From Pirellulales bacterium (GTDB taxonomy: Bacteria > Planctomycetota > Planctomycetia > Pirellulales > S012-138): a DNA stretch of 64,000 nucleotides. Of the stretch, positions 1-64,000 are shown piece after piece; position 1 is the first letter of the stretch; every line of letters begins with the position of its first letter. The position numbers were made by a program, and so were the translations under genes. The notes under the pieces are model-generated. The model did not search any database. It was not told the DNA's origin and saw nothing but the letters and a program-made list of their open reading frames with translations. The DNA is taken from NCBI GenBank assembly GCA_028066245.1, contig JALCBR010000002.1, positions 1 to 64,000 on the forward strand, given 5' to 3'.

Positions 1-346
1 AGCTAACTGTCGGCGGAACTTCCGAAGTGTCTCTGAGAGAGGCGAGCGAGTGCGATGTGGATTGAGCCATCGACTCGGCAACTGACTCCAAGAATACGCT
101 TCGGATAGCTCTTGCGTAATCAGGAAACCTCTGGATGTACTGCTCGGACGACGGCGCCTCGCCCAACTTCCGCAGAAATCGGATGTCGGTGGGCAACAGA
201 TTGCGAAGCAGTGTTTCACGGGCTTCCGCTTCGATGCGCGACAGGTAGTCCTCAATGGCCGGCGCTTCGCCCTTGTCCCATGACTGCTTGAAGCCCCTGC
301 ACAGACGGTCTAGCTGCTCGAAGATTGACAACTGACGATCGTTCAT
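1..346 (-). CDS. Serine/threonine protein kinase, N-terminal part (runs off left edge)
   Basis: An open frame on the minus strand starts at ATG 346-344 and stays open to the window edge (115 codons). The sequence opens with MNDRQLSIFEQLDRLC, continues with WDKGEAPAIEDYLSRI, then LLRNLLPTDI, GEAPSSEQYIQRFP and IRSVFLES. This is the order of conserved blocks found at the start of many planctomycetal Hanks-type kinases, ahead of the catalytic domain: a short recruitment-like region with the pattern F-x-x-x-W-x-x-G-x-x-P-x-I-E-D-Y-L and a later E-x-Y-x-x-R-F-P. The kinase domain itself would lie left of position 1 and is not seen, so activity cannot be judged. The family assignment rests on this N-terminal signature alone. 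Confidence 0.8.
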   Translation of the reverse strand, partial: MNDRQLSIFEQLDRLCRGFKQSWDKGEAPAIEDYLSRIEAEARETLLRNLLPTDIRFLRKLGEAPSSEQYIQRFPDYARAIRSVFLESVAESMAQSTSHSLASLRDTSEVPPTVS

Positions 347-1251
347 CGAAACCTGTTCGTCTGGATGTGACGAACTGAGGGTCAGCGTGATTTGCGGGCA
401 TACAACGGAATTGTGGGCGTCGACCGAAGTTGTTCCACTGCAGTGCTGCGTCGCCGTGGAGCCCCGAGCGCCCAGCCAAACTGGGCATTCCATTCGATAC
501 GATTGTACAAGCCACTCTGCGGGCGTGCAGCAGTCAGCTCCTGACCGCTGCGCGGCTGTTGGACCTGAGTCCCGCTAGCAGCGTATGATTGTTGCATGAT
601 AACTTCAGCCACTGTTTCGGCCCAGGAACGGCGCCGACAGATGGCCGCGAGACCACATTAGGTGCGATTGAGTGCCGAGAAATGCCGGTTAGCGGCACGA
701 CAGGTTAGCCGAGCCTAGAGGTAGTTTCAAAACCCCGATTACAGTAATTCCAGGAGCGAGTTCGCCGGGGAAATGACAGTGTTCTCCACGAAAACTGGGT
801 TTTGAATCCTGAGAGAAGGCGTTGGGTACGCCTTGCAAGTGCGTTGAGCTTGCGTTGAAAGTCGTCTGGTACGCAATAGTTAGGCTCGCGAACCGTTGTT
901 TTAGGATTGTAGGTACATTGTGCTTGTTTTGGCAACATCTGCCCCCGATTTGCCCCCTGTTTTTCTGAATTGGTTACAGGAGTGGGGCTGCTTTGCGCTT
1001 TCCAATTCAGCATACATCGTCCATCTCGCATATCCTCCAACATGGACGCAAGGTTGTCTTGTAGTTCTGAAGTTGTCGCGTAGGCGTTCAGTAGGTTCTT
1101 GCGGCCAAACGATAAAGTCTCCATTTTGCTAAGGGGGAAACCCAATGGTCTTTACCCTGCCACGTGGAGTTCTTCTTCAAAAAGCGACGAGCCAACACGC
1201 CAATCATAGTCGTAAGCCGTGTATCGCTAGCTTTCCATGCATATAACATGC
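347..1251. other. Gene-poor stretch upstream of the kinase
   Basis: No frame here has convincing coding character. The longest, 705-1145 on the minus strand, has odd composition and no recognisable domain. Minus-strand text near 930-965 contains a run of the form GGGGGCAAATCGGGGGCA. A related AGGGGGCAAATTGG lies at 6991-7004, close to the second tRNA-Leu fragment, so both may be debris of integrative elements. That link is inference from a short similarity only. Confidence 0.3.
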
Positions 1252-1941
1252 TCAAGCAAGGTTTGGATTAGTGCTTTGGCTATCGACCCCTGAGTCAATT
1301 TGGTTTCTGGTCGCAGGCATGAGTTTCCTGTAGTGAATGTAACCTTTCATCAGCATCAAGCTTTCACCCACTTCCCAAAGCGGATACGGACCTTGCATCT
1401 TGTTGGGGCGCCCTTGCTTGTCACGGGCAGTTATCGACATGTCATCTATGCCAGCGTATTGGCGCTGACCGACACGTTGCTCGAACATCAATACAATCCG
1501 ATTTCCATCGTCGTCCATATCGATGCATCGAAACGAAGTTGTTACCGATGATCTTTCGGATGCGAATTCTGGGCCATCCCTCGGGACGACGACGGACAAG
1601 CGATCAGCGGTCTGCAGAATCCGAAATGAGCCCGACCATTCATTCTCCGCGCGCCGTTCACGGTACCACTCCGAGTTTTCGCGTTCTGTGTGTTCTGCAG
1701 GAATCTCGTTGAGCGTAATCGAGTACTGCCACTGGCCAGAAAAATCGCACTCTCTATGAAAAAATCGCCAACCGAAGCGTCGGTATATCGTGTATCCACC
1801 ATGTACAATGACCATGTAGCAGATTGTGCTTGTCAACAAGAACGAAAGAAAATGGTCGCCAATCTCGGGTGGCTTTGAGGACCTGCTATCCATATAGCTG
1901 ATAATAGAAATAATCATGAAATACTGAGCACAAGCTGCCAC
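1252..1941 (-). CDS. Putative Cap15-like two-TM, beta-strand-rich membrane protein (orphan)
   Basis: The product has 229 residues from a GTG start. Two hydrophobic segments at about residues 2-17 and 31-50 are followed by a basic stretch (YRRFGWRFFHR) and then a beta-rich soluble region beginning DFSGQWQYS. That region continues with WSGSFRILQTADRLSVVV and SVTTSFRCIDMDDDGNRIVL and closes with GYIHYRKL. This order (2 TM, G-x-W strand, I-x-Q-T strand, closing G-x-I strand) resembles the S-2TMbeta/Cap15 family, whose CBASS members use a beta-barrel to sense cyclic nucleotides and act at the inner membrane. No CD-NTase or Cap2/Cap3 gene is visible nearby, so a defence role is not shown. The frame stays open 16 codons upstream of the GTG through more hydrophobic codons, so the true start may be a non-standard codon or the 5' end may be damaged. 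An unrelated lipocalin-like fold remains possible. Confidence 0.5.
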   Translation of the reverse strand: MAACAQYFMIISIISYMDSRSSKPPEIGDHFLSFLLTSTICYMVIVHGGYTIYRRFGWRFFHRECDFSGQWQYSITLNEIPAEHTERENSEWYRERRAENEWSGSFRILQTADRLSVVVPRDGPEFASERSSVTTSFRCIDMDDDGNRIVLMFEQRVGQRQYAGIDDMSITARDKQGRPNKMQGPYPLWEVGESLMLMKGYIHYRKLMPATRNQIDSGVDSQSTNPNLA

Positions 1942-2118
1942 CCCAATTAGAATAGCTAAGACAAAATTGGCATGATTGTCGAATCTTGTTCATCGCTGTT
2001 CCACCGTGTGTCACTTCTTGTTGCGATGCAGGACCGAACGTATTGACGGCTGCGCGGTGAATGACCTTCGTGATACGGCGATTATTCCGCGAAATGTGGG
2101 CAACGCTAGAAGCAGTTT

Positions 2119-2171
2119 CAAAATCCAGTGGCCGCAAGGTCGTGTGGGTTCGAGTCCCACCTCCGGTACTC
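2119..2171 (+). repeat. tRNA-Leu(CAA) 3'-half, direct-repeat copy 1 (att-like)
   Basis: This copy contains the 3' side of the anticodon stem (AATCCAG), a variable arm (TGGCCGCAAGGTCG), the T-arm GTGGGTTCGAGTCCCAC and the acceptor 3' strand CTCCGGT. It lacks the D-arm and the 5' acceptor, so it cannot be a working tRNA. The 53 bp are identical to 6879-6931. tRNA 3' halves are the usual attachment cores of tyrosine-recombinase elements. Confidence 0.85.
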
Positions 2172-2217
2172 GCAACAACATGAATAGGTTGCGATAGATC
2201 ACTGGATAGTTAGTCCA

Positions 2218-2592
2218 GTGCGCGCGTGTGGAATAAGGCCGCGGGGCGACTTCTTCGACGAATTACACGTCTTGCCAGAACAGCGAGCGAAGGGTGATCC
2301 GCTCCTGTTGGGCATCATCCGCCGCTCGGATCGTCGTTATTACCAGGACGAGGAGCGCAACCGCCTGACATTTCTCGTTGGCTGGTTCATCAACACGCGC
2401 GAGTTGTAGGGCGACATTGTGGACGCGTTCATTGAAGTCAAGAACGCACCACCACGGATGCCCAAGGCCGATCAAGAGGGTGAATGGGTAGGTCCAACCG
2501 CAACGAAGAAGATGGCTGTAGCGATTGTGCTCATGTTGCGATTGTGCTCATGTTGCGATTGTACTCTTGTTGCACCTGAGTACTTGCTTTGA
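2218..2592 (+). pseudogene. Possible decayed gene with one in-frame stop
   Basis: One frame runs from a GTG at 2218 to TGA 2590-2592 and is interrupted by a single TAG at 2407-2409. The two halves read as plausible protein (RRSDRRYYQDEERNRLTFLV before the stop, then GDIVDAFIEVKN directly after it). The pattern of a basic stretch, an R-x-x-L-x-F-L block and D-I-V-D-A-F-I vaguely recalls an internal part of Tn3-type transposases, but the match is too weak to assign. The 3' end runs into a 17-bp tandem repeat, which argues for decay. Confidence 0.25.
2518..2568. repeat. 17-bp tandem repeat, three copies
   Basis: The unit GTTGCGATTGTGCTCAT is present about three times in a row: partial at 2518-2534, exact at 2535-2551, and with changes at 2552-2568. 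It lies about 110 bp upstream of the chemoreceptor start, inside a decayed frame. Confidence 0.8.
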
Positions 2593-2668
2593 TTTGACAT
2601 GCCAAAATCGCACGCTAGCGTTTCTGGCGTCAAATAGATTCACTCTTATATTTCTAACGTCAAACAGG
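2591..2668. promoter_or_regulatory. 30-bp-period repeats upstream of the chemoreceptor
   Basis: TTTCTGGCGTCAAATAGA at 2621-2638 and TTTCTAACGTCAAACAGG at 2651-2668 are imperfect direct repeats with exactly a 30-bp period. A weaker third unit starts near 2591 (TTTGACATGCCAAAA). The last copy ends 6 bp before the ATG at 2675. A period of about three helical turns could suit a DNA-binding regulator, but this is only a suggestion. Confidence 0.35.
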
Positions 2669-2674
2669 TGACCC

Positions 2675-5326
2675 ATGAATTTGTCGATTGGAAAACGACT
2701 TGGTGTTGGATTTGGCGTAGTGATTCTATTGATGGTTGTCGCCGCCATCATCATGCTCTGTCAACTCAATGGCGTCACGCAAGTGCAATCACAAGTACTT
2801 GATGAACGCCAGCCAGCGACTCAAGCGGCTGCAGAAGTCCTCGGCGGAATAAACGGCTCTTTAGCAAGCCTCCGTGGATACATCATTCTAGGCAACGAGC
2901 GGTTCAAGGCGAGCCGAGCACTCGAGTGGCAACAGATCGAGGAAAGCTTGGCTCGCCTTGACACCCTGATTTCAGCTTCGCAAAACGACGAAGATCGCCA
3001 GGTGATGGACGAATTGAAAACTGTCGTCAGTGAATTCAAAGAAGCCCAAGGCAGTGTGGAAGCAATTTGCCAAACCGGCGAGAATTTGCCTGCGATGAAG
3101 ATCCTCCTTGAGGATGCAGCGCCAACTGCCCAGCGCATGCTTGATTCAGTTACTGGCATGATTGACACCGAGAAAACACTTTCATCTGGAGCATCCCGCA
3201 AAGAGCTATTGGGAGTTCTTGCAGACTCGCGCGGTTCGCTGGCGGTTGGTTTGGCAGCCATTCGCGCCTACTTACTGACTGGCGACGAAGTTTGGGCAGA
3301 TTCATTCCGCAGCCGCTGGGAAGTTAATACGGCAAGATTCGATAGTCTATTGGCAATGCAGTCCCTTTTCGACGCGAGGCAAGCCGAGTTCTTTTCTGAG
3401 TACGTCATGGCTCGGACAGATTTCGCACCTCTCCCTGAGGAGATGTTTAAGATTCGAGCGTCAAAAGACTGGAATGTAGCGAACAAGTTGTTATCTGAAG
3501 AAGCTGCCCCTCGTGGTGCCAAAGCGAAACGTCTCATCGAGACGCTTCTGTCGAACCAACGCAATCTGCTCAAGCAAGATGCCGAATCGCTCAGCAGCGC
3601 TAGCTCTTCGATTTACTTGATCGTCGGTCTGTCAACTGGCATAAGCATCCTGATGGGGTTCGCAATCGCGTGGGCAATCTCACGTAGTGTTACCCGCCCA
3701 ATTACGGGAATGGTTGAGTTTGCCGAGAAAGTGGCAGCTGGCGATCTGTCCCAAAGATCGGACACAGGTCGGCGGGACGAACTTGGGAAGCTCGCCGAAG
3801 CACTCAATAAATCTGTCGCAGCCTCGGAACAAACGCTCATTGAAGTACGAAACGCATCGGAGCGAGAGAAAGAACTGCAGGCGGCTCAAGCGCAGGCGCA
3901 GAAACAAGAAGCAGAAGCTCAGCGGAAACGAGAAGATGCTGAACGAGAACGTCAACAACAAGACATTGAGGCGCAACGGAATCGTGAAGCAGCTGAGCGC
4001 GAACGCCAGAGTCAGTTGGCGAAAGAAGAGAATGATCGCCGAGAGGCAGAGGCCCTTCGTGACCGTGAGCGTGCCGATGAAGATCGACGGCAGGCAGCCA
4101 GTTTACAGAATAAAGTCGACAGCATGCTCAAAGCATTAAAACGTGTCGAAGTTGGTGACTACTCCGAGCCGTTGGACGTTTCTGGGTCAGACGCCATCGG
4201 CCAACTTGGGCACGGTTTGCAAAAATTCTTCGACGTTAAGAAAGAGAGTGAGGAGCAAGAACGTCACCTCGCAACGGAGCAAAAGCACCGAACCGATCAG
4301 TTGCGACAGAAAGTCGATGGACTTTTGGAAGTCGTCGCCGCTGCTGCTAGAGGCGACTTGAGCAAGACCGTCACAATTCAAGGAGACGAACCTGTCGACG
4401 AGTTGGCAGCTGGGATTGATTGTATGCTGCGGGATCTACGCAAATTGATAGGCGACATAGGTGAAAGTGCGGTCCAGTTCTCAGAGGGAGCTTCGACAAT
4501 TGCGGAGAACTCTCAAACTCTTGCACAAGGATCTCAAACGCAGAGTGCTTCTGTTGAGCAGATGAGTGCTGCGATTGAAGAGTTGACACGTAGCCTCAAC
4601 AAGGTCAACAAAAGCGCAAATGAGACAAATACGTTGGCGAACCAAGCGATGAAAGCCGCGCAAAAGGGAGATAACGCCGTTCAACAATCAGTTGCCGCGA
4701 TGGAACTCATTAAGAGTTCTTCAACGCAAATTGTCGAGATCATCCAAGTTATTTCTGAAATCGCAGGGCAAACCAATCTCTTGGCGCTCAATGCTGCAAT
4801 TGAGGCCGCTCGTGCCGGTGAGCATGGATTGGGATTTGCGGTCGTTGCGGATGAAGTTCGGAAACTCGCTGAGCGTTCCAATGACGCAGCGGGGGAAATC
4901 GCGAAGCTGATTACTGAATCAACAAAGCGCGTCGATGAAGGCGCAAGAATGAGTCAGGAAACGAGCGAGTCTTTGGAACAAATTATCACGAGTGTAAATG
5001 ACACGGCGGAAAATGTTTCTTCCATCGCCGAGGCAACATCGCTACAGACACAAAATGCCGATGAAGTGAAGTCAGCAATTCAGCAAGTTGCGAGTGTCGC
5101 TGAGCAAACAGCTGCCAATAGTGAGGAGATAGCGGCTAGTGGGGAACAACTTGATTCGCAAGCGACTTCTTTGCGGGCTATGGTCGAGCATTTCAATACG
5201 GGTGGAAGCGAGACTCACAAGCGCGATTCGCGTGCTGAAGACATGGCTTGGCATCGCGATGGCAAGCGGGCTCTTGCCGAATCGTCAGTCGCCGACTCCA
5301 CTGTATTTCACGCAACCGCGGGTTGA
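2675..5326 (+). CDS. Methyl-accepting chemotaxis protein with several HAMP units
   Basis: An 883-residue transmembrane chemoreceptor. TM1 spans about residues 10-31. A helical periplasmic sensor region of about 280 residues follows, then TM2 at about 312-336 and a HAMP unit with an R-P-I-T-G motif. A highly charged coiled coil rich in Q, E, R and A covers about 395-485. Two more HAMP-like repeats follow (each with a V-x-x-G-D-x-S or A-R-G-D-L-S motif), then the cytoplasmic signalling hairpin. Its tip, at about 695-735, contains [20 protein letters not shown] and [13 protein letters not shown], which are the CheA/CheW-contacting residues. No C-terminal CheR-binding pentapeptide is seen; the protein ends HATAG. 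The ligand is unknown. The gene sits alone between the tRNA-Leu half repeats with no che genes nearby, so it must work with a chemotaxis system encoded elsewhere. Stop at 5324-5326. Confidence 0.93.
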
Positions 5327-5808
5327 GGACAAAGCGGCCGATCAAATGACGAGTGTTTAAGCGGAGGCAAGTACAGGTCGTCCGCTGAACTCAACCGAAG
5401 TCGCTGGAGAGATTTGGTGTACACTTATAACGCATCGCGACGACCGTGAAGGTACGTGCCGAGGCAGTTTCTGGCGGCTACTGGCTCTGGTCATCCGCTG
5501 GCGGTGATTGCAGAGGGCGCCTTGCTTTCGGGCGCGTGTTTTTGAGGATTCTCCGGCACTCAACTCTCGAGTGCAACAAAGGGGACGAGTCCCTGGCGGC
5601 GAGACTTGTTTAAGTTGATCGACGCCACGCTGCATCTGATCTGGCAGTTAGCCTAGAAGTTTCGGTGCAAGGTCGTTTTCTGTTGCCTCGAAGGCGTGAA
5701 CGCTGCACACTCATCAGTTTCAGCAGGGCACCGGGCTCTGCACGGGCGACGGAGGAAATCGGTCGCGCGTTGAAGTAACAGGACTTCTGCATCCACAGGG
5801 GGCAGGTG
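5327..5808. other. Intergenic stretch without recognisable gene
   Basis: About 480 bp between the chemoreceptor and the DUF4303 remnant. The minus-strand frames at 5357-5635 and 5610-5855 have low-complexity, Arg/Ser-rich translations typical of chance frames. No promoter or RNA was identified. Confidence 0.4.
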
Positions 5809-6105
5809 ATGGCCAAGTCACGATCTCCCAAACTTGATCGCTGAAAGCTCCGCAAGGCCTTTCGCGAAGACTTGGCGAACGTGTGGCAATACTGCCGCGA
5901 TCTGCACGCGGACCAAACGCCGTACGCTTTCGTGCTCTATGGACTGGAAGACATCCCCAGTTTGTCAGCGCACGTCTTAACGGAAGAGAGCTTGACACAA
6001 GTTGCTGAAGAATACATCGCCAAGGGTCACTACGAAACTCTCGACGAGTCCCGGGACGAGCTGCGCTACTCAATCGAAGAACCGCGGCGAAAAACAGGCG
6101 CCTAG
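5809..6105 (+). pseudogene. Broken DUF4303-like gene
   Basis: A start ATG at 5809 opens MAKSRSPKLDR, then meets TGA at 5842-5844. The same frame continues with KLRKAFREDLANVWQYCRDL, then YAFVLYGLEDIPSLSAHVLT and YIAKGHYETLDESRDELRYS, before ending RRKTGA at 6103-6105. The middle part has the aromatic, acidic style I associate with the N-terminal half of DUF4303 proteins, which are normally nearly twice as long and often sit beside toxin or immunity genes. With a stop after codon 11 and a missing C-terminal half this is most likely non-functional. A TTG start at 5872 giving a 77-residue protein is the alternative. The family call is from memory of the pattern and is moderate at best. Confidence 0.4.
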
Positions 6106-6219
6106 CAATGCGATCTGGCCCGGCTGCAACTCTTGCGATCGCCCCACTATTCTATTCCACCCTGCGGTGCTAGATGAAAAGTTCATGGTTTCAAGAACTT
6201 CAAAAAAAGGGCATAGACA

Positions 6220-6429
6220 ATGATTGGGATTGTCCTTGAATTCGTCCTCGGAATCGCAACTATCCTCCTAGGCGCGAAAGCGTTTACGCGGAATGGACTG
6301 CCGCTAGCACGTACGAAGAACCTTACGGGCACCCCGGCAATGGTGACAGGCATCGTATGCATGGTGTTGGGCGTCGCGTTTATAATCTGGGGTTTGCTTT
6401 TTGCGGCCGCCACGATTGTCAACCGATAG
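6220..6429 (+). CDS. Small two-TM membrane protein, unknown function
   Basis: A 69-residue protein beginning MIGIVLEFVLGIATILLGAK. It has one hydrophobic segment at about 2-19 and a second at about 42-66 (MVTGIVCMVLGVAFIIWGLL), joined by a short basic loop (RTKN). It ends at TAG 6427-6429. The start has a purine-rich leader (AAAAAAGGG) about 9 bp upstream. No homologous family is recognised. A long minus-strand frame (6183-6689) covers it, but the hydrophobic alternation and clean start favour this strand. It is cargo between the tRNA-Leu half repeats. Confidence 0.6.
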   Translation: MIGIVLEFVLGIATILLGAKAFTRNGLPLARTKNLTGTPAMVTGIVCMVLGVAFIIWGLLFAAATIVNR

Positions 6430-6870
6430 GTGAGCGCCAAGGAACGCCGTATGACGCTCACCGCTTCCCACGGAGCTTTCCCGCCACCGGGTGCGGAGAC
6501 CTTGGGGGTGGTACTCCCCATTGGCGTCACTCCAAGCACGTTTCCGTCAAGGCCAGCGTACTCGTCAAACGACCACTCCTTGATTGGAGGCAGTCGACGT
6601 TCGCCCGGTCGCCCATTTTGTTCTCCGGTAAAAAGAAAGGAAAAACTCGGTGCAATGAAAGACGCGGAAAATCCGCAGCGACCCCTCAAAAAATCAAAGC
6701 ATGGAGCTAGTGCTCCCTTTCTTGCCGAGTCTTCTTGCGAGCTTCATGGTCGCCTTCCTTTCTGGTTGTGGTGGAGTTGCCCAACAAGAAACCGGGTTCC
6801 CCAAGTGGCAGTGTCATCAAATTAGGACACTGCCTCAAATAGGGGGCACCAAAAACATTTTGGACAACGC
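6430..6870. other. Decayed region with a possible truncated lipoprotein start
   Basis: From 6701 a plus-strand frame begins MELVLPFLPSLLASFMVAFL and continues SGCGG, which is a good lipoprotein signal peptide with an L/S-G-C lipobox. After about 35 codons it loses protein character and runs into the tRNA-Leu fragment, so it may be a gene cut off by recombination at that site. The rest (6430-6700) holds overlapping frames on both strands with no recognisable domain. Confidence 0.3.
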
Positions 6871-6878
6871 GCTGGATC

Positions 6879-6931
6879 CAAAATCCAGTGGCCGCAAGGT
6901 CGTGTGGGTTCGAGTCCCACCTCCGGTACTC
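6879..6931 (+). repeat. tRNA-Leu(CAA) 3'-half, direct-repeat copy 2 (att-like)
   Basis: Identical over 53 bp to 2119-2171. Here the tRNA likeness extends a little further upstream: GCTGGATCC at 6871-6879 restores both sides of the anticodon stem (CTGGA/TCCAG), with a C where the invariant U33 should be. The D-arm and 5' acceptor strand are absent, so no functional tRNA is made. Confidence 0.85.
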
Positions 6932-7149
6932 TTGCCCAGCAAGGACTTACGACGATTCTTCTCGTCGGGCACTTCTTGGAATCTTGCTGAATAGGGGGCA
7001 AATTGGAGGCGCGCTTAGCTTGGAATTCGCTTGGGTCGCTCATCTGGCAGCGGTTGAGTTGATAAGCTTTCTCTACCTAAGAGATGTGTCTCATGCGGCA
7101 CACCTTGTGATTCTCTCCATCTTCCGCACCCTCGGCGATAAAACCTGTC

Positions 7150-9309
7150 ATGGCTGATCCCACGCTCGCCCTTTCTATGTTGGCAGATGATATTGGCGCA
7201 ATCACGCTCGATATGCCGGGCAAAGGCGCCAATGTGCTCTCCGCGTCTGTGTTGGATGAGCTGGAAAAGATCCTGGATGAGCTGGACGGCATGGCGAACT
7301 TGGCCGGTGTTGTTGTTCGCTCTGGTAAGCCGGGGATGTTTATCGCTGGAGCCGATGTTCGCGAGTTTGTTGCTGCGATCGAGCAAGGCGGAGTCGACGG
7401 TGTGAATCGACAGTGGGTGATCGATGTCTCCACGCGCGGGCAAAGTCTGTTCCGGCGTCTTGGCTCCAGCAACTACGTCTCGGTCGCCGCGATCGACGGC
7501 GTGGCGCTTGGCGGTGGTGCGGAGTTGGCCGTGTGGTGCGATCGGCGAATCATGTCCACCAACCCCAAGGCTGCTTTTGGGTTGCCGGAAGTAAAGCTGG
7601 GCATGTTTCCCGGCTGGGGTGGAACAGCACGCTTGCCACGGATCGTGGGTTTATCCAACGCCGTGGAAATGATCACGGGGGGCGAAAACGTCAACGCCGC
7701 GTCAGCCGAACAGATGGGGCTCACCAGTGACACGGCCGCTTCCGATGATCTTGATGCCGCTGCCATTCGTTTGATTCGGGCCGAACAGACAAGCGGACAA
7801 TACTTGCAGGACAGAGACGCTTGGGCCTTGCCCATCAGTATGACCGAAACGGAGCTGTACTTCCTGGGAGCAACGGCCAACGCTTACATCCAGCAACAAA
7901 CGAAAGGGAACTATCCCGCGCCGATCGCCGCGCTGGAATTGATGCTGGAATCTGCGGCGGGAGACGTTGACGCCGCATGCAAGTTGGAAGCGGAAGCTTT
8001 CGCCGATATCTTTGGCACGCCGGTCAACCGCTCGCTGCTGAACGTGTTCTTCCTGACGGACCGCAATAAGAAAGATCGCGGTGTTGCGGATCGATCGATC
8101 GAGCCGGGCAAGGTTTCGTCGCTCTCTGTCTTTGGGGCAGGGTTGATGGGGTCAGCGATTGCCGCGGCTTCAGTCAAGCGGGGGATCAACGTCGCCATCT
8201 CAGATGCCAATTCCGAGTCCTTGCAGCGCGGCGTCGCCAACTTGCTAGAGGAAGCTTCCTATGATCGAGTGATTGGCGGACCGAACGCGAAGAAATCGAT
8301 TGAGCTGGCTGCCAAAGTCAACGCCACGGAATCTCTCGCTGAGATGTGCGAAGCCGACATCGTGCTCGAGGCGATCGTCGAGAACGAGGACGTCAAAAAG
8401 AAGCTTTACGCCAGCTTTGAAGCCGATTTGCCTGCGAAAAAGATCCTGGCGACCAACACGTCAACTATTCCGTTGAAGAACCTTGCCGCCGGACTTAAGC
8501 ACCCGGAGCGGTTCTGCGGGATTCACTTCTTTAATCCCGTCCGCAAGATGAAGTTGGTTGAGGTCATTCGCGGACCGCAAACCTCTGATCAGACGATTGC
8601 CACTGCGGTGGCGTACGCAAAGTCGATTGGCAAATCACCGGTGGTGGTCAATGACGGACCGGGCTTTCTGGTCAACCGTTGCCTGTTGCCGTACATGAAC
8701 GAAGCTTTGGAGTTGATGCAGGATGGCGCTAGCATCAAGGCGATCGAGAAGGCGGCCAAGAGCTTTGGCATGCCGATGGGTCCGATTACGTTGTACGATG
8801 TTGTTGGCTTAGACACAGCTTACTTTGCCGGGATGACACTGGTGAATGCGTTCCCGGATCGGTGCGGTGTCTCCGCAATCATGGAAACCATGGTCAACGC
8901 CAAGCGGCTTGGCCAGAAGTCCAGAGTTGGCTTCTTCAAGTACACGGATCCCAGGAAAAAGGGCGAGCCTGACGCCAGCTTGGACGACCTGTTGCAGCCA
9001 GTCATGCGTGACAGACAAGACTTCACGCCGCAGCAGATCGAAGATCGATTGTTTCTACCGATGCTGTTGGAGGCCACGCGAATTCTTGAGGAAGGCATTG
9101 TCCGTGATCCGCGCGATGTTGATTTGGGCCTGATCTTCGGAATTGGCTTTCCGCCGTTTCTAGGTGGTCTTTTCTTTTGGGCGGATGCCTGTGGAGCGGA
9201 GAGCATCGTCGAGCGGCTGAAGCCGTATGAAGGGCTAGGCGAACGAATGCGGCCTACTGAAATGTTGCTACAGCTCGCATCATCTGGCGGAAAGTTCTAC
9301 GATGCGTAG
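7150..9309 (+). CDS. fadJ: Enoyl-CoA hydratase / 3-hydroxyacyl-CoA dehydrogenase (FadB/FadJ type)
   Basis: A 719-residue bifunctional fatty-acid beta-oxidation subunit. The N-terminal crotonase domain (about 1-290) has the oxyanion-hole and catalytic segments GGGAELAVWCDRR and LPEVKLGMFPGWGGTARL, which retain both glutamates used for hydration. After a linker, the dehydrogenase domain starts with the Rossmann motif SVFGAGLMGSAIAAASVKRG at about 326-345. Its catalytic histidine block GIHFFNPVRKMKLVE lies near residue 458, and NDGPGFLVNR starts the C-terminal helical domain. The length matches FadB/FadJ. The thiolase partner is not adjacent, which is common outside enterobacteria. Whether it is FadB-like (aerobic) or FadJ-like cannot be told from sequence alone. 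The upstream 6932-7149 interval holds no gene. Confidence 0.93.
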   Translation: MADPTLALSMLADDIGAITLDMPGKGANVLSASVLDELEKILDELDGMANLAGVVVRSGKPGMFIAGADVREFVAAIEQGGVDGVNRQWVIDVSTRGQSLFRRLGSSNYVSVAAIDGVALGGGAELAVWCDRRIMSTNPKAAFGLPEVKLGMFPGWGGTARLPRIVGLSNAVEMITGGENVNAASAEQMGLTSDTAASDDLDAAAIRLIRAEQTSGQYLQDRDAWALPISMTETELYFLGATANAYIQQQTKGNYPAPIAALELMLESAAGDVDAACKLEAEAFADIFGTPVNRSLLNVFFLTDRNKKDRGVADRSIEPGKVSSLSVFGAGLMGSAIAAASVKRGINVAISDANSESLQRGVANLLEEASYDRVIGGPNAKKSIELAAKVNATESLAEMCEADIVLEAIVENEDVKKKLYASFEADLPAKKILATNTSTIPLKNLAAGLKHPERFCGIHFFNPVRKMKLVEVIRGPQTSDQTIATAVAYAKSIGKSPVVVNDGPGFLVNRCLLPYMNEALELMQDGASIKAIEKAAKSFGMPMGPITLYDVVGLDTAYFAGMTLVNAFPDRCGVSAIMETMVNAKRLGQKSRVGFFKYTDPRKKGEPDASLDDLLQPVMRDRQDFTPQQIEDRLFLPMLLEATRILEEGIVRDPRDVDLGLIFGIGFPPFLGGLFFWADACGAESIVERLKPYEGLGERMRPTEMLLQLASSGGKFYDA

Positions 9310-9399
9310 GCGTCCAACGAGTGGCCGTATCTGGCGGCGATGACGATGTATGGTGACGCTCTTTTGTAGCCTGACTGTGGCTGAAAAGGAGCGGGGCTT

Positions 9400-9991
9400 T
9401 CAACCGGAGCACTCGCAGCAGTTTTGTTGCCGTTGCTGGTAGTCCAGGATATTGCCGCGACGGTCGAGCTCAAACTTACAGCATTCGTTGATGACCTTCG
9501 CCAGTGCAGCCCGGCCGCGGCGAACGCGAGATTTCACGGCCGTCAACGTAAGTCCCAGCCGCCGGGCAATCTCTTGCTGCGGAATGCCTTGCAGTTCAAA
9601 CAGCTGCACAGCTTCGCGCTGAGCTTCCGGCAATTGCTCGATCGCTGCCGGCAACCAGGAAGCAATCCTGGCGTTGAAGTTCGGGCCGGAGATGCCTTCC
9701 GTGGTCGCCCCCAGCTCTTCGTCTGAAGCGAGATGCGTTACCGTCTTGCCGTTAGCGCGATAGTGATCTGTGATCACGTTCCGGGCGATGCGGAATACCC
9801 AAGCAGCCAGCCGGTCCTCATCCCGGAGTTCGCCCAGATGTTGGTGAATTCGTAGCAAGGCCTCGTAGCAAGGCCTCTTGGACCAGATCGTCCGCGGCCG
9901 TCTCGCTTGCCACCCGCGCGCGAAAGAACTGCCGCAGCCGGTTGCCCAACTGCTCCCAGACTCGTTGCGTGGAGAATGCACTTTGCGACAC
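9400..9991 (-). pseudogene. ECF RNA polymerase sigma factor (SigZ-like), frameshifted by a 13-bp duplication
   Basis: Read from GTG 9991, the frame gives MSQSAFSTQRVWEQLGNRLR, then ETAADDLVQEALLR (sigma region 2.1/2.2), and goes out of frame at once. The continuation IHQHLGELRDEDRLAAWVFR (region 2), then EAVQLFELQGIPQQEIARRL and LTAVKSRVRRGRAALAKVI (region 4 helix-turn-helix), lies in another frame. Between them CGTAGCAAGGCCT occurs twice head to tail (9851-9863 and 9864-9876). Removing one copy joins the halves perfectly as DLVQEALLRIHQHLGEL. The C-terminal CCKFELDRRGNILDYQQR tail is typical of SigZ-like factors. As it stands only a truncated protein is made, unless a secondary start rescues region 4. 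The gene is 31 bp downstream of arsI on the same strand, so the two likely share an operon. Confidence 0.88.
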
Positions 9992-10021
9992 GTTACCCTG
10001 CTTGGTCAGTTGTTCAGAGCG

Positions 10022-10483
10022 CTAGCAGCAATCGGACGTGGCATCCGCGCAGCAGTTTACCGGTTGAGGGGAAAGGTTGGGAGCTTCAGCTCCCGTGACC
10101 ACAAACACTTCCCAGCGATGTCCGTCTGGATCGGTCACCCAAATCTTATCTTGGACAGCACAACAGCAGGCGGACTGGAACTCCTCACGGATCGGGACGC
10201 CGGCGGACTTCAGCCGCGTGGCAGCCTCACGGACCGCGTCGGTCGATTTGACCTGCACTCCGTAATGCGTGCTGGCGCGTTTCGCAGCGTCCGCCGCCTC
10301 GTACAGGCTGAGGTTGACCGAGGGACTTTCCGGTTCAAACTTCGCATAGCCGGGACGCCGTTTGACGGGCGACGACTGCAACAGGCATTCATAGAACCGG
10401 ACAGCCGCATCGATATCCGAGACACCCAGCCCGACATGAATCCGCGCCATACCGGCAAAGGCAACCGCTGAGTTTTGTGACAT
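10022..10483 (-). CDS. ArsI/CadI-family vicinal-oxygen-chelate metalloenzyme
   Basis: A 153-residue protein. VOC-fold blocks are present: ARIHVGLGVSDIDAAVRFYE with a metal-binding His, RPGYAKFEPESPSVNLSLYE, THYGVQVKSTDAV with a second His, and CCCAVQDKIWVTDPDGHRWE with the closing Glu. The cysteine pair before AVQDK and the overall pattern match ArsI, the Fe(II)-dependent C-As lyase acting on trivalent organoarsenicals, and the related CadI. The C-terminus adds NCCADATSDCC, possibly extra thiol ligands. The start at 10483 has AAAGGAG well placed; a second ATG at 10450 begins MARIHV, as in most homologues. An ECF sigma gene follows 31 bp later. No arsR or arsenite pump is adjacent. Confidence 0.8.
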   Translation of the reverse strand: MSQNSAVAFAGMARIHVGLGVSDIDAAVRFYECLLQSSPVKRRPGYAKFEPESPSVNLSLYEAADAAKRASTHYGVQVKSTDAVREAATRLKSAGVPIREEFQSACCCAVQDKIWVTDPDGHRWEVFVVTGAEAPNLSPQPVNCCADATSDCC

Positions 10484-10528
10484 TGGCCGCTCCTTTTGAG
10501 ATTCTCATATTCACCTTGAAGGAGTGGA

Positions 10529-10589
10529 CCAGCGTCCCGTCTCCTCCGCACTGTCAGTAGAGACGGAGAAGGGGAGCAAAGGACGCTGG
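10529..10589. other. Long stem-loop between arsI and the YhaM-like gene
   Basis: CCAGCGTCC (10529-10537) pairs with GGACGCTGG (10581-10589), and an inner CGTCTC/GAGACG pairs further inside. It sits in the 283-bp divergent interval 10484-10766 and could be a structured intergenic repeat or a leader element. No U-tract follows on either strand. Confidence 0.45.
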
Positions 10590-10766
10590 AATTCAGGAAG
10601 TGTTGTTTCCAAAGTGCAGACCGTCGCGAAAACCCGCCTCAGCCCAGGGGCTTCTCATTCGTGGATTCCTCCCACTTCTGACCAACGCCTTAACCCTCTA
10701 AGATGGGGGTTTCGCCGCCTGCAATCGTGCAGGATGGCAGCATAGTTCGAATGCAGAAAGCCCGTC

Positions 10767-11738
10767 ATGCCCCGACGTTACGTCAGCGATCTGGCCGATC
10801 AGGAGTCGGTCGATTCGATCTTTCGTGCCAATAACAAGCAGTTGCGGCCCAACCGCAACGGAGATTTGTACATGAGCGTGGAGCTTTCCGACCGGACCGG
10901 CGGGCTGTCCGCCTTGTTGTGGAATGCTGACGAGAAGATCTATCGCAAGTTTGAGAACGGTGATTTCGTCCGCGTGGCAGGGACAACGCAGCTCTACCAA
11001 GGCTCGCTGCAGATGATTGCTACGCGGATTTCCAAAGCCAACGAGAGTGAAGTTGACACGGCCGATTTCTATCCGTTGGACAACGCGGACGTCGATCAGT
11101 TGATCGTCAAGCTCCGCGAGCATTTTCGCAGCCTGACCAATCCGCATCTGGCCAACCTGGCAGAGTGTTTTGTCATGGACGAAGAGTTCATGCGAAAGCT
11201 CCGCTTGGCGCCTGCTGGCATCAAGAACCATCACGCATATCACGGTGGGCTGCTGGAACACGTGATCAACATGATGGACGTGGCCAAGCGAATCAGCCCT
11301 TGCTATCCGATGTTGGACATCGACCAGTTGTTGTTAGGTTGCTTCCTGCATGATCTGGGGAAGCTTGAGGAATTGGAATATGAGCGCGGCTTTGCTTACA
11401 CGGACGAAGGGCAGATGCTGGGTCACGTCATGATTGGCGTGCGGATGTTAGAGGAGAAGCTCGCTCAGTCGGAAGAGTTATCTGGAGAGCCATTCCCCGG
11501 TGAATTAGCTATGCGGCTCAAGCATCTGATCATCAGCCACCACGGGGACTACGAGTTTGGCAGCCCTAAACTACCGATGACGCTGGAAGCTGTGGCGCTG
11601 ACGTATCTCGATAACCTGGACGCCAAACTGCATTCGTTTGAAAAGCTGATCAAAGACGATCCCAACGTTGATTCCACCTGGACGTTGTATCAGGCAAACA
11701 TTGGCCGCAAGATCTACAAAGGCGGCAAGGATGCATGA
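10767..11738 (+). CDS. yhaM: YhaM-like 3'-5' exoribonuclease (OB fold + HD domain)
   Basis: A 323-residue protein. An OB-fold nucleic-acid-binding region at about 15-95 (LRPNRNGDLYMSVELSDRTG, FVRVAGTTQLYQGSLQMI) is followed by an HD phosphohydrolase domain. The latter has the metal-binding segments YHGGLLEHVINM, GCFLHDLGKLEE (the HD pair), MLGHVMIG, ISHHGDYEFGSP and the conserved YLDNLDAK. This order and length match the YhaM/CbfA family, Mn-dependent exonucleases that trim RNA and also single-stranded DNA. The ATG at 10767 follows AGAAAGCCCGTC with a weak ribosome site. It stands alone between the arsI operon and the DUF1501 gene, which runs convergently. Confidence 0.88.
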   Translation: MPRRYVSDLADQESVDSIFRANNKQLRPNRNGDLYMSVELSDRTGGLSALLWNADEKIYRKFENGDFVRVAGTTQLYQGSLQMIATRISKANESEVDTADFYPLDNADVDQLIVKLREHFRSLTNPHLANLAECFVMDEEFMRKLRLAPAGIKNHHAYHGGLLEHVINMMDVAKRISPCYPMLDIDQLLLGCFLHDLGKLEELEYERGFAYTDEGQMLGHVMIGVRMLEEKLAQSEELSGEPFPGELAMRLKHLIISHHGDYEFGSPKLPMTLEAVALTYLDNLDAKLHSFEKLIKDDPNVDSTWTLYQANIGRKIYKGGKDA

Positions 11739-11832
11739 GTCCGATGGCGTCCGTCATTTGAGGACACGCACATTGCCAACGCGGCAAGAAGAAGCCCGCC
11801 GCACTTCGCACGTAGCAGTTTGATTCAACACG

Positions 11833-13086
11833 TCAGACACGTAGGACTGGCGTAGGCTGAAATTTTCCATCCAGGATGCTGGAGCTGTCACAGCCGAGCC
11901 AACCATCCAGGACGCCGGCATAAACGCTGCGGAAATCTGTGTGGAACTTGAGATCGCCTGCTTGAAGATCAATCAAGCTGGGGTGGGCTCCGATGGCGCC
12001 GGACTGAACTGGAGCCCCAGCAAGAAACATGGGTGCGGCGGTGCCATGGTCCGTTCCGGCCGAAGAATTTTCCCGCACGCGACGGCCAAACTCGCTGAAG
12101 CTCATCACCAGCACGCGATCTTGTTGCCCGCGGGCTTGGAGATCTTTCAGGAACGCGGTCGTGGAATCTCCCAATTCACGCAACAGCGCTGCGTGCGTGT
12201 CCACCTGGCTGGAGTGTGTGTCGAATCCGGCCAACTCAACGTAGTAGATGCCTGTCTCCATGCCAGCGTCGATGAGTTGCGCCACCAGTTGCAGTTTGCG
12301 AGCCAGCCCATACCCAGGGTATGTAGTTGGGCCACTCTTCTCGCTCAGCGATTCCTGCACTCGTTGGCTGGAATCAATCGCCGAGAGTGTGCTGCGTTGA
12401 ATGAATTGCGCCAGCGCTGATTCTCTTTGCGTGGGCAGTTGCGAAAGCTCGCGAAGGGTATCTGTGGTCAACGCGCCGCCGGAAGTGCGGAGACGGAACG
12501 CATCCAGCGAATCGATCGAGGGCACGGCTGTCTCTCGCGCCACCAACGCCAGCGGCAATTCGTTGGCTCCCAAATGCAGTGCAGCTGCATCGCGTGTTGT
12601 CTTGGCGGCTTTGCTGTCCAGCGCGCGGCCCAGCCAACCTGTTCGTGGCGAAAGATCCTTGGGCGCTGCCGAATGCCAGATGTCCATGCTGCGGAAGTGC
12701 GAACGATCCGGGTTCGGATAGCCGACGCCTTGCACGACTGCCAATTGATCTTGTTCCAGCAATTCGCCGAAGCTGGAGAGGCTGGGATGAAAGCCAATGT
12801 GATCATCAATTTTGATGATTTGTTGTTCCGGGATTCTCAACAGGATGCGATTCTTGGCGTACAGTGGGTCTGCGTAAGGGATCACCGTGTTCAGTCCGTC
12901 ATTACCACCGGAGAGTTGAATGACAACCAACACGTTGTCTGGCTTGGATCGATTTCCGTTGCGGCGGAGACTGGCTGCCTGAGCGGTGCGGGCCAGGAAT
13001 CCTGGCACGTCCAAGCCCAACGCGACCAGCGAGGATGTTCCCACGCTCGTCTGCAGAAAACGGCGTCGTGAAAATGGCGTTGTCAT
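11833..13086 (-). CDS. DUF1501 family protein with Tat signal
   Basis: The chosen start at 13086 gives MTTPFSRRRFLQTSVGTSSL, a twin-arginine signal (R-R-R-F-L) followed by a hydrophobic stretch ending ARTAQA. The longer frame from 13185 would overlap the upstream gene and bury the signal. The mature part (about 417 residues in total) has VIQLSGGNDGLNTVIPYADP, QGVGYPNPDRSHFRSMDIWH and a later FSEFGRRVRENSSAGTDHGT. These are the hallmark blocks of DUF1501, an alkaline-phosphatase/sulfatase-like fold exported to the periplasm, abundant in planctomycetes and of unknown activity. It lies 46 bp downstream of the DUF1800 gene; this pairing is conserved in planctomycetes and the two are presumed to be co-transcribed and to act together. 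Confidence 0.92.
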   Translation of the reverse strand: MTTPFSRRRFLQTSVGTSSLVALGLDVPGFLARTAQAASLRRNGNRSKPDNVLVVIQLSGGNDGLNTVIPYADPLYAKNRILLRIPEQQIIKIDDHIGFHPSLSSFGELLEQDQLAVVQGVGYPNPDRSHFRSMDIWHSAAPKDLSPRTGWLGRALDSKAAKTTRDAAALHLGANELPLALVARETAVPSIDSLDAFRLRTSGGALTTDTLRELSQLPTQRESALAQFIQRSTLSAIDSSQRVQESLSEKSGPTTYPGYGLARKLQLVAQLIDAGMETGIYYVELAGFDTHSSQVDTHAALLRELGDSTTAFLKDLQARGQQDRVLVMSFSEFGRRVRENSSAGTDHGTAAPMFLAGAPVQSGAIGAHPSLIDLQAGDLKFHTDFRSVYAGVLDGWLGCDSSSILDGKFQPTPVLRV

Positions 13087-13132
13087 GTCAGCACCACGAG
13101 GTTTGACTGAGAGCTTGTGGGATCTGGTTGCG

Positions 13133-14545
13133 TCAAGCAACATGAAATTCGGGTCGCGCGGCAATCGCTTGCACCACGCGGGCAAGGCGTTGAGAACCGT
13201 TGTCGTTTTCCGCTGCCAAAGCAGTCAACCGAAGTTGAACATCTGCGGGCAACGGTCCTCCCAGCAACAAATTTGTCAGCCAGATCACCTGTTCGGCCGG
13301 CGTCGTGAAACCGTTCTCGGCGGCGATTTCCGCCAGGTCCGGTGGTGACTTGAATCGGTTGTCAACTCCGGAAACCATTGCCCAGATCAAGTTCATGCGA
13401 GATAGCAGCGCCGCGGAGTTGATCCATTCACGACCGCCGTCCCAACCTTTGACGTTGGGTGGATAGAAGACGGCCTGGCCTTGAGCACGGAGGTCATCAG
13501 CCAGTGCAAAGGCATTCACGCTGAAATTCAAACCGCGCATCACGCCAATTGCCATCTCCACTGGCGATTTGACTCGCTGTCCGAGCGCATGTTCGGAGAA
13601 GAAAAGGTTACTGCTCAAAATTCGTTCGACGAGCCACCCAGTATTGTAGTTATGTTTTCGGTATCCAGCTGCCAGGGCTTCGATGAGTTCGGGGCTGGGA
13701 TCGTCCGTCTCGCTGATGAACGCGCGATAGAACTTGCCCACCAGAAATTGCGCTGCGGCAGGCTGTTCCAACAGGATGCGAATGATGTCTTCACCGTTCC
13801 AGTTGCCTGTCTGGCCGAGAACGGTTTTGCTGCCCTCATCATGTTGATAGGAATTGAATTGGAATTCCCGATGGCGAACTTCCCAGCCAGTGAACGCGCG
13901 GGCGGATTCCTTGATATCATTTTCTGTGTAGTTCCCTAACCCTAAGCAGAAGAGCTCCATCACCTCGCGAGCAAAGTTCTCGTTGGGGTGAGCTTTTTTG
14001 TTGGTGGCAGAGTCTAGCCATAGCAACATGGCGGGATCACGAGCCATACCCAGCACTAAGGGTTGGAACTCGGCCAGGGCCTGGCGCCGAATGAGCGCGT
14101 TTTGTGCCAGCATGAGCTCCGCATCTTCCACCTTGGCAGCACTGGTAGCAAAGTGCCCGTGCCACACCAGCGCGACGCGCTCGAGCAGCGGATGTGGGGT
14201 GCGGGCCATCAGATTTAGCCACCAGGCGGGAAGGTTCTCCACATTGCCGGTGGCCAGCAAGGCGGTAACTTGCGTCTCAGAATCCGCGTAGAACGCAGAC
14301 GTGGCTTCCGCTTGGTCAGGTTCCCGGTTGAGGAGCCTGGCCAGTGTTTTTTCTGGTCCAGCTTTCAAGGCGGTTTCAATCTCTTGCCAACGACCGCCAA
14401 AGGCAGCTCGGCGGTAGAGATGGGCAACTCGTTGGAGATTCCAAGGCGATTCCCGTTTCGGGCGATAGGGCTCCCAAGCCCAATTCGGGTCGATCCGGCT
14501 CATCAAGGTGACGGCCATGACTGAAGCTCCACTACTTGCGAGCAA
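13133..14545 (-). CDS. DUF1800 family protein
   Basis: A 470-residue protein. VAHLYRRAAFGGRWQEIE near the start, WWLNLMARTPHPLLERVALV, WHGHFATSAAKVEDAELM, AHPNENFAREVMELFCLGLG, YTENDIKESARAFTGW and PPNVKGWDGGREWINSAALL are the sequential conserved blocks of DUF1800. The family is large, mostly uncharacterised, and nearly always beside DUF1501. An internal ATG ten codons in (MAVTLMSRIDP) could be the true start; no clear signal peptide precedes it, unlike its DUF1501 partner. It is the first gene of the pair, reading toward DUF1501. The divergent gene on its right is the DUF6666-like protein, so 14546-14978 should hold both promoters, although none was clear to me. Confidence 0.92.
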   Translation of the reverse strand: MLASSGASVMAVTLMSRIDPNWAWEPYRPKRESPWNLQRVAHLYRRAAFGGRWQEIETALKAGPEKTLARLLNREPDQAEATSAFYADSETQVTALLATGNVENLPAWWLNLMARTPHPLLERVALVWHGHFATSAAKVEDAELMLAQNALIRRQALAEFQPLVLGMARDPAMLLWLDSATNKKAHPNENFAREVMELFCLGLGNYTENDIKESARAFTGWEVRHREFQFNSYQHDEGSKTVLGQTGNWNGEDIIRILLEQPAAAQFLVGKFYRAFISETDDPSPELIEALAAGYRKHNYNTGWLVERILSSNLFFSEHALGQRVKSPVEMAIGVMRGLNFSVNAFALADDLRAQGQAVFYPPNVKGWDGGREWINSAALLSRMNLIWAMVSGVDNRFKSPPDLAEIAAENGFTTPAEQVIWLTNLLLGGPLPADVQLRLTALAAENDNGSQRLARVVQAIAARPEFHVA

Positions 14546-14978
14546 GTGATCACGTTCTGCTGTCTTTGTCCTGCCCGGATATACCGGCTGGGCTCGCTCT
14601 GCGATTCAGGAAAGTCAGAGCGGTGTGAACCGGCGACACCTGGGATTGATTCGCCAGCGGGAGAGGGATCTTGGGCCTGACTGAAGGTTTCTGACGTAGA
14701 TCGCTACATCGCATTTCCTGCGAATGTGAGCAATGAAATCCCGTGAGCACCACGAGTTTTCTGGATGAATGAGGAGATTAGGGGTAATTCATAGCTTATT
14801 GCAAGATTGCTGATTATTAGGAGTTTATGGAATTCGATGAAAGTTCCGGTCAGAAAACCCCGATAGTTCAGGCGAGAAGCCTCTGGGGGTCCGGACTGTT
14901 GGCTGCAAGATTTTGGCCAGGACCGCCCCTCACTCTCCCCCCGATCAGCCCGAAATTGTGAACAAAACGAGGTTTACG
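14546..14978. other. Divergent intergenic region
   Basis: About 430 bp between the DUF1800 gene (minus) and the DUF6666-like gene (plus). The stretch 14757-14840 is AT-rich relative to its surroundings and is the likely promoter zone. No riboswitch or small RNA was recognised. Confidence 0.4.
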
Positions 14979-16211
14979 ATGCAACGCAAACACGGAGCAT
15001 GGGTGCTGGCAGCCGTCGGGTTGCTCTCCTGCCTGCTGGCGACAGCGGCCGAAGCTCAATCGAATTCTGGCCGTGTCCGAGGGCGAAGGGCATCGCGTGA
15101 CCGCTCAACGCATACCAAGCGGGAGTTCCGGCCTGGTGATCTGTTCGAGATCACTCCCAGCCGACGGCAAGCAGTTTCCTTTCAGCAGGATGCCGGTGCT
15201 CCGCCGGCTCCGGCCGATTTGGACGTGACTGCTGGCCAACCGTTGGCAGGTGAAGTTATTGGGCCAGGGCATGCGCTTTCCAGTCCGGAGGGGCACTGGT
15301 CAGAAGGTCCGCACCTTGGCTATGGCGAAGGTTACTACGATGACTGCGGGTGTGGTGAGTATGGTTGCGGAACCGGCTGTGATAGCTATGGCTGTGGAAC
15401 CACATGCGGCTACTTCCGCTGGTGGGACAAACTCTCGGTCTTCAGTGGCGTGCAGGGCTTTCGTGGGCCAGTCGATGTTGGAATGAATTCCAATTTCGGA
15501 TTCAACCAGGGCGTCAACTTTGCTTCGGCTCTCTTTCCTGCGCATTGCATTGGTGGCCAAGTGGGTTTTCGCACGACACAAACAAACCTGGACGGCAACA
15601 GCATTAGCGGGGTGGATGGCAATCGGGACCAAACATTCCTCACCGCAGGGCTCTTCAGCCGTGGAGGCTGGTTGCGCGGTGGAGCTGTGGTCGATATTCT
15701 CAACGACGATTACTACGCGGACTTCGACATCAACCAAGTCCGCGCTGAGTTGAGCATGCTGCTGGCACGCGGTGGTGAATTTGGCGTCTGGACGGCCGTC
15801 TCAGGCGACTCGGATGAAGCCTTCATTCAGGTCAACAACATCGACACAGTTTGGTCGCCCATCGATCAGTACGCGTTCTTCTATCGTCGCGAACTCTGCA
15901 ACGGCGGCAACTACCGGATCTGGGGCGGATTCACCAGCCGCAGTGACGGCATCTTCGGCAGTGAACTGATGGTGCCGTTCTCGAATCGTTTGGCGTTTAA
16001 CGCCAACTTCAATTATCTGATTCCTGATGAAAGCCAACTGCCCAACTACCAACAGGAAGCCTGGAACATCGGGATCGGCTTTGTCTGGTATCCGGGTGGG
16101 AAGCGTTCCTGTGGCGATTGCGGGGCCGGAGGTTTGTACGACGCTATGTTCCGCGTCGCCGACAACGGTACGTTCTTGATCAACCGACGCGACCGGCAGC
16201 AGAACAATTAG
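14979..16211 (+). CDS. DUF6666-like outer-membrane beta-barrel protein with Cys/Gly-rich segment
   Basis: Start chosen at ATG 14979, which gives MQRKHGAWVLAAVGLLSCLL and an Ala-Glu-Ala signal-peptidase site; an upstream in-frame ATG (14913) would place a charged extension before the signal. A low-complexity segment with repeated C-G-x-x-x-C-G and D-S-Y-G-C-G motifs precedes the long beta-rich part starting WWDKLSVFSGVQGFRGPVDV. Alternating aromatic strands follow, such as FFYRRELCNGGNYRIWGGFT and AWNIGIGFVWYPGGKRSCGD. This fits the planctomycete-only DUF6666 family of presumed outer-membrane barrels. The cysteine-rich insert could form disulfides or bind metal. Function unknown. Confidence 0.72.
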   Translation: MQRKHGAWVLAAVGLLSCLLATAAEAQSNSGRVRGRRASRDRSTHTKREFRPGDLFEITPSRRQAVSFQQDAGAPPAPADLDVTAGQPLAGEVIGPGHALSSPEGHWSEGPHLGYGEGYYDDCGCGEYGCGTGCDSYGCGTTCGYFRWWDKLSVFSGVQGFRGPVDVGMNSNFGFNQGVNFASALFPAHCIGGQVGFRTTQTNLDGNSISGVDGNRDQTFLTAGLFSRGGWLRGGAVVDILNDDYYADFDINQVRAELSMLLARGGEFGVWTAVSGDSDEAFIQVNNIDTVWSPIDQYAFFYRRELCNGGNYRIWGGFTSRSDGIFGSELMVPFSNRLAFNANFNYLIPDESQLPNYQQEAWNIGIGFVWYPGGKRSCGDCGAGGLYDAMFRVADNGTFLINRRDRQQNN

Positions 16212-16262
16212 TTGCTATCGCCGTGTTTCTCGCAGCATATGGAAAGCGCGGCTGAAGAATTT

Positions 16263-16305
16263 GGGGGACGGTCGTCGGGCAATGTCCGGCGGCTGGTCCC
16301 CTTTC
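16263..16305 (+). terminator. Hairpin terminator after the DUF6666-like gene
   Basis: GGGGAC (16264-16269) pairs with GTCCCC (16296-16301), followed by TTT, 52 bp after the stop codon. Additional G/C-rich pairing lies inside. The U-tract is short, so efficiency is uncertain. Confidence 0.55.
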
Positions 16306-16391
16306 TGCTGCGCTTTGCAGCTCCTCGGAGTCAGAACTGCTGAGGGCTAGCAAGCTATTTAAATGAGCGGTGATTGTTGACGCTGCCTTGA

Positions 16392-16936
16392 TCATCTCGT
16401 CAGCGGCCAATTCTCACTTCGGCAACGCTTGGGCGACATAAAGCCTGTGAACTTGATCAGGATCAGAATCATCCGTGCGCCGAAGTGCGGCTTGCCCGTC
16501 TCAACCAATGATTTGAGTGTCTTGGTGATGAACGGCCCTCCCTGCGCCATGCTCTTCTCGCTCTTGGTGCCCTGGGGAACGTTTTCTGTTGTCAGCGTAA
16601 ACTCCGTTCCTTCAGGAATTTCGCGGAGTTCGTAGATCACGGTGCTGGGTGGATCGTCAAGATGCGTGAATTGGAATGTGTGCGAGAAGCGATGCGGCGG
16701 ATCAAAGTCCAACACCTCGCCAACGACACCTGTGTACTTTCCGTTGGGCGTACGCATGCGAATCGGCGCTCCCGGACGCAAACCCGTGGTGGCATGACTG
16801 ACCCAAAAAAGAACGGTAGCGGCTCGCCCTGTTTGGTCAACGCATCCCAAACCTGTTGAATGGGAGCGTTGATGGTGACGCGGTAGACCTGTCTGGCTGC
16901 ATGGGCCGGTTGCGAGGAAGCGTCGGAACTGCTCAT
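16392..16936 (-). pseudogene. SRPBCC (AHSA1-type) domain protein, single-base frameshift
   Basis: From ATG 16936 the frame reads MSSSDASSQPAHAARQVYRV, then TINAPIQQVWDALTKQGEPL and PFFF, and then loses sense. The sequel SHATTGLRPGAPIRMRTPNG, then FDPPHRFSHTFQFTHLDDPP and VIYELREIPEGTEFTLTTEN, is in another frame down to 16392. Adding one T to the run of six Ts (plus-strand A run at 16805-16810) rejoins them. The domain is the Bet v1-like START fold common in AHSA1/Aha1-type proteins, which bind hydrophobic ligands; such proteins are often co-transcribed with an ArsR regulator, as here. The start lies 2 bp after the regulator's stop codon, implying coupling. A homopolymer deletion may be a real mutation or a sequencing error. 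Confidence 0.85.
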
Positions 16937-16938
16937 GG

Positions 16939-17277
16939 TCACTTCTTTTGCTTCTTTTTGGTTTCGGTTTGGAACTTGAGGTCCGTCAGTTTGCTCGCCC
17001 AAAACTGGCTGTAGTCCGTCGTCCAGCGGTCATAGATCATCTGAATTGGGACAGCGTTAAAATACAGTTCCCGAGAACGCCCTGATTTCTGCGAGATCAA
17101 CAACTTGGCCTTTTCCAAGATGTTCAAGTGTTTCATTACGGCGATGCGACTCATTGAGAAGTACTTGGCCACATCGTTGACATTGCAGCCAGGCATTTTG
17201 CCAATGATGTCCAGCATCTTCCGCCGCGCGGAATGCGCGAGCGCTTGAAACAGGCCGTCCATCGATTCAGGTGTCAT
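16939..17277 (-). CDS. ArsR-family winged-helix transcriptional regulator
   Basis: A 112-residue protein. FQALAHSARRKMLDIIGKMP starts the fold and VNDVAKYFSMSRIAVMKHLN supplies the recognition helix-turn-helix. LLISQKSGRSRELYFNAVPI forms the wing and is followed by a helical tail. There is no Cys-x-Cys metal site in the recognition helix, so it is more like the SRPBCC-linked regulators than metal-sensing ArsR. Its stop is 2 bp from the start of the SRPBCC gene. The start codon overlaps one arm of a perfect palindrome (17276-17299), which suggests autorepression. C-terminal residues are unusually Lys-rich (ETKKKQKK). Confidence 0.85.
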   Translation of the reverse strand: MTPESMDGLFQALAHSARRKMLDIIGKMPGCNVNDVAKYFSMSRIAVMKHLNILEKAKLLISQKSGRSRELYFNAVPIQMIYDRWTTDYSQFWASKLTDLKFQTETKKKQKK

Positions 17278-17299
17278 ATGTAACTAATAGGTTACATAT
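17276..17299. promoter_or_regulatory. Palindromic operator at the ArsR start
   Basis: ATATGTAAC (17276-17284) and GTTACATAT (17291-17299) are perfect inverted arms with a 6-bp centre (TAATAG). The left arm includes the start codon of the regulator, so binding there would block its own transcription or translation. Dyads of this size are typical for dimeric ArsR proteins. Confidence 0.65.
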
Positions 17300-17434
17300 C
17301 GGTGGGCGGTGCGTCAAGGCTTTGCTTTCATCGTTTTTGCTGTGCGATACGCGTATCCGCTTGCCCCACTCTCGGGATCCCGGCTCTGCGACCAGGGCAA
17401 TTCACGGCCGGAATAACCTCGCACTCAAGTCAAG

Positions 17435-18538
17435 CTAACTCGCTTCGCCGACTGGCTTCTCTTCCCATTGCTCGTTCATGTCGTACTCATCGAGCCAAGG
17501 TTCCAGCTCTTCAGCGGAGAGCCGGCGGAGCTTTGTCTCCTGGTCGATTCGTTCGACGATGGTAATATCGTCGGCTTCGAAGTAGTCCAGAAACGCTGAA
17601 GATTGGGTGGCGACGATCAATTGGCAACGGTCGGCCGTTCTTTCAATCAACGGAGCCACCACACTGATCGCCAACGGATCAAGCCCAGCTTCCGGTTCAT
17701 CAAGAATAATGACAGTGGGGAGGTTCTCTTGTGGCTGCAATAACAGTGTGGCGATTGCAATCGCGCGGAGAGTCCCGTCCGGGAATTGTTGAGCGCCAAA
17801 GATGTGTGAATTCCCCGTCTCTTTCCAATTTAAGCGAATGTAGTTTTCTTGTCCTGGCTTGGGCTCAAGTAGGAATGTGTCGAATCCCGGCAGGATCTGG
17901 CGAACAGTCTCGACGATGTTGTCATAGCATTCTGGGGACTGCTGTTGGTACCGCGCGAGCATCGCGGCCAGGTTACCGGCGTCAGGCATCAAGAAACGGT
18001 CATTCTGCGCATAGCAGCGGTTGCGGATGCGCGCCGAACTGGATGTATCCGAGAAATTGAAGACGCGGCAGGAACCAACGAGCCCCCGAATAACACGAGC
18101 TGTATCATTCCCTCGATTTGCTTCACGGTTGAGCTTGGTTTCGCGATGACCGGCGCCGAGCACGTCACTTTGCGGATGATCAAATCCCAAACGGTGGAAT
18201 TCGAGCTTTTCCTCTGTGAACAGCAGTGAGTCAACGGCCGCATGGACCAGTCGGACGCAGTACCGGCTTTCGCCTGTTTCAGTCTCAAAGTGGAAACTGG
18301 CGTCAAGCATCGGTGTCTCACGCGAGCCGTTGTAGAGCAAGGCTTCACTCCCGCCATGACCGGCGATGTACGCTTGCATCCGCTCGCCGATCAGCTCATT
18401 GAACATCTTGAACAGCGAGACAAGGTTGGATTTTCCCGATCCACTTCGGCCCACCAGCACGTTCAGGCGACCAAGGTCCAAGCCAACACTGCGGAATGAT
18501 TTCCAACCCCGGAGTTCCAGTTTCTTGAGTCGATTCAT
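17435..18538 (-). CDS. AAA-family ATPase (RecF/OLD-like, AAA_21 type), stand-alone
   Basis: A 367-residue protein. The N-terminus MNRLKKLELRGWKSFRSVGL leads into the Walker A block NVLVGRSGSGKSNLVSLFKM. After a helical middle, QQFPDGTLRAIAIATLLLQP holds the signature-like segment, VIILDEPEAGLDPLAISVVA the Walker B, and CQLIVATQSSAFLDYFEADD the H-loop region (His replaced by Gln-Ser-Ser). This is the layout of RecF/SMC-like AAA_21 ATPases, many of which occur in defence systems with a nuclease or DUF4276 partner. No TOPRIM domain follows the ATPase core and no partner gene is adjacent. It may act alone in DNA maintenance or be an orphan of a two-gene system. Confidence 0.8.
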   Translation of the reverse strand: MNRLKKLELRGWKSFRSVGLDLGRLNVLVGRSGSGKSNLVSLFKMFNELIGERMQAYIAGHGGSEALLYNGSRETPMLDASFHFETETGESRYCVRLVHAAVDSLLFTEEKLEFHRLGFDHPQSDVLGAGHRETKLNREANRGNDTARVIRGLVGSCRVFNFSDTSSSARIRNRCYAQNDRFLMPDAGNLAAMLARYQQQSPECYDNIVETVRQILPGFDTFLLEPKPGQENYIRLNWKETGNSHIFGAQQFPDGTLRAIAIATLLLQPQENLPTVIILDEPEAGLDPLAISVVAPLIERTADRCQLIVATQSSAFLDYFEADDITIVERIDQETKLRRLSAEELEPWLDEYDMNEQWEEKPVGEAS

Positions 18539-18668
18539 GCGTTAGTCCTTCAGCCGCGAGAAACGTTGCGATGAGATTAGTCTTACGAATTCCTATCGAT
18601 TGCCCCGGAGTTTGTTTTGGACGAGTGCTCTGCTTGATCAGCATGAGGGTTACTGTCGAATTGCTGTT

Positions 18669-19445
18669 TCAGGAGAGATCGCGATATTCTTTGCGAACAA
18701 AGACGATTGTTGCCAAGCTCATACTTCCAATCGTGAAAACGGCCAACATGGTTTGTGCTGATACTGTATCGATCGCCTGAAAGAAGAGCGGTTCTTGGAC
18801 GCCAAAATCGCGGGCAAGGTCATACATCATGGACCGGCCATAGAAGTTAACGGCCAGGCGTTTGATGATGCCCGGCATTGCGCCGAGAATTGTCTCCATG
18901 GAGAGCGAGTACACCAGCGCGATGATTGTTGAATGCCGAAAAAGAACAGCGAACAAGTGAAACACGCTCACATAGGCGATCGACATTAGAACCACGCTGG
19001 GCAGATATAAGCGCAACGCTTCATCCGCAACGGGAGCAGGCATGATCTGGCAAAATCCGTAGAAACTCCCACCGATAAGGGAGACCACGATCGGAAGTGT
19101 GCCCAGGAACTTTGCCGCCAAGACCATCGCCCGGGGGATGGGGCGAATTAACAAGAACAGCAACGTCCGCTCCTCGCGATCACCTCCAATAGATGTTGTG
19201 GCGTAAGCTAATGCGCAAACCGGAATCACGAACAAAGAAAAGATGGTGATTACGAAAACATTGCTGAATTGTGCGAAGATCCGCGCATAGTCCGCATACT
19301 CTTGCGGCTCCATGTTGTGACGCCAGACAAAGAGGAACACACCGCAAGCAGCCAACGGCAAAACAACCATCAGCGTATTTGCCGACCAGATCAGACGACG
19401 GACCGTCAGCCAAATCAACGTTATCCAGGCACGCAACAAAGACAT
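18669..19445 (-). CDS. ABC-2 type transporter permease
   Basis: A 258-residue membrane protein with about six hydrophobic segments, for example LIWSANTLMVVLPLAACGVF near the N-terminus, FVITIFSLFVIPVCALAYAT, PSVVLMSIAYVSVFHLFAVL and AQTMLAVFTIGSMSLATIVF at the C-terminus. The cytoplasmic loop GGDREERTLLFLLIRPIPR is the conserved coupling segment of ABC-2 permeases (E-R-x-x-x-T-L-x-x-L-L-x-x-P-I). It follows the ATP-binding gene (start 20585) on the same strand after a 225-bp gap, so the two should form one exporter. Substrate unknown. Confidence 0.85.
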   Translation of the reverse strand: MSLLRAWITLIWLTVRRLIWSANTLMVVLPLAACGVFLFVWRHNMEPQEYADYARIFAQFSNVFVITIFSLFVIPVCALAYATTSIGGDREERTLLFLLIRPIPRAMVLAAKFLGTLPIVVSLIGGSFYGFCQIMPAPVADEALRLYLPSVVLMSIAYVSVFHLFAVLFRHSTIIALVYSLSMETILGAMPGIIKRLAVNFYGRSMMYDLARDFGVQEPLFFQAIDTVSAQTMLAVFTIGSMSLATIVFVRKEYRDLS

Positions 19446-19670
19446 GCGAAACCGGTCATGCAGTAGGTTAGCTTCCGAATCGAACTAGGTCCGAGCTTCG
19501 ATCAAATACACGAGAGCGACGAATTCAAGTCATTAGCCCCATGGATCGAACCTTCAAATAGCCACAATCTCATTCTTGATAACTCACTGAACGCCACGAT
19601 ATACAATTGCCGCGTAAATTCCTACTCTCGGCAATTAATTCTCGGTCTCCTGTTCAAGCTAGCTGTCAAA

Positions 19671-20585
19671 TTACGCGCCGGCCTCGAGGTAGGAAAAGAC
19701 GGCGTCGGCCCCTTCATCAACAGTCTGCATGCGGCTGATATCTAACTGCTGCTCAACGACAAGTTCATTGATCGCGGGGAAAAACGTCGAAGCATTCGTC
19801 GTGCGGACCGTTACAGTCTCTTGATCGATTTCCACGGATCGGACCTCGGGCATTTGCAACAACAGTGATGCAACGTGCCTGGCATCCACCGCGGCGATCT
19901 CAACCGTCAATGGTTGGTCTGCCAGCAAGCTACGAATCTGCGACAATGATCCTGATGCCAATAGCCGCCCCCGCGAGATCATCAGCACGGAATCGCAAAT
20001 ATCTTCGACTTCGGCCAACATGTGCGTGGAGAACAGGATTGTCTTGCCATCATCGGCAAGTTGTGCCAGCAGCTGGTGGAAATCCGCTCGACCGCCTGGG
20101 TCAACGCCTGTGAGCGGCTCGTCCAATAGCAGAATTTGTGGGTCATGCGTCAAAGCTTGGGCGAGCTTGATTCTCTGCCGCATTCCGTGACTATAGCCGG
20201 CAATGCGTCTTGCCGCACGGTCAGCCATACCAACACGTAGCAGGGCCAATTCCGTTCGTCGTTTTGCTTCTGAACTCGCATAGCCGTATAAGCGAGACAT
20301 CGTGGTGACAAACTCTCGCCCTGTCATCTCTTCATAGAAAGAATTGATGTCCGGGCTATAGCCAAAATCTCGCTTGGCTGCTGTGCTCCACGATGACTTC
20401 TCGCCAATGTTGACGTTCCCCTGGCTGGGCCGGAGTTGCCCACTGGCCAGTTTGATCATCGTCGACTTGCCCGCCCCGTTGGCGCCAAACAGGGCCGTAA
20501 CGCCAGGCCCGATTTGGCAGCTGATGTCGTTGACGCCGATGACCGGGCCGTAGAATTTCGTGACGTTCTGGAAAGTCAGGTTCAT
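19671..20585 (-). CDS. ABC transporter ATP-binding protein
   Basis: A 304-residue protein. Walker A GANGAGKSTMIKLASGQLRP, signature YSHGMRQRIKLAQALTHDPQ, Walker B ILLLDEPLTGVDPGGRADFH and the H-loop ILFSTHMLAEVEDICD are all intact. The Q-loop region has YSPDINSFYEEMTGREFV. The C-terminal 90 residues form the regulatory extension found in ABC-2 drug, lipid and Na+ exporter ATPases (CcmA/NatA type). Its permease is the next gene on the same strand. Its start lies 45 bp downstream of the ftsH stop, so it may be read from the ftsH promoter. Confidence 0.93.
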   Translation of the reverse strand: MNLTFQNVTKFYGPVIGVNDISCQIGPGVTALFGANGAGKSTMIKLASGQLRPSQGNVNIGEKSSWSTAAKRDFGYSPDINSFYEEMTGREFVTTMSRLYGYASSEAKRRTELALLRVGMADRAARRIAGYSHGMRQRIKLAQALTHDPQILLLDEPLTGVDPGGRADFHQLLAQLADDGKTILFSTHMLAEVEDICDSVLMISRGRLLASGSLSQIRSLLADQPLTVEIAAVDARHVASLLLQMPEVRSVEIDQETVTVRTTNASTFFPAINELVVEQQLDISRMQTVDEGADAVFSYLEAGA

Positions 20586-20630
20586 GAACAGCGGAACATT
20601 GGATTGATCCGTGTCAACAACGGGAGAAAC

Positions 20631-22814
20631 CTACGATGGTTCTTGCGCATCTCCCGCTGAAGACGATTCCTGTGTCGTCTGCCGTTCTTCCACTGGCTCG
20701 CCATTGTCTGCCGATCCGTTCCTCGAAGAGTTGTATCGTGAAGGACCGATGAGTTTGGCGATCTCATCTTCCTCCAGCTCTTCAACGTCTTCCAAGGCGC
20801 GAGCCAGCGCTTCGAGCTTGTCACGGTTGGTGGTCAACACATCCAGTGCGCAGTCAAATGCGCCATTCAGAATCCGCGAGACTTCCTCATCGACGATGTT
20901 GGCCGTCTGTTCACTGAATTGCCGATGCTCATGGATTTCCTTGCCTAGGAACGGATGATCGTCGCTCGTCTGATAGTTGACCGGACCGAGCCGTTCGCTC
21001 ATTCCCCAAGTGGTCACCATTCGCCGGGCAAGTTGAGTCGCTTTCTTGAGATCATCTTCGGCACCGGCGGAAAGTTCATCATAGATGAGTTTCTCCGCGG
21101 CGCGGCCACCCATAATGAACGATAGACGAGAGTGCAGTTCTTTTTCAGAGACGTTGAGCCGGTCTTCTTCCGGCAAGATCTGCGTCACTCCTAGGGCTCG
21201 ACCACGCGGCACAATGGCTACTTTGTGCAATCTGTCAACACCGGGTAACAACCAAGCAAGGAGCGCGTGACCGGCTTCGTGATATGCAGTCAGTTCCTTT
21301 TCGGCCTCGGATAGTACTTCGTCTCGCTTCGGTCCCATCAGCACTTTGTCGCGCGCAGCTTCAAAGTCATCCATCGAGACCTTTTCCCGCCCGACGCGGG
21401 CTGCCCACAACGCAGCTTCGTTGACGAGATTGCGGATATCGGCCCCGGTCATGCCGATTGTGCCCCGCGCAAGCCGGTCAAAATCAACATCATCAGCGAC
21501 AGGGACATCACGAGTATGGACTTCAAATAAGCCGATGCGACCTTTCAGGCGCGGTCGATCCACGGTGATATGCCGGTCAAATCGCCCGGGTCTCAGCAAC
21601 GCAGGGTCCAGGACATCCGGCCGATTGGACGCGGCGAGCACAATCACGGAATCGTGCCCCTCAAAACCGTCCATCTCGCTGAGGATTTGGTTGAGCGTTT
21701 GTTCGCGCTCGTCGTGCCCGCCACCTAATCCAGCGCCGCGGACTCGTCCGACCGCGTCAATCTCGTCAATGAACAAGATGCACGGCGAATGATCCTTGGC
21801 CGTTTTGAACAAATCGCGCACACGACTTGCGCCTACGCCGACAAACATCTGAATGAATTCAGACCCGTTGATGGAGAAGAAGGGTACTCCTGCTTCGCCG
21901 GCGACTGCCCGCGCCAACAGCGTCTTACCGGTTCCCGGCGGACCGACAAGCAATGTTCCCTTGGGAATCCGTCCGCCGAGCCGCTGGAATTTCTCCGGGT
22001 TCTTGAGGAACTCGACGATCTCTTGCAGGTCTTTCTTGACGTTGTCCAACCCAGCGACATCGTTGAAGGAGACGCTGGACTTGTTGGCTTCATACCGCCT
22101 GGCAGGGCTTTTGCCAAAGCCGCCCAAGATTCCACCGCCGCCCATCTGAGATTGGGCACGTCGATAGAGGAAGACCATCACGCCAATCAACAGCGCCGCT
22201 GGCAAGAGGTAGATCAAAATGAGAAGGACCGCGTTGTCACTCTCCGATTCAAAAGTGACGATTGCGGGAGCGTCCTCTGTTCCAGAGTCCTTGAGCTTCT
22301 GTAGAAAGTTGGGATCAAGGAGTTCGTCTGCGGGAAGCGTCGTTGTGAAGCGAGTACCAGCGTCGGGATCATCAGCGGGCGCTTCGCGAAGTTCACCAAT
22401 GACCTCGCCAGTCGCTTTGCGAACCTCAAGCTGTTTGATGTTCTTCTTCTCAACCTCCGCTATAAAATCGGGAGAGAACGCAATCTTGCGCGCCCCCAAT
22501 CCTTGAGACATGGCAAGCAGCAAGACCGAGATCAACAGCAGCAGGAGGATGAAGATGGTCAGCGTGGTGGGACGCCGACTTCGCAGCGGAGTTCCTCGGC
22601 CAAGTCCTGGCTGTGGTAGTCCGCCGGGCGTGGACCCATCTTGATGGGGCTCGCCGGGAGAGGTGGAGTTGTCAGAGCCCGTCAACGGCCTTCTGGGTTC
22701 GCCTTGAGGTGGTTGCTCAGTTTCGTGAGTCGGGTGACTACCAGCGTCGTCAGCATTTGCGCCGCCGGAATTTGGGTCCACCGGGTCGTTGTTTTCATGC
22801 GATTCGCTACTCAT
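20631..22814 (-). CDS. ftsH: ATP-dependent zinc metalloprotease FtsH
   Basis: A 727-residue protein. The first 80 residues are a Pro/Ser/Asp-rich extension not found in E. coli FtsH. TM1 is [20 protein letters not shown], followed by a periplasmic domain and TM2 ([20 protein letters not shown]). The AAA domain has Walker [20 protein letters not shown] near residue 290, the pore loop [17 protein letters not shown] and Walker [13 protein letters not shown]. The arginine-finger region is [19 protein letters not shown], and the zinc site is HEAGH near 511. It is a membrane-bound quality-control protease, forming a hexamer. The C-terminal tail is rich in Ser, Glu and Gln. The gene precedes the ABC transporter on the same strand. 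Confidence 0.97.
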
Positions 22815-23101
22815 TCAATAATTTCGCCCGTTGGGTGGCGGCGTGCAGAAACGCTATTTGAAAGTGAGTGTGACTCAGCTTAGAGATTCGCTGCACGGCA
22901 ATTGAAAGGGGGACCAGCAAATAACTGATTGCCTAACAAATTATAACCCAATGCTGCGCCGCTGACTTGGGCTGAAACAGCGAGTTCGAGATTTCGTCAA
23001 CAGTCCGCCAGGCGGGTGAACCCAGGGATTGAATTCCCAAATCGTCGCGCGATTCGTCGATTGAAATGTGAGCCTCGTAACAGGAGTGGCCGAGCAACGC
23101 C

Positions 23102-24409
23102 TTACGCCTGCGAGAACGTGCCGGTGGACGTTCGCTTGATCTCACCATTGACAATGACACAGCAAGCTCGGCCTTGCACGTCACGACCAGCAAATGGTGT
23201 ATTTCGGCTGAGGCTCGTCAATTCATGTTCTGTGACTCTCCAGTCCGCGCTGGGATCAATGATGGTCACATCGGCAGCCGCGCCCACTCGCAAAGTTCCA
23301 CCCGGCACGCCCAAGATGCACGCAGGGTTGGTGGAGAGTTTCTTGATAGCTTCCGTCCAAGTCAGGAGTCCCGCAGCAACAAGCTCCGTCACGACAAGTG
23401 AAAGCGTTGTTTCCAGGCCCACCGCGCCAAAGGGAGCTTGATCCAACTCCTGGAGTTTCTTCTCGGCAGCGTACGGAGCGTGGCTGCTGCAGATGACGTC
23501 AATTGTCCCGTCCGCCAGCGCTTCAATAACCGCCTGACGGTCCATTTCGCTTCTCAGTGGCGGGTTCAGCTTATATCGAGAATCGAACGATCTCAGCATT
23601 TCGTCCGTGAGCGTGAAATGGGGAGGGGATACGCCGCACGTGACGTGAACGCCGCGATGTTTGGCTCGACGAACGATTTCCGTTCCGCCTGCGGTTGTGA
23701 CTTGGGTGAGGTGCAACCGCCCCCCGGTTGTTTCTGCCAATGAGCAATCTCGGCTGATCATCACATCTTCGGCCGCAGCAGGGAGCGAAGAGAGCCCCAA
23801 CATGAGCGAGACATCGCCATCATGCATCACGCCACCGCGCGTGAGTTCGATCACTTCCGGCCGGTTGAGCACTGGCCGATCAAACATCGAACAGTACTGA
23901 AACGCACGCCGCAGCAATTCCGCGTTGTGGATTGGTGCGTCAACATCGCTAAAAGCGACGGCGCCAGCTTCGGTCAATTGTCCAATTTCGGCGAGTTCCT
24001 CGCCTGCTCGGTTTTTGCTGACGCACGCGATGGGATGCACACGGCAGCGGTTCGCCCGTGCCGCCTGATGCAGCACAAACTCGACGCTCCCTTGCGTGTC
24101 GATTGGAGGGTCGGTGTTGGGAGTGCACGCGATGGCTGTGTAACCGCCAGCGATGGCCGCAGCAGTACCGGATTCAATCGTCTCGTCTTCTTCGCCGCCG
24201 GGTTCGCGCAGTTCTGGTCCAATGTCAATCAAACCGGGCGCAACGATACGGTCAGCTGCGTCGATGACAACGGCGCCTTCGGCATCTGCATGATCGGCGG
24301 GGATATCATACGCGGCAATGTGACCGTCACTGACCAGCAAACTGCCAACACGATCGATCCCCTGATCCGGGTCGATCAGCCGTCCGCCGAGTATCAAAAT
24401 GCGCGACAT
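23102..24409 (-). CDS. pyrC': Dihydroorotase homologue lacking metal ligands (PyrC'-like pseudoenzyme)
   Basis: A 435-residue protein of the type I dihydroorotase fold: GLIDIGPELREPGGEEDETI, CTPNTDPPIDT, AVAFSDVDAPI and GTIDVICSSHAPYAAEKK in the right order. The catalytic residues have gone. The D-x-H-x-H of strand 1 is D-I-G-P-E (Gly64, Glu66), and the His of P-V-x-x-H-x-E is Arg183. The second His of H-x-x-H-V-S is Gln236, and P-H-H is P-P-H (Pro263). The T-D-H-A-P-H block is S-S-H-A-P-Y, so the catalytic Asp is Ser309. Non-catalytic homologues of this kind (PyrC' in Pseudomonas) bind and stabilise aspartate transcarbamoylase. Here no pyrB is adjacent, so the partner must be elsewhere. A different cyclic amidohydrolase activity is unlikely without the metals. 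Confidence 0.85.
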   Translation of the reverse strand: MSRILILGGRLIDPDQGIDRVGSLLVSDGHIAAYDIPADHADAEGAVVIDAADRIVAPGLIDIGPELREPGGEEDETIESGTAAAIAGGYTAIACTPNTDPPIDTQGSVEFVLHQAARANRCRVHPIACVSKNRAGEELAEIGQLTEAGAVAFSDVDAPIHNAELLRRAFQYCSMFDRPVLNRPEVIELTRGGVMHDGDVSLMLGLSSLPAAAEDVMISRDCSLAETTGGRLHLTQVTTAGGTEIVRRAKHRGVHVTCGVSPPHFTLTDEMLRSFDSRYKLNPPLRSEMDRQAVIEALADGTIDVICSSHAPYAAEKKLQELDQAPFGAVGLETTLSLVVTELVAAGLLTWTEAIKKLSTNPACILGVPGGTLRVGAAADVTIIDPSADWRVTEHELTSLSRNTPFAGRDVQGRACCVIVNGEIKRTSTGTFSQA

Positions 24410-24520
24410 TCCCGTCGAAATTACGAAGGCAAATCATCAAGCAAGGTGCGCGTGCAGCACAATCCAAGGTATATCGGAAGCGACCGGAGATCGCTAGATG
24501 CTGCCAGATAGGACGGCGAG

Positions 24521-24564
24521 ACTGTAAACGCGGCGGATGGAACTCCACCCGCCGCGTTTACAGT
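24521..24564 (-). terminator. Perfect 16-bp hairpin after the Tad locus
   Basis: ACTGTAAACGCGGCGG (24521-24536) and CCGCCGCGTTTACAGT (24549-24564) are perfect inverted arms with a 12-bp loop, 32 bp after the tadC stop and 111 bp before the pyrC' start. No long U-tract follows, so it may stabilise the mRNA end as well as, or instead of, terminating transcription. Confidence 0.7.
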
Positions 24565-24595
24565 GATCGAGAGATGTTGCGACAAGCAAGAGCAA

Positions 24596-25564
24596 CTATC
24601 CGCCCATCTTGGGGAACATATCGCGGATGATCGTGATCGCCGCTGGTCCAACCAGCACAACGAAGATGCCGGGGAAGATGAACATCACCAGCGGGAAGAT
24701 CAGCTTCACCGCGGTTTTCGCAGCCTTTTCTTCAGCAATTTGACGGCGGCGCGTTCGCATCGAATCACTTTGAACACGCAGAGCTTGCGCGACGCTGGAG
24801 CCGAACTTGTCGGCCTGAATCAGGATCGCGGCTAACGAGCGAAGATCGTCAACGCCTGTCCGTGCTCCCAGTTCATGCAGAACTTCGTTTCTGCTGCGCC
24901 CCATCTGCAACTGCACATTGGAAAGACTAAATTCTTCGGCGATCACCTTGTTTGTGAGCTTCATTTCGTCTGCCACTTTCCGCATGGCTTGGTCCAAGCC
25001 AAGACCAGCCTCCACGCAGACGACAAGCAAGTCCAAAGCATCCGGCAGGCCGAAAAAGATCGCCTGTTTGCGGCTTCTGGCCAACAGGGCGAGAACAACG
25101 GTGGGTAGGTAAAAGCAGATCCCTGTCACGCTGATGGTGACCATGAGTGTCGTTTGGTTGATGCCTTCAATGAACAGCATTGTGCCGCCGCTGGCAACAA
25201 AACCGACGACCAGGAGCAGGAACTTAATGCCCAGGAAGACGCTCCCGGCAGACTCACCGCGAAACCCGGCGCTGGCCAATTTGGCTTTGAGTTTGCTGGC
25301 TTCAAATTCGTTCTTCGGTTGCAGCGGCTTACTGGCGATGGACGCCTTCTCGAGCACGCGGCTCATGGCGTCGTTCTTCTTAAGCGCTGCTTCTTCTCGT
25401 TTTTTCCGCGCTTGCGGATTGGTCAGCTCGTCCAACCGCTCCACGGCACGAGATTTTCCGTTGGCCAAGTATTCCATGATCCACCAGCCAGCTGCGGCGA
25501 CCGCACCAAAAATGGCCAATGGCAGGAATGAACTCAGCGAGATGTCAGCAACTGGCAAAAACAT
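24596..25564 (-). CDS. tadC: TadC-like pilus assembly membrane protein (T2SSF domain)
   Basis: A 322-residue inner-membrane platform protein of the Tad pilus. Hydrophobic segments include ADISLSSFLPLAIFGAVAAA near the N-terminus, FLGIKFLLLVVGFVASGGTM, TVSVTGICFYLP-type helices and a C-terminal pair ending FIFPGIFVVLVGPAAITIIR. The cytoplasmic T2SSF domain has GLPDALDLLVVCVEAGLGLD, then SLSNVQLQMGRSRNEVLHEL and ILIQADKFGSSVAQALRVQS, which are hallmark blocks. It is the last gene of the Tad operon, 57 bp after tadB, and is followed by a perfect hairpin. Confidence 0.93.
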   Translation of the reverse strand: MFLPVADISLSSFLPLAIFGAVAAAGWWIMEYLANGKSRAVERLDELTNPQARKKREEAALKKNDAMSRVLEKASIASKPLQPKNEFEASKLKAKLASAGFRGESAGSVFLGIKFLLLVVGFVASGGTMLFIEGINQTTLMVTISVTGICFYLPTVVLALLARSRKQAIFFGLPDALDLLVVCVEAGLGLDQAMRKVADEMKLTNKVIAEEFSLSNVQLQMGRSRNEVLHELGARTGVDDLRSLAAILIQADKFGSSVAQALRVQSDSMRTRRRQIAEEKAAKTAVKLIFPLVMFIFPGIFVVLVGPAAITIIRDMFPKMGG

Positions 25565-25621
25565 GAGTGAGCCTACTGAACGGAACTTGAGGAGCGGTCC
25601 GCTGGACGCGGCTTGCTGTGG

Positions 25622-26584
25622 TTACACTTTGATGTTGACGATTTTGCGAATCACCAATGCGCCTACGATCTGCAGGAACACGGCAAAGGCCAACATCTGT
25701 TTTCCCATTGGGTCTTCAAACAGAACCATGCAATACGTCGGGTTGATGTAATACACGGCCAAAAACAGGAACGGCGGCAAACCCAACAGTACCAAGCCTG
25801 AGAGTCGACCTTCGCCGGTCAGGGCTTGGACCTGCCCCCAAATCTTGAAGCGTTCGCGAATGAGATTGCCGATTTTGTCGAGGATCTCCGCCAAGTCACC
25901 GCCGGTTTGCCGCTGCAAAATCACCGCGGTGGCAAAGAACTTCAGGTCCAAGTTTGGGACGCGCTCGGTCAGGTTTGTCAGGGAATCTTCCAAGGGCACG
26001 CCCAGGTTTTGTTCCTCAAAAGCTTGGTGAAACTCCGGTCCGATCGGAGCTGGCATTTCACTGCCGACCATGTTCATCCCGGCGCCCAAACTGTGTCCGG
26101 CTCGCAGAGCTCGAGCGATGAGTTCCAAAGCATCAGGCAATTGTCCGGCAAATTTCTTCAAACGTCGTTTGCGTTTGAAGGCTACATAGCCCAAAGGCAT
26201 GAACCCCATGCCCACCAAGGCGATGACCACAGTTACAGTCGAATTCGTGAACACCCACGCGAGCAGCGCGCCGCCTGCGGCGAGTCCAGCTGTGATGCCC
26301 AGAAACAGAGTAGGCGTCAGAGCGACGTCCGCCTGCTCAAAGAGCAGACCCAAGTTGAATTTTGAAACAAACCTGTCCGCAAACTTCTTGGCATCTTCTG
26401 CGGTTAAAGCGCCCTGGCGAATAATGCTTTCGTCCTTCGCCGTTGGAGCCTGCTTTTGGCCAGTGAGCAACTCCAACCGGTCTTCCATCTTGTTGCTGGA
26501 GCGATCACGCATCAGCACTGCGAGTCCGCCCACCAGGGCAGCCACGCCAACGAAGACGGCCAGAAGGATAAACAGCGAAGTCAT
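25622..26584 (-). CDS. tadB: TadB-like pilus assembly membrane protein (T2SSF domain)
   Basis: A 320-residue paralogue of the downstream TadC. An N-terminal TM (SLFILLAVFVGVAALVGGLA) is followed by two closely spaced helices (LFLGITAGLAAGGALLAWVF, VVIALVGMGFMPLGYVAFKR). The T2SSF domain has QLPDALELIARALRAGHSLG and VILQRQTGGDLAEILDKIGN, and two C-terminal helices end VIRKIVNIKV. TadB and TadC together form the platform on which the TadA ATPase drives pilin insertion. The start is 74 bp after tadA. Confidence 0.93.
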   Translation of the reverse strand: MTSLFILLAVFVGVAALVGGLAVLMRDRSSNKMEDRLELLTGQKQAPTAKDESIIRQGALTAEDAKKFADRFVSKFNLGLLFEQADVALTPTLFLGITAGLAAGGALLAWVFTNSTVTVVIALVGMGFMPLGYVAFKRKRRLKKFAGQLPDALELIARALRAGHSLGAGMNMVGSEMPAPIGPEFHQAFEEQNLGVPLEDSLTNLTERVPNLDLKFFATAVILQRQTGGDLAEILDKIGNLIRERFKIWGQVQALTGEGRLSGLVLLGLPPFLFLAVYYINPTYCMVLFEDPMGKQMLAFAVFLQIVGALVIRKIVNIKV

Positions 26585-26658
26585 CGAATTAGCTTTCCGT
26601 CAAGGAACAGTGGATTCTGTTTCTGCGTTTCAAACCATCAGTCATGACTGGCCAAGCG

Positions 26659-28002
26659 TCAGTCTTCCAGCATCACGCGCTGCCGGAATGCGCTGGCGGG
26701 AAGCCGAACACCGGCTGACTCCAGTCGATCCATGAAGGTTGGCCGGATTCCGGTTGATTCAAATCGGCCGAACGCGCGACCGTTTTCATCAACGCCGACT
26801 TGGTTGAAGAAGTAGATGTCCTGCATCACGATGGTGTCTTGCTCCATCCCGATGACCTCGGTGATGTTTGTGACCTTACGCGGACCTCCCTGCAGCCGGT
26901 TGGCCTGGATAATCAGGTCAACACCACTGGCGATCTGCTGTCGCATGGCTTTGAGCGGAAGCTCAACGCCGGTCATCATGATCATCGTTTCGATACGGGC
27001 CAGGGCATCGCGCGGTGTATTCGCATGCAGCGTGGTCATCGATCCTTCATGACCTGTGTTCATGGCTTGCAACATATCCAGCGTTTCCGGACCACGGCAT
27101 TCGCCGATGATGATTCGTTCCGGCCGCATACGCAGGGCATTGCGGACGAGGTCCGTCGCTGTGATAGCGCCCTTACCTTCAATGTTGGGCGGCCGTGTCT
27201 CCAACCGGACGACGTGCTCCTGCTGGAGTTGGAGTTCCGCGGCATCTTCAATCGTGACAATACGGTCTCCATTGGAGATAAAGCTGGAAAGCGTGTTGAG
27301 CAGCGTCGTCTTTCCAGATCCGGTACCACCGGAAATGATGACATTGAGTCGGGCTTTGATCGCCCCCTCAAGCAGCATCACCATCTCCGGGGTGAAGGCT
27401 TTGTAGTTCAGCAAATCTTCCAGCTTGAGCGGATTGGCGCCAAAGCGACGAATCGAAACGGCGGCTCCATCCAGAGCCAGCGGCGGAATGATGGCATTGA
27501 CACGAGAGCCATCCGCAAGCCGGGCATCCACCATCGGCGAAACTTCATCAACGCGCCGACCGACGCGCGAGACCATTCGATCAATAATCTGCAGCAAGTG
27601 CTTGTCATCTCGGAACTTGACGGGCGTTTTTTCCAACTTGCCGCCACGCTCGACAAAAATTTGCTTGGGTCCATTGATGAGAATGTCGCTAATCTTGGCG
27701 TCTTTCAGCAACAACTCGAGCGGTCCCAAGCCGAAAGTTTCATCGAGAACTTCTTCAATGAGCCGTTCACGTTCGGCGCGATTGAGCAGCGTCTCTTCCG
27801 TGTCGCACAAATGTTCGACGACAAGCCGGATCTCTCGCCGGAGCGTATCGCCCTCCAGCTCGCCGATGCGCGACAAGTCGAGCTTATCCACGAGCTTGCC
27901 GTGAATCTTGCGCTTGAGTTCCTCGAACTCCATTTCTTTGGTCTTTTCGGCCGGCGCGCGACCAGGCAAAGGAGCTTGTCCTGGCAATGTTGGACGGTTC
28001 AT
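26659..28002 (-). CDS. cpaF: TadA/CpaF pilus assembly ATPase
   Basis: A 447-residue secretion ATPase. The N-terminal helical domain has [20 protein letters not shown], typical of CpaF. The motor has Walker [21 protein letters not shown] near residue 225, the Asp box [20 protein letters not shown], the Walker B region [20 protein letters not shown] and the His box [20 protein letters not shown]. This is the only ATPase of the locus, so it probably powers both extension and retraction, as in Caulobacter. It is separated from cpaE upstream by a 449-bp gap, which suggests a second promoter. Confidence 0.96.
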
Positions 28003-28451
28003 TGGCTGAGTTCCTGGCTATGTTCTGGGCGAAGCTGTGATCTTCGCGCCGTGAGCAACGAAAGCGTTGGATTTGAGCAACACGTGCGGCTAGCACGGTG
28101 GCGCAAAAAAACATAGCTCACAATCTCTGCCGTCGTCGGACCGCCTGAGAGAAATTCAACTCACCTGCTCAGTGGCGACAAGCCACCCAGCGAGATGCGG
28201 GCCAGGCGATCGCTACGGGCTGTTCGGCCGGCCGCAGAAGTGCGCCAAGCGGCGCGATACGGCCAATCCGCTTTATTGGTCCAGCAGCCTAGCGCAACGC
28301 CATCGTAGTGTTTTCTCAACCAAGCTGAGTGCGAGAGTGAATCTCACATGGCTCACAATTCATGTGAGAAGATCGCAACCTGATCCATTGGGTCACACCG
28401 CCAATTGATAGTCAACGGCTGCTCTACATGACGTGTAGGTGTGCGAGGAAA
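28003..28451. promoter_or_regulatory. Long gap inside the Tad locus with an inverted repeat
   Basis: No gene is seen in these 449 bp. TCTCACATG (28342-28350) and CATGTGAGA (28361-28369) are perfect inverted arms with a 10-bp spacer, between cpaE and cpaF. A dyad here could be an operator for an internal promoter driving cpaF-tadB-tadC. Confidence 0.4.
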
Positions 28452-29669
28452 CTACTTCCCGCTTTTATCCTTGCCCAAGAACCCGAGCAGTTTTCCCAAG
28501 GATGATTTAGTTAGCTGCTCGTTCGGGTCGGCGGTCGTTCCCTCGCTGCCGCTGAGCGCGTCAGCCAGACCATTAATTTCTTGCGTAATTGCCGCCTTGG
28601 GGGCGTGCTCGGTCAGTGGAATTCCATTATTCCGGACATCGATCATCGTGCGATAGTCATTGCTGATCTGCCAGAAAATCTCGCGGCCGATCGTTTCCTG
28701 CGCCTTCTTCAAACTGATCTGGCTATTGCCAAACCCCATGCGGTTAATGACGATTTTCACTTTGTCACACAAGCCGTCGTAGTCATTAAACGATGCCAGC
28801 AATCGAACGACGTTCCGCAGGCATGGTAAATCCAATTGCGAAACAAGCAGGACGTGACTAGCCAGTGAAATAGCCGTCATGTCCAGCTGGGAATAGCCTT
28901 TGGAGAGGTCAATGACGAGATGCGAGAACGTCGCCTTCAACAATCCGATCACGCGTTGAACGCCATCAGCGTTTACGAGTGGAACGTCTTGCATCTGGAG
29001 CGGGCGCGGCAGCAGATACAACCCGGAAGAATGTTTGGTCAACGAGCGCTTGAGCAAACTGAAGTCAAGTCGCGAAACGTTCTCTGCAACATCGACGATT
29101 GTGTAATCTGGGATCGTGTCCAGGAAGACATCGGCGTCTCCCAGGCAGAGGTCAAGATCGACTAGCGCTACGGTCTTTTGTGGATCTCGGGCCAGAGCGC
29201 ATGCCAGATTGACGGCAATACTTGTCGATCCGACACCACCCGTCACGCCTGCAACCGCAATCACGGCGCTACCTCGGCTGCCGGAGTGTCCAGACCTTTG
29301 TTCGGACAAACGGTCGAGAGCTTCGACAAGGTCATCCAAACGCAACGGTTGGGTCAAGAACTCTTTGGCTCCCGCACGCATGGCGCGGAGGATCAAACTG
29401 CCATCGGTTGACGCGCTGGCAACAAACACGCTGCATTGCGGAGCGCTGGTCCTCAACTTGGCGACCAGATCGAGCGCCTTGTCGGGGTCGCTGTCGAGCG
29501 AGATGAGTGCGATGTCCGGATTCGTTTGCTCAACGACATCGGGAAAGAATTCATAGCGCGAACATTCGGCTTCGAGCCAAATGGACTCAAGCCCCAACAG
29601 CATCGCCTTGAGCGACTCTCTCGTGCTGTCGCCTGGGTCGACGATCGCTAGTCGAAGCACATTTTCCAT
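28452..29669 (-). CDS. cpaE: TadZ/CpaE pilus localisation ATPase
   Basis: A 405-residue protein. The N-terminal 125 residues form a receiver-like fold (LRLAIVDPGDSTRESLKAML, DIALISLDSDPDKALDLVAK, FVASASTDGSLILRAMRAGA, KEFLTQPLRLDDLVEAL). A ParA/MinD-type ATPase follows: AVAGVTGGVGSTSIAVNLAC, VALVDLDLCLGDADVFLDTI and FSHLVIDLSKGYSQLD. The deviant Walker A, normally K-G-G-x-G-K-T, reads T-G-G-V-G-S-T, so both lysines are missing. Atypical P-loops are known in TadZ proteins and suggest a structural, pole-marking role rather than strong ATP hydrolysis. The receiver region lacks an obvious phospho-Asp with full context. Confidence 0.92.
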   Translation of the reverse strand: MENVLRLAIVDPGDSTRESLKAMLLGLESIWLEAECSRYEFFPDVVEQTNPDIALISLDSDPDKALDLVAKLRTSAPQCSVFVASASTDGSLILRAMRAGAKEFLTQPLRLDDLVEALDRLSEQRSGHSGSRGSAVIAVAGVTGGVGSTSIAVNLACALARDPQKTVALVDLDLCLGDADVFLDTIPDYTIVDVAENVSRLDFSLLKRSLTKHSSGLYLLPRPLQMQDVPLVNADGVQRVIGLLKATFSHLVIDLSKGYSQLDMTAISLASHVLLVSQLDLPCLRNVVRLLASFNDYDGLCDKVKIVINRMGFGNSQISLKKAQETIGREIFWQISNDYRTMIDVRNNGIPLTEHAPKAAITQEINGLADALSGSEGTTADPNEQLTKSSLGKLLGFLGKDKSGK

Positions 29670-29903
29670 TGGTCACTTTCGCTCACCGACAACACACGTA
29701 GTCTTAACAATCCGCTGAAAACGCCATCGTGACGTCTCAACCCATGCCAATATGAGAGTCATCTCGCACAGCTCGCAATCGCGGCACCCTCGTGCAGCGA
29801 TTGGAAATCCCCTGGGATTCACACAGCCGGCTGATGACTCACAGATTGTTAACCACACTCAGTTCATCTTGGAAAGGTTAGCTTAATTCCTTGTAGTGAG
29901 AGA

Positions 29904-29933
29904 GCCGCGCGAAGGAGAAATGCTTCGCGCGGC
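29904..29933 (-). terminator. Perfect 11-bp hairpin between secretin and tadZ genes
   Basis: GCCGCGCGAAG (29904-29914) pairs with CTTCGCGCGGC (29923-29933) around an 8-base loop, 61 bp after the secretin stop. There is no U-tract, so attenuation or mRNA stabilisation between the two halves of the operon is as likely as termination. The rest of 29670-29993 shows no gene. Confidence 0.55.
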
Positions 29934-29993
29934 CGTCTCGTGATTTGACAATGATTGCTCGCCGTTTTACCGAGCGTTCCTTAGTTCAATCGG

Positions 29994-31649
29994 CTATTTG
30001 TTGCGAGTGTCATATCCGGTACGACCGAGGAATCCGGGGTTTCCGCCAGTTAGTGGCTGCCGTTTTGGCGGCTGTTGCGGAATGCTCACTGGATTTTGCG
30101 TTGACGCCGGGCGGAGAATTGACTCTTGCCGTTGCGTGGTTTGCAAGGGGATCGAGACGGAACCATCGTCTGTTGTTGGAGGCAACACACCACCACCTGA
30201 TGCCGGTGGCAGAACTTCGGGAACGACAGATCCGTTGCCGACAGGCGGGTAGAGCCCTGACGCGCGATGTTGGCAATCTGAGCAACGACCATCAGGGCAG
30301 CAACGCGGAATTTCGTTGTAAGCCTTGAAGAACAACTCGTGATCGTTCGGGTTGGTCGTGTTCATCCCTGGACCGCCAGGCGGTAATTCGTGCATATCCA
30401 ATCCGGCAACCAGTTCCGGCTTGACCAAAATCAACAACTCGACTTCATTCTCGAGGTTCCTGACTGAACGGAACGGGGCACCGACGTAGGGAATATCTCG
30501 AATGAAGGGTACGCCACGTGTTTCCGATTCAACACGTGTAGAAACCAGTCCAGCGATGGCTAACACCTGACCGGCTTTCATCTCCACTCCGGTGTCGACT
30601 TCGCGAACGTTCAAGCCGGGAATTGTATTTCCGTTGGTGGTCACGCTTCTCGTGTTGTCGATTTCGCTGATGCGCGGCCGAACTTCGAGTCGAATCGCGC
30701 TGTTGGCAAGCACGATGGGCACAAAGTCAACCTGCGTTCCGAACTTCTTGTATTCGATGGAAACCGTTCCCAAACTTTGGGGCACCAAGATCGGGAATTC
30801 GCCGCCAGCGTTGAAAAACGCTGGTCGACCGCTGACAGTCACCAAGTTCGGCTCGGCCAGCACTTTCATCAGGTTGTCCTGCCGTAGAGCTTCCAGGACT
30901 CCAAAGAACGAGCTGTTGCCATCCATGATTCCGAATTGGAACGTACTTCCGGCCGCGGCGGTCACGGTGTTTCCGCTGAAAGCACTAATCAGACCGCTGA
31001 TTGTCGATGTCGCGAAATCACCATTGCTGATCGAAGCAAAGTCAAAGCCCATTGCTCGCAGTTTGGTCCGCGAGACTTCCATCACCTTGACCTTCAGCAG
31101 AACCTGCTGAACGCCGCCCACGGTGATGTTGTTGATGACCTTGGGATGAAAATCTTGAGCGATCTCGATGATCTTGGGGACCATGTTAGGATCATCCACA
31201 AACCCGGTCAGCAGTACGCTGTTGGGGAGGGGATAAACCCGCAGGCTGGAATCGGGGAAGATCGTCTTGAGGTGAACTTCCAATTCGCGCGCGTCGCCAA
31301 AGACAATGACGTCAATAGCGTGAACTTGGTCATTCTCGTCCCAGATGTTGACCTGAGTGACGCCCGGCTTCTTGGCGACCACTTGAATCTGGTTGGCCGA
31401 GAGCGCCTTGATGTCCACAACTTCAGGATTATTGACCTGAGCCTGTGGGATCTTGTCGTCGAGTGTCAGGATTCGGCTGGTGTTGACGATCATTTCCAGC
31501 CGTTGTGTCTCGTCCTTCACTTCAAAGTTGATGGACGAGGACATCTGGAGATCTTGTCCGCGAGCTGCAAGCGGAAGCACGGCCAGCACGGCCGCGGAAC
31601 AGAGAATCCAGCGCGTCACAAGGGACGGGGAGAGGCATTGCTGGCACAT
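29994..31649 (-). CDS. cpaC: Tad pilus secretin (RcpA/CpaC)
   Basis: A 551-residue outer-membrane channel subunit. A signal peptide (WILCSAAVLAVLPLAARGQ) is followed by the pilus-secretin N0 domain (INFEVKDETQRLEMIVNTSR, NPEVVDIKALSANQIQVVAK, VTQVNIWDENDQVHAIDVIV) and a BON-like region (LPNSVLLTGFVDDPNMVPKI). The secretin core has VLAEPNLVTVSGRPAFFNAG, GEFPILVPQSLGTVSIEYKK and REVDTGVEMKAGQVLAIAGL. The C-terminal 100 residues are Pro/Gly-rich with a cysteine cluster (CCPDGRCSDCQH) that is unusual for a secretin and may be disulfide-linked or metal-bound. Confidence 0.93.
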   Translation of the reverse strand: MCQQCLSPSLVTRWILCSAAVLAVLPLAARGQDLQMSSSINFEVKDETQRLEMIVNTSRILTLDDKIPQAQVNNPEVVDIKALSANQIQVVAKKPGVTQVNIWDENDQVHAIDVIVFGDARELEVHLKTIFPDSSLRVYPLPNSVLLTGFVDDPNMVPKIIEIAQDFHPKVINNITVGGVQQVLLKVKVMEVSRTKLRAMGFDFASISNGDFATSTISGLISAFSGNTVTAAAGSTFQFGIMDGNSSFFGVLEALRQDNLMKVLAEPNLVTVSGRPAFFNAGGEFPILVPQSLGTVSIEYKKFGTQVDFVPIVLANSAIRLEVRPRISEIDNTRSVTTNGNTIPGLNVREVDTGVEMKAGQVLAIAGLVSTRVESETRGVPFIRDIPYVGAPFRSVRNLENEVELLILVKPELVAGLDMHELPPGGPGMNTTNPNDHELFFKAYNEIPRCCPDGRCSDCQHRASGLYPPVGNGSVVPEVLPPASGGGVLPPTTDDGSVSIPLQTTQRQESILRPASTQNPVSIPQQPPKRQPLTGGNPGFLGRTGYDTRNK

Positions 31650-31844
31650 CCTTGCACTTCCTTCCTTGGGGCCTTCGATCGGGTTGTACTCTCACCGCAG
31701 GCCTATTTTTGGGGGTCTTGGCCGGCGATCTTACGTGCTTCTACCGTTTTGGGGGAAACGGATGCCGCCGAAAAGGCGCGAACCTTTCCGGCGGATCAGG
31801 GTTGTCGGATGTTTCATCGTCGTGGGGCGGCAGCCAAACGGACA

Positions 31845-32975
31845 CTAATTCGCGTCCTCAATACTACCCTCGTCATCAACAAACGAGTCCATGTCGTCAG
31901 AGGAACCCGAGGCGTCATCGGTGGCATTGCCGTCAAAGCTTCCCGGTGTTCCAAACGCCGGAAATGAGAGGCTTTGGCCGTTGTTCTGATTAAACTGCGT
32001 CGGTTCTGCGCCTGGTCGAACCGGCTCGCCGTTCTGATTGATCTGAATGACTTCCGCGTCGTCAAAACCACGCAAGATCTTGATCTGGTGGTTATCACCT
32101 TGTGGGATGACAGCCACTTGTTGATCGGCGTTTGGGGTTGCCGTTCCAATCGAACCGAAAATCCCTCCGGATTGGGAGTTGTCGGTATCTTCCTTGCGAC
32201 CAAACAAGCTGGCAAACACGCTGTTCTCATCAGCGCGGTCGCTATCGTCTGTTCCATCGGAGAGCAGATCCTTGATGCCATATCCACTCGCCGTTTCGCT
32301 CTTCTCATCCTGTGGGCGACGGGCCGTGAGCATGATCTTGCCAACACTCTGGCAAAACGTAACGGCTTCCGCTTCTGTCGGTGTGACTTCCAGCGTCACG
32401 GTCTTGGCGGAGATTGAACCTTCTTGGTCGGCATCAGTTGTTGTGCTGTTGACCGCAAACACCTTGACGTCCTGAAGGAAGGTCTTGGTGACCGTTTCCG
32501 GAATGCCGTTGCTGGGGTTCTTCGGCAAGTGCACCATGAGGTCCACCCGATCGCCAGGTTTGATCAGGTTGCCGCTTGTGGCGACTGCATCGACCTTGAT
32601 GCCGATGAGCCGGTAGCCTGGCAGAACCTGATCCGAAGCACGGCTGCCGGCTTCGCCCTTGGGGAGCAGCTTCTTTTCGAGAATGATGTCTTCCGCCACG
32701 ATGGGCTGGCGGGCACGGCGCTCCTTGACGTCGGCGAGCTTGGTGAGAGCTCCGGGCGGAACCTTGTCCTTGGGCCAGGGCTCAAGTTTGAGCATTGACG
32801 CCACGTCGATGAGATCATTTTGCGGAATGTCCATCTTGGCGACGTAGACGTCAACCGTCTCGCCACTGGGCGCCGCGGCTTCGGTGCCCTTTGACATGAC
32901 TTGATTGATGCCTAAGGAGGCCACCAGGCCACAGCCGAGGGCCAGAGACAACAGAATTAACGACTTTGGACGCAT
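31845..32975 (-). CDS. cpaB: Tad pilus assembly protein CpaB/RcpC
   Basis: Start placed at 32975, giving MRPKSLILLSLALGCGLVAS as the membrane anchor behind an AGGGAAAA ribosome site; the longer frame to 33098 would add a charged leader. The periplasmic part has the SAF domain (VDVYVAKMDIPQNDLIDVAS, VEDIILEKKLLPKGE-like text as VAEDIILEKKLLPKGEAGSR) and the RcpC block LPGYRLIGIKVDAVATSGNL, IKPGDRVDLMVHLPKN. A Ser/Asp/Asn-rich tail of more than 100 residues ends in acidic residues. CpaB proteins help secretin assembly and may contact peptidoglycan through the SAF domain. The next gene, the secretin, starts 195 bp later. Confidence 0.9.
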   Translation of the reverse strand: MRPKSLILLSLALGCGLVASLGINQVMSKGTEAAAPSGETVDVYVAKMDIPQNDLIDVASMLKLEPWPKDKVPPGALTKLADVKERRARQPIVAEDIILEKKLLPKGEAGSRASDQVLPGYRLIGIKVDAVATSGNLIKPGDRVDLMVHLPKNPSNGIPETVTKTFLQDVKVFAVNSTTTDADQEGSISAKTVTLEVTPTEAEAVTFCQSVGKIMLTARRPQDEKSETASGYGIKDLLSDGTDDSDRADENSVFASLFGRKEDTDNSQSGGIFGSIGTATPNADQQVAVIPQGDNHQIKILRGFDDAEVIQINQNGEPVRPGAEPTQFNQNNGQSLSFPAFGTPGSFDGNATDDASGSSDDMDSFVDDEGSIEDAN

Positions 32976-33137
32976 GGTATTTTTCCCTTTTGCACGTCTC
33001 GCCCTGGTACGGCCTTCCCACACCTCGGGGATTCCGTTTTGGGACTGGGTCTGCTTTTTGAACAGGTCAGGGCGATCCATGCCTCCGTCTTCGTGCATCC
33101 CGGCACGAATCTGTATGTGCCGCCAAAGCGGCGCGGC

Positions 33138-33548
33138 TCATTGAGTTGTTTCTCTCCTCATGACCGTTGTTGCGCTCAGAGTTTGCCCACCTAAGAACAT
33201 TGGCGCAGGCAGCCAGCTAACTTGATTGAACGGTACGCTAATCGTCACAGTTACCGGGTCGCCTACACCAGCCGTAGCTGGATCAGCCGGATCAACCGTT
33301 ATGGTTGCGCCGCTGATTGAACTACTGGTCAAGTAACCGTTGGCGGTCGTGCTGACATCGCTAGCACTCGATCCGTCCAAGATGCCCACTCGCGCCCCCT
33401 CACGCGATGCGTTGGTTATCACCTGTTGAACCATGACCATGCGGCCATACTCAATCATTCCAAAGATCAACAGGAAGAAGACGGGTGCCACCACGGCAAA
33501 CTCAACAACAGCAGCACCCTGTCGATTTTTTCGGCATGATCGATACAT
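33138..33548 (-). CDS. TadE-like minor pilin
   Basis: Start chosen at ATG 33548 (MYRSCRKNRQGAAVVEFAVV) with GGAG five bases upstream; the longer frame to 33620 overlaps the peptidase gene. The pseudopilin signature is a basic leader ending Q-G followed by AAVVEFAVVAPVFFLLIFGM, with Glu at position +5 of the mature helix, cut by the prepilin peptidase encoded just upstream. The remainder (about 100 residues) is a small beta-rich domain ending in a TTVMRRETTQ tail. It contributes to pilus initiation in other systems. A second TadE/TadG gene, usual elsewhere, is not present here. Confidence 0.88.
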   Translation of the reverse strand: MYRSCRKNRQGAAVVEFAVVAPVFFLLIFGMIEYGRMVMVQQVITNASREGARVGILDGSSASDVSTTANGYLTSSSISGATITVDPADPATAGVGDPVTVTISVPFNQVSWLPAPMFLGGQTLSATTVMRRETTQ

Positions 33549-33616
33549 TTTCTCCAGTCCGAAATCTCTTCCTTGTGGACAACGGTCAACGCGGCGACGG
33601 TGGATGAGGTTGGCGA

Positions 33617-34183
33617 TCATAGGAGCATTCCCGTCCAGGCAAAGTAGACAATTGTGCCAATGGCAATCGGAATCCCGTAGGGAAGAAGCAGCATGGAACT
33701 CTTCCGTTCTGCGGCGATAGCAGCCAACGCGTTGGGATCACGAACCGTGGCGACCTCGTTGAGAATCATCAGCATGTTGTTTTTGTGTTTGTTCCAGCTC
33801 TTGCGGTAGACGATCATCGCCAAGGCGATGATGCCACCAAAGACTGCCGACAGGCAAAACGCCCACAGTGTGATCATCGAACCCACCCAAGCGCCGACGC
33901 CGGCCAGCAACTTGACGTCTCCAGCGCCCATTCCGCCGATCGCATACAGCGGCAGCAGCAGGCCCAATCCAACAGTGGTCCCCAGCAAGCTGTAGCCAAA
34001 GCCGCTCCAGCCGTCAGCCACTCCCATGTAGATCCAGCCGCTGATGATGAAGGGGAATGTCACCCAGTTGGGGACCTTCAGCTTCCAGCCATCAATCACG
34101 GCGGCAACGACCAGAACGACGGTCACAACCCAAATGGGCCAATTGTCAATCAATGCGGTTTGAATTTGTTCCAGGCTGAACAT
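33617..34183 (-). CDS. cpaA: Prepilin peptidase (CpaA/TadV)
   Basis: Start at 34183 gives MFSLEQIQTALIDNWPIWVV; an ATG at 34210 would add nine basic residues. This is a short A24 aspartyl peptidase of about 188 residues. The first catalytic Asp is in VVAAVIDGWKLKVPNWVTFP. The G-x-G-D motif is in AIGGMGAGDVKLLAGVGAWV, followed by further helices and a basic loop of about 40 residues before the last helix. It lacks the N-terminal methylase domain of PilD, as expected for TadV. It trims the Flp pilin and TadE-like leader peptides. Confidence 0.92.
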   Translation of the reverse strand: MFSLEQIQTALIDNWPIWVVTVVLVVAAVIDGWKLKVPNWVTFPFIISGWIYMGVADGWSGFGYSLLGTTVGLGLLLPLYAIGGMGAGDVKLLAGVGAWVGSMITLWAFCLSAVFGGIIALAMIVYRKSWNKHKNNMLMILNEVATVRDPNALAAIAAERKSSMLLLPYGIPIAIGTIVYFAWTGMLL

Positions 34184-34345
34184 GACTCTCAGGTTCCTTT
34201 TGTTCGGCAACGGTTAGTGGCCAACATCTTGTTGTCCGCTGCTTTGCTCACTCCTCATCAATGACGTCTGAAGAGGTCTGCAATGTGGTTTGTTTGGTGG
34301 TGTTCTTGGCTGGCGATTCTGCGTGGCAAGATCGGCTTCTAACGG

Positions 34346-34383
34346 AAAGCCCCGTCGAGACCCCGGGGTGAGCCGGGGGGCTC
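34346..34383 (-). terminator. GC-rich hairpin after the Flp pilin gene
   Basis: On the minus strand AGCCCC pairs with GGGGCT followed by TTTCC, with an inner CCGG/CCGG stem, 48 bp after the pilin stop. It would let the pilin be made in excess over the downstream assembly genes. Confidence 0.55.
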
Positions 34384-34430
34384 GAAAGGGATGTGTATTC
34401 CTGGCGACGACATCTGCACAAGAACAGCGC

Positions 34431-34613
34431 TTAGCTGCCGCTGGAGAGCGACTGCGACACGTTGTTGAACGTGGTGCTGGCGTTGTCGCCGATGGCGCTA
34501 ATCGCGGCCAAGCAGACGACGATAATCAAGGCCAACATCACCGCGTACTCGACAGCCGTTGGGCCATCTTCGGAAACCAAAAAACGACGAACTTTGGCGG
34601 CCAGATTCTTCAT
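34431..34613 (-). CDS. flp: Flp major pilin
   Basis: Start at 34613: MKNLAAKVRRFLVSEDGPTA, then VEYAVMLALIIVVCLAAISA. A basic leader is cleaved at the G of E-D-G (position 17), so the mature pilin begins PTAVEYAV with Glu at +5 and the Flp motif E-Y. It is 60 residues long with a short hydrophilic tail ending SQSLSSGS. The longer frame to 34658 adds an unlikely leader. It is first in the Tad cluster, separated from the rest by a hairpin, and the only Flp copy in the window. Confidence 0.93.
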   Translation of the reverse strand: MKNLAAKVRRFLVSEDGPTAVEYAVMLALIIVVCLAAISAIGDNASTTFNNVSQSLSSGS

Positions 34614-35098
34614 CGATGTCCTCATTGCTAAGAGCGAAAGTCTCGTCAGCGCGCACACGCCAACAGGTCAATAACGACGGGTTAGAGTGGAGCCAGAACA
34701 GCGCGCGGACGTGTGGACGGTTGTGACCTGGCGGACTTCCGCTTCACTTGCCGGCGCTGGAGTCGAGAGCCACCCTCTTGTGATGGCTTAGACGTAAGGG
34801 TCCTCACTTCACTCCATCCCTGTAAAGGAAACCTAGGTCACGTCCCTAAGCAGTCAAACAAAGCGGTTTGAGAAATCTCGGCATTCTTCAGGGATTCTGT
34901 CGAAGTTGCGGTTTCCGTGGTTATTCGCATTTTGATCGATCGCGGAAAATCTCCGTGCGATGTCCTTACTCCGGTGCCGAGCTGGTTGGCAGTTTGATTG
35001 CCGGATTTTGACGCAGGCGATACTGTATGCGAATTGATGGCAGTGAAACGGACGTGGAGCTCGGATCCTCACGCTGATGGGGACTTGAGGAGATCACG
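34614..35098. promoter_or_regulatory. Divergent promoter region, pilin versus TPR-peptidase
   Basis: About 485 bp with no gene. It must carry the promoter of the pilin (minus) and of the TPR-metallopeptidase gene (plus). I see no confident -35/-10 pair or dyad. Confidence 0.4.
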
Positions 35099-38089
35099 AT
35101 GAGGTCAAAGGCGACAACTCCGACAGCCGATCAGCAATCGTCAGCCGTAATCTCCGTGCTAACTGTATTGATTCGCTTTGCTCTCGTGATCGCCACCTTT
35201 GTCGCCGTTGCGGGCGATGGTGGAGATGCGAGTGTGCGATCGCAGGATCGCCTGGCCGAAGCCCGGTCGCTCCGGTTGCGCGGACGCTACGCCGAGGCGA
35301 CGGAACGCTATCAGGAACTTGCACGGCTGCATCCTGTGGAATCTGTACTAGGGCTGGCCGCGTGTTCTTCCGAGCAGGGGCGGCGAGCGAATGCCGTCCA
35401 AGTGTTAAGCAACTTCGCAAGTGCGGATAAAGTGGATGCGCGCGTCTGGGCTGCACTGGCCGAACTTTCGTTCTCTGCTGGAGACTATGATCAAGCCCAA
35501 GATTATCTCGTCAACGCACTAGAAATTGACTCCAACTGCCTACTCGCGCGTTGGATTGACGCAGAACTAATGCGCACGGCGGGTGATTTGGACAAGGCAA
35601 ATTCAGCATATAAGTGGTTTGTCACTTACTACAACGCTCACCGGGAGCAGATTCGATCGCCTGAGGACTTGCACCTAATCGGCCGGGCGGCGGCCAACTT
35701 CGCCCGATGGAATCGACTGCACGATCAGTTCGGTTTTCTGGTCAATACTCTCTATCCTGACGCTGTCGCATTGGACGCCGACTACTGGCCGGCTCATCTA
35801 GCGCGAGCGGAAATGTTCGCGGAGAAGTTCAACACGGCCGAGGCCCAAAAGGCGCTGGCAGTCGCTTTGCAGATCAACCCCAATGCGCCAGAGGCACTCG
35901 CGGCGAAAGCTTCTTTGGCGATCAAGACATTCGATTTTGAAACGGCGCTTCCCGCACTCAAGCGCGCTTTGGAAATCAACCCGGAATTGGTTGAAGGTCA
36001 TCGGCTCATGGCTGATATCCAATTGGCGAATTTCCACGTCCAAGAAGCAATCGACTCGCTCGAAGTAGCCCAGCGTCTCAACCCGAATGCAGAAGCTACT
36101 TTGGGTCGCATGGCCGCGATCTATTCCGTCAGCCGTGGGATCGACGTAGAGCTCGCTCGAGCGAAGCACGAAGGTATTATCGACAAAGTTACGGCTGCGA
36201 ACCCGGCCGCTGGTGAATTCTATTTCGTCTTGGCACAGACACTCGCCGATTTTCGGCGTTGGCCACAAGCCGGTGAAGCGTTCCGCAAAGCATCGTCCGT
36301 AATGCCGCAACTTGTTGGGCCCAAGGCGGCGTTGGGAATGATGCACATGCGTTTGGGTCAAGAAGAACAAGCTCGCGCCGAGCTTGAGGCTGCGTTCGAG
36401 GAAGACCCCTTCAACATCCGCGTCCAGAATGTTCTGGAGGTGTTAGATGTTCTCGATTCATACGCGACTTTGGAGACGGACCACTTCACCTTGAAGTTTG
36501 ACCCGGAGCACGATTCCGTTTTCGCTAAGTATCTTTCCTCCTTTATGGAAGAAATCTACCCGGAGCTTTGCGAAGACTTCGCCTTTCATCCACCGGAGCG
36601 GTCGCTGTTTGAGGTTTTCAATCGTTCCAAGAGTACAAGCGGGCACGGCTGGTTTAGCTCCAGGATGGTCGGGCTGCCCTACATCGGCACAGTGGGCGGC
36701 TGTGCCGGTCAGATGGTGGCGATAACATCTCCGGATGCAATGAACACGAAGTTCAATTGGGCCCGTGTCGTCCGCCACGAGTTTGTGCACGTCATCAATT
36801 TGCAGCAAACAAACTTCAATGTTCCGCATTGGTTTACTGAGGGATTGGCGGTAGAAGCCGAGGGCTATCCCCGACCCGAACTCTGGGATCGACTGCTGGC
36901 CAGCCGTGTTCCAACGGGTGATGTCTTCAATCTCGATGACATCAACTTTGGCTTCATCCGGCCTGCGTCACAATCGGAGTGGCACTTGGCCTATTGCCAG
37001 GCGGAGCTGTACGTGCAGTTCATGCGGGAAGAGTTTTCCCAAGAAGGGCCCGCCAAGATGCTGCGTGCCTACGCTGACAACTTGACGACCCAGCAAGCGA
37101 TTGAAGTGTGTTTTGGTGTTCCGCAAGCTGAGTTCGAGAATCGCTATCGCGATTACTTGAGCGAGTTGGTGGCATCATTGCCGCCGGGCTTAGGCCTCGC
37201 GAGAAAACAGCGGAGCCTTGCCGAGATCGATCGCGCGGCGAGAGCTAATCCCAATGATCCGGACGCGCTGGCTGATCTGGCAGAAGCATATTTGCTCCGT
37301 GAGGAATACACGAACGCACGCAAATTCGCGAAAGCAGCGGCCGATATTCAAGACAAGCATCAACAGGCAGCGTACGTGCTCGCTCGGCTTCAGCTGGTCA
37401 CCGGCGAGCAGGACCAAGCGATGGCTTTATTGGACGCGGCCATCAATCCCCAAGAACCGTTTGCCCCAGGGATTCAATTGCTTTCGGCACTCAAGTGTGC
37501 ACAGGGCGATTTTGCTGAGGCTGAAGAACTTGTTCTCACTGCCAAGCGGGCTCAACCTAATGCGCGGCAATGGACCGAATATCTGGCGGCCATCTATTTG
37601 CGCTCCGGTGATGATGAAAAGCTGGCGCCTCAGCTTGAAATTCTGGCAAACGCAGACGCAGATCAGTTCAACTATCGCAAGAAGTTGGCAGTCATCGCGG
37701 CGTCGCAGGAGGACTATTCGGCGGCCGCTCGCTGGGCGCGCGAGGGGATCTGGATTGACGTCAACGATGTTGACCTGCACGAAATTTTAGCAAACGCTTC
37801 TCGCAAGTTGGACGACGCTCGCACGGCAACGGACGAGTATCGCACACTGCAACTGTTGCAGCCGGATATCGAACGCTGGCCCTTGGAGTTGGCGAAGGTA
37901 CTGATTGAGTCAGGTCAGGAAGAATCCGCCCGCAGTGTTCTTCGACAGATGCTGCGAGATTTTCCCGACAATAGGGACGCGCAAGCACTACTTGACCGTC
38001 TCCTCGGTAACGCGTCGGCATTGCGTAGCCCGCCCGCTGTTGGTCCGGCGCTTGGTGATTCCATCGCCGTGGCTCTTCTGGGTGTGTGA
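35099..38089 (+). CDS. TPR-repeat protein with gluzincin metallopeptidase domain
   Basis: A 996-residue protein. An N-terminal hydrophobic segment (AVISVLTVLIRFALVIATFV) serves as signal or anchor. Nine or more TPR-like repeats occupy about 40-450 (for example AKASLAIKTFDFETALPALK, RALEINPELVEGHRLMADIQ). A peptidase domain follows: the zinc motif HEFVH near residue 560 inside VVRHEFVHVINLQQTNFNVP, and the third ligand Glu in HWFTEGLAVEAEGYPRPEL. This is the peptidase MA-like gluzincin pattern. A second TPR block covers about 700-960. It is divergent from the Tad pilus operon, so a role at the envelope or in processing secreted proteins is plausible but unproven. Confidence 0.85.
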   Translation: MRSKATTPTADQQSSAVISVLTVLIRFALVIATFVAVAGDGGDASVRSQDRLAEARSLRLRGRYAEATERYQELARLHPVESVLGLAACSSEQGRRANAVQVLSNFASADKVDARVWAALAELSFSAGDYDQAQDYLVNALEIDSNCLLARWIDAELMRTAGDLDKANSAYKWFVTYYNAHREQIRSPEDLHLIGRAAANFARWNRLHDQFGFLVNTLYPDAVALDADYWPAHLARAEMFAEKFNTAEAQKALAVALQINPNAPEALAAKASLAIKTFDFETALPALKRALEINPELVEGHRLMADIQLANFHVQEAIDSLEVAQRLNPNAEATLGRMAAIYSVSRGIDVELARAKHEGIIDKVTAANPAAGEFYFVLAQTLADFRRWPQAGEAFRKASSVMPQLVGPKAALGMMHMRLGQEEQARAELEAAFEEDPFNIRVQNVLEVLDVLDSYATLETDHFTLKFDPEHDSVFAKYLSSFMEEIYPELCEDFAFHPPERSLFEVFNRSKSTSGHGWFSSRMVGLPYIGTVGGCAGQMVAITSPDAMNTKFNWARVVRHEFVHVINLQQTNFNVPHWFTEGLAVEAEGYPRPELWDRLLASRVPTGDVFNLDDINFGFIRPASQSEWHLAYCQAELYVQFMREEFSQEGPAKMLRAYADNLTTQQAIEVCFGVPQAEFENRYRDYLSELVASLPPGLGLARKQRSLAEIDRAARANPNDPDALADLAEAYLLREEYTNARKFAKAAADIQDKHQQAAYVLARLQLVTGEQDQAMALLDAAINPQEPFAPGIQLLSALKCAQGDFAEAEELVLTAKRAQPNARQWTEYLAAIYLRSGDDEKLAPQLEILANADADQFNYRKKLAVIAASQEDYSAAARWAREGIWIDVNDVDLHEILANASRKLDDARTATDEYRTLQLLQPDIERWPLELAKVLIESGQEESARSVLRQMLRDFPDNRDAQALLDRLLGNASALRSPPAVGPALGDSIAVALLGV

Positions 38090-38167
38090 AAAACGCCGTA
38101 TGATCGACATGGTCCGCACGAGCGATCACCCGCTCGGCAGAACAATTCCAATTTCTACAGCGTAGCA

Positions 38168-38566
38168 ATGGCAGCCTGCGGTAACGGACCGAAATCAGAG
38201 AAAACGGATGGAGGCAAAAGTTCCGACGATCCGGGTCAGGGGAATCGGCAAGGTGAGCCACGTCCGGTGACGCTGGGTGAATTCCAACAGCTCATTCGTG
38301 TGATGTATCTTGAAAAAGATATTGCACGAGGCATCGATGGAACGTTTATGTGGCTCACCGAGGAGATTGGCGAGTTAGCTGCCGCCCTGCGGTCCGGGAC
38401 TGCCGAGGATCAAGCCGAGGAATTTGCCGATGTCATCGCTTGGCTGACCACAATCGCCAACGTGGCAGGCGTGGATCTCACCGCCGCAGTGAGAAGGAAG
38501 TACGGTGATGGTTGCCCCGGTTGCGACCAGTTTGTTTGCCAGTGTGATGATGCCGAGAAGCCCTAA
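38168..38566 (+). CDS. MazG-like nucleotide pyrophosphohydrolase
   Basis: A 132-residue all-alpha NTP-PPase. GEFQQLIRVMYLEKDIARGI forms helix 1. FMWLTEEIGELAAALRSGTA carries the E-E-x-x-E metal site. EEFADVIAWLTTIANVAGVD carries the second acidic motif (E-x-x-D). The C-terminal YGDGCPGCDQFVCQCDD adds four cysteines, probably a small zinc knuckle. The protein is of the short dimeric type rather than full-length MazG. It starts 79 bp after the TPR-peptidase stop and is followed 16 bp later by the large membrane-protein gene, so the three may share a transcript. It could sanitise non-canonical NTPs. Confidence 0.85.
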   Translation: MAACGNGPKSEKTDGGKSSDDPGQGNRQGEPRPVTLGEFQQLIRVMYLEKDIARGIDGTFMWLTEEIGELAAALRSGTAEDQAEEFADVIAWLTTIANVAGVDLTAAVRRKYGDGCPGCDQFVCQCDDAEKP

Positions 38567-38581
38567 GCCGATACGCGCCAA

Positions 38582-40924
38582 TTGACCAACTGTGCTGCCG
38601 CGAGTTTGCTGCCTAGGAAGAACGAATTGAGACCTGCTCATTGCCAGTCGCGTTTGTGTTGGAGTGCGAAACTCGTCCTGCTCATCCTTGGTGTGAGCAG
38701 CGTGGCGGTGTGTTTCCATCGGACGGCTGAAGCTCAACAGGCAGGCGCCAGCAGCGATACTTCTTCAACCTCTGGCGTGACCATCGAGCAGGTTTCAATC
38801 GGGTTCGGCAATGGTGGCGAAGCGGGGCGCTGCAAAGTGGGCATGTGGTCTCCCGTCAACGTGACATTGCGTGGCAAGTCATCTTCTTCTGTTACCGGCG
38901 CACTCGAATTGGAATCCATCGATGGAGATGGTTTTCCATCAATTGTCACTAGCGGAGTGCTGACCATTCCCACCGGCACAACGGTACGGCAGCAACTGCT
39001 CGTCCGGCCAGGATCACAGGGCGGAACCCTGACAATCCGCTTTCGCGAATCTGAAAGCGGTCAGGTTCTCGTTGAACGCACGACTGATATGGTCGCCATG
39101 CTCAGCACACAGAAATTGTGGGTTGAATTGGGTGCCGATTTGCGAACGCAAGAAGCGGCCGGGTCAATTAGTACGGAAGAAGATGAATCGATTGAAGTCG
39201 CGCGCATCGAAGACTTGGAACTGCTTCCCACGCAGTGGTTTGGATACGAGTCTGTCGATGTTCTATTCGTATCTGTTGATGACATCTCACTACGTGGCCA
39301 ACTTCGAGGTAATGCACGTCTGGAAGCCTTGGAAGGATGGGTTAAGTCAGGGGGTCGCCTTGTACTGGCAGTAGGCGCGGAGTCAGCGCAGAGCACCTCA
39401 TTTTTTGAACCTTCCGGCCAACCACACCCATTGCTGCGATTTGTCCCGGGAACGTTCGATGGGATGTCGCAGGTCACACAGACGAATGAGTTGCAACGGC
39501 TGGCGGACGCAACGGATCGGTTTGATGCTGGAATCTCCTTTCAGGTTCCTTCAATTTCGCCTGATCCCGGTGCGGTCGTGCATTCCAGATTTCCCAACGG
39601 AACTCCCATCGTCCTTGAAAAACCATACGGGTTTGGGCGAGTGACCTTTGTCCCACTGGACTGGCATCTCCGCCCGTTTTCAAACTGGGGTGCCCGCGGC
39701 AGGTTCATCAAAGTTGCCCTAGGTATGTTGGCGAGCGATGTGCCGGTCCAAACAGATGAAAACGGTGGACAATTGAGCCACTCCGGCATGACCGATATGG
39801 CTGCGCAGTTGCGAAGTGGGCTCGACCTGTTTCCGGATGTTTCCATCGTGCCGTTTTGGGCGATCGCTTTGGCAATCGCCGGCTATATCGTGTTAATTGG
39901 GCCTCTTGATTATTTCTTGATCAAGCGTGTGCTGCGATCCAAGGGGCAGTCGCGAATGGAGTTCACCTGGATCACTTTTCCGCTGTGGGTGGTGCTCGTA
40001 AGCGGCGCCGCGTTTTGGTTTGCCCATCGCAGCAAAGGCAACAACCTCCATGTCAATCAACTCATTGTGGAAGATTACGATATGCAGTCCGGCACAGTTC
40101 GCGGTACGTGCTGGGCAAGTGTCTTCAGTCCGTCAATGGAAACGTATGACATCAGCCGGCGCCAGCTGGAAGGCGCTTCCGCAGGACGAGATCCATTACC
40201 AGCGGCAAAGTTGACGACCACATCCTGGATGGGACTGCCTGGTGCCGCCCTGGGGGGCATGGCGACCGATGACACGCTCGTTCTCGGTCGTCACGCGGCC
40301 TACAATTATGAGCGTGGATACTCGCAGCTAAGCTCCACGCCCATTCCCGTTTGGTCGTCGCGTAGTTTCACTTCGCGTTGGTTGGACCAAAATGAAAGCC
40401 CTCCGCTTGAATTCAACGTTACGCTTGTCAGCGGCGACATTCTTTCCGGCGAAATCCGCAACACCAGTAAAAAAGACCTGACGAACTGCCTGATCGCTTT
40501 CGGGCGATGGGCCTATCCAGTGGGAAGTTTGGAAGCTGGCCGATCAATACGCTTATCTTCTCACGCGAAGAAACGCAGAGAACTACGGGACGAACTCAAT
40601 GATCGCGAAATGAAATATGACGAAGAAACCAAGCAGTTTCACTCAGAACATAAAGCCTATGAAGTGCTAAGCCGAGATATCGGCGAAATCGCCCGGATGA
40701 TGTCGCTCTATGACGCCGCGGGCGGCAAAGACTATACCAGCCTCAACCATCACTATCAGGCATTTATGGACCTGACGCCAATGATCGAGTTGAACCGAGG
40801 TGTGTTGATTGGTTTCGTGGAGCAGCCGGAACCCGTCATGCAGGTTCAGGCAGAGTCTGCCATTGATCCGCAGGAGAAGGCTTGGAAATGTCTTCGATTT
40901 GTTTTTGATGTACCCAAAGAATGA
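38582..40924 (+). CDS. Large membrane protein with glutamine-amidotransferase-like fold segment
   Basis: A 780-residue protein with a TTG start at 38582; a later TTG in the same frame is possible. A signal/TM segment (AKLVLLILGVSSVAVCFHRT) is followed by Ig-like beta text, then a Rossmann-like part with VDVLFVSVDDISLRGQLRGN and ALEGWVKSGGRLVLAVGAES, reminiscent of class I amidotransferase-fold domains without a catalytic Cys. Two helices follow (VPFWAIALAIAGYIVLIGPL, FTWITFPLWVVLVSGAAFWF), separated by GPLDYFLIKRVLRSKG, a motif shared by planctomycete membrane proteins near ABC or MoxR genes. A beta-rich C-terminal domain completes it. It is 96 bp upstream of an ABC ATPase. Function unknown; a surface or gliding-like export complex is possible. 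Confidence 0.7.
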   Translation: MTNCAAASLLPRKNELRPAHCQSRLCWSAKLVLLILGVSSVAVCFHRTAEAQQAGASSDTSSTSGVTIEQVSIGFGNGGEAGRCKVGMWSPVNVTLRGKSSSSVTGALELESIDGDGFPSIVTSGVLTIPTGTTVRQQLLVRPGSQGGTLTIRFRESESGQVLVERTTDMVAMLSTQKLWVELGADLRTQEAAGSISTEEDESIEVARIEDLELLPTQWFGYESVDVLFVSVDDISLRGQLRGNARLEALEGWVKSGGRLVLAVGAESAQSTSFFEPSGQPHPLLRFVPGTFDGMSQVTQTNELQRLADATDRFDAGISFQVPSISPDPGAVVHSRFPNGTPIVLEKPYGFGRVTFVPLDWHLRPFSNWGARGRFIKVALGMLASDVPVQTDENGGQLSHSGMTDMAAQLRSGLDLFPDVSIVPFWAIALAIAGYIVLIGPLDYFLIKRVLRSKGQSRMEFTWITFPLWVVLVSGAAFWFAHRSKGNNLHVNQLIVEDYDMQSGTVRGTCWASVFSPSMETYDISRRQLEGASAGRDPLPAAKLTTTSWMGLPGAALGGMATDDTLVLGRHAAYNYERGYSQLSSTPIPVWSSRSFTSRWLDQNESPPLEFNVTLVSGDILSGEIRNTSKKDLTNCLIAFGRWAYPVGSLEAGRSIRLSSHAKKRRELRDELNDREMKYDEETKQFHSEHKAYEVLSRDIGEIARMMSLYDAAGGKDYTSLNHHYQAFMDLTPMIELNRGVLIGFVEQPEPVMQVQAESAIDPQEKAWKCLRFVFDVPKE

Positions 40925-41020
40925 AGCTGTTGATTTTTCGCATTGATGCGCGACATGTTTTACTCTTTCATCTCCAACCTCAATTCACTGATCATTTGGC
41001 CTCATTGAGAGACAACCATT

Positions 41021-41944
41021 GTGATTGAAGCGCATGACTTAACCAAACAGTACGGCAATCTCTTTGCTGTCAAGAAGCTGGAGTTGAACTTGCAGCAAGG
41101 GGACGTGTTTGGCTTCATCGGCCCCAATGGTTCTGGCAAGACCACCACGATGCGGATGCTGGCGACTCTGTTGCAGCCGACCTGGGGTGAGGCTTACGTT
41201 TGTGGGCACTCAATCTACACCAAGCCTAAGGAAATCCGTCGCGTCATCGGTTACATGCCAGATTTCTTTGGCGTCTACGATGACATGAAGGTCATTGAGT
41301 ACCTGGAATTCTTCGCGGCCGCTTATCGCATCACAGGCCCTGCGCGCCGTAAAAAGTGTGATGAAGTGCTAGACCTCGTCGATCTGGGCTATAAGCGTGA
41401 GGCGCTTGTGACCAGCCTTTCCCGCGGCATGACGCAACGGCTTGGCCTCGCCCGGGTGTTGCTGCACGAACCGCAGGTGTTACTGTTGGATGAACCAGCG
41501 AGTGGCTTGGACCCGCGCGCCCGGATCGAGATTCGCGGGCTGCTCAAGGAACTTCGCGGCATGGGAAAGACCATCATGGTCTCCAGTCACATTCTTCCTG
41601 AGCTTGCGGATATCTGTAACAAGATCGGCATTATTGAACGCGGCGAACTACTCGTTAACGCTGATGTTGACGACGTGATGAAGCAGGTTCGCAGTCAAAC
41701 GGTATTGCGCATCGGTGTCGACAAACCGGATGAAGGAGCGAAGTTCCTCGAATCTAACGGCGATGTTGAGAGCGTCGAACTCAAGCCAGATTACCTGCTG
41801 GTAACACTCACGCCCGAAGCCGAGTCCTTCAGCCGCCTCGCCAATGAACTAGTTCAGGCAGGATTTCAACTTACACTCTTCCAGGAAGACGAGATCAACC
41901 TGGAGACCGCCTTTATGGCATTGACCAAGGGCATCACAGCATAG
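41021..41944 (+). CDS. ABC transporter ATP-binding protein (CcmA/NatA type)
   Basis: A 307-residue protein with a GTG start at 41021. Walker A GPNGSGKTTTMRMLATLLQP, Q-loop YMPDFFGVYDDMKVIEYLEF, signature TSLSRGMTQRLGLARVLLHE, Walker B VLLLDEPASGLDPRARIEIR and H-loop IMVSSHILPELADICNKIGI are complete. The C-terminal 90 residues form the ligand-responsive extension of ABC-2 exporters. Unusually, no permease gene follows: the next feature is the 44-bp inverted-repeat element and then dinB. The neighbouring large membrane protein may be its partner, or the permease may have been lost or lie elsewhere. Confidence 0.92.
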   Translation: MIEAHDLTKQYGNLFAVKKLELNLQQGDVFGFIGPNGSGKTTTMRMLATLLQPTWGEAYVCGHSIYTKPKEIRRVIGYMPDFFGVYDDMKVIEYLEFFAAAYRITGPARRKKCDEVLDLVDLGYKREALVTSLSRGMTQRLGLARVLLHEPQVLLLDEPASGLDPRARIEIRGLLKELRGMGKTIMVSSHILPELADICNKIGIIERGELLVNADVDDVMKQVRSQTVLRIGVDKPDEGAKFLESNGDVESVELKPDYLLVTLTPEAESFSRLANELVQAGFQLTLFQEDEINLETAFMALTKGITA

Positions 41945-42034
41945 CCGATTTTCAAATGCGGTGTTGGATCTCGATTCCGCCTGCCCACACGCGTCTGCAT
42001 CTTGAGCGTGATTGAGTTGCTGCGGCGTTTCTCG

Positions 42035-42291
42035 CGCGCCCTGCTCTGAGGCGTACGGCCGAAATTGACATTGGTCAAATTTTTCCCGCCTCCAGGGGAG
42101 TGGCGCAAACGCTTCATGCCCAGCAATTAACCAGCAACGGGACCGCAAACATCACCGACAACCTTGACGTTACGTTCAGTAGCATGGCTACCATCAACCT
42201 CCTATGGCGCTCGGCAGCGCGCATGTCGGCCAAAAACACCTGCAAACTTGACCAATGTCAATTTCGGCCGTACGCCTGAGAGTAGGGCGCG
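42035..42291. repeat. 257-bp element with 44-bp terminal inverted repeats (MITE-like)
   Basis: The left arm (42035-42078) and right arm (42248-42291) are inverted copies, 42 of 44 bases matching (the mismatches are at G/A and G/C positions). They surround a 169-bp centre with no coding frame of note. Each arm contains GCGTACGGCCGAAATTGACA. There is no convincing target-site duplication outside the arms, so it may be a non-autonomous transposon relic or a structured repeat. It fills most of the 423-bp gap between the ABC ATPase and dinB. Confidence 0.75.
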
Positions 42292-42367
42292 TGACATCCT
42301 TTGGAGGATGACTTGAAAGCGTTCGTTCGGGCGAGCGGAGCAGCAGCGGGACAGGTGCTCTGGCCGG

Positions 42368-43561
42368 TCACTTGCCTTCCCGTTTTCTCAACGTCGCTCC
42401 GCGCTTGATGGAGCGATTTCCAAAGCGATCCGCGATTTCATCCACCGTGGCGTCAAGTCGCGTTTCCTTCTCGTGAGTGTGTTCTTCAAACAGCATGGTC
42501 TGGCGAACGGATGCATTGTCGAAGTGACTGACGCCGATGCCGATCAACCGCACAGCGCCTCGGTCGGTCGGCACGCGGGTGGATAGAATTTCCGCCGCGG
42601 CTAGCCAGATTTCTTGCGTTGTGTTGGTTGGCTGGGCAAGAGAATGGCTGCGAGTAATCGTACGGAAGTCAGCGAAGCGAACTTTCAATCCAACCGTGCG
42701 ACCGCGAAGGTCATACCGGCGCAGCCGTCGGGCGACTTGAATCGTTAGTTCCAACAGCCAATTGCGGAGGACGTCTCGATCAGCGATATCGACTGCGAAT
42801 GTCGTTTCGTGCGAAATGGATTTTGCCTCCGCGTCCGGCGTCACAGCGCGGTGATCCACGCCGAGGGAAAGCGCCCTCAGGTGCGCTGCTTCCCGCGGGC
42901 CTAGGATCGCTGCCAAAGCCGCCTCTGGATAATCACGCAGCTGAGCGATGGTGTGAATGCCGTGCCGTTCCATCACCTTTTGCCCGGCAGGGCCCATCCC
43001 CCACAACCGACTGACCGGCAAGGGGCCAAGGAACGCTTGTTCTTCTCCGCGAGCGACGACGACGAACCCGTCTGGCTTTCTCACGTCGCTGGCGACCTTG
43101 GCCAGGAACTTGTTGGGCGCCACGCCAACGGATGCCACCAACTGTGTCTCATCGCGAATGGTCTGTTTGATTTGCCGGCCAATCTTCTCTGCGTCGCCAA
43201 AGATTCGCCGGCTTCCGGTCACATCCAGAAAGGCTTCATCCAGAGCAAGCGGTTCGATCAGCGGCGTAAAGCGCAAGAAGATTTCGCGAATCTTGCGACT
43301 GACGCCGGCGTAGTGGTCGTGCCTTGGCGAGATACGCACTGCGTGCGGACACAGTCTGAGGGCTGTAGCGGTGGGCATGGCGCTGTGTACACCAAACTTG
43401 CGGGCGACATAATTGGCGGCCGAAACCACACCGCGCTGATCCGCCCCGCCAGCAACGATCACCGGCTTGCCCTGCAACTCTGGACGGTCGCGCTCCTCCA
43501 CGGACGCGTAGAACGCGTCCATGTCCACATGGAGAACATCTCGTTGCCGGACGGAATTCAT
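42368..43561 (-). CDS. dinB: DNA polymerase IV (Y family)
   Basis: A 397-residue protein. VLHVDMDAFYASVEERDRPE carries the first catalytic Asp and the steric-gate Phe-Tyr region. SAANYVARKFGVHSAMPTA is the nucleotide-binding block. PLALDEAFLDVTGSRRIFGD holds the D-E pair of the palm, followed by ATPNKFLAK-like text (SVGVAPNKFLAKVASDVRKP). The little-finger domain has VDIADRDVLRNWLLELTIQV. The length is longer than E. coli DinB by about 45 residues. The C-terminal tail ends ATLRKREGK, without a clear beta-clamp Q-L-x-L-F. It performs error-prone lesion bypass. It is transcribed toward the inverted-repeat element. Confidence 0.95.
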   Translation of the reverse strand: MNSVRQRDVLHVDMDAFYASVEERDRPELQGKPVIVAGGADQRGVVSAANYVARKFGVHSAMPTATALRLCPHAVRISPRHDHYAGVSRKIREIFLRFTPLIEPLALDEAFLDVTGSRRIFGDAEKIGRQIKQTIRDETQLVASVGVAPNKFLAKVASDVRKPDGFVVVARGEEQAFLGPLPVSRLWGMGPAGQKVMERHGIHTIAQLRDYPEAALAAILGPREAAHLRALSLGVDHRAVTPDAEAKSISHETTFAVDIADRDVLRNWLLELTIQVARRLRRYDLRGRTVGLKVRFADFRTITRSHSLAQPTNTTQEIWLAAAEILSTRVPTDRGAVRLIGIGVSHFDNASVRQTMLFEEHTHEKETRLDATVDEIADRFGNRSIKRGATLRKREGK

Positions 43562-43662
43562 GGTCGCCTCGTCCGCAACATCCTCCAGAATCTCATCCCG
43601 GCGGTCAAATGACAGGTCGGGCAGACCAAGTCATGGCGCTGGGCGAGCGATTGGTCGAACCA

Positions 43663-45708
43663 TCAGTTCCGCTCTTTGACCGCGGCGACAATCCGTTCGA
43701 CAGTAATACCGAAGTGTTTGTACGCCTGCTGGAACGGAGCCGAGATACCGAACTCAGACATGCCGATGAAGGTACCGTTCGACCCAAGAAATCGTTCCCA
43801 ACCCAAGCCCGTTGCCGCCTCAACGCCTACGCGATGCGTTACTGAGGGTGGCAACACTTGATTGCGATATGTTTCCGGCTCCGCAGCGAACCACTCCCAA
43901 CACGGCATGCTGACCACGCGGACACCAATTCCCTCCGCCTGCAAAGACTCGTATGCCTCCATGCACAAAGCCACCTCACTGCCACTTCCGATGAGAATTG
44001 CGCGGGGGTTCTCAGCGTCCGCCAGCACGTAGGCGCCCTTAGCTACGTTCTCCGCCGCGGCGTACTTTGTGCGATCGTACGTTGGCACGCTTTGGCGGGT
44101 GAGGATAAGCGCCGAGGGGCCATCTGTACGAGGCATAATCTTTCGATAGGCAGCGGCCACTTCATTCGCGTCTGCCGGGCGGACGACATGTAGGTTGGGG
44201 ATCGCCCGCAAAGCGGCAAGATGTTCAACCGGCTGATGCGTTGGACCGTCTTCGCCCAGGCCGATGGAGTCGTGGGTAAACACGTACAGCGCCGGCTGCT
44301 TCATCAGCGAGGCCAGGCGAATGGACGGCCGCATGTAATCACTGAACACCAAGAACGTTCCACCATACGGACGAAGTTTGCATAGCGCCATGCCGTTTTG
44401 CGCAGCGCCCATGGCATGTTCACGAATGCCAAAGTGCAAGTTACGGCCAAGATAGTTGCCGGCATCAAAGTCTGTCTCGCCGTCAATCAGTGTGTTATTA
44501 CTGCCGGCCAAGTCCGCTGATCCGCCGATCAACCACGGCACGGTGTCTGACACAGTGTTGAGGACTTTGCCGGAAGATGCGCGCGTGGCGGGACCTTTCA
44601 CGGTGGTTTCGAACGCCGGCAGTTGCCCGTCCCAGCCGGACGGGAGCTCGCCTGTTTGCATGGTTTCCCAAGCAGTAGCCAGTTGTGGATGCTGACTGCG
44701 ATATGCTGCAAAACCCTCCTGCCAAGCTGCATACAATTCCGCTCCGCGAGCTCCAATTCCCGTCCGGAAATCGGCCAGCACGTCTTCCGGTACGTGGAAT
44801 TGCGCGTCCGGGTCCCAACCGTAGTTCTGCTTTGCGCCGTGGATTTCGTCTTCACCCAGCGGGGAGCCGTGCGCGGCGGCCGTATCTTGTTTGTTGGGCG
44901 CGCCAAATCCAATGTGGCTTCGCAGCACGATCAAAGTGGGAGCATCCTGGCAGGCGTGAAATTTGCTGATTGCATCGCGAATCGCCTGCAGATCGTTGGC
45001 GTCATCGATATCGGCCACATGCCAGCCCAGTCCACGGAAGCGCTTCTCCACATCCTCGCTGAACGCCAATGACGTGGATCCTTCGATGGTGATCTTGTTG
45101 TCGTCGTAGATCCAACACAGATTGGAAAGCTTGAGGTGCCCGGCCAGAGAAGCCGCTTCGCAGGCAACGCCTTCCATGATGTCGCCATCGCTGCACAGCG
45201 CGTAGACGTTGAAGTCGAACAACTCGCGGAAATCGCCCTGGCCAAAGTGGGCCGCTTGCCAGCGCGATGCCATGGCCATACCAACGCTGTTTCCCAATCC
45301 TTGGCCCAGCGGTCCGGTTGTTGTCTCCACACCTGTGGTATCGTGATATTCTGGATGCCCAGGCGTGCGGCTTCCCAGTTGCCGGAAGTTCTTGATCTGG
45401 TCTAACGTCACGGCATCTTCGCTCGTCACGTTTCCTTGTCCATCGCACTGCTTGACGCCAGCTAGATGCAGCGTGGCGTACAGCAACATCGATGCGTGCC
45501 CGCAGGAGAGGATGAAGCGGTCGCGTCCCGGCCACAACGGTTGGGCTGGATCGTATCGCAAAATCTCATTCCACAGAACGTACGCCGCGGGCGCCAGGGC
45601 CATCGGCGTGCCCGGGTGCCCCGAGTTCGCCTGTTGCACGGCATCCATGGAAAGCGTGCGGATGGTGTTGATGGCCAGTTGTTGGAGATCGGTGGTGGCT
45701 GTGGACAT
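43663..45708 (-). CDS. tkt: Transketolase
   Basis: A 681-residue thiamin-diphosphate enzyme of the pentose phosphate and Calvin-type sugar rearrangements. Substrate and cofactor residues are visible: NSGHPGTPMALAPAAYVLWN at the start, ILSCGHASMLLYATLHLAG and GPLGQGLGNSVGMAMASRWQ. The ThDP motif is in ALCSDGDIMEGVACEAASLA continuing to NLCWIYDDNKITIEG. DSIGLGEDGPTHQPVEHLAA and PSALILTRQSVPTYDRTKYA follow in the Pyr and C-terminal domains. The length matches bacterial transketolase. It is monocistronic; dinB lies downstream and the 45709-45994 interval upstream. Confidence 0.96.
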   Translation of the reverse strand: MSTATTDLQQLAINTIRTLSMDAVQQANSGHPGTPMALAPAAYVLWNEILRYDPAQPLWPGRDRFILSCGHASMLLYATLHLAGVKQCDGQGNVTSEDAVTLDQIKNFRQLGSRTPGHPEYHDTTGVETTTGPLGQGLGNSVGMAMASRWQAAHFGQGDFRELFDFNVYALCSDGDIMEGVACEAASLAGHLKLSNLCWIYDDNKITIEGSTSLAFSEDVEKRFRGLGWHVADIDDANDLQAIRDAISKFHACQDAPTLIVLRSHIGFGAPNKQDTAAAHGSPLGEDEIHGAKQNYGWDPDAQFHVPEDVLADFRTGIGARGAELYAAWQEGFAAYRSQHPQLATAWETMQTGELPSGWDGQLPAFETTVKGPATRASSGKVLNTVSDTVPWLIGGSADLAGSNNTLIDGETDFDAGNYLGRNLHFGIREHAMGAAQNGMALCKLRPYGGTFLVFSDYMRPSIRLASLMKQPALYVFTHDSIGLGEDGPTHQPVEHLAALRAIPNLHVVRPADANEVAAAYRKIMPRTDGPSALILTRQSVPTYDRTKYAAAENVAKGAYVLADAENPRAILIGSGSEVALCMEAYESLQAEGIGVRVVSMPCWEWFAAEPETYRNQVLPPSVTHRVGVEAATGLGWERFLGSNGTFIGMSEFGISAPFQQAYKHFGITVERIVAAVKERN

Positions 45709-45994
45709 TGCGCGAAGGAGCTAGAGACCGAGATCAGGCGGGCAAGAATCCGGATGCAGCAAACGCGGAGACCTACACGGAGGGGACGAGCTATGAATAT
45801 AGAGATTTGCGCCACGCTCCAACATTGCCTGAAGGCAAATTCATGGGCGCATTCAAAGGAGCGACGCACAAAGAGCGCATAATGCGAGAGAACGTGTGTA
45901 CATCGTTGGATGGCAGCGGATGTCCATTCGCCAACGACAAACCCTTAGGGCCTCCGACCGCTAGTTGGTCTTGAAGGCATCGCATGACGCGCGC
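45709..45994. other. Gap between transketolase and cysC
   Basis: About 285 bp. A plus-strand frame (45708-45974) and a minus-strand frame (45791-45985) are both open here but neither shows a domain or a good start. Presumed to hold the transketolase promoter. Confidence 0.4.
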
Positions 45995-46651
45995 TCACGA
46001 CGGCAATTTGCCCACACTACGCAAATACGCGATCACTTCGTCAGCTAGTTCTTCGGGCGTTTTCCGGCTGGAATCCAGCGTTAATTCGGCCTTTTCCGGC
46101 GCTTCGTACGGGTCATCAATGCCAGTGAAACCCTTGATCTCACCAGCCCGGGCTTTCTTGTATAGACCTTTGGGGTCGCGGGCTTCGCACACTTCCAAAG
46201 GAGCATCGACGAAGACTTCAAAGAAATCACCATCTTGCATCGATTCTCGCACGCGGTCACGGTCCAGCCGATAAGGGCTGATGAACGCGGTCAGAGCGAC
46301 AATGCCGGACTCGGCAAACAGCCGCGCGACGGCGCCGATTCGACGGATGTTCTCCTCGCGGTCTTGGGCGGAAAAACCCAGTCCAAAGCGGCCGGCAAAT
46401 TCCTCGCCATGACGTTCCTTGAGCATCCCCGGGGGGGAGTTCAGCCCCTGGCGGACGTTGTCGCCATCTAGCACAAAACTGCGAATGCCCATCGCGTGCA
46501 ATTTGTGATCCAGGACGTTGGCCACCGTACTTTTGCCACAGGCGGACAGTCCGGTGAACCAGACAACCGCGCCGGAATGTCCGTTGAGGGTCTCACGCTC
46601 TTCACGCGCGACTGTGTGCTCATGCCAGGTGAGATGAACGTCGTCCGCCAT
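45995..46651 (-). CDS. cysC: Adenylylsulfate (APS) kinase
   Basis: A 218-residue enzyme that phosphorylates APS to PAPS for sulfate assimilation or sulfotransfer. Walker A is [40 protein letters not shown] is the APS-binding block. [20 protein letters not shown] and [16 protein letters not shown] hold the Asp/Arg catalytic region. The lid has [20 protein letters not shown], and [20 protein letters not shown] is the conserved C-terminal block. It is longer than typical CysC by an N-terminal ladder of about 25 residues. There is no CysN/CysD partner adjacent. Planctomycetes carry many sulfatases, so sulfur metabolism is expected. Confidence 0.94.
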
Positions 46652-46816
46652 TGTCAGGGAGCCTTGGGTTGAGTGAACTATCTATGTTGATCGATGATAG
46701 GAAACCAGTCGCACATCAAGCGATCCTTGACTGTCTCCAAACAGAAGCACCCAACTCCGCGTGAGAGCCGGGCGCGTCACTGAACAATATGGCTGCGGGC
46801 GGGATCGAGGCGGGGG

Positions 46817-47182
46817 CTAACGCTCGAGTTTTTCCGCACACTTGATGCAATACGGAGCATAAGGAATTGCGTTGAGCCGTGTCTTGGGGATTACCCCCTC
46901 GCACTCATCGCATTTCCCGTAGGTGCCATCTTCAATCTTTTCAAGGGCGTTTTCGATCGCTCCCAGCGTATCGCCTTCGGTATCGATCAAGCTAAGCGTG
47001 AATTCCTGCTCGTAGTTGTCGCTGCCGATGTCGGCCATATGAATGGGCATGCCGGATGAACCACCGTCCATGGAGTTTTTTCCGGAGAGCGCCGCGTCAG
47101 CCATTTGGCTGAGATCGCCACGGAGCCGAGCCCGCAGCAAGATGAGCTTCTCTTTGTACGCCTTCATGTCGGTTTTCTTCAT
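46817..47182 (-). CDS. DksA/TraR-type C4 zinc-finger regulator
   Basis: Start at 47182 (MKKTDMKAYKEKLILLRARL); the frame could begin five codons earlier. A coiled coil (about 5-60) is followed by TLGAIENALEKIEDGTYGKC and the C4 finger CDECEGVIPKTRLNAIPYAP, then YCIKCAEKLER. It has four cysteines, as in DksA (C-x-x-C-x17-C-x-x-C). The coiled-coil tip lacks the exact D-x-x-D-x-A of E. coli DksA, so ppGpp-dependent RNA polymerase control cannot be assumed. It lies divergent from rpmB, with rpmB's promoter near 47318. Confidence 0.9.
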   Translation of the reverse strand: MKKTDMKAYKEKLILLRARLRGDLSQMADAALSGKNSMDGGSSGMPIHMADIGSDNYEQEFTLSLIDTEGDTLGAIENALEKIEDGTYGKCDECEGVIPKTRLNAIPYAPYCIKCAEKLER

Positions 47183-47317
47183 CGAGAAAACTCCCAATCA
47201 TGTTTCATATCGCCGGCCCTTCACCATTTCCGCTACAACCTCGTCAGTGTAGACGGGAGCTAGCAGGTTGTCAAAAGGCTCAGTGCGGTCCAGCACCAAA
47301 GCAAGCAGCCGTGGCGG

Positions 47318-47346
47318 TTGTGGAAAAGCAGCGGATTTCCTATATT
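47318..47346 (+). promoter_or_regulatory. Sigma-70-like promoter of rpmB
   Basis: TTGTGG (47318-47323) and TATATT (47341-47346) are separated by 17 bp, 45 bp upstream of the rpmB start. This matches the -35/-10 layout of housekeeping promoters, with a good -10. Confidence 0.55.
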
Positions 47347-47391
47347 GTTTGATTCTGGTAATTCTGTCCCAGCGGTTAGGGAACCGGTGCG

Positions 47392-47715
47392 ATGTCGTTT
47401 TCGTGCGAAATTTGTGGAAAAAGCCCCGAGATGGGCAACAATGTGACCACGCGCGGTAAGGCGAAATACCTCGGCGGCGTCGGCACCAAGATCACCGGCA
47501 TTAGCCGGCGAACTTTCAAGCCGAACCTGCAGCGGGTGCGTATCACGACCGCCAACGGCACCAACAAACGCGTACGGATCTGCACACAATGTCTCCGGAG
47601 CGGCGCGGTGACCCGGGCTATCCGCAACAGACCGTTCCGATTGCCGACAGACACGGATAATCGCGCCGCTAAGGTAAAAGCCGCGGCCAAATCCAGGGCT
47701 CGCAAGAAGAAGTAA
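47392..47715 (+). CDS. rpmB: Large ribosomal subunit protein bL28
   Basis: A 107-residue basic protein. MSFSCEICGKSPEMGNNVTT begins with the zinc-type Cys pair (C-E-I-C), completed by ICTQCLRSGAV further on. The bL28 block SRRTFKPNLQRVRITT matches the rRNA-binding core. The C-terminus KVKAAAKSRARKKK is a longer, Lys/Ala-rich tail than in E. coli. A promoter is visible 45 bp upstream. It is monocistronic. Confidence 0.96.
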   Translation: MSFSCEICGKSPEMGNNVTTRGKAKYLGGVGTKITGISRRTFKPNLQRVRITTANGTNKRVRICTQCLRSGAVTRAIRNRPFRLPTDTDNRAAKVKAAAKSRARKKK

Positions 47716-47761
47716 CCGGTGCCGCTGTACACGTGACGGCAGCAGATCTTTGGATTGCCCC

Positions 47762-49258
47762 TCAGATCCGGTCACCCCGGCTTCTTTGCAGGACGCTTGC
47801 CCTGCGCTTGGCGGAAATCTTGTCATTTCTACGCCATCGCCAGCAGAAAAACGCGGCGATAATCAGCACGGACGCTACGGATGCGGCGATGATTGTTTCC
47901 CGCTCTCCCCATAGGAAGGCTCCCTGACCCAACTCGTCCGGGATTTTCTCCAGCACCCCGCCCACAATCAGCGGCGCTCTTTGTGACCCGGCATCTTGCT
48001 GTGCGTACATCGTAGATCGGTAGCGCCAGTTCTTGAGGTACACGCCAGTCAATCTCACTGGTACGGAGAGCAGTTCGCCTTCGATGAGTTCAGGTGGTAG
48101 AGACGTTGTGCAAACGGTGACTGGGTAACGACCAACAGCATCGTCAAATCCAGGGAGCCGGAAAGGACCGTCGACAAAGACCTCAATCTCGTAGTACTCT
48201 CGCACGCCGAGTGCCTCAATGAGTTCTTCATCCTGCACGTGGATCTTCAGTGCTCTTCTAGCGATACCCTGCAAACTGACAATCTCTCCACACCAATCTA
48301 CGGGCCTGGCCATAAATTCCACAACCAGGTGACGGGACGCTTCGTGCAAGGAAAGGTCTCCAAGTTCCCGTGTGGAGAGTGTTTCACGCGCCGCTTGTTC
48401 AAGGTCTTGCCGACCCACGCCACGCAAGACTGCCAACAAACCATGGAAAGCGCCCGCGTCTGACGGTGTGATGGCGCCGTCAGGGACGACCTCCTCAAAG
48501 GTAGCGACATCGAAACCTGACCTACCCAGCAAAGTGTCCGGAAACCATGTCAGCCGCCGTGTTGCGAGCACCGGCCTTGCCGGCGCGTCGGCAACGCTGG
48601 CGCGCTTGAGAAATACCGCTTTGAACGCAACAGACTCATCCAACAACGGCGATCGCCCTTGTTCATCGAGATTATCCGCAGGCTTGACCCAGTTGGCCGG
48701 AGCGATTGGGGAAAACACATCGCACGTAAAGTGTGACTCACCCATGGCGACTTCCACAGCGCAGCGGAAGATGACCGAAAAGCCAAGGCGTTCCCGCAGT
48801 TCCGGCGCTACCGCGATTGCTCGACATGCTTTGACACGCCCGGCAAGTTGAATGAGCTCGCCGCGATGCTCATCTGGCGAAGTCATGAAATTGGGTAAGC
48901 TCGTTTCTGGCATCGCGTAAAGGTCGATCAGCGACGGCGGTAAATTCACCAACGCGGCCAACGTTCGCTCCAACGTTTCTTGCTCATCCACCGAGAACGG
49001 CCGGTCGTCGAACATGTGGGAGAGCTGGCTAGCATCCACTCCACGAGCGGCGAGCACATCGCGAAACGAAGCATCAGGTTGTTCTTCGTCTTTCGGCGTG
49101 GACCGTTCCCTTTGAGTTGCGGCGGCAACCTCCGGTGGCAAAGATTGCTGGACGTGAGCTCCGGAAACGCCAGGAATGAAACCGGTCGTGAAGAACCACG
49201 TGATGAGAGCAGTTCTAAGCGTCACGCGACTGGCCTCGACGGCTCTCAAGCCGAGCAA
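47762..49258 (-). CDS. Membrane protein with repeated OB-like segments (partner A)
   Basis: A 498-residue protein. A signal/TM (LITWFFTTGFIPGVSGAHVQ) is followed by two repeated OB-like units with similar wording: TSPDEHRGELIQLAGRVKAC (about residues 127-146) and ARPVDWCGEIVSLQGIARRA (about 315-334). Each is a short helix followed by G-E/Q-x-V-x-L/V-x-G-x, the style of bacterial tOB or SbsA-like folds. A C-terminal TM (TIIAASVASVLIIAAFFCWR) ends in a basic tail. It overlaps the upstream gene by 44 bp, so the two are translationally coupled. No known family is certain; planctomycete-specific is likely. Confidence 0.68.
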   Translation of the reverse strand: MLGLRAVEASRVTLRTALITWFFTTGFIPGVSGAHVQQSLPPEVAAATQRERSTPKDEEQPDASFRDVLAARGVDASQLSHMFDDRPFSVDEQETLERTLAALVNLPPSLIDLYAMPETSLPNFMTSPDEHRGELIQLAGRVKACRAIAVAPELRERLGFSVIFRCAVEVAMGESHFTCDVFSPIAPANWVKPADNLDEQGRSPLLDESVAFKAVFLKRASVADAPARPVLATRRLTWFPDTLLGRSGFDVATFEEVVPDGAITPSDAGAFHGLLAVLRGVGRQDLEQAARETLSTRELGDLSLHEASRHLVVEFMARPVDWCGEIVSLQGIARRALKIHVQDEELIEALGVREYYEIEVFVDGPFRLPGFDDAVGRYPVTVCTTSLPPELIEGELLSVPVRLTGVYLKNWRYRSTMYAQQDAGSQRAPLIVGGVLEKIPDELGQGAFLWGERETIIAASVASVLIIAAFFCWRWRRNDKISAKRRASVLQRSRGDRI

Positions 49259-50153
49259 GAATGGCTTCCGCCGATTGCTCTGCGGAGCGATTCCGGCGGG
49301 TCAGCCTGCGGAAAAAGAACATAAAGATTGTGGTCGCCAGAAACGCCACAACACAGCTCATGACGATCAATTCGATAATGGAGCTTTCCGCTGCGCCCTG
49401 CTGAGTCGGCCCAGTTAATTCCAATTCCTTTGCCAACAACAGCGGAGCCAAGGCCGGCTCTTTAGCCGCCCCGTAAACCAATCGTTTAAAGAAAACCCCC
49501 GTCACCCGAGCTGGCTGCCGCATTCGTCCTGCTTCGGGAAACCCCTTGGGCAGCTCAAGTCCATAGATCAAGATCGGTTCGGATCTATGGTCATCCGGCT
49601 GCAGGAAGAACTCGTGCCACCGCTCGATTCCCGCGCCGAATTGTTCTACCTGCGAGGCGAGCTCGGGAGCAGAGTCCATCGGGACGGCCCGCCGTCGCCG
49701 CGTCGAGACCTGTCTGAGCGTCCCGGAGACAGTGACAAGTTGCCCGCGATAGTGCTCAGGCTGCTGCAACAGTTGGGCGTATGTAACCCGCCCGGTGGAC
49801 GCCGTGTTAATTTCCTGGCTGGGTGTTGATTTGAGCCAATCGAGCGTGGTGAAGAAGGCCTGACGGTCCCCCGCCCGGAACATCGTGTTGTCGGTGACAT
49901 CTGCGTACAGATCTGCTGGCAGCGGGCGCGAGAGATTTTGAGCTGGAGACCCATCGGTGCCGTCGTCGATAGCTTGAGGTGCTCCGACTTGTCCCGGCGG
50001 AAACATCCAGGCCCAAACCGCCGGGTCCCGTGCTCGGTACATAAGGAACAACACCAAGAGTAACGCCGCGCTCAAACGCAGGATCTTTCCGTGACTCGCC
50101 GGCGGTGGCGAGCGGAAGACGCGCTGACGAGATTCCTGACGCTTCTTGGGCAC
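49215..50153 (-). CDS. Membrane protein with OB-like segment (partner B)
   Basis: A 312-residue protein with an N-terminal TM (ILRLSAALLLVLFLMYRARD) and a C-terminal TM (SSIIELIVMSCVVAFLATTI) followed by FMFFFRRLTRRNRSAEQS. The middle carries one OB-like unit, QLLQQPEHYRGQLVTVSGTL, with the same H-x-R-G-x-L-x-x-x-x-G pattern as its downstream partner. PILIYGLELPKGFPEAGRMR follows. It starts the two-gene unit and overlaps partner A by 44 bp. The shared layout suggests the two arose by duplication and may form a heteromeric envelope complex; the function is not known. Confidence 0.68.
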   Translation of the reverse strand: MPKKRQESRQRVFRSPPPASHGKILRLSAALLLVLFLMYRARDPAVWAWMFPPGQVGAPQAIDDGTDGSPAQNLSRPLPADLYADVTDNTMFRAGDRQAFFTTLDWLKSTPSQEINTASTGRVTYAQLLQQPEHYRGQLVTVSGTLRQVSTRRRRAVPMDSAPELASQVEQFGAGIERWHEFFLQPDDHRSEPILIYGLELPKGFPEAGRMRQPARVTGVFFKRLVYGAAKEPALAPLLLAKELELTGPTQQGAAESSIIELIVMSCVVAFLATTIFMFFFRRLTRRNRSAEQSAEAILARLESRRGQSRDA

Positions 50154-50339
50154 GTGTGAATCCGGAGGAATCGGCGAGAGTGTCGGTGGCGAGTTTTACC
50201 TCACAGAAATTCATTGTATTTGCTGGGTGAAACTTCGGCCAGCAACCAGACGTCACAGAAGCATCGCCAGCATTGTCGTGCAGCCTGAGCAAGCTGGAGA
50301 GGATCTGGCGCTGGTGTCCCAGGGTTCCAAGAATCCAAG

Positions 50340-50386
50340 GCTAGCGTCCCGATACTATCAGGAACCGATCCCATCCCGACGCTAGC
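50340..50386. other. Stem-loop just before the 97-residue ORF
   Basis: GCTAGCGTC (50340-50348) and GACGCTAGC (50378-50386) are perfect inverted arms with a 29-bp spacer, ending 13 bp before the start codon at 50400. It may be a structured leader or an intergenic repeat. Confidence 0.5.
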
Positions 50387-50399
50387 ATTGATCTCCACC

Positions 50400-50681
50400 A
50401 TGACTCAGCAGTACGACGCCGGCGCGCTCCTCCAAATCGTGATCACCGGATTTCGGCGGCATGGCGCCAAGCAAGAAGAATGCGAGGAGATGCGGGAAAC
50501 GATCCTCATCCGAGATGGCGCTTACTACGGACGTTCATTTCGTACGGCACGACTGATGGCAACGATGATCGCTGAGACAGGTTGCGTACAATTTCACACA
50601 TCGTCCGGCGAGTTGCTTGAATCGGTTCCAGCACCGGAAAACGCCTCCCGAGAGTCAAATTCACAACGGCAGGCAGCCTGA
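50400..50681 (+). CDS. Small conserved-looking hypothetical protein
   Basis: A 93-residue protein from ATG 50400 (MTQQYDAGALLQIVITGFRR); an ATG four codons upstream is also open. It is mostly alpha/beta with ETILIRDGAYYGRSFRTARL in the middle and a polar tail. No domain is recognised. It stands alone between two minus-strand genes, with a stem-loop just upstream. Codon use and amino-acid balance look like a real gene. Confidence 0.65.
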   Translation: MTQQYDAGALLQIVITGFRRHGAKQEECEEMRETILIRDGAYYGRSFRTARLMATMIAETGCVQFHTSSGELLESVPAPENASRESNSQRQAA

Positions 50682-50696
50682 GAACATTCTGCCAGC

Positions 50697-51455
50697 TTAC
50701 TCGGGTCTTGAGCAGAGTGTAATGAACTGCGTGGCGTGATCGAGCCGCGGCACGATATCAAGTGAATCCATCTGCGCCGCGATTTCGATATCTTGATCGT
50801 AGCCAAGCTGGCGGAGCCGCTGTCCTCCGCGGCTTTCCCGCAAGATGCTCAAGATCGAAGTCACCTTGCCGTACCAAGCTCTGGCGATTCGCGCTTCGTC
50901 GTTAAGCTGCACAGAGTTTTGTAGTCTCGCGGTTCGCTGACTGGTCTTTTCAGACTTGCGGAGTAAGTGCGCAGTGATTGCGCCTGCTGCTGCGACATCT
51001 TCGCCGCTTATCTTTCCCTCTGTCCCGGCACAGAGCAGCGCAACCTTTTTCGAGTTGGCCAAGTCGTCAGCGACTGCGGTGACATTGTTGAATGCGCCGA
51101 TCACGATGTCAGCAGCGTGCTTCGCCCGGTCGATGGCGATGGTTCCATTGGTTGTTGTAAAGATGATTGTCTTACCGTGTATGCTCTCGGGCGTGTAGTC
51201 AGCGGGAGAATTTCCCAGGTCAAAGCCATCAATGCGAACGCCTTTTCGCTCGCCACCGAGGAGGACATCTTGGCCCTTTCTTTCGAGCGCTTCGTGACGG
51301 GCAGCATCGATGGTACGGCAAGGCACGATCCCAACAGCGCCAGAATCCAATGCATGGCAGATTGTGGTCGACGCTCGGAGCACGTCGATCACCACAACAC
51401 TCCAGCCGACAAGATCCTGGGGCTGGACCAGTTCCGGAAGCAAATGGACGTGCAA
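50697..51455 (-). CDS. comB: 2-phosphosulfolactate phosphatase-like (ComB)
   Basis: The start is inferred as TTG 51455 (L-H-V-H-L-L-P-E), since the open frame to 51578 overlaps the upstream gene and its extra 41 residues look unlike a protein start. Blocks of ComB follow: WSVVVIDVLRASTTICHALD, DVLLGGERKGVRIDGFDLGN, SPADYTPESIHGKTIIFTTT with NGT next, and ADIVIGAFNNVTAVADDL. These are the Mg-binding and phosphate-contact segments of the family, first described in coenzyme M synthesis but widespread in bacteria with unclear role. About 253 residues, normal for ComB. Read after the zinc-ribbon gene on the same strand. Confidence 0.85.
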   Translation of the reverse strand: MHVHLLPELVQPQDLVGWSVVVIDVLRASTTICHALDSGAVGIVPCRTIDAARHEALERKGQDVLLGGERKGVRIDGFDLGNSPADYTPESIHGKTIIFTTTNGTIAIDRAKHAADIVIGAFNNVTAVADDLANSKKVALLCAGTEGKISGEDVAAAGAITAHLLRKSEKTSQRTARLQNSVQLNDEARIARAWYGKVTSILSILRESRGGQRLRQLGYDQDIEIAAQMDSLDIVPRLDHATQFITLCSRPE

Positions 51456-51493
51456 GCAACGCAAAGGAACGGCCTTATTTGAAGAAGCCAGTG

Positions 51494-52465
51494 TCAGCGG
51501 CTGAGGAACAGCGCAGCCAACGAGAGCACCAACAAGACAACCGCAATGCCTGCGCCCACGGCGGCGAGAACCTTCCAAACGGAAGTGGGGGCAGAGCCGG
51601 TGACTTTGCCCGTTTGCCCGTTGACCAGCAGCCGGAAGACGCGGTTCTTATAGCGATAGGCCATGATCCAGATTGGCAGGAGAACTGGCTCGCTTGTCAT
51701 CCCTTCGATGCGGACGTTGACGTTCACATTGCGGCTACGACCTGGGACGTAGAGCGCATCACAATGATTCCGTTCGCGAGCTTCAATGCCAGCGCGGGCG
51801 AGCGGACGGGCATACTTGCGCTGCAAGCCAAATTCCTCCACCGTAGCGAACTGTAAGTCAACTTCTTCTGGAGGCTTGCCTGCGGACAAGTCAAACGGGC
51901 AGATCTCTGCGGTTTCCGCGGGAGTCAACGCGCCACTGGCGCCCACCAGCAAGCCCGAATGTCGTCCGGTGTGTTCTCCAGCCATGGGGCACCAATCGCC
52001 ACGCGCGAAAGCGGGTGTGCGGTTTGTATCGGCCGTCCAATAAGTGTGCGTTTCAGCTTCAAAAACCCAATAAGGAACGTAGACAGAACGAGTGGTGACC
52101 AACATCGCCTTTTCGGAAAGATCACCTGGTCGCCACATTCCTTTTCCCAGCCAGCTACGCATGGCATTGATGGCGTCATGCTGCGTAACGGTCATCGGCA
52201 CAACCGAGTTGGCGACCAAGGTTTTGGCGTCCGGCTGCTCTTCAAGATGAACTGACCCGCAGAAAGGGCATGCCAGCGCCTGGTCCTCGGCGCTATAACT
52301 CATCGATGCGCCGCATCCGTTGCACTGAAACTTGTGCGTTGTGGTTTGTGTTTGGAGGGCGTGGGCTTCCGTGCGGTCTGGCGCTTCTGTCCCGCAGTTA
52401 GCGCAGAACAGGTCTTCTTCGTCCAGCATGCCGCGACAAATTTCGCAACGCGTGATCGTGGCCAT
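51494..52465 (-). CDS. Zinc-ribbon membrane protein, unknown function
   Basis: Start at 52465 (MATITRCEICRGMLDEEDLF), after which a Cys-rich N-terminus (CEICRG, FCANCGTEA) and a second ribbon (KFQCNGCGASMSYSAEDQAL, ACPFCGSVHLEEQ) hold two C4 zinc sites. A beta-rich domain follows with VYVPYWVFEAETHTYWTADT and a late LLPIWIMAYRYKNRVFRLLV. One C-terminal TM (LAAVGAGIAVVLLVLSLAAL) ends LFLSR. Homologues are often mislabelled as PriA-like because of the ribbons; there is no helicase domain. It lies between hslU and comB on the same strand. Confidence 0.8.
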   Translation of the reverse strand: MATITRCEICRGMLDEEDLFCANCGTEAPDRTEAHALQTQTTTHKFQCNGCGASMSYSAEDQALACPFCGSVHLEEQPDAKTLVANSVVPMTVTQHDAINAMRSWLGKGMWRPGDLSEKAMLVTTRSVYVPYWVFEAETHTYWTADTNRTPAFARGDWCPMAGEHTGRHSGLLVGASGALTPAETAEICPFDLSAGKPPEEVDLQFATVEEFGLQRKYARPLARAGIEARERNHCDALYVPGRSRNVNVNVRIEGMTSEPVLLPIWIMAYRYKNRVFRLLVNGQTGKVTGSAPTSVWKVLAAVGAGIAVVLLVLSLAALFLSR

Positions 52466-52523
52466 GGCGCGGTTCAAAGATGATTGTTCAAGGACGGGAA
52501 GTGCCACCCGCTCCATGATCTTT

Positions 52524-53861
52524 CTACAGGATGAAACGGCTCAAGTCTTCATCCTCGGCGACTTGTGACAAACGTTCGCTTACGTATGGGGTATTGATGA
52601 CCACTTTCCCGCTTTTCATGTCCGGTGCCTCGAAAGAGACTTCCTCGAGCAGACGCTCCATGATTGTGTAGAGCCGTCGCGCGCCGATGTTTTGCGTGGT
52701 TTGATTGACCTGGAACGCGAACTCGGCCAGCGAATCAATGCCGTCTTCAGCGAACTCAAGTTTCACGCCTTCGACGTCCATGAGAGCGGTGTATTGTTTG
52801 GTCAGTGCGTTCTTGGGCTCGGTCAAGATTCGTTTGAAATCATCCTTGGTCAGATCGGTCAGCTCAACGCGGATTGGGAACCGACCCTGCAGTTCAGGCA
52901 TCAATTCCGCCGGACGCGCTCGATGGAAAGCGCCTGCGGCGACGAACAAGATGTGATCTGTTTTGATATATCCGTATTTTGTTTGGATGGTGGTGCCTTC
53001 AACGATAGGCAACAAGTCACGTTGTACGCCTTGGCGGGAGACATCAGCGCCCTTGCCATCGCTAGCGACAACTTTGTCGATCTCATCCACGAAGATGATG
53101 CCGTATTCCTGGGCCAGATCGATAGCCGTGGCATGTACTTTCTCTTTGTTGATCAGTCCTTCGCACTCTTGCTCAAAGAGGACCTTGCGAGCATCAGCGA
53201 CGGTCATTTCACGCTTGGAGCTTTGCTTGGGCACAAACTTTTCGAGCATACCTTGGAGGTCAAAGTCCATTTGCTCCATTCCGACGCCAGTCAGCATCAT
53301 GGGCACGGCACGCTGCTCGATGTTCAATTCGACCTTGCGGTTTTCCAGTTCGCCGGCGACAAGCATTGCTCGCATCTTTTCGCGAGTGCGCTCTTGTCGC
53401 TGCCGCTGATCGTCGTTTTCGTCATTGACAGGATAGGAAGCTGGTGGCGCGGGCGCGAGCAGATCAAGCAGGCGATCATTGACGCGGACGCGTGCCTCTT
53501 CTTCCACGTTCTTTCGCTCGGCCTCAAGGACAAGGTTGATGGCGTTGTCCACCAATTCGCGGACCATGCTTTCGACATCGCGTCCGTAGTAGCCAACTTC
53601 CGTATACTTTGTGGCTTCGACTTTGATAAACGGAGCGCCCGTGAGCTTAGCAAGGCGCCTGGCAATTTCGGTCTTGCCAACACCTGTGGGTCCGATCATG
53701 AGGATGTTCTTGGGCGCGACTTCGCCTTGAAGGTCTTCGTCCAGTCGCTTACGGCGCCAGCGGTTGCGCAACGCAATCGCCACCGCTCGCTTGGCATCAT
53801 TTTGACCGACGATGTGGCGGTCTAACTCGGCGACGATTTCGCGCGGTGTCAGGTCGTGCAC
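52524..53861 (-). CDS. hslU: ATP-dependent protease ATPase subunit HslU
   Basis: A 445-residue AAA unfoldase of the HslUV protease. Walker [21 protein letters not shown] is followed by the pore motif in [20 protein letters not shown] (G-Y-V-G replaced by G-Y-Y-G). A long I domain with [20 protein letters not shown] comes next. Walker B is [15 protein letters not shown]; sensor and arginine-finger text follows in [20 protein letters not shown]. The C-terminal DEDLSRFIL ends in the hydrophobic tail that docks into HslV. It overlaps hslV by 13 bp, so the two are translationally coupled. Confidence 0.97.
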
Positions 53862-54391
53862 TCGAGTTCCTCCACGACGATTTTGCCGTTTGTGTAGATG
53901 TCAATTTCTGACGCCACGGTGAGAGCTTCCCGAACGATTTCCGACGCCGTCAGCGTGGAGTGTTTGACCAGAGCCCGGGCTGCCGCTACTGCGTAGTTCC
54001 CGCCGGAGCCAATCCCAAGGATTCCATCGGTAGGTTGGATAACGTCACCTGTGCCGCTGATCAGCAGGGTATTCTTGGCGTCGACAACTGTGAGCAGTGC
54101 TTCTAACCGCCTTAGCGCCCGATCCGTTCGCCAATCTTTCGCTAGTTCTGTAGCCGCGCGAGGCATGTTGCCGGGAAAGTCTTTCAGCTTCGCCTCAAAA
54201 CGTTCCAGCAAGGCAAAAGCATCCGCACTGGCTCCAGCAAAGCCCGTGATGACCTTGCCATCGATCAAGCTCCGAATTTTGCCAGCGTCAGCCTTCATGA
54301 TGGCATTCCCTAGCGTGACTTGACCATCTCCGCCGATAGCAACACAACCGTTGTGACGGACGGTGAGAATCGTGGTGTGGTGAATTTTCAT
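53849..54391 (-). CDS. hslV: ATP-dependent protease peptidase subunit HslV
   Basis: A 180-residue N-terminal-nucleophile peptidase. [20 protein letters not shown] has the conserved double Thr, the second site residue being the nucleophile after removal of the leader. [40 protein letters not shown] and [20 protein letters not shown] are the remaining conserved blocks (Na+-binding G-x-G-x-x included). The leader is six residues, slightly longer than in E. coli. Its stop overlaps the hslU start. Confidence 0.96.
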
Positions 54392-55273
54392 TGGCTAATC
54401 GGCAATGGTCGGATCCCGAAGTTCAAGTGAGGTCAATTAGAAAATTGGTGGATTTTTCAGGGACCCAGCAATAGTCATAAATGAACCCTTTGTATTTTAC
54501 GGCGGCAAAGTGTCATGAACTGTCTACTCGTCAATGGCCGAGCGAATACCCTTAATATCGCAAAATCCGATATGCAAACCAGGGGGTGCAGAATCGCCAG
54601 CTCTGCCCTATCGGCCACAAGTCTTGACTTTCGACTTGACGCATATAGGCTGAAATCCAGTTTTGACAGATGAAGAAGTTCAATGAATGGCTTCTAGGGT
54701 ATTTGTCTGAATGTTGGGCCAGCCAGCCGTACCCATTCTTTCAGGGAAGGTCGATTGTCGCCGCGCCACAAATGGCGTAGCGGGTCACGTTATGGAAGGC
54801 AGTCACTCTTGAGTGCTGAGGAGGAACAGGCGGCTAACCCCGTAATCGAGCTTCAATTTCGTTGTACATGCGATCTTCCCTGACGCGCTTTAGGTCCGGT
54901 GTCCGTTTCACACTATCCCCCAACTCGGGTGCGCGGTGGTGGCGGTTGTCGGTAGCAAGCCGGTGGGTGCGCATTGTCCGGTTCGTGGTTTGAATCGGCT
55001 GATGTACTGGCGCGCATTCCATGCACGTCCAACGCGGGGCACTCCCTGTTGCGCGTAGCCAACGAGCCGTTCGATCTCAGCGCACGTCCAGATATTGATC
55101 TCGTTGGGGGACTGTCCCTCCAACTCCGGTCAAGCAAAGTCATCGCGATCGGCTTGCCAGGTTTGTGAGTACGATTCCATGCGCAGTGAACCTTAAGAAG
55201 GAAGATGGAGGATAGTCACGATCCCGTCGGCCGTGAACGCCGACTTCAAGACGACACACGTGACTTGGGCTAG
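54392..55273. other. Large intergenic region before the exosortase locus
   Basis: 882 bp with no convincing gene. The minus-strand frames at 54834-55143 overlap each other in three phases. One (54908-55123) reads NEINIWTCAEIERLVGYAQQ, which faintly recalls a short helix-turn-helix segment, but its sequel is not protein-like. Possibly a decayed gene. The exosortase promoter is presumably in the last 200 bp. Confidence 0.35.
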
Positions 55274-56242
55274 ATGGCGAAAAACAACCGCAACAAGATG
55301 CCACATCCGCGACGAGTTCCCGATTCGTTACACGAACCAAGCGGAACACCGTTGGCCGCTGTGCCGCAAAAAGATCGCCGGTTGATCTTCGGTGGCGGGG
55401 TTGCGTTGATGCTTGCGTTTATCTGGTCGTACGCGCCAACGTTGCAAGGGCTGTTTGAAACCTGGTCAAGTGAAGCGGATTATTCTCACGGCTTTTTCGT
55501 CATCCCGCTCGCGGTGTTCTTCTTATGGTTGCGGCGAGATCGCATGCCGTTTGATCATCCGATGGCACCATCATATGCGGCAGTGGGCTTGCTGGCGTTC
55601 GCGCTCTTGCTGCGACTGACTGGCGTGCTGTTGTACATCGCTCCGCTGGACGCGCTGACCATTCCCATCTGGCTGGCAGGTTCGGTTTGGCTGCTGTGTG
55701 GGCTGCGATGGATGTTCTGGAGCCTGCCGGCGATTGCGTTCTTGTTTTTCATGGCGCCGCTTCCCTATTCCATCGAAAGCCAACTCAGCTATCCACTGCA
55801 AAGCGTGGCGACCAGCGCGAGCGCCTGGATGTTGCAGGTCGTCGGTCAGCCAGCGGTGACCACAGGCAATATCATCGTGCTCGGAGAAAACGTACTCAAC
55901 GTGGAAGAAGCGTGTTCGGGACTGCGAATGTTTCTCGGCATCTCCGCATTAGCGGCGGCGTATTGCGTGATCATGCGGCGGCCATGGTGGGAAAAAGGGA
56001 TTGTCGTACTGAGCGTGCTCCCCGTTGCGGTCTTGGCAAATTCACTGCGGATTGCCGGAACAGGGCTTTGCTACCAGTACTTCGGAGCGGAATCATCCAG
56101 AAAGCTGATTCATGACATGGCGGGGTTTTTCGTCATTTTTGTGGCTGCGGCAATGATGGGCGCCCTGGTTTGGTATCTGAAGAAGATCTTCGTTGAAGTT
56201 GAGTCGGCTGACGTCAGCACCATGTTGCACTCCTCGAAATAG
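55274..56242 (+). CDS. xrt: Exosortase (transmembrane cysteine peptidase)
   Basis: A 322-residue protein with eight or more hydrophobic segments. The exosortase N-terminal block YAPTLQGLFETWSSEADYSH is present (S/D-x-x-Y-S-H-G). The catalytic triad is Cys in NVEEACSGLRMFLGISALAA (about residue 213), Arg in VLANSLRIAGTGLCYQ (about 258) and His in KLIHDMAGFFVIFV (about 279). Exosortases cut C-terminal sorting signals such as PEP-CTERM and sit with exopolysaccharide genes, as here. No target protein with a recognisable PEP-CTERM tail is encoded in the window. The sub-type (for example XrtU of planctomycetes) cannot be fixed without comparison. The start ATG at 55274 follows a weak leader. Confidence 0.9.
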   Translation: MAKNNRNKMPHPRRVPDSLHEPSGTPLAAVPQKDRRLIFGGGVALMLAFIWSYAPTLQGLFETWSSEADYSHGFFVIPLAVFFLWLRRDRMPFDHPMAPSYAAVGLLAFALLLRLTGVLLYIAPLDALTIPIWLAGSVWLLCGLRWMFWSLPAIAFLFFMAPLPYSIESQLSYPLQSVATSASAWMLQVVGQPAVTTGNIIVLGENVLNVEEACSGLRMFLGISALAAAYCVIMRRPWWEKGIVVLSVLPVAVLANSLRIAGTGLCYQYFGAESSRKLIHDMAGFFVIFVAAAMMGALVWYLKKIFVEVESADVSTMLHSSK

Positions 56243-56272
56243 CAACGATCAAACGGCTTTGGTCTACAAGGA

Positions 56273-58588
56273 ATGAAGGAACTGATGAGCGACAAGGCAC
56301 TCATCCCGTCTGATGGACAAGAACAACAGAACCATATTCGTCCTGGCTACGGGTACGGCTATCCCGCGGCCATGGATGTGGAGGTGACTGGTTCCGGCGC
56401 TGGATTTTCTCTTTCGTTTGTGACCGCCGCACTAAGACGTTGGTGGAAACTCTGCCTTCCGGTGGGTTTGATCCTGGCGGTCGGGGCATCGGTGGCAATT
56501 TGGTTTCTTAAGAAGCCGGAGTACCAATCAGACGCCTGGTTGCAGATTCATTCGGCCAAGCCGTTTCTCGCGTTTGAAGGGTCGAGCCTTGAAGACCGAT
56601 TGTCGATGGCTCGCTTTCGGGGTACGCAGGCTCAGCTCATCCAGAGCCCGGTCATTCTGCACCCGGTCGTCAACAAGCTGGATGCTTCCGAACTCGATGT
56701 CATGCCACCGGCCATTGATCAACAAATCGAGTGGCTGCGCGAGCGCGTCGTTGTTGCGTCGCCGGGCGAATCTGAATTCTTCAAAGTGTCATTTACGGCC
56801 AATGATCCCGAGATGGCACGGAACGTCGTCGAACTGATTGTTAAGGAGTACTTGCGCTACCGCAGAGAAGTTGACCGAAAAGAACGCGAGACCGATTTGC
56901 TTCAACGTTTGGATGAGGAGCAGGCAAATCACGAGGAAGCCAAAGAACTCATCCAGAAGGAAATCCAAAAGCTGTTCGCCCAAGTCTATCCCAGCCTCGA
57001 TCCGGGCATCTTTGATGAGCAAGGTTCCGGAATGGTGCAAGCGAATCCGTTAGCTGTGCTCGAAGCCAAACGTTTGGACACCCTGATGGACAAGGCCATC
57101 ATGAATCGCGAACTGCGAGAATTGCAGTTGGGTGTAGATGAATTGCCCGCTGAACCGCCTGAAGAATTGGTGGATGCTGCGGTGGACGCGGACGAAGAAA
57201 TCCTCGTAAAAGTTGCTGAGGTTGATGAAGCCAAACGTCTCTATGACGACGCGTTCGCCAAAGCACCGAATCTTCCGGTTGTTGAACAGCTCAAGGATGA
57301 GTGGGTTGACAAGCAGGATGAATTGGACCGGTTGCGATCAGAAGTGCGTCCGGAAATTCAAGAGAATATGCGGAATGAGATGGCCGGCCAGTTAAAGTCA
57401 AAGCGAATTCAGCGCGTGGCTGATATCGAAGCAAGTCTGCGGAATTTTGACGAATATGAAAAGGTTCTCAAAGGACAGATTGACAAGAAAAAAGAAGAGC
57501 TCAAAGCCTTGGGGGCAACTCGCTTGGAGTTGCAAGAGGCCATTCGTCGGCGAGACATCGAGGATAGTGCGTTAACGAGGCTCAGCGTTCGCCGGACGGA
57601 ACTGCAAACCGAGCGCGGCGCGCCAGAGCAGGTCAACCTCAAGGCCGCGCCGTTACTTCCCACTGCCAGCGTGAGCACAGCTTGGCCCTACATTTTCTTG
57701 GCATCGCTGGTGTGTTTGTGCCTGCCCTTTGGAGTCACGATGGCATGGGAGTTCTGGACCAAGCGTGTTTCCAATTCACGCGACATCAAGCACAGTAGCA
57801 TGATCAACGTCATCGGCGAAATTACCCAGTTTCCCACACGCCGATTGGATGTTGACGCTGAGTTGGACGGCACGCCGATCTACGAAGAGAGCATTGATCA
57901 GGTATGTGCCACGCTGATGTATTCGCCCCAGACGGAAGACATGCGGATCTTTGCCGTGTGCAGCGCTGTCTCCGGTGAAGGAAAAACAAGCGTTGCCGCT
58001 CAACTTGCGATGAGTTTGGCCAGAGCTTGTTCCGAACGTGTCCTATTGATCGATGGTGATTTGCGAGACCCGGACATCGCCAATCTGTTTCACATCGATG
58101 AGTCGCCTGGCCTGTCCGAAGTGCTTTCCAGCCGATGCTCTCCTCGCGAGGCGATTTTTGCGGATTGGCAACCCAAGCTTCATTTACTCGCGGCAGGATA
58201 TCTTTCGGATCGCCCTCAAGCGATCTTCGGCCAAGGGCGGTTTCAAGCCGTGCTGAAGGAGTTGGCCGCCGGCTACGACTACGTCGTGATCGACACTCCG
58301 CCAATTTTATGTGCCAGCGAAGCCTTGGCGATCGCCAAAGCGGCCGATGGCGTTCTCGTTTGTTCGATGCGCGATAAGAGCCGGACATCGCAAGTTGCGG
58401 CAGCGGTCAGTCGTGTGCGAGACGCAGGCGGCACACCTGTGGGGTGCGTCCTTTCCGGAATTCCGCGGAGAGATTACTTGAATCACTACGGAACATACGC
58501 AAAGGCCTACGCAGTCGATTCCCAGCAACTCCCTGATGAAGACGATTGGGACCATCCTGGTCACACCACCTCGGGGGAATCCGCCTGA
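56273..58588 (+). CDS. Polysaccharide chain-length / tyrosine-kinase-like protein (Wzz-Wzc type)
   Basis: A 771-residue protein. A first TM (LCLPVGLILAVGASVAIWFL) starts the Wzz-type periplasmic domain (PEYQSDAWLQIHSAKPFLAF and a coiled coil of about 250 residues). A second TM (WPYIFLASLVCLCLPFGVTM) is followed by a cytoplasmic BY-kinase-like ATPase: CSAVSGEGKTSVAAQLAMSL (Walker A, near residue 565), VLLIDGDLRDPDIANLFHID (Walker A'), and YDYVVIDTPPILCASEALAI (Walker B). The C-terminus DYLNHYGTYAKAYAVDSQQL has only three spaced tyrosines, so autophosphorylation may be weak. It sets the length of exported polysaccharide. The ATG at 56273 or 56285 could be used. It lies 30 bp after the exosortase. 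Confidence 0.9.
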   Translation: MKELMSDKALIPSDGQEQQNHIRPGYGYGYPAAMDVEVTGSGAGFSLSFVTAALRRWWKLCLPVGLILAVGASVAIWFLKKPEYQSDAWLQIHSAKPFLAFEGSSLEDRLSMARFRGTQAQLIQSPVILHPVVNKLDASELDVMPPAIDQQIEWLRERVVVASPGESEFFKVSFTANDPEMARNVVELIVKEYLRYRREVDRKERETDLLQRLDEEQANHEEAKELIQKEIQKLFAQVYPSLDPGIFDEQGSGMVQANPLAVLEAKRLDTLMDKAIMNRELRELQLGVDELPAEPPEELVDAAVDADEEILVKVAEVDEAKRLYDDAFAKAPNLPVVEQLKDEWVDKQDELDRLRSEVRPEIQENMRNEMAGQLKSKRIQRVADIEASLRNFDEYEKVLKGQIDKKKEELKALGATRLELQEAIRRRDIEDSALTRLSVRRTELQTERGAPEQVNLKAAPLLPTASVSTAWPYIFLASLVCLCLPFGVTMAWEFWTKRVSNSRDIKHSSMINVIGEITQFPTRRLDVDAELDGTPIYEESIDQVCATLMYSPQTEDMRIFAVCSAVSGEGKTSVAAQLAMSLARACSERVLLIDGDLRDPDIANLFHIDESPGLSEVLSSRCSPREAIFADWQPKLHLLAAGYLSDRPQAIFGQGRFQAVLKELAAGYDYVVIDTPPILCASEALAIAKAADGVLVCSMRDKSRTSQVAAAVSRVRDAGGTPVGCVLSGIPRRDYLNHYGTYAKAYAVDSQQLPDEDDWDHPGHTTSGESA

Positions 58589-58658
58589 GGTGATGCCCCG
58601 GCAGGGTTGATGGTGGCGATCTCCTCATCAGTTCTTTTTCTGCTGAAAAGAAACAGTC

Positions 58659-61600
58659 ATGGCGATCAAGACAGGAACAGAGCAGGCCAGGAAATCTTCC
58701 CGCGATGCTAAGCCGCGAAAGGTTCGCAGGCCTGAGCGTCGTCCTCCGCTTGAGCCGAACAAGCAGCGATGGATCATCAATTTCCGGCTGCTGGGGATTA
58801 CCGCAGGCGTGGTCGTTGTTGTCTTAGCCGTGCTTTATTTCTGGGGTCGATACCAAGTGCAACAGCAAGCTGATGCGCTGCTGGTTCTTGCAGAAAATCA
58901 AAGCAATGACGGAAAGGATGCGGAAGCTCTCGCGTCGTACCGGCGGTATCTGACTCTGAGTCCAGATGACGCGCAAGCCTATGCAGACTACGCCGAATTG
59001 TACGCTTCCAAGAAAGAATCGCCGGCACACGTCAAGATTCAACGCTGCGAAGAGGCGATCGCAAAGTTACTCAATGATCCGGAAGCCAAAAAAATTCACA
59101 TTGCTCAGCGCATCAATGAGATGCGATACCTGGCCGGCGATCTGCTCTTTCAACGAGGTCAAGCGACCCGTGGGCCGGGGCATCTCAACAAAGCGCTTGG
59201 TATCCTCGAACTTTGCCATCAGACACCCGAGGTACTTGCATTAACCGCGAGGTGCGACCTCAAGAAACGTGAGTTCGATCCGCAAAAAAGCGACCCCGAG
59301 GAACTCTACAAACGAGTAAAGGTCGCATACGAAGCAGATTCTGCAAACGCAGAGATGTGCTTGGAGTTGGCTCGATTCAAGCGAGACGGATTGAACTCGG
59401 ATGCTGCGAGTTGGACTCAGGAGAAACGCAAGGCCAATGCTGAGTCCTTGCTGATTCAGCTCACGATGAATCACGCTCAAAACCCTTTCGCCTGGCTGGC
59501 GCGATTTATGTTTTACATGGACTCTGAGAACCGCATTCAGGCAAAGCCGTGTATCGATAAGGCCATCGAACTGATCGAAGGCAGCACGAGTGATCGAGCT
59601 TTTGTCGTGTTTTCCAGGGCGGGTCTCTTTGCCGTGGCAGAAGACGATGTAAATCGTGCCATGGAGTACTTTCAAAAGTCCATCGACGTTGCTCCTTCGA
59701 CAATTGATGCCGTTCAGTCTGTCGATGATCGCCTGATCCTGAGCCAGTCTTACACCAACCACGCCGCGCTGCAGTATCGTGAAGGTCAGATTGAAGATGC
59801 GATTGCAACCTTGAACGCAGCGCGAGAAATGTTGGAAGGCATGGACTTCCAACCGGAAATGATCCTCGTAGATATTTTTACGGAAACGGGGAGATTCAAG
59901 GAGGCTTGGGCTCCGTTAGATCGGCTCAAGAGCCGATATGGCAACAACGCCGAGATGAACGCCTACTTGATGGAGACGCGCGATCTCGACGAGATTGCCG
60001 CCGTTCTCTTGCGACTCGAGGCGCGATTGCTGCAAGCGGAAGGTCGATACTACGATGCCATTGAAGCCTGGGATCGCTATGTCATTGCCTTGGGGCCATC
60101 GATTCAAACGCACGATGTTGCTAAACGGCGCATGGAAGCCCATCTCAGCGCGTCTGATTGCTACGTTGTTCTGCAGGATTTCGACAAGGCGCGACAGCAA
60201 ATTGATCGAGCCGGTGAAGCAATGCGCAATAACTCGCGTGTGGATTACTACCGAGGGAATCTTGACGAGCGACAAGGCAAGATCTCCGCAGCCATGCGGC
60301 ACTATGCGCTGGCCTTGACGCGAGACCCTGTGTACTACCCTGCGCGTGAGGGTTACGCCCGCGTTGTCTTCAGCCTGACTAAGGCCTCAGGTCAACAGCC
60401 TGACTGGGATCAATTTGAATCACAATTTCCGGACATGCAGGCGCTTCCGCAGGAGGAACGTGAAAAATGGACTCTGTTTCGCGCACAAGCAGCAATCTCT
60501 CAGCGCGACTATGATCGCGCCGGAAAGATTTTGCGAGAAGCGCAAAAGCAGTTCGCAAATTCCCCTCGGATCATTGAGGCTCTCGCACGAAATGCCGCTA
60601 CAGCTGGAAACAATCAGCAAGCCGACGCATATGCACAACAGCTTGAAGAGAAATCTCCTGAGCGTTTCCATGCCTTGAACTTTGATCTTCACGCGCGACG
60701 CGGAAATGATGAGCAGGCAGAAGCCGAGTTGCTAAAAGCGATCGAGCTTTCTGATGGCGATCGCCAGCTTGCTTTGGAACAGATGCTGGCGGAATTTGAA
60801 CTGACAAGATTAGGGAAGCCAGAACAAGGACGAGCGCGACTCGCATCGGTTGTAGCCCGGTCGCCCTTGGCAAACTTGGCACTTAATCGACGTTTGGTTG
60901 AATTGGCGATTGTCGAGGATGCGATTGAGGAAGCTAAGGAGCATCTCGCCAATGTTGAGGAGTTCGAAGGCGCAGACGGCGTCACCGTGGCTTACCTCCG
61001 AGCTCGGATTGCCCTGCAAACCGGAGATATCGCAGCTGCAAAACGAGGTCTGGAATCTTTGCGCGGCATGCGGACGCGTTGGTCTCCGGTGAAACTCCTG
61101 GAAGCCTTGATTGCGGAAGAGGAAGACCGCATGGCTGACGCCGTTCTTGCGTACCAGGATGCTGTTCGTTTTGGCGAACGAAACCCGGCTGTTGCCAGCA
61201 GGATCTATGAGTTACTCAGCGAGCTAAATCGATATGCCGACGCTGAAAAATTCCTGAGCAAAATCTCTCCAGAAAGCCGTGAGATTGGACTGTTCACCTC
61301 ACTCCGGTCACGCGAATTCAGCCAGGCGGTTAGGTATGCCGAAGCGGCACTCGATACAGACCGCGAGAACCTAAGCAGTTGGCTGCGATATGGCAGTGCC
61401 TTGGTGTTCGCTGATCGGTTGGATGATGCGGAAGAGGCGTTCAAGAGCGGACTCGCGCTTGAGCCCACGAACCCTCAGGCGCTGATGCAATTAGTCGGCT
61501 GCCGTATCACCATCTATCGCAAGTCTGGCGAAGATGAGGATCTCAAGCGAGCACAAGAGTCGCTTGAGCAATTTTTGCGCGACGCGGAGACCGCTCCCGA

Positions 61601-63173
61601 GACGCTCTCATTCCTGGCTGCGCAATGTCATCAGCTGTTGGGCGAATTTGACGAGGCGGAAACACACTACCGCCGAGCTTTGCGCATCAACGGCAATAAA
61701 GACATGACCATGATCCGGACCGCGGCGCCCTTCTTCGCAAGCCGGGATCGCGCATTCGCCATTGAGCTTCTTAAAGAAGCGAATCGACGAGAGCCGGATG
61801 CGAATGACATCACACGCTTACTGGCTGTCTTGTACAGCGAGGCGGGCACGCTCGACGATTGGGAACGCGCTTGGAAATTGCTGGCCGAAGAATCAGGCGA
61901 GCAGGGCCACCTTGACGATCGGCGATTGCTTGCCTTGATGATGCTCCGCAGGGGAAACAAAGATTCGCAATACGAGGCAGCCAAGATCATGGAAGCTGTC
62001 ATTGCCGAGAGCACGCAGAAGTCCCCCAAAGATCAGCGGTTGTTGGCTGAAATTCATGAAAAGATGGGAGATCTTGATGTTGCCCTCGCGAAGATGCGCG
62101 ACATCCTCAATGAGCCTGAACCATCGCTCGACGCTCGGCAGTATTTTGTCCAATTGTTGATCAAGGCTGAGAACTTCGTAGAAGCAGAAACGGAACTCAC
62201 GAAGATGCAAGAAGACGCGTCAGTCCCACGAGGGTTCTTGTTGCATGCCCTCTGTGACATTGCCCAGGCGCGCGGCCAACAAGGAAAGATTGATGACATC
62301 ATCAATGATTTCATCCAACCGGAAATTGAAAAGCAGCAGGACAATGCGCCGCTGCAAGGGCAAATGATGCTGGTCGCGGCTGACCTTTCGGAGTCGTTTG
62401 ACCGTCACGCCGCTGCGGAAATTTGGCACAAAAAGCGCCTGAAATTGTCCTCGCGGACATTCACGACTTATGCCATCTGGCTGGCACGACAGCAGCGCAC
62501 TTCCGAAGCGGTTGACTTGGCGCTCGCGCATGCGAAACCGCAAGACGTGACCTCAATGATCGGCTTGCTGACCACGCTGACGGTTGCTGGCGCGCCGGCT
62601 GCTGAAATGGCGCGAGCCAAGTCCGTCTTGGATCAGGCCACGCGAATGAGCGGTGATGAAGTGGATTTCCTCATTGCGCTGGCGACATTGCGACAAATCC
62701 AAAGGAAGCCACGGGAAGCGGTGGTTTTGTATGAGCGTGCCTTGCGGCGTTCGAATCAATCCAGCATCACGGCGCTCAACAACTTGGCGCTACTGCTTTC
62801 CGAGATGGAAGGACGTGGCGAAGAAGCTCTCCGGCACATCAACAAAGCGATCAATGCACGTGGCACGGACAATGAAGCACTGCTGGACACCAAGGCGTCC
62901 GTGTTAATTTCGCTGGGCAGGTACGGCGATGCCTTGGCGATCATGCAGCGGATTGTCCTGCGGAAAGATGGTAATCCTGTCTATTACTTACACTTGGCCG
63001 AATGCCAATTGCAGATGGGCGATCGGGAAGCTGCCCGACGTAGCTTGGAATCGGCCGAGGAGAACAAGGTCGATCAGTCCGTGCTCACGGCGAATGACGC
63101 GCGGTTACTCCAAAAACTTCGCACGGAACTTCAGATCACGCTGAAACAAGCACCGCAGGAGAGTGTCCAATGA
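58659..63173 (+). CDS. Giant TPR-repeat membrane-anchored protein
   Basis: A 1504-residue protein. A basic cytoplasmic N-terminus of about 40 residues (SSRDAKPRKVRRPERRPPLE) is followed by one TM (LLGITAGVVVVVLAVLYFWG) and about 1400 residues of TPR-like helical repeats outside the inner membrane (for example DAEALASYRRYLTLSPDDAQ, DRLDDAEEAFKSGLALEPTN, EALRHINKAINARGTDNEAL). TPR scaffolds of the PrsT/PelB type are common in exosortase and exopolysaccharide loci and hold synthase and outer-membrane parts together. The 70-bp gap from the upstream kinase and the 4-bp overlap with the next gene (ATGA) point to an operon. Confidence 0.88.
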   Translation: MAIKTGTEQARKSSRDAKPRKVRRPERRPPLEPNKQRWIINFRLLGITAGVVVVVLAVLYFWGRYQVQQQADALLVLAENQSNDGKDAEALASYRRYLTLSPDDAQAYADYAELYASKKESPAHVKIQRCEEAIAKLLNDPEAKKIHIAQRINEMRYLAGDLLFQRGQATRGPGHLNKALGILELCHQTPEVLALTARCDLKKREFDPQKSDPEELYKRVKVAYEADSANAEMCLELARFKRDGLNSDAASWTQEKRKANAESLLIQLTMNHAQNPFAWLARFMFYMDSENRIQAKPCIDKAIELIEGSTSDRAFVVFSRAGLFAVAEDDVNRAMEYFQKSIDVAPSTIDAVQSVDDRLILSQSYTNHAALQYREGQIEDAIATLNAAREMLEGMDFQPEMILVDIFTETGRFKEAWAPLDRLKSRYGNNAEMNAYLMETRDLDEIAAVLLRLEARLLQAEGRYYDAIEAWDRYVIALGPSIQTHDVAKRRMEAHLSASDCYVVLQDFDKARQQIDRAGEAMRNNSRVDYYRGNLDERQGKISAAMRHYALALTRDPVYYPAREGYARVVFSLTKASGQQPDWDQFESQFPDMQALPQEEREKWTLFRAQAAISQRDYDRAGKILREAQKQFANSPRIIEALARNAATAGNNQQADAYAQQLEEKSPERFHALNFDLHARRGNDEQAEAELLKAIELSDGDRQLALEQMLAEFELTRLGKPEQGRARLASVVARSPLANLALNRRLVELAIVEDAIEEAKEHLANVEEFEGADGVTVAYLRARIALQTGDIAAAKRGLESLRGMRTRWSPVKLLEALIAEEEDRMADAVLAYQDAVRFGERNPAVASRIYELLSELNRYADAEKFLSKISPESREIGLFTSLRSREFSQAVRYAEAALDTDRENLSSWLRYGSALVFADRLDDAEEAFKSGLALEPTNPQALMQLVGCRITIYRKSGEDEDLKRAQESLEQFLRDAETAPETLSFLAAQCHQLLGEFDEAETHYRRALRINGNKDMTMIRTAAPFFASRDRAFAIELLKEANRREPDANDITRLLAVLYSEAGTLDDWERAWKLLAEESGEQGHLDDRRLLALMMLRRGNKDSQYEAAKIMEAVIAESTQKSPKDQRLLAEIHEKMGDLDVALAKMRDILNEPEPSLDARQYFVQLLIKAENFVEAETELTKMQEDASVPRGFLLHALCDIAQARGQQGKIDDIINDFIQPEIEKQQDNAPLQGQMMLVAADLSESFDRHAAAEIWHKKRLKLSSRTFTTYAIWLARQQRTSEAVDLALAHAKPQDVTSMIGLLTTLTVAGAPAAEMARAKSVLDQATRMSGDEVDFLIALATLRQIQRKPREAVVLYERALRRSNQSSITALNNLALLLSEMEGRGEEALRHINKAINARGTDNEALLDTKASVLISLGRYGDALAIMQRIVLRKDGNPVYYLHLAECQLQMGDREAARRSLESAEENKVDQSVLTANDARLLQKLRTELQITLKQAPQESVQ

Positions 63174-64000
63174 CGCAATCCCCTTCTGATCCAATCAGCG
63201 CTCAGGCAAAGCAGAGTGACGCTGTGGAAACCACGCCTGCGAACGAGGAGAGTGAGAGCGGAAAGGTTCCGCTCTGGCATCAAGTCAAGCTTGGTGCCAG
63301 TGTCAAGCGATTTGGAGGCATGGCGGGAATCCTTTTCGTCATCACCGCCGTGGCGGCTGTATCTCACGGTTTCTTTTCCAACCGTTGGAATGAACGTGGC
63401 GGGTTGAGGGAGGTCGGCGATGTGATTTCCCAGATGCCGCCGGAATCGCTGGCAAGTTGGGAGTTCTCTCGAGATGTAGAGATTTCCGAGGGCGTCATTG
63501 AGATGCTGCGGTCGACCGGACATGTTAGCCGCGTCTATCAATTCAAAGCGGCGGATATGGGGGATCTGCGGGAATCACAAATCACGGTGGCCGTTTTCAT
63601 CGGATCACCTGGCCGCATCACGGCGCACGATCCACAGGTGTGCTATGCAGCGGGTGACTTCCAAGGCATCGGCACGCGGAGACGGATCGAATTTCAAGAT
63701 ACTGGAGGCGTCAGCCACGAGTTCTGGACTATGGCCGTCTCTCAGAAAGCCAGCGTTTTCCAGAGTTCTGACCGCAGCAATTCCTTGATTGTTTCCCATG
63801 CATGGGGGACGGACGGAACTTGTACAGCGGCGAACTATCCCAGGCTCGCCTATCTCGGCGAACCCTATCTCTACAAAGTTCAATTGGCGATGCCTAGCGG
63901 GAGCAAAACGCGGCTCGAAGACAACCGCTCGATTGAATTCTTGAAAGAATTTCTTCCCTTGTTGCGCAAGACGATTCAACAAGCTGTTCCGGCGGGTTAG
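63170..64000 (+). CDS. Exosortase-associated EpsI/DUF3485-like protein
   Basis: A 276-residue protein that ends exactly at the window edge (TAG 63998-64000). A soluble leader of about 50 residues precedes one TM (FGGMAGILFVITAVAAVSHG). The periplasmic domain contains VAVFIGSPGRITAHDPQVCY with a conserved H-x-P/D-x-x-C-Y pattern of EpsI (DUF3485) proteins, then WTMAVSQKASVFQSSDRSNS and RLAYLGEPYLYKVQLAMPSG. EpsI proteins are encoded beside exosortases and assist exopolysaccharide secretion. The start overlaps the stop of the TPR gene (ATGA), so it is translationally coupled. The operon may continue beyond the window. Confidence 0.8.
   Translation: MTQSPSDPISAQAKQSDAVETTPANEESESGKVPLWHQVKLGASVKRFGGMAGILFVITAVAAVSHGFFSNRWNERGGLREVGDVISQMPPESLASWEFSRDVEISEGVIEMLRSTGHVSRVYQFKAADMGDLRESQITVAVFIGSPGRITAHDPQVCYAAGDFQGIGTRRRIEFQDTGGVSHEFWTMAVSQKASVFQSSDRSNSLIVSHAWGTDGTCTAANYPRLAYLGEPYLYKVQLAMPSGSKTRLEDNRSIEFLKEFLPLLRKTIQQAVPAG

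Follow-up and report, generated by a model that had tools for sequence, protein, structure and literature searches.

A candidate remote relative of Cap15 (S-2TMbeta) membrane effectors at the end of a tRNA-Leu island in a Pirellulales bacterium, with no cyclase partner found

The window, as the whole stretch of 64,000 nucleotides analysed here is called, carries near its left end a minus-strand open reading frame at 1252-1941, which encodes 229 amino acids from a GTG codon and was found to be present and open, as an earlier note on this DNA had claimed. Upstream of this codon the frame stays open to 1968 (238 aa over 1252-1968, minus strand) and beyond, and no ATG, GTG or TTG occurs there. The extension at 1942-1968 (NFVLAILIGV...) encodes about nine residues of the first transmembrane helix, and the hydropathy peak starts in it; since these residues precede the GTG, the annotated codon is probably not the true start. 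An ATG behind the sequence GGTGGA is located at 1991-1993 (minus strand) and reads MNKIRQSCQF, out of frame with respect to the first helix. Joining the two requires a frame change of 1 nt near a T run at 1963-1966 of the plus strand. The break may be an assembly error or a lesion in this draft of 186 contigs; a programmed shift is less likely. Given the out-of-frame best start, together with the loss of a conserved Asn and His described below, the gene may be damaged. The length of the open frame is not decisive alone (245 codons, against a median of 128 and a maximum of 287 in shuffled sequences), nor is codon usage, by which the target frame was the best of six at a weak -0.03 bits per codon; the signal beyond chance is the profile match. 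The GC content of the gene is 48% against a window mean of 55%, which is consistent with imported DNA.

Two N-terminal membrane segments had been proposed for the protein, and both appeared in the hydropathy profile and as helices in AF2 models. Helix 1 (1885-1965, minus strand; residues ∼2-28, partly upstream of the GTG) was predicted by AF2 with low confidence, helix 2 occupies 1774-1863 on the minus strand (residues ∼36-65 of the 238-residue frame), and the pair directly precedes the beta domain. Helix 2 is followed by a Trp at residue 67, the juxtamembrane Trp that is invariant in the family alignments. The beta-rich domain, which aligned with the Cap15 receptor domain over 1327-1749 (minus strand), contains the motifs that had been read from it, namely F-S-G-Q-W (GxW), F-R-I-L-Q-T (IxQT) and a late K-G-Y-I-H-Y (GxI). 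Single-sequence AF2 modeling of the full-length protein produced two helices and then eight strands at low confidence (mean pLDDT 45.5); for the beta domain alone the mean pLDDT was 54.2 and the strand pattern was more broken. When these low-confidence models, full-length and domain, were compared with the PDB by Foldseek, no meaningful or confident match was obtained. The domain may fold as a barrel, which the models did not confirm. In a joint alignment, the Asn of the YxN motif and the His of the HxG motif, which are invariant in 14 Cap15 proteins, were absent from the window protein, as was the N-terminal HxYS motif.

The earlier note had likened the protein to S-2TMbeta/Cap15 effectors. 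This likeness was not reflected in curated models: no Pfam family, S-2TMbeta included, matched up to an E-value of 10, the extended frame likewise had no match, the protein stayed below all curated cut-offs with no hit in Pfam, NCBIfam or PADLOC, and a search of PDB sequences was also empty. A search of its own genome assembly with PF18153 was also without a match, and the gene is not assigned to that family. No BLAST-level relative was found among plasmids, among viral or genome contigs, or in ∼490 genomes of the phylum. One match in another genome (G047, E 0.009) was dismissed, as it sits within a 2061-codon open frame.

The likeness did stand in profile comparisons controlled with shuffled sequences and decoy reading frames. 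Cap15 proteins were collected from the phylum and from plasmids and aligned without the target before the comparison. With the first of these profiles, hhalign gave the window protein a score of 45.1 (probability 88.9, P 2.4e-6), compared with at most 22.6 for 300 shuffles of both halves and at most 19.7 for the other open reading frames of the window; one chimera of the real transmembrane part and a shuffled domain reached 42.3. The profile was then enlarged to 22 Cap15-family proteins, including divergent relatives and again leaving the target out. The full protein now scored 49.9 (probability 92.7, P 4.3e-7) and the beta domain alone 35.0 (P 6.3e-5), against 24.5 for the best shuffled domain and 31.1 for the best chimera of real transmembrane part and shuffled domain. 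HMMER scores with three alignments were 21.9, 23.5 and 25.0 bits, with best shuffles at 12.7-14.4; with the first alignment, of 14 sequences, the score of 17.8 bits was not above the best shuffle (18.4). A genome search with alignment A8 came back empty, though A8 scores the protein directly at 23.5 bits, and the first-look stage of the search is suspected to be the cause. Matches of the joint-profile searches to the protein's own assembly carry no weight as evidence, since the target was itself part of the alignments used. The supported match extends from helix 1 to about strand 5 and includes the juxtamembrane Trp, GxW, IxQ and a Ser-rich stretch in the order found in Cap15. The G-x-Y and G-x-I near the C-terminus also aligned jointly; as 13 of 150 shuffles of the C-terminal half did equally well, the match of strands 5-8 is suggestive only. 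The statistics support a remote relationship between the strongly diverged window protein and the S-2TMbeta (Cap15/OptE) group, as far as sequence profiles can indicate.

The gene had been placed in an island next to tRNA-Leu debris, and this location was borne out. An exact 53-nt repeat, corresponding to the 3' end of tRNA-Leu(CAA), is present on the plus strand at 2119-2171 (att copy 1, the island end adjoining the gene) and at 6879-6931 (att copy 2, the outer island end), and the 5' end of the Cap15-like gene is ∼180 bp from copy 1. The intact tRNA-Leu(CAA) is located on a different contig, C178, of this assembly, where it is followed by a tyrosine integrase (Phage_integrase) gene. The orientation is consistent with an island that extends from the tRNA and its integrase as far as att copy 1 and has the Cap15-like gene at its end. 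Between the two copies lies another segment, which holds a chemoreceptor gene (2675-5326). Around copy 2, a stretch of approximately 220 bp (window 6860-7077) is 89% identical to the tRNA region that precedes the integrase on C178; this similarity suggests repeated integration. Further into the island on C178 there is a Gp49-like/HTH_3 pair resembling a toxin-antitoxin system, and the opposite flank of the tRNA carries a DarT and macro-domain (DarG-like) pair; the two pairs occupy 1042-1431, 750-1124 and 6076-7786 (minus strand) of locus L008. The assembly lacks the island's middle: base 1 of the window is also the first base of its contig, 1251 bp from the gene, which leaves no sequence to the left of the window, and the ends of C178 and of contig C45 do not overlap. 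A partial reading frame running off the contig start (2-493, minus strand) had no Pfam match above the cut-off; it may resemble the N-terminus of planctomycete Ser/Thr kinases.

The earlier note had also stated that no nucleotidyltransferase lies nearby. None was found near the gene, and the models used detected none in the assembly, which is 97.5% complete and lacks part of the island: PF18144 (SMODS) returned no CD-NTase, and PF18182 (mCpol, OptS) had no match at E≤1. PF18144 also misses a 370-aa cyclase encoded beside Cap15 in another genome (G667; L022 425-1546, minus strand), which PADLOC cyclase models match at E 6e-107, so its silence alone does not show that CBASS is absent. A profile of this 370-aa cyclase type found nothing in the assembly and recovered the control in G667. 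When the window and C178 were scanned with both cyclase profiles, nothing rose above chance. The cyclase was directly adjacent in all cyclase-paired Cap15 loci examined; here both neighboring positions are visible and neither holds one. The description of the gene as an orphan thus holds, by the CD-NTase and mCpol searches, for the assembly as far as it extends. As the synthases were sought and not found, the gene was not filed as a member of CBASS or Panoptes.

Joint-profile searches of the class and order identified relatives, among them four clearer Cap15-family genes of the phylum without a visible cyclase, in genomes G489, G505, G565 and G1000. The G489 and G505 proteins are 86% identical and belong to one syntenic locus in two genomes of one genus (L035 7133-7966 and L034 7795-8547, both minus strand), flanked by a pseudouridine-synthase-like gene on one side and a PEP-CTERM/kinase region on the other. 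The other two genes (L033 2241-2936 and L039 1417-2091, both minus strand) lie on short contigs with partly visible surroundings, 3.6 kb in G565 and 5 kb in G1000; the L039 gene is directly upstream of one whose product resembles LivJ-like periplasmic ligand-binding proteins. No cyclase was found at any of the four loci (the locus only for G1000; 7-8 kb to either side for G489 and G505), and two models found none in the G489, G505 and G565 assemblies. A Cap15 profile from which they had been left out scored the four proteins at 45-84 bits, compared with 21.9 for the window protein. The Asn and His are missing from the G489, G505 and G565 proteins as well, and the G1000 protein keeps the His of HxG. 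In a phylogenetic tree the cyclase-less label appeared at more than one place; the window protein could not be placed, its end branch having a length of 5.2 changes per site. Among plasmids, Cap15 genes of Psychrobacter and Macrococcus (L014 1441-2073 and L017 1297-1974) had no cyclase within ∼1.4 kb, the flanks covered being 1.3-1.5 kb on each side, and the next gene on the Macrococcus plasmid encodes a PBECR3-type nuclease. No description of a stand-alone Cap15 or S-2TMbeta group was found in the open literature, which does not prove that there is none.

Our preferred reading, to which we give about an even chance (∼0.5), is that the window gene encodes a divergent, cyclase-less S-2TMbeta membrane effector, the last gene of an island integrated at tRNA-Leu, which has no CD-NTase or mCpol partner and is possibly decaying. 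The two N-terminal helices would anchor the protein in the inner membrane and the C-terminal beta domain would act as the sensor of a small ligand or partner. Cap15 oligomerises and breaches the membrane upon nucleotide binding, and OptE of the Panoptes system, restrained by a cyclic nucleotide from the neighboring mCpol, does so upon loss of that nucleotide (PMC12657218, PMC12657230). By analogy, a changed state of the ligand or partner may lead to oligomerisation and membrane breach in the window protein, as on binding in Cap15 or on loss in OptE, and the cue would come from elsewhere in the cell. The parts needed by an effector appear to be kept, and the receptor domain appears to have drifted. 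A sponge or decoy, which the earlier note had also considered, was rejected: the two-helix membrane anchor is present, and the ligand domain is without the conserved Asn and His.

Three other explanations were weighed, and their likelihoods overlap with one another because the two that turn on decay or on a missing partner also presuppose homology. The resemblance might be convergent: the protein would then combine two membrane helices with a beta domain, calycin-like or other, and have no relation to Cap15. Calycins also show GxW in their first strand, and the failure of curated families to match, the lack of significance of strands 5-8 by themselves and the low-confidence AF2 and Foldseek results, which do not point to Cap15, would all agree with convergence. 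Against it stand the profile-profile P-values, 4e-7 for the protein and 6e-5 when only the beta domain is used, and the much lower scores of shuffles and of the window's other reading frames; we consider it unlikely. Slightly less unlikely is a relic: an old CBASS or Panoptes operon would have lost its synthase and kept its Cap15-type effector, whose gene is now drifting and whose protein is no longer made whole. The best start being out of frame with helix 1, the lost Asn and His, the very long end branch, the weak codon signal and the lack of a relative close enough to reveal conservation are in keeping with such decay; on the other side, the 245-codon frame is still free of stops, GxW, IxQ and the transmembrane helices are retained, and the frame break could be an error of the draft assembly.

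It is considerably more improbable that the gene is no orphan at all, its synthase being either encoded in the stretch of the island that the assembly lacks or of a cyclase type that the models missed. The nearby contig start and the non-overlapping ends of C178 and C45 leave room for such a gene, and one Cap15-linked cyclase type has been shown to escape PF18144; yet both neighboring positions, where the cyclase lies in every cyclase-paired locus examined, are empty of one here, and searching the assembly with a profile of the type that escapes PF18144 was negative. Beyond the preferred reading of the window gene as a cyclase-less effector, a broader proposal, which we put forward only tentatively, is that the phylum has stand-alone S-2TMbeta proteins, chromosomally fixed or mobile depending on the lineage, that act outside CBASS and Panoptes on a cue that does not come from a dedicated cyclase, with the window gene as an extreme member.

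Cap15 and OptE are each paired with an adjacently encoded nucleotide synthase under opposite logic, activation in the one and restraint in the other (PMC12657218, PMC12657230). If the broader proposal is true, members kept without a synthase would imply receptors that respond to a common cellular signal or have acquired a different trigger. The window gene is the weaker case for this because it is possibly damaged, and the more interesting result is that the phylum has clearer cyclase-less members, chiefly those of G489 and G505. The syntenic G489/G505 pair makes a synthase-free function testable and suits the study of stand-alone S-2TMbeta function better than the window gene does.

Compared with known systems, the window protein shares with the CBASS effector Cap15 (PF18153 and PF23471; PDB 7n34/7n35) the two transmembrane helices, the juxtamembrane Trp, GxW, IxQ and the Ser-rich stretch, and differs from it in the missing YxN Asn, HxG His and N-terminal HxYS and in that no cyclase partner was found. 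To OptE (2TMbeta) it is likened, by description only, in superfamily architecture; OptE exemplifies a family member that can act without a nucleotide switching it on, and unlike OptE the window gene has no mCpol in its assembly. The G489, G505, G565 and G1000 proteins have the same two transmembrane helices and S-2TMbeta domain and are likewise cyclase-less in the available DNA. They are much closer to Cap15 than the window protein is, and the G489 and G505 genes occupy ordinary chromosomal surroundings, whereas the window gene is island cargo.
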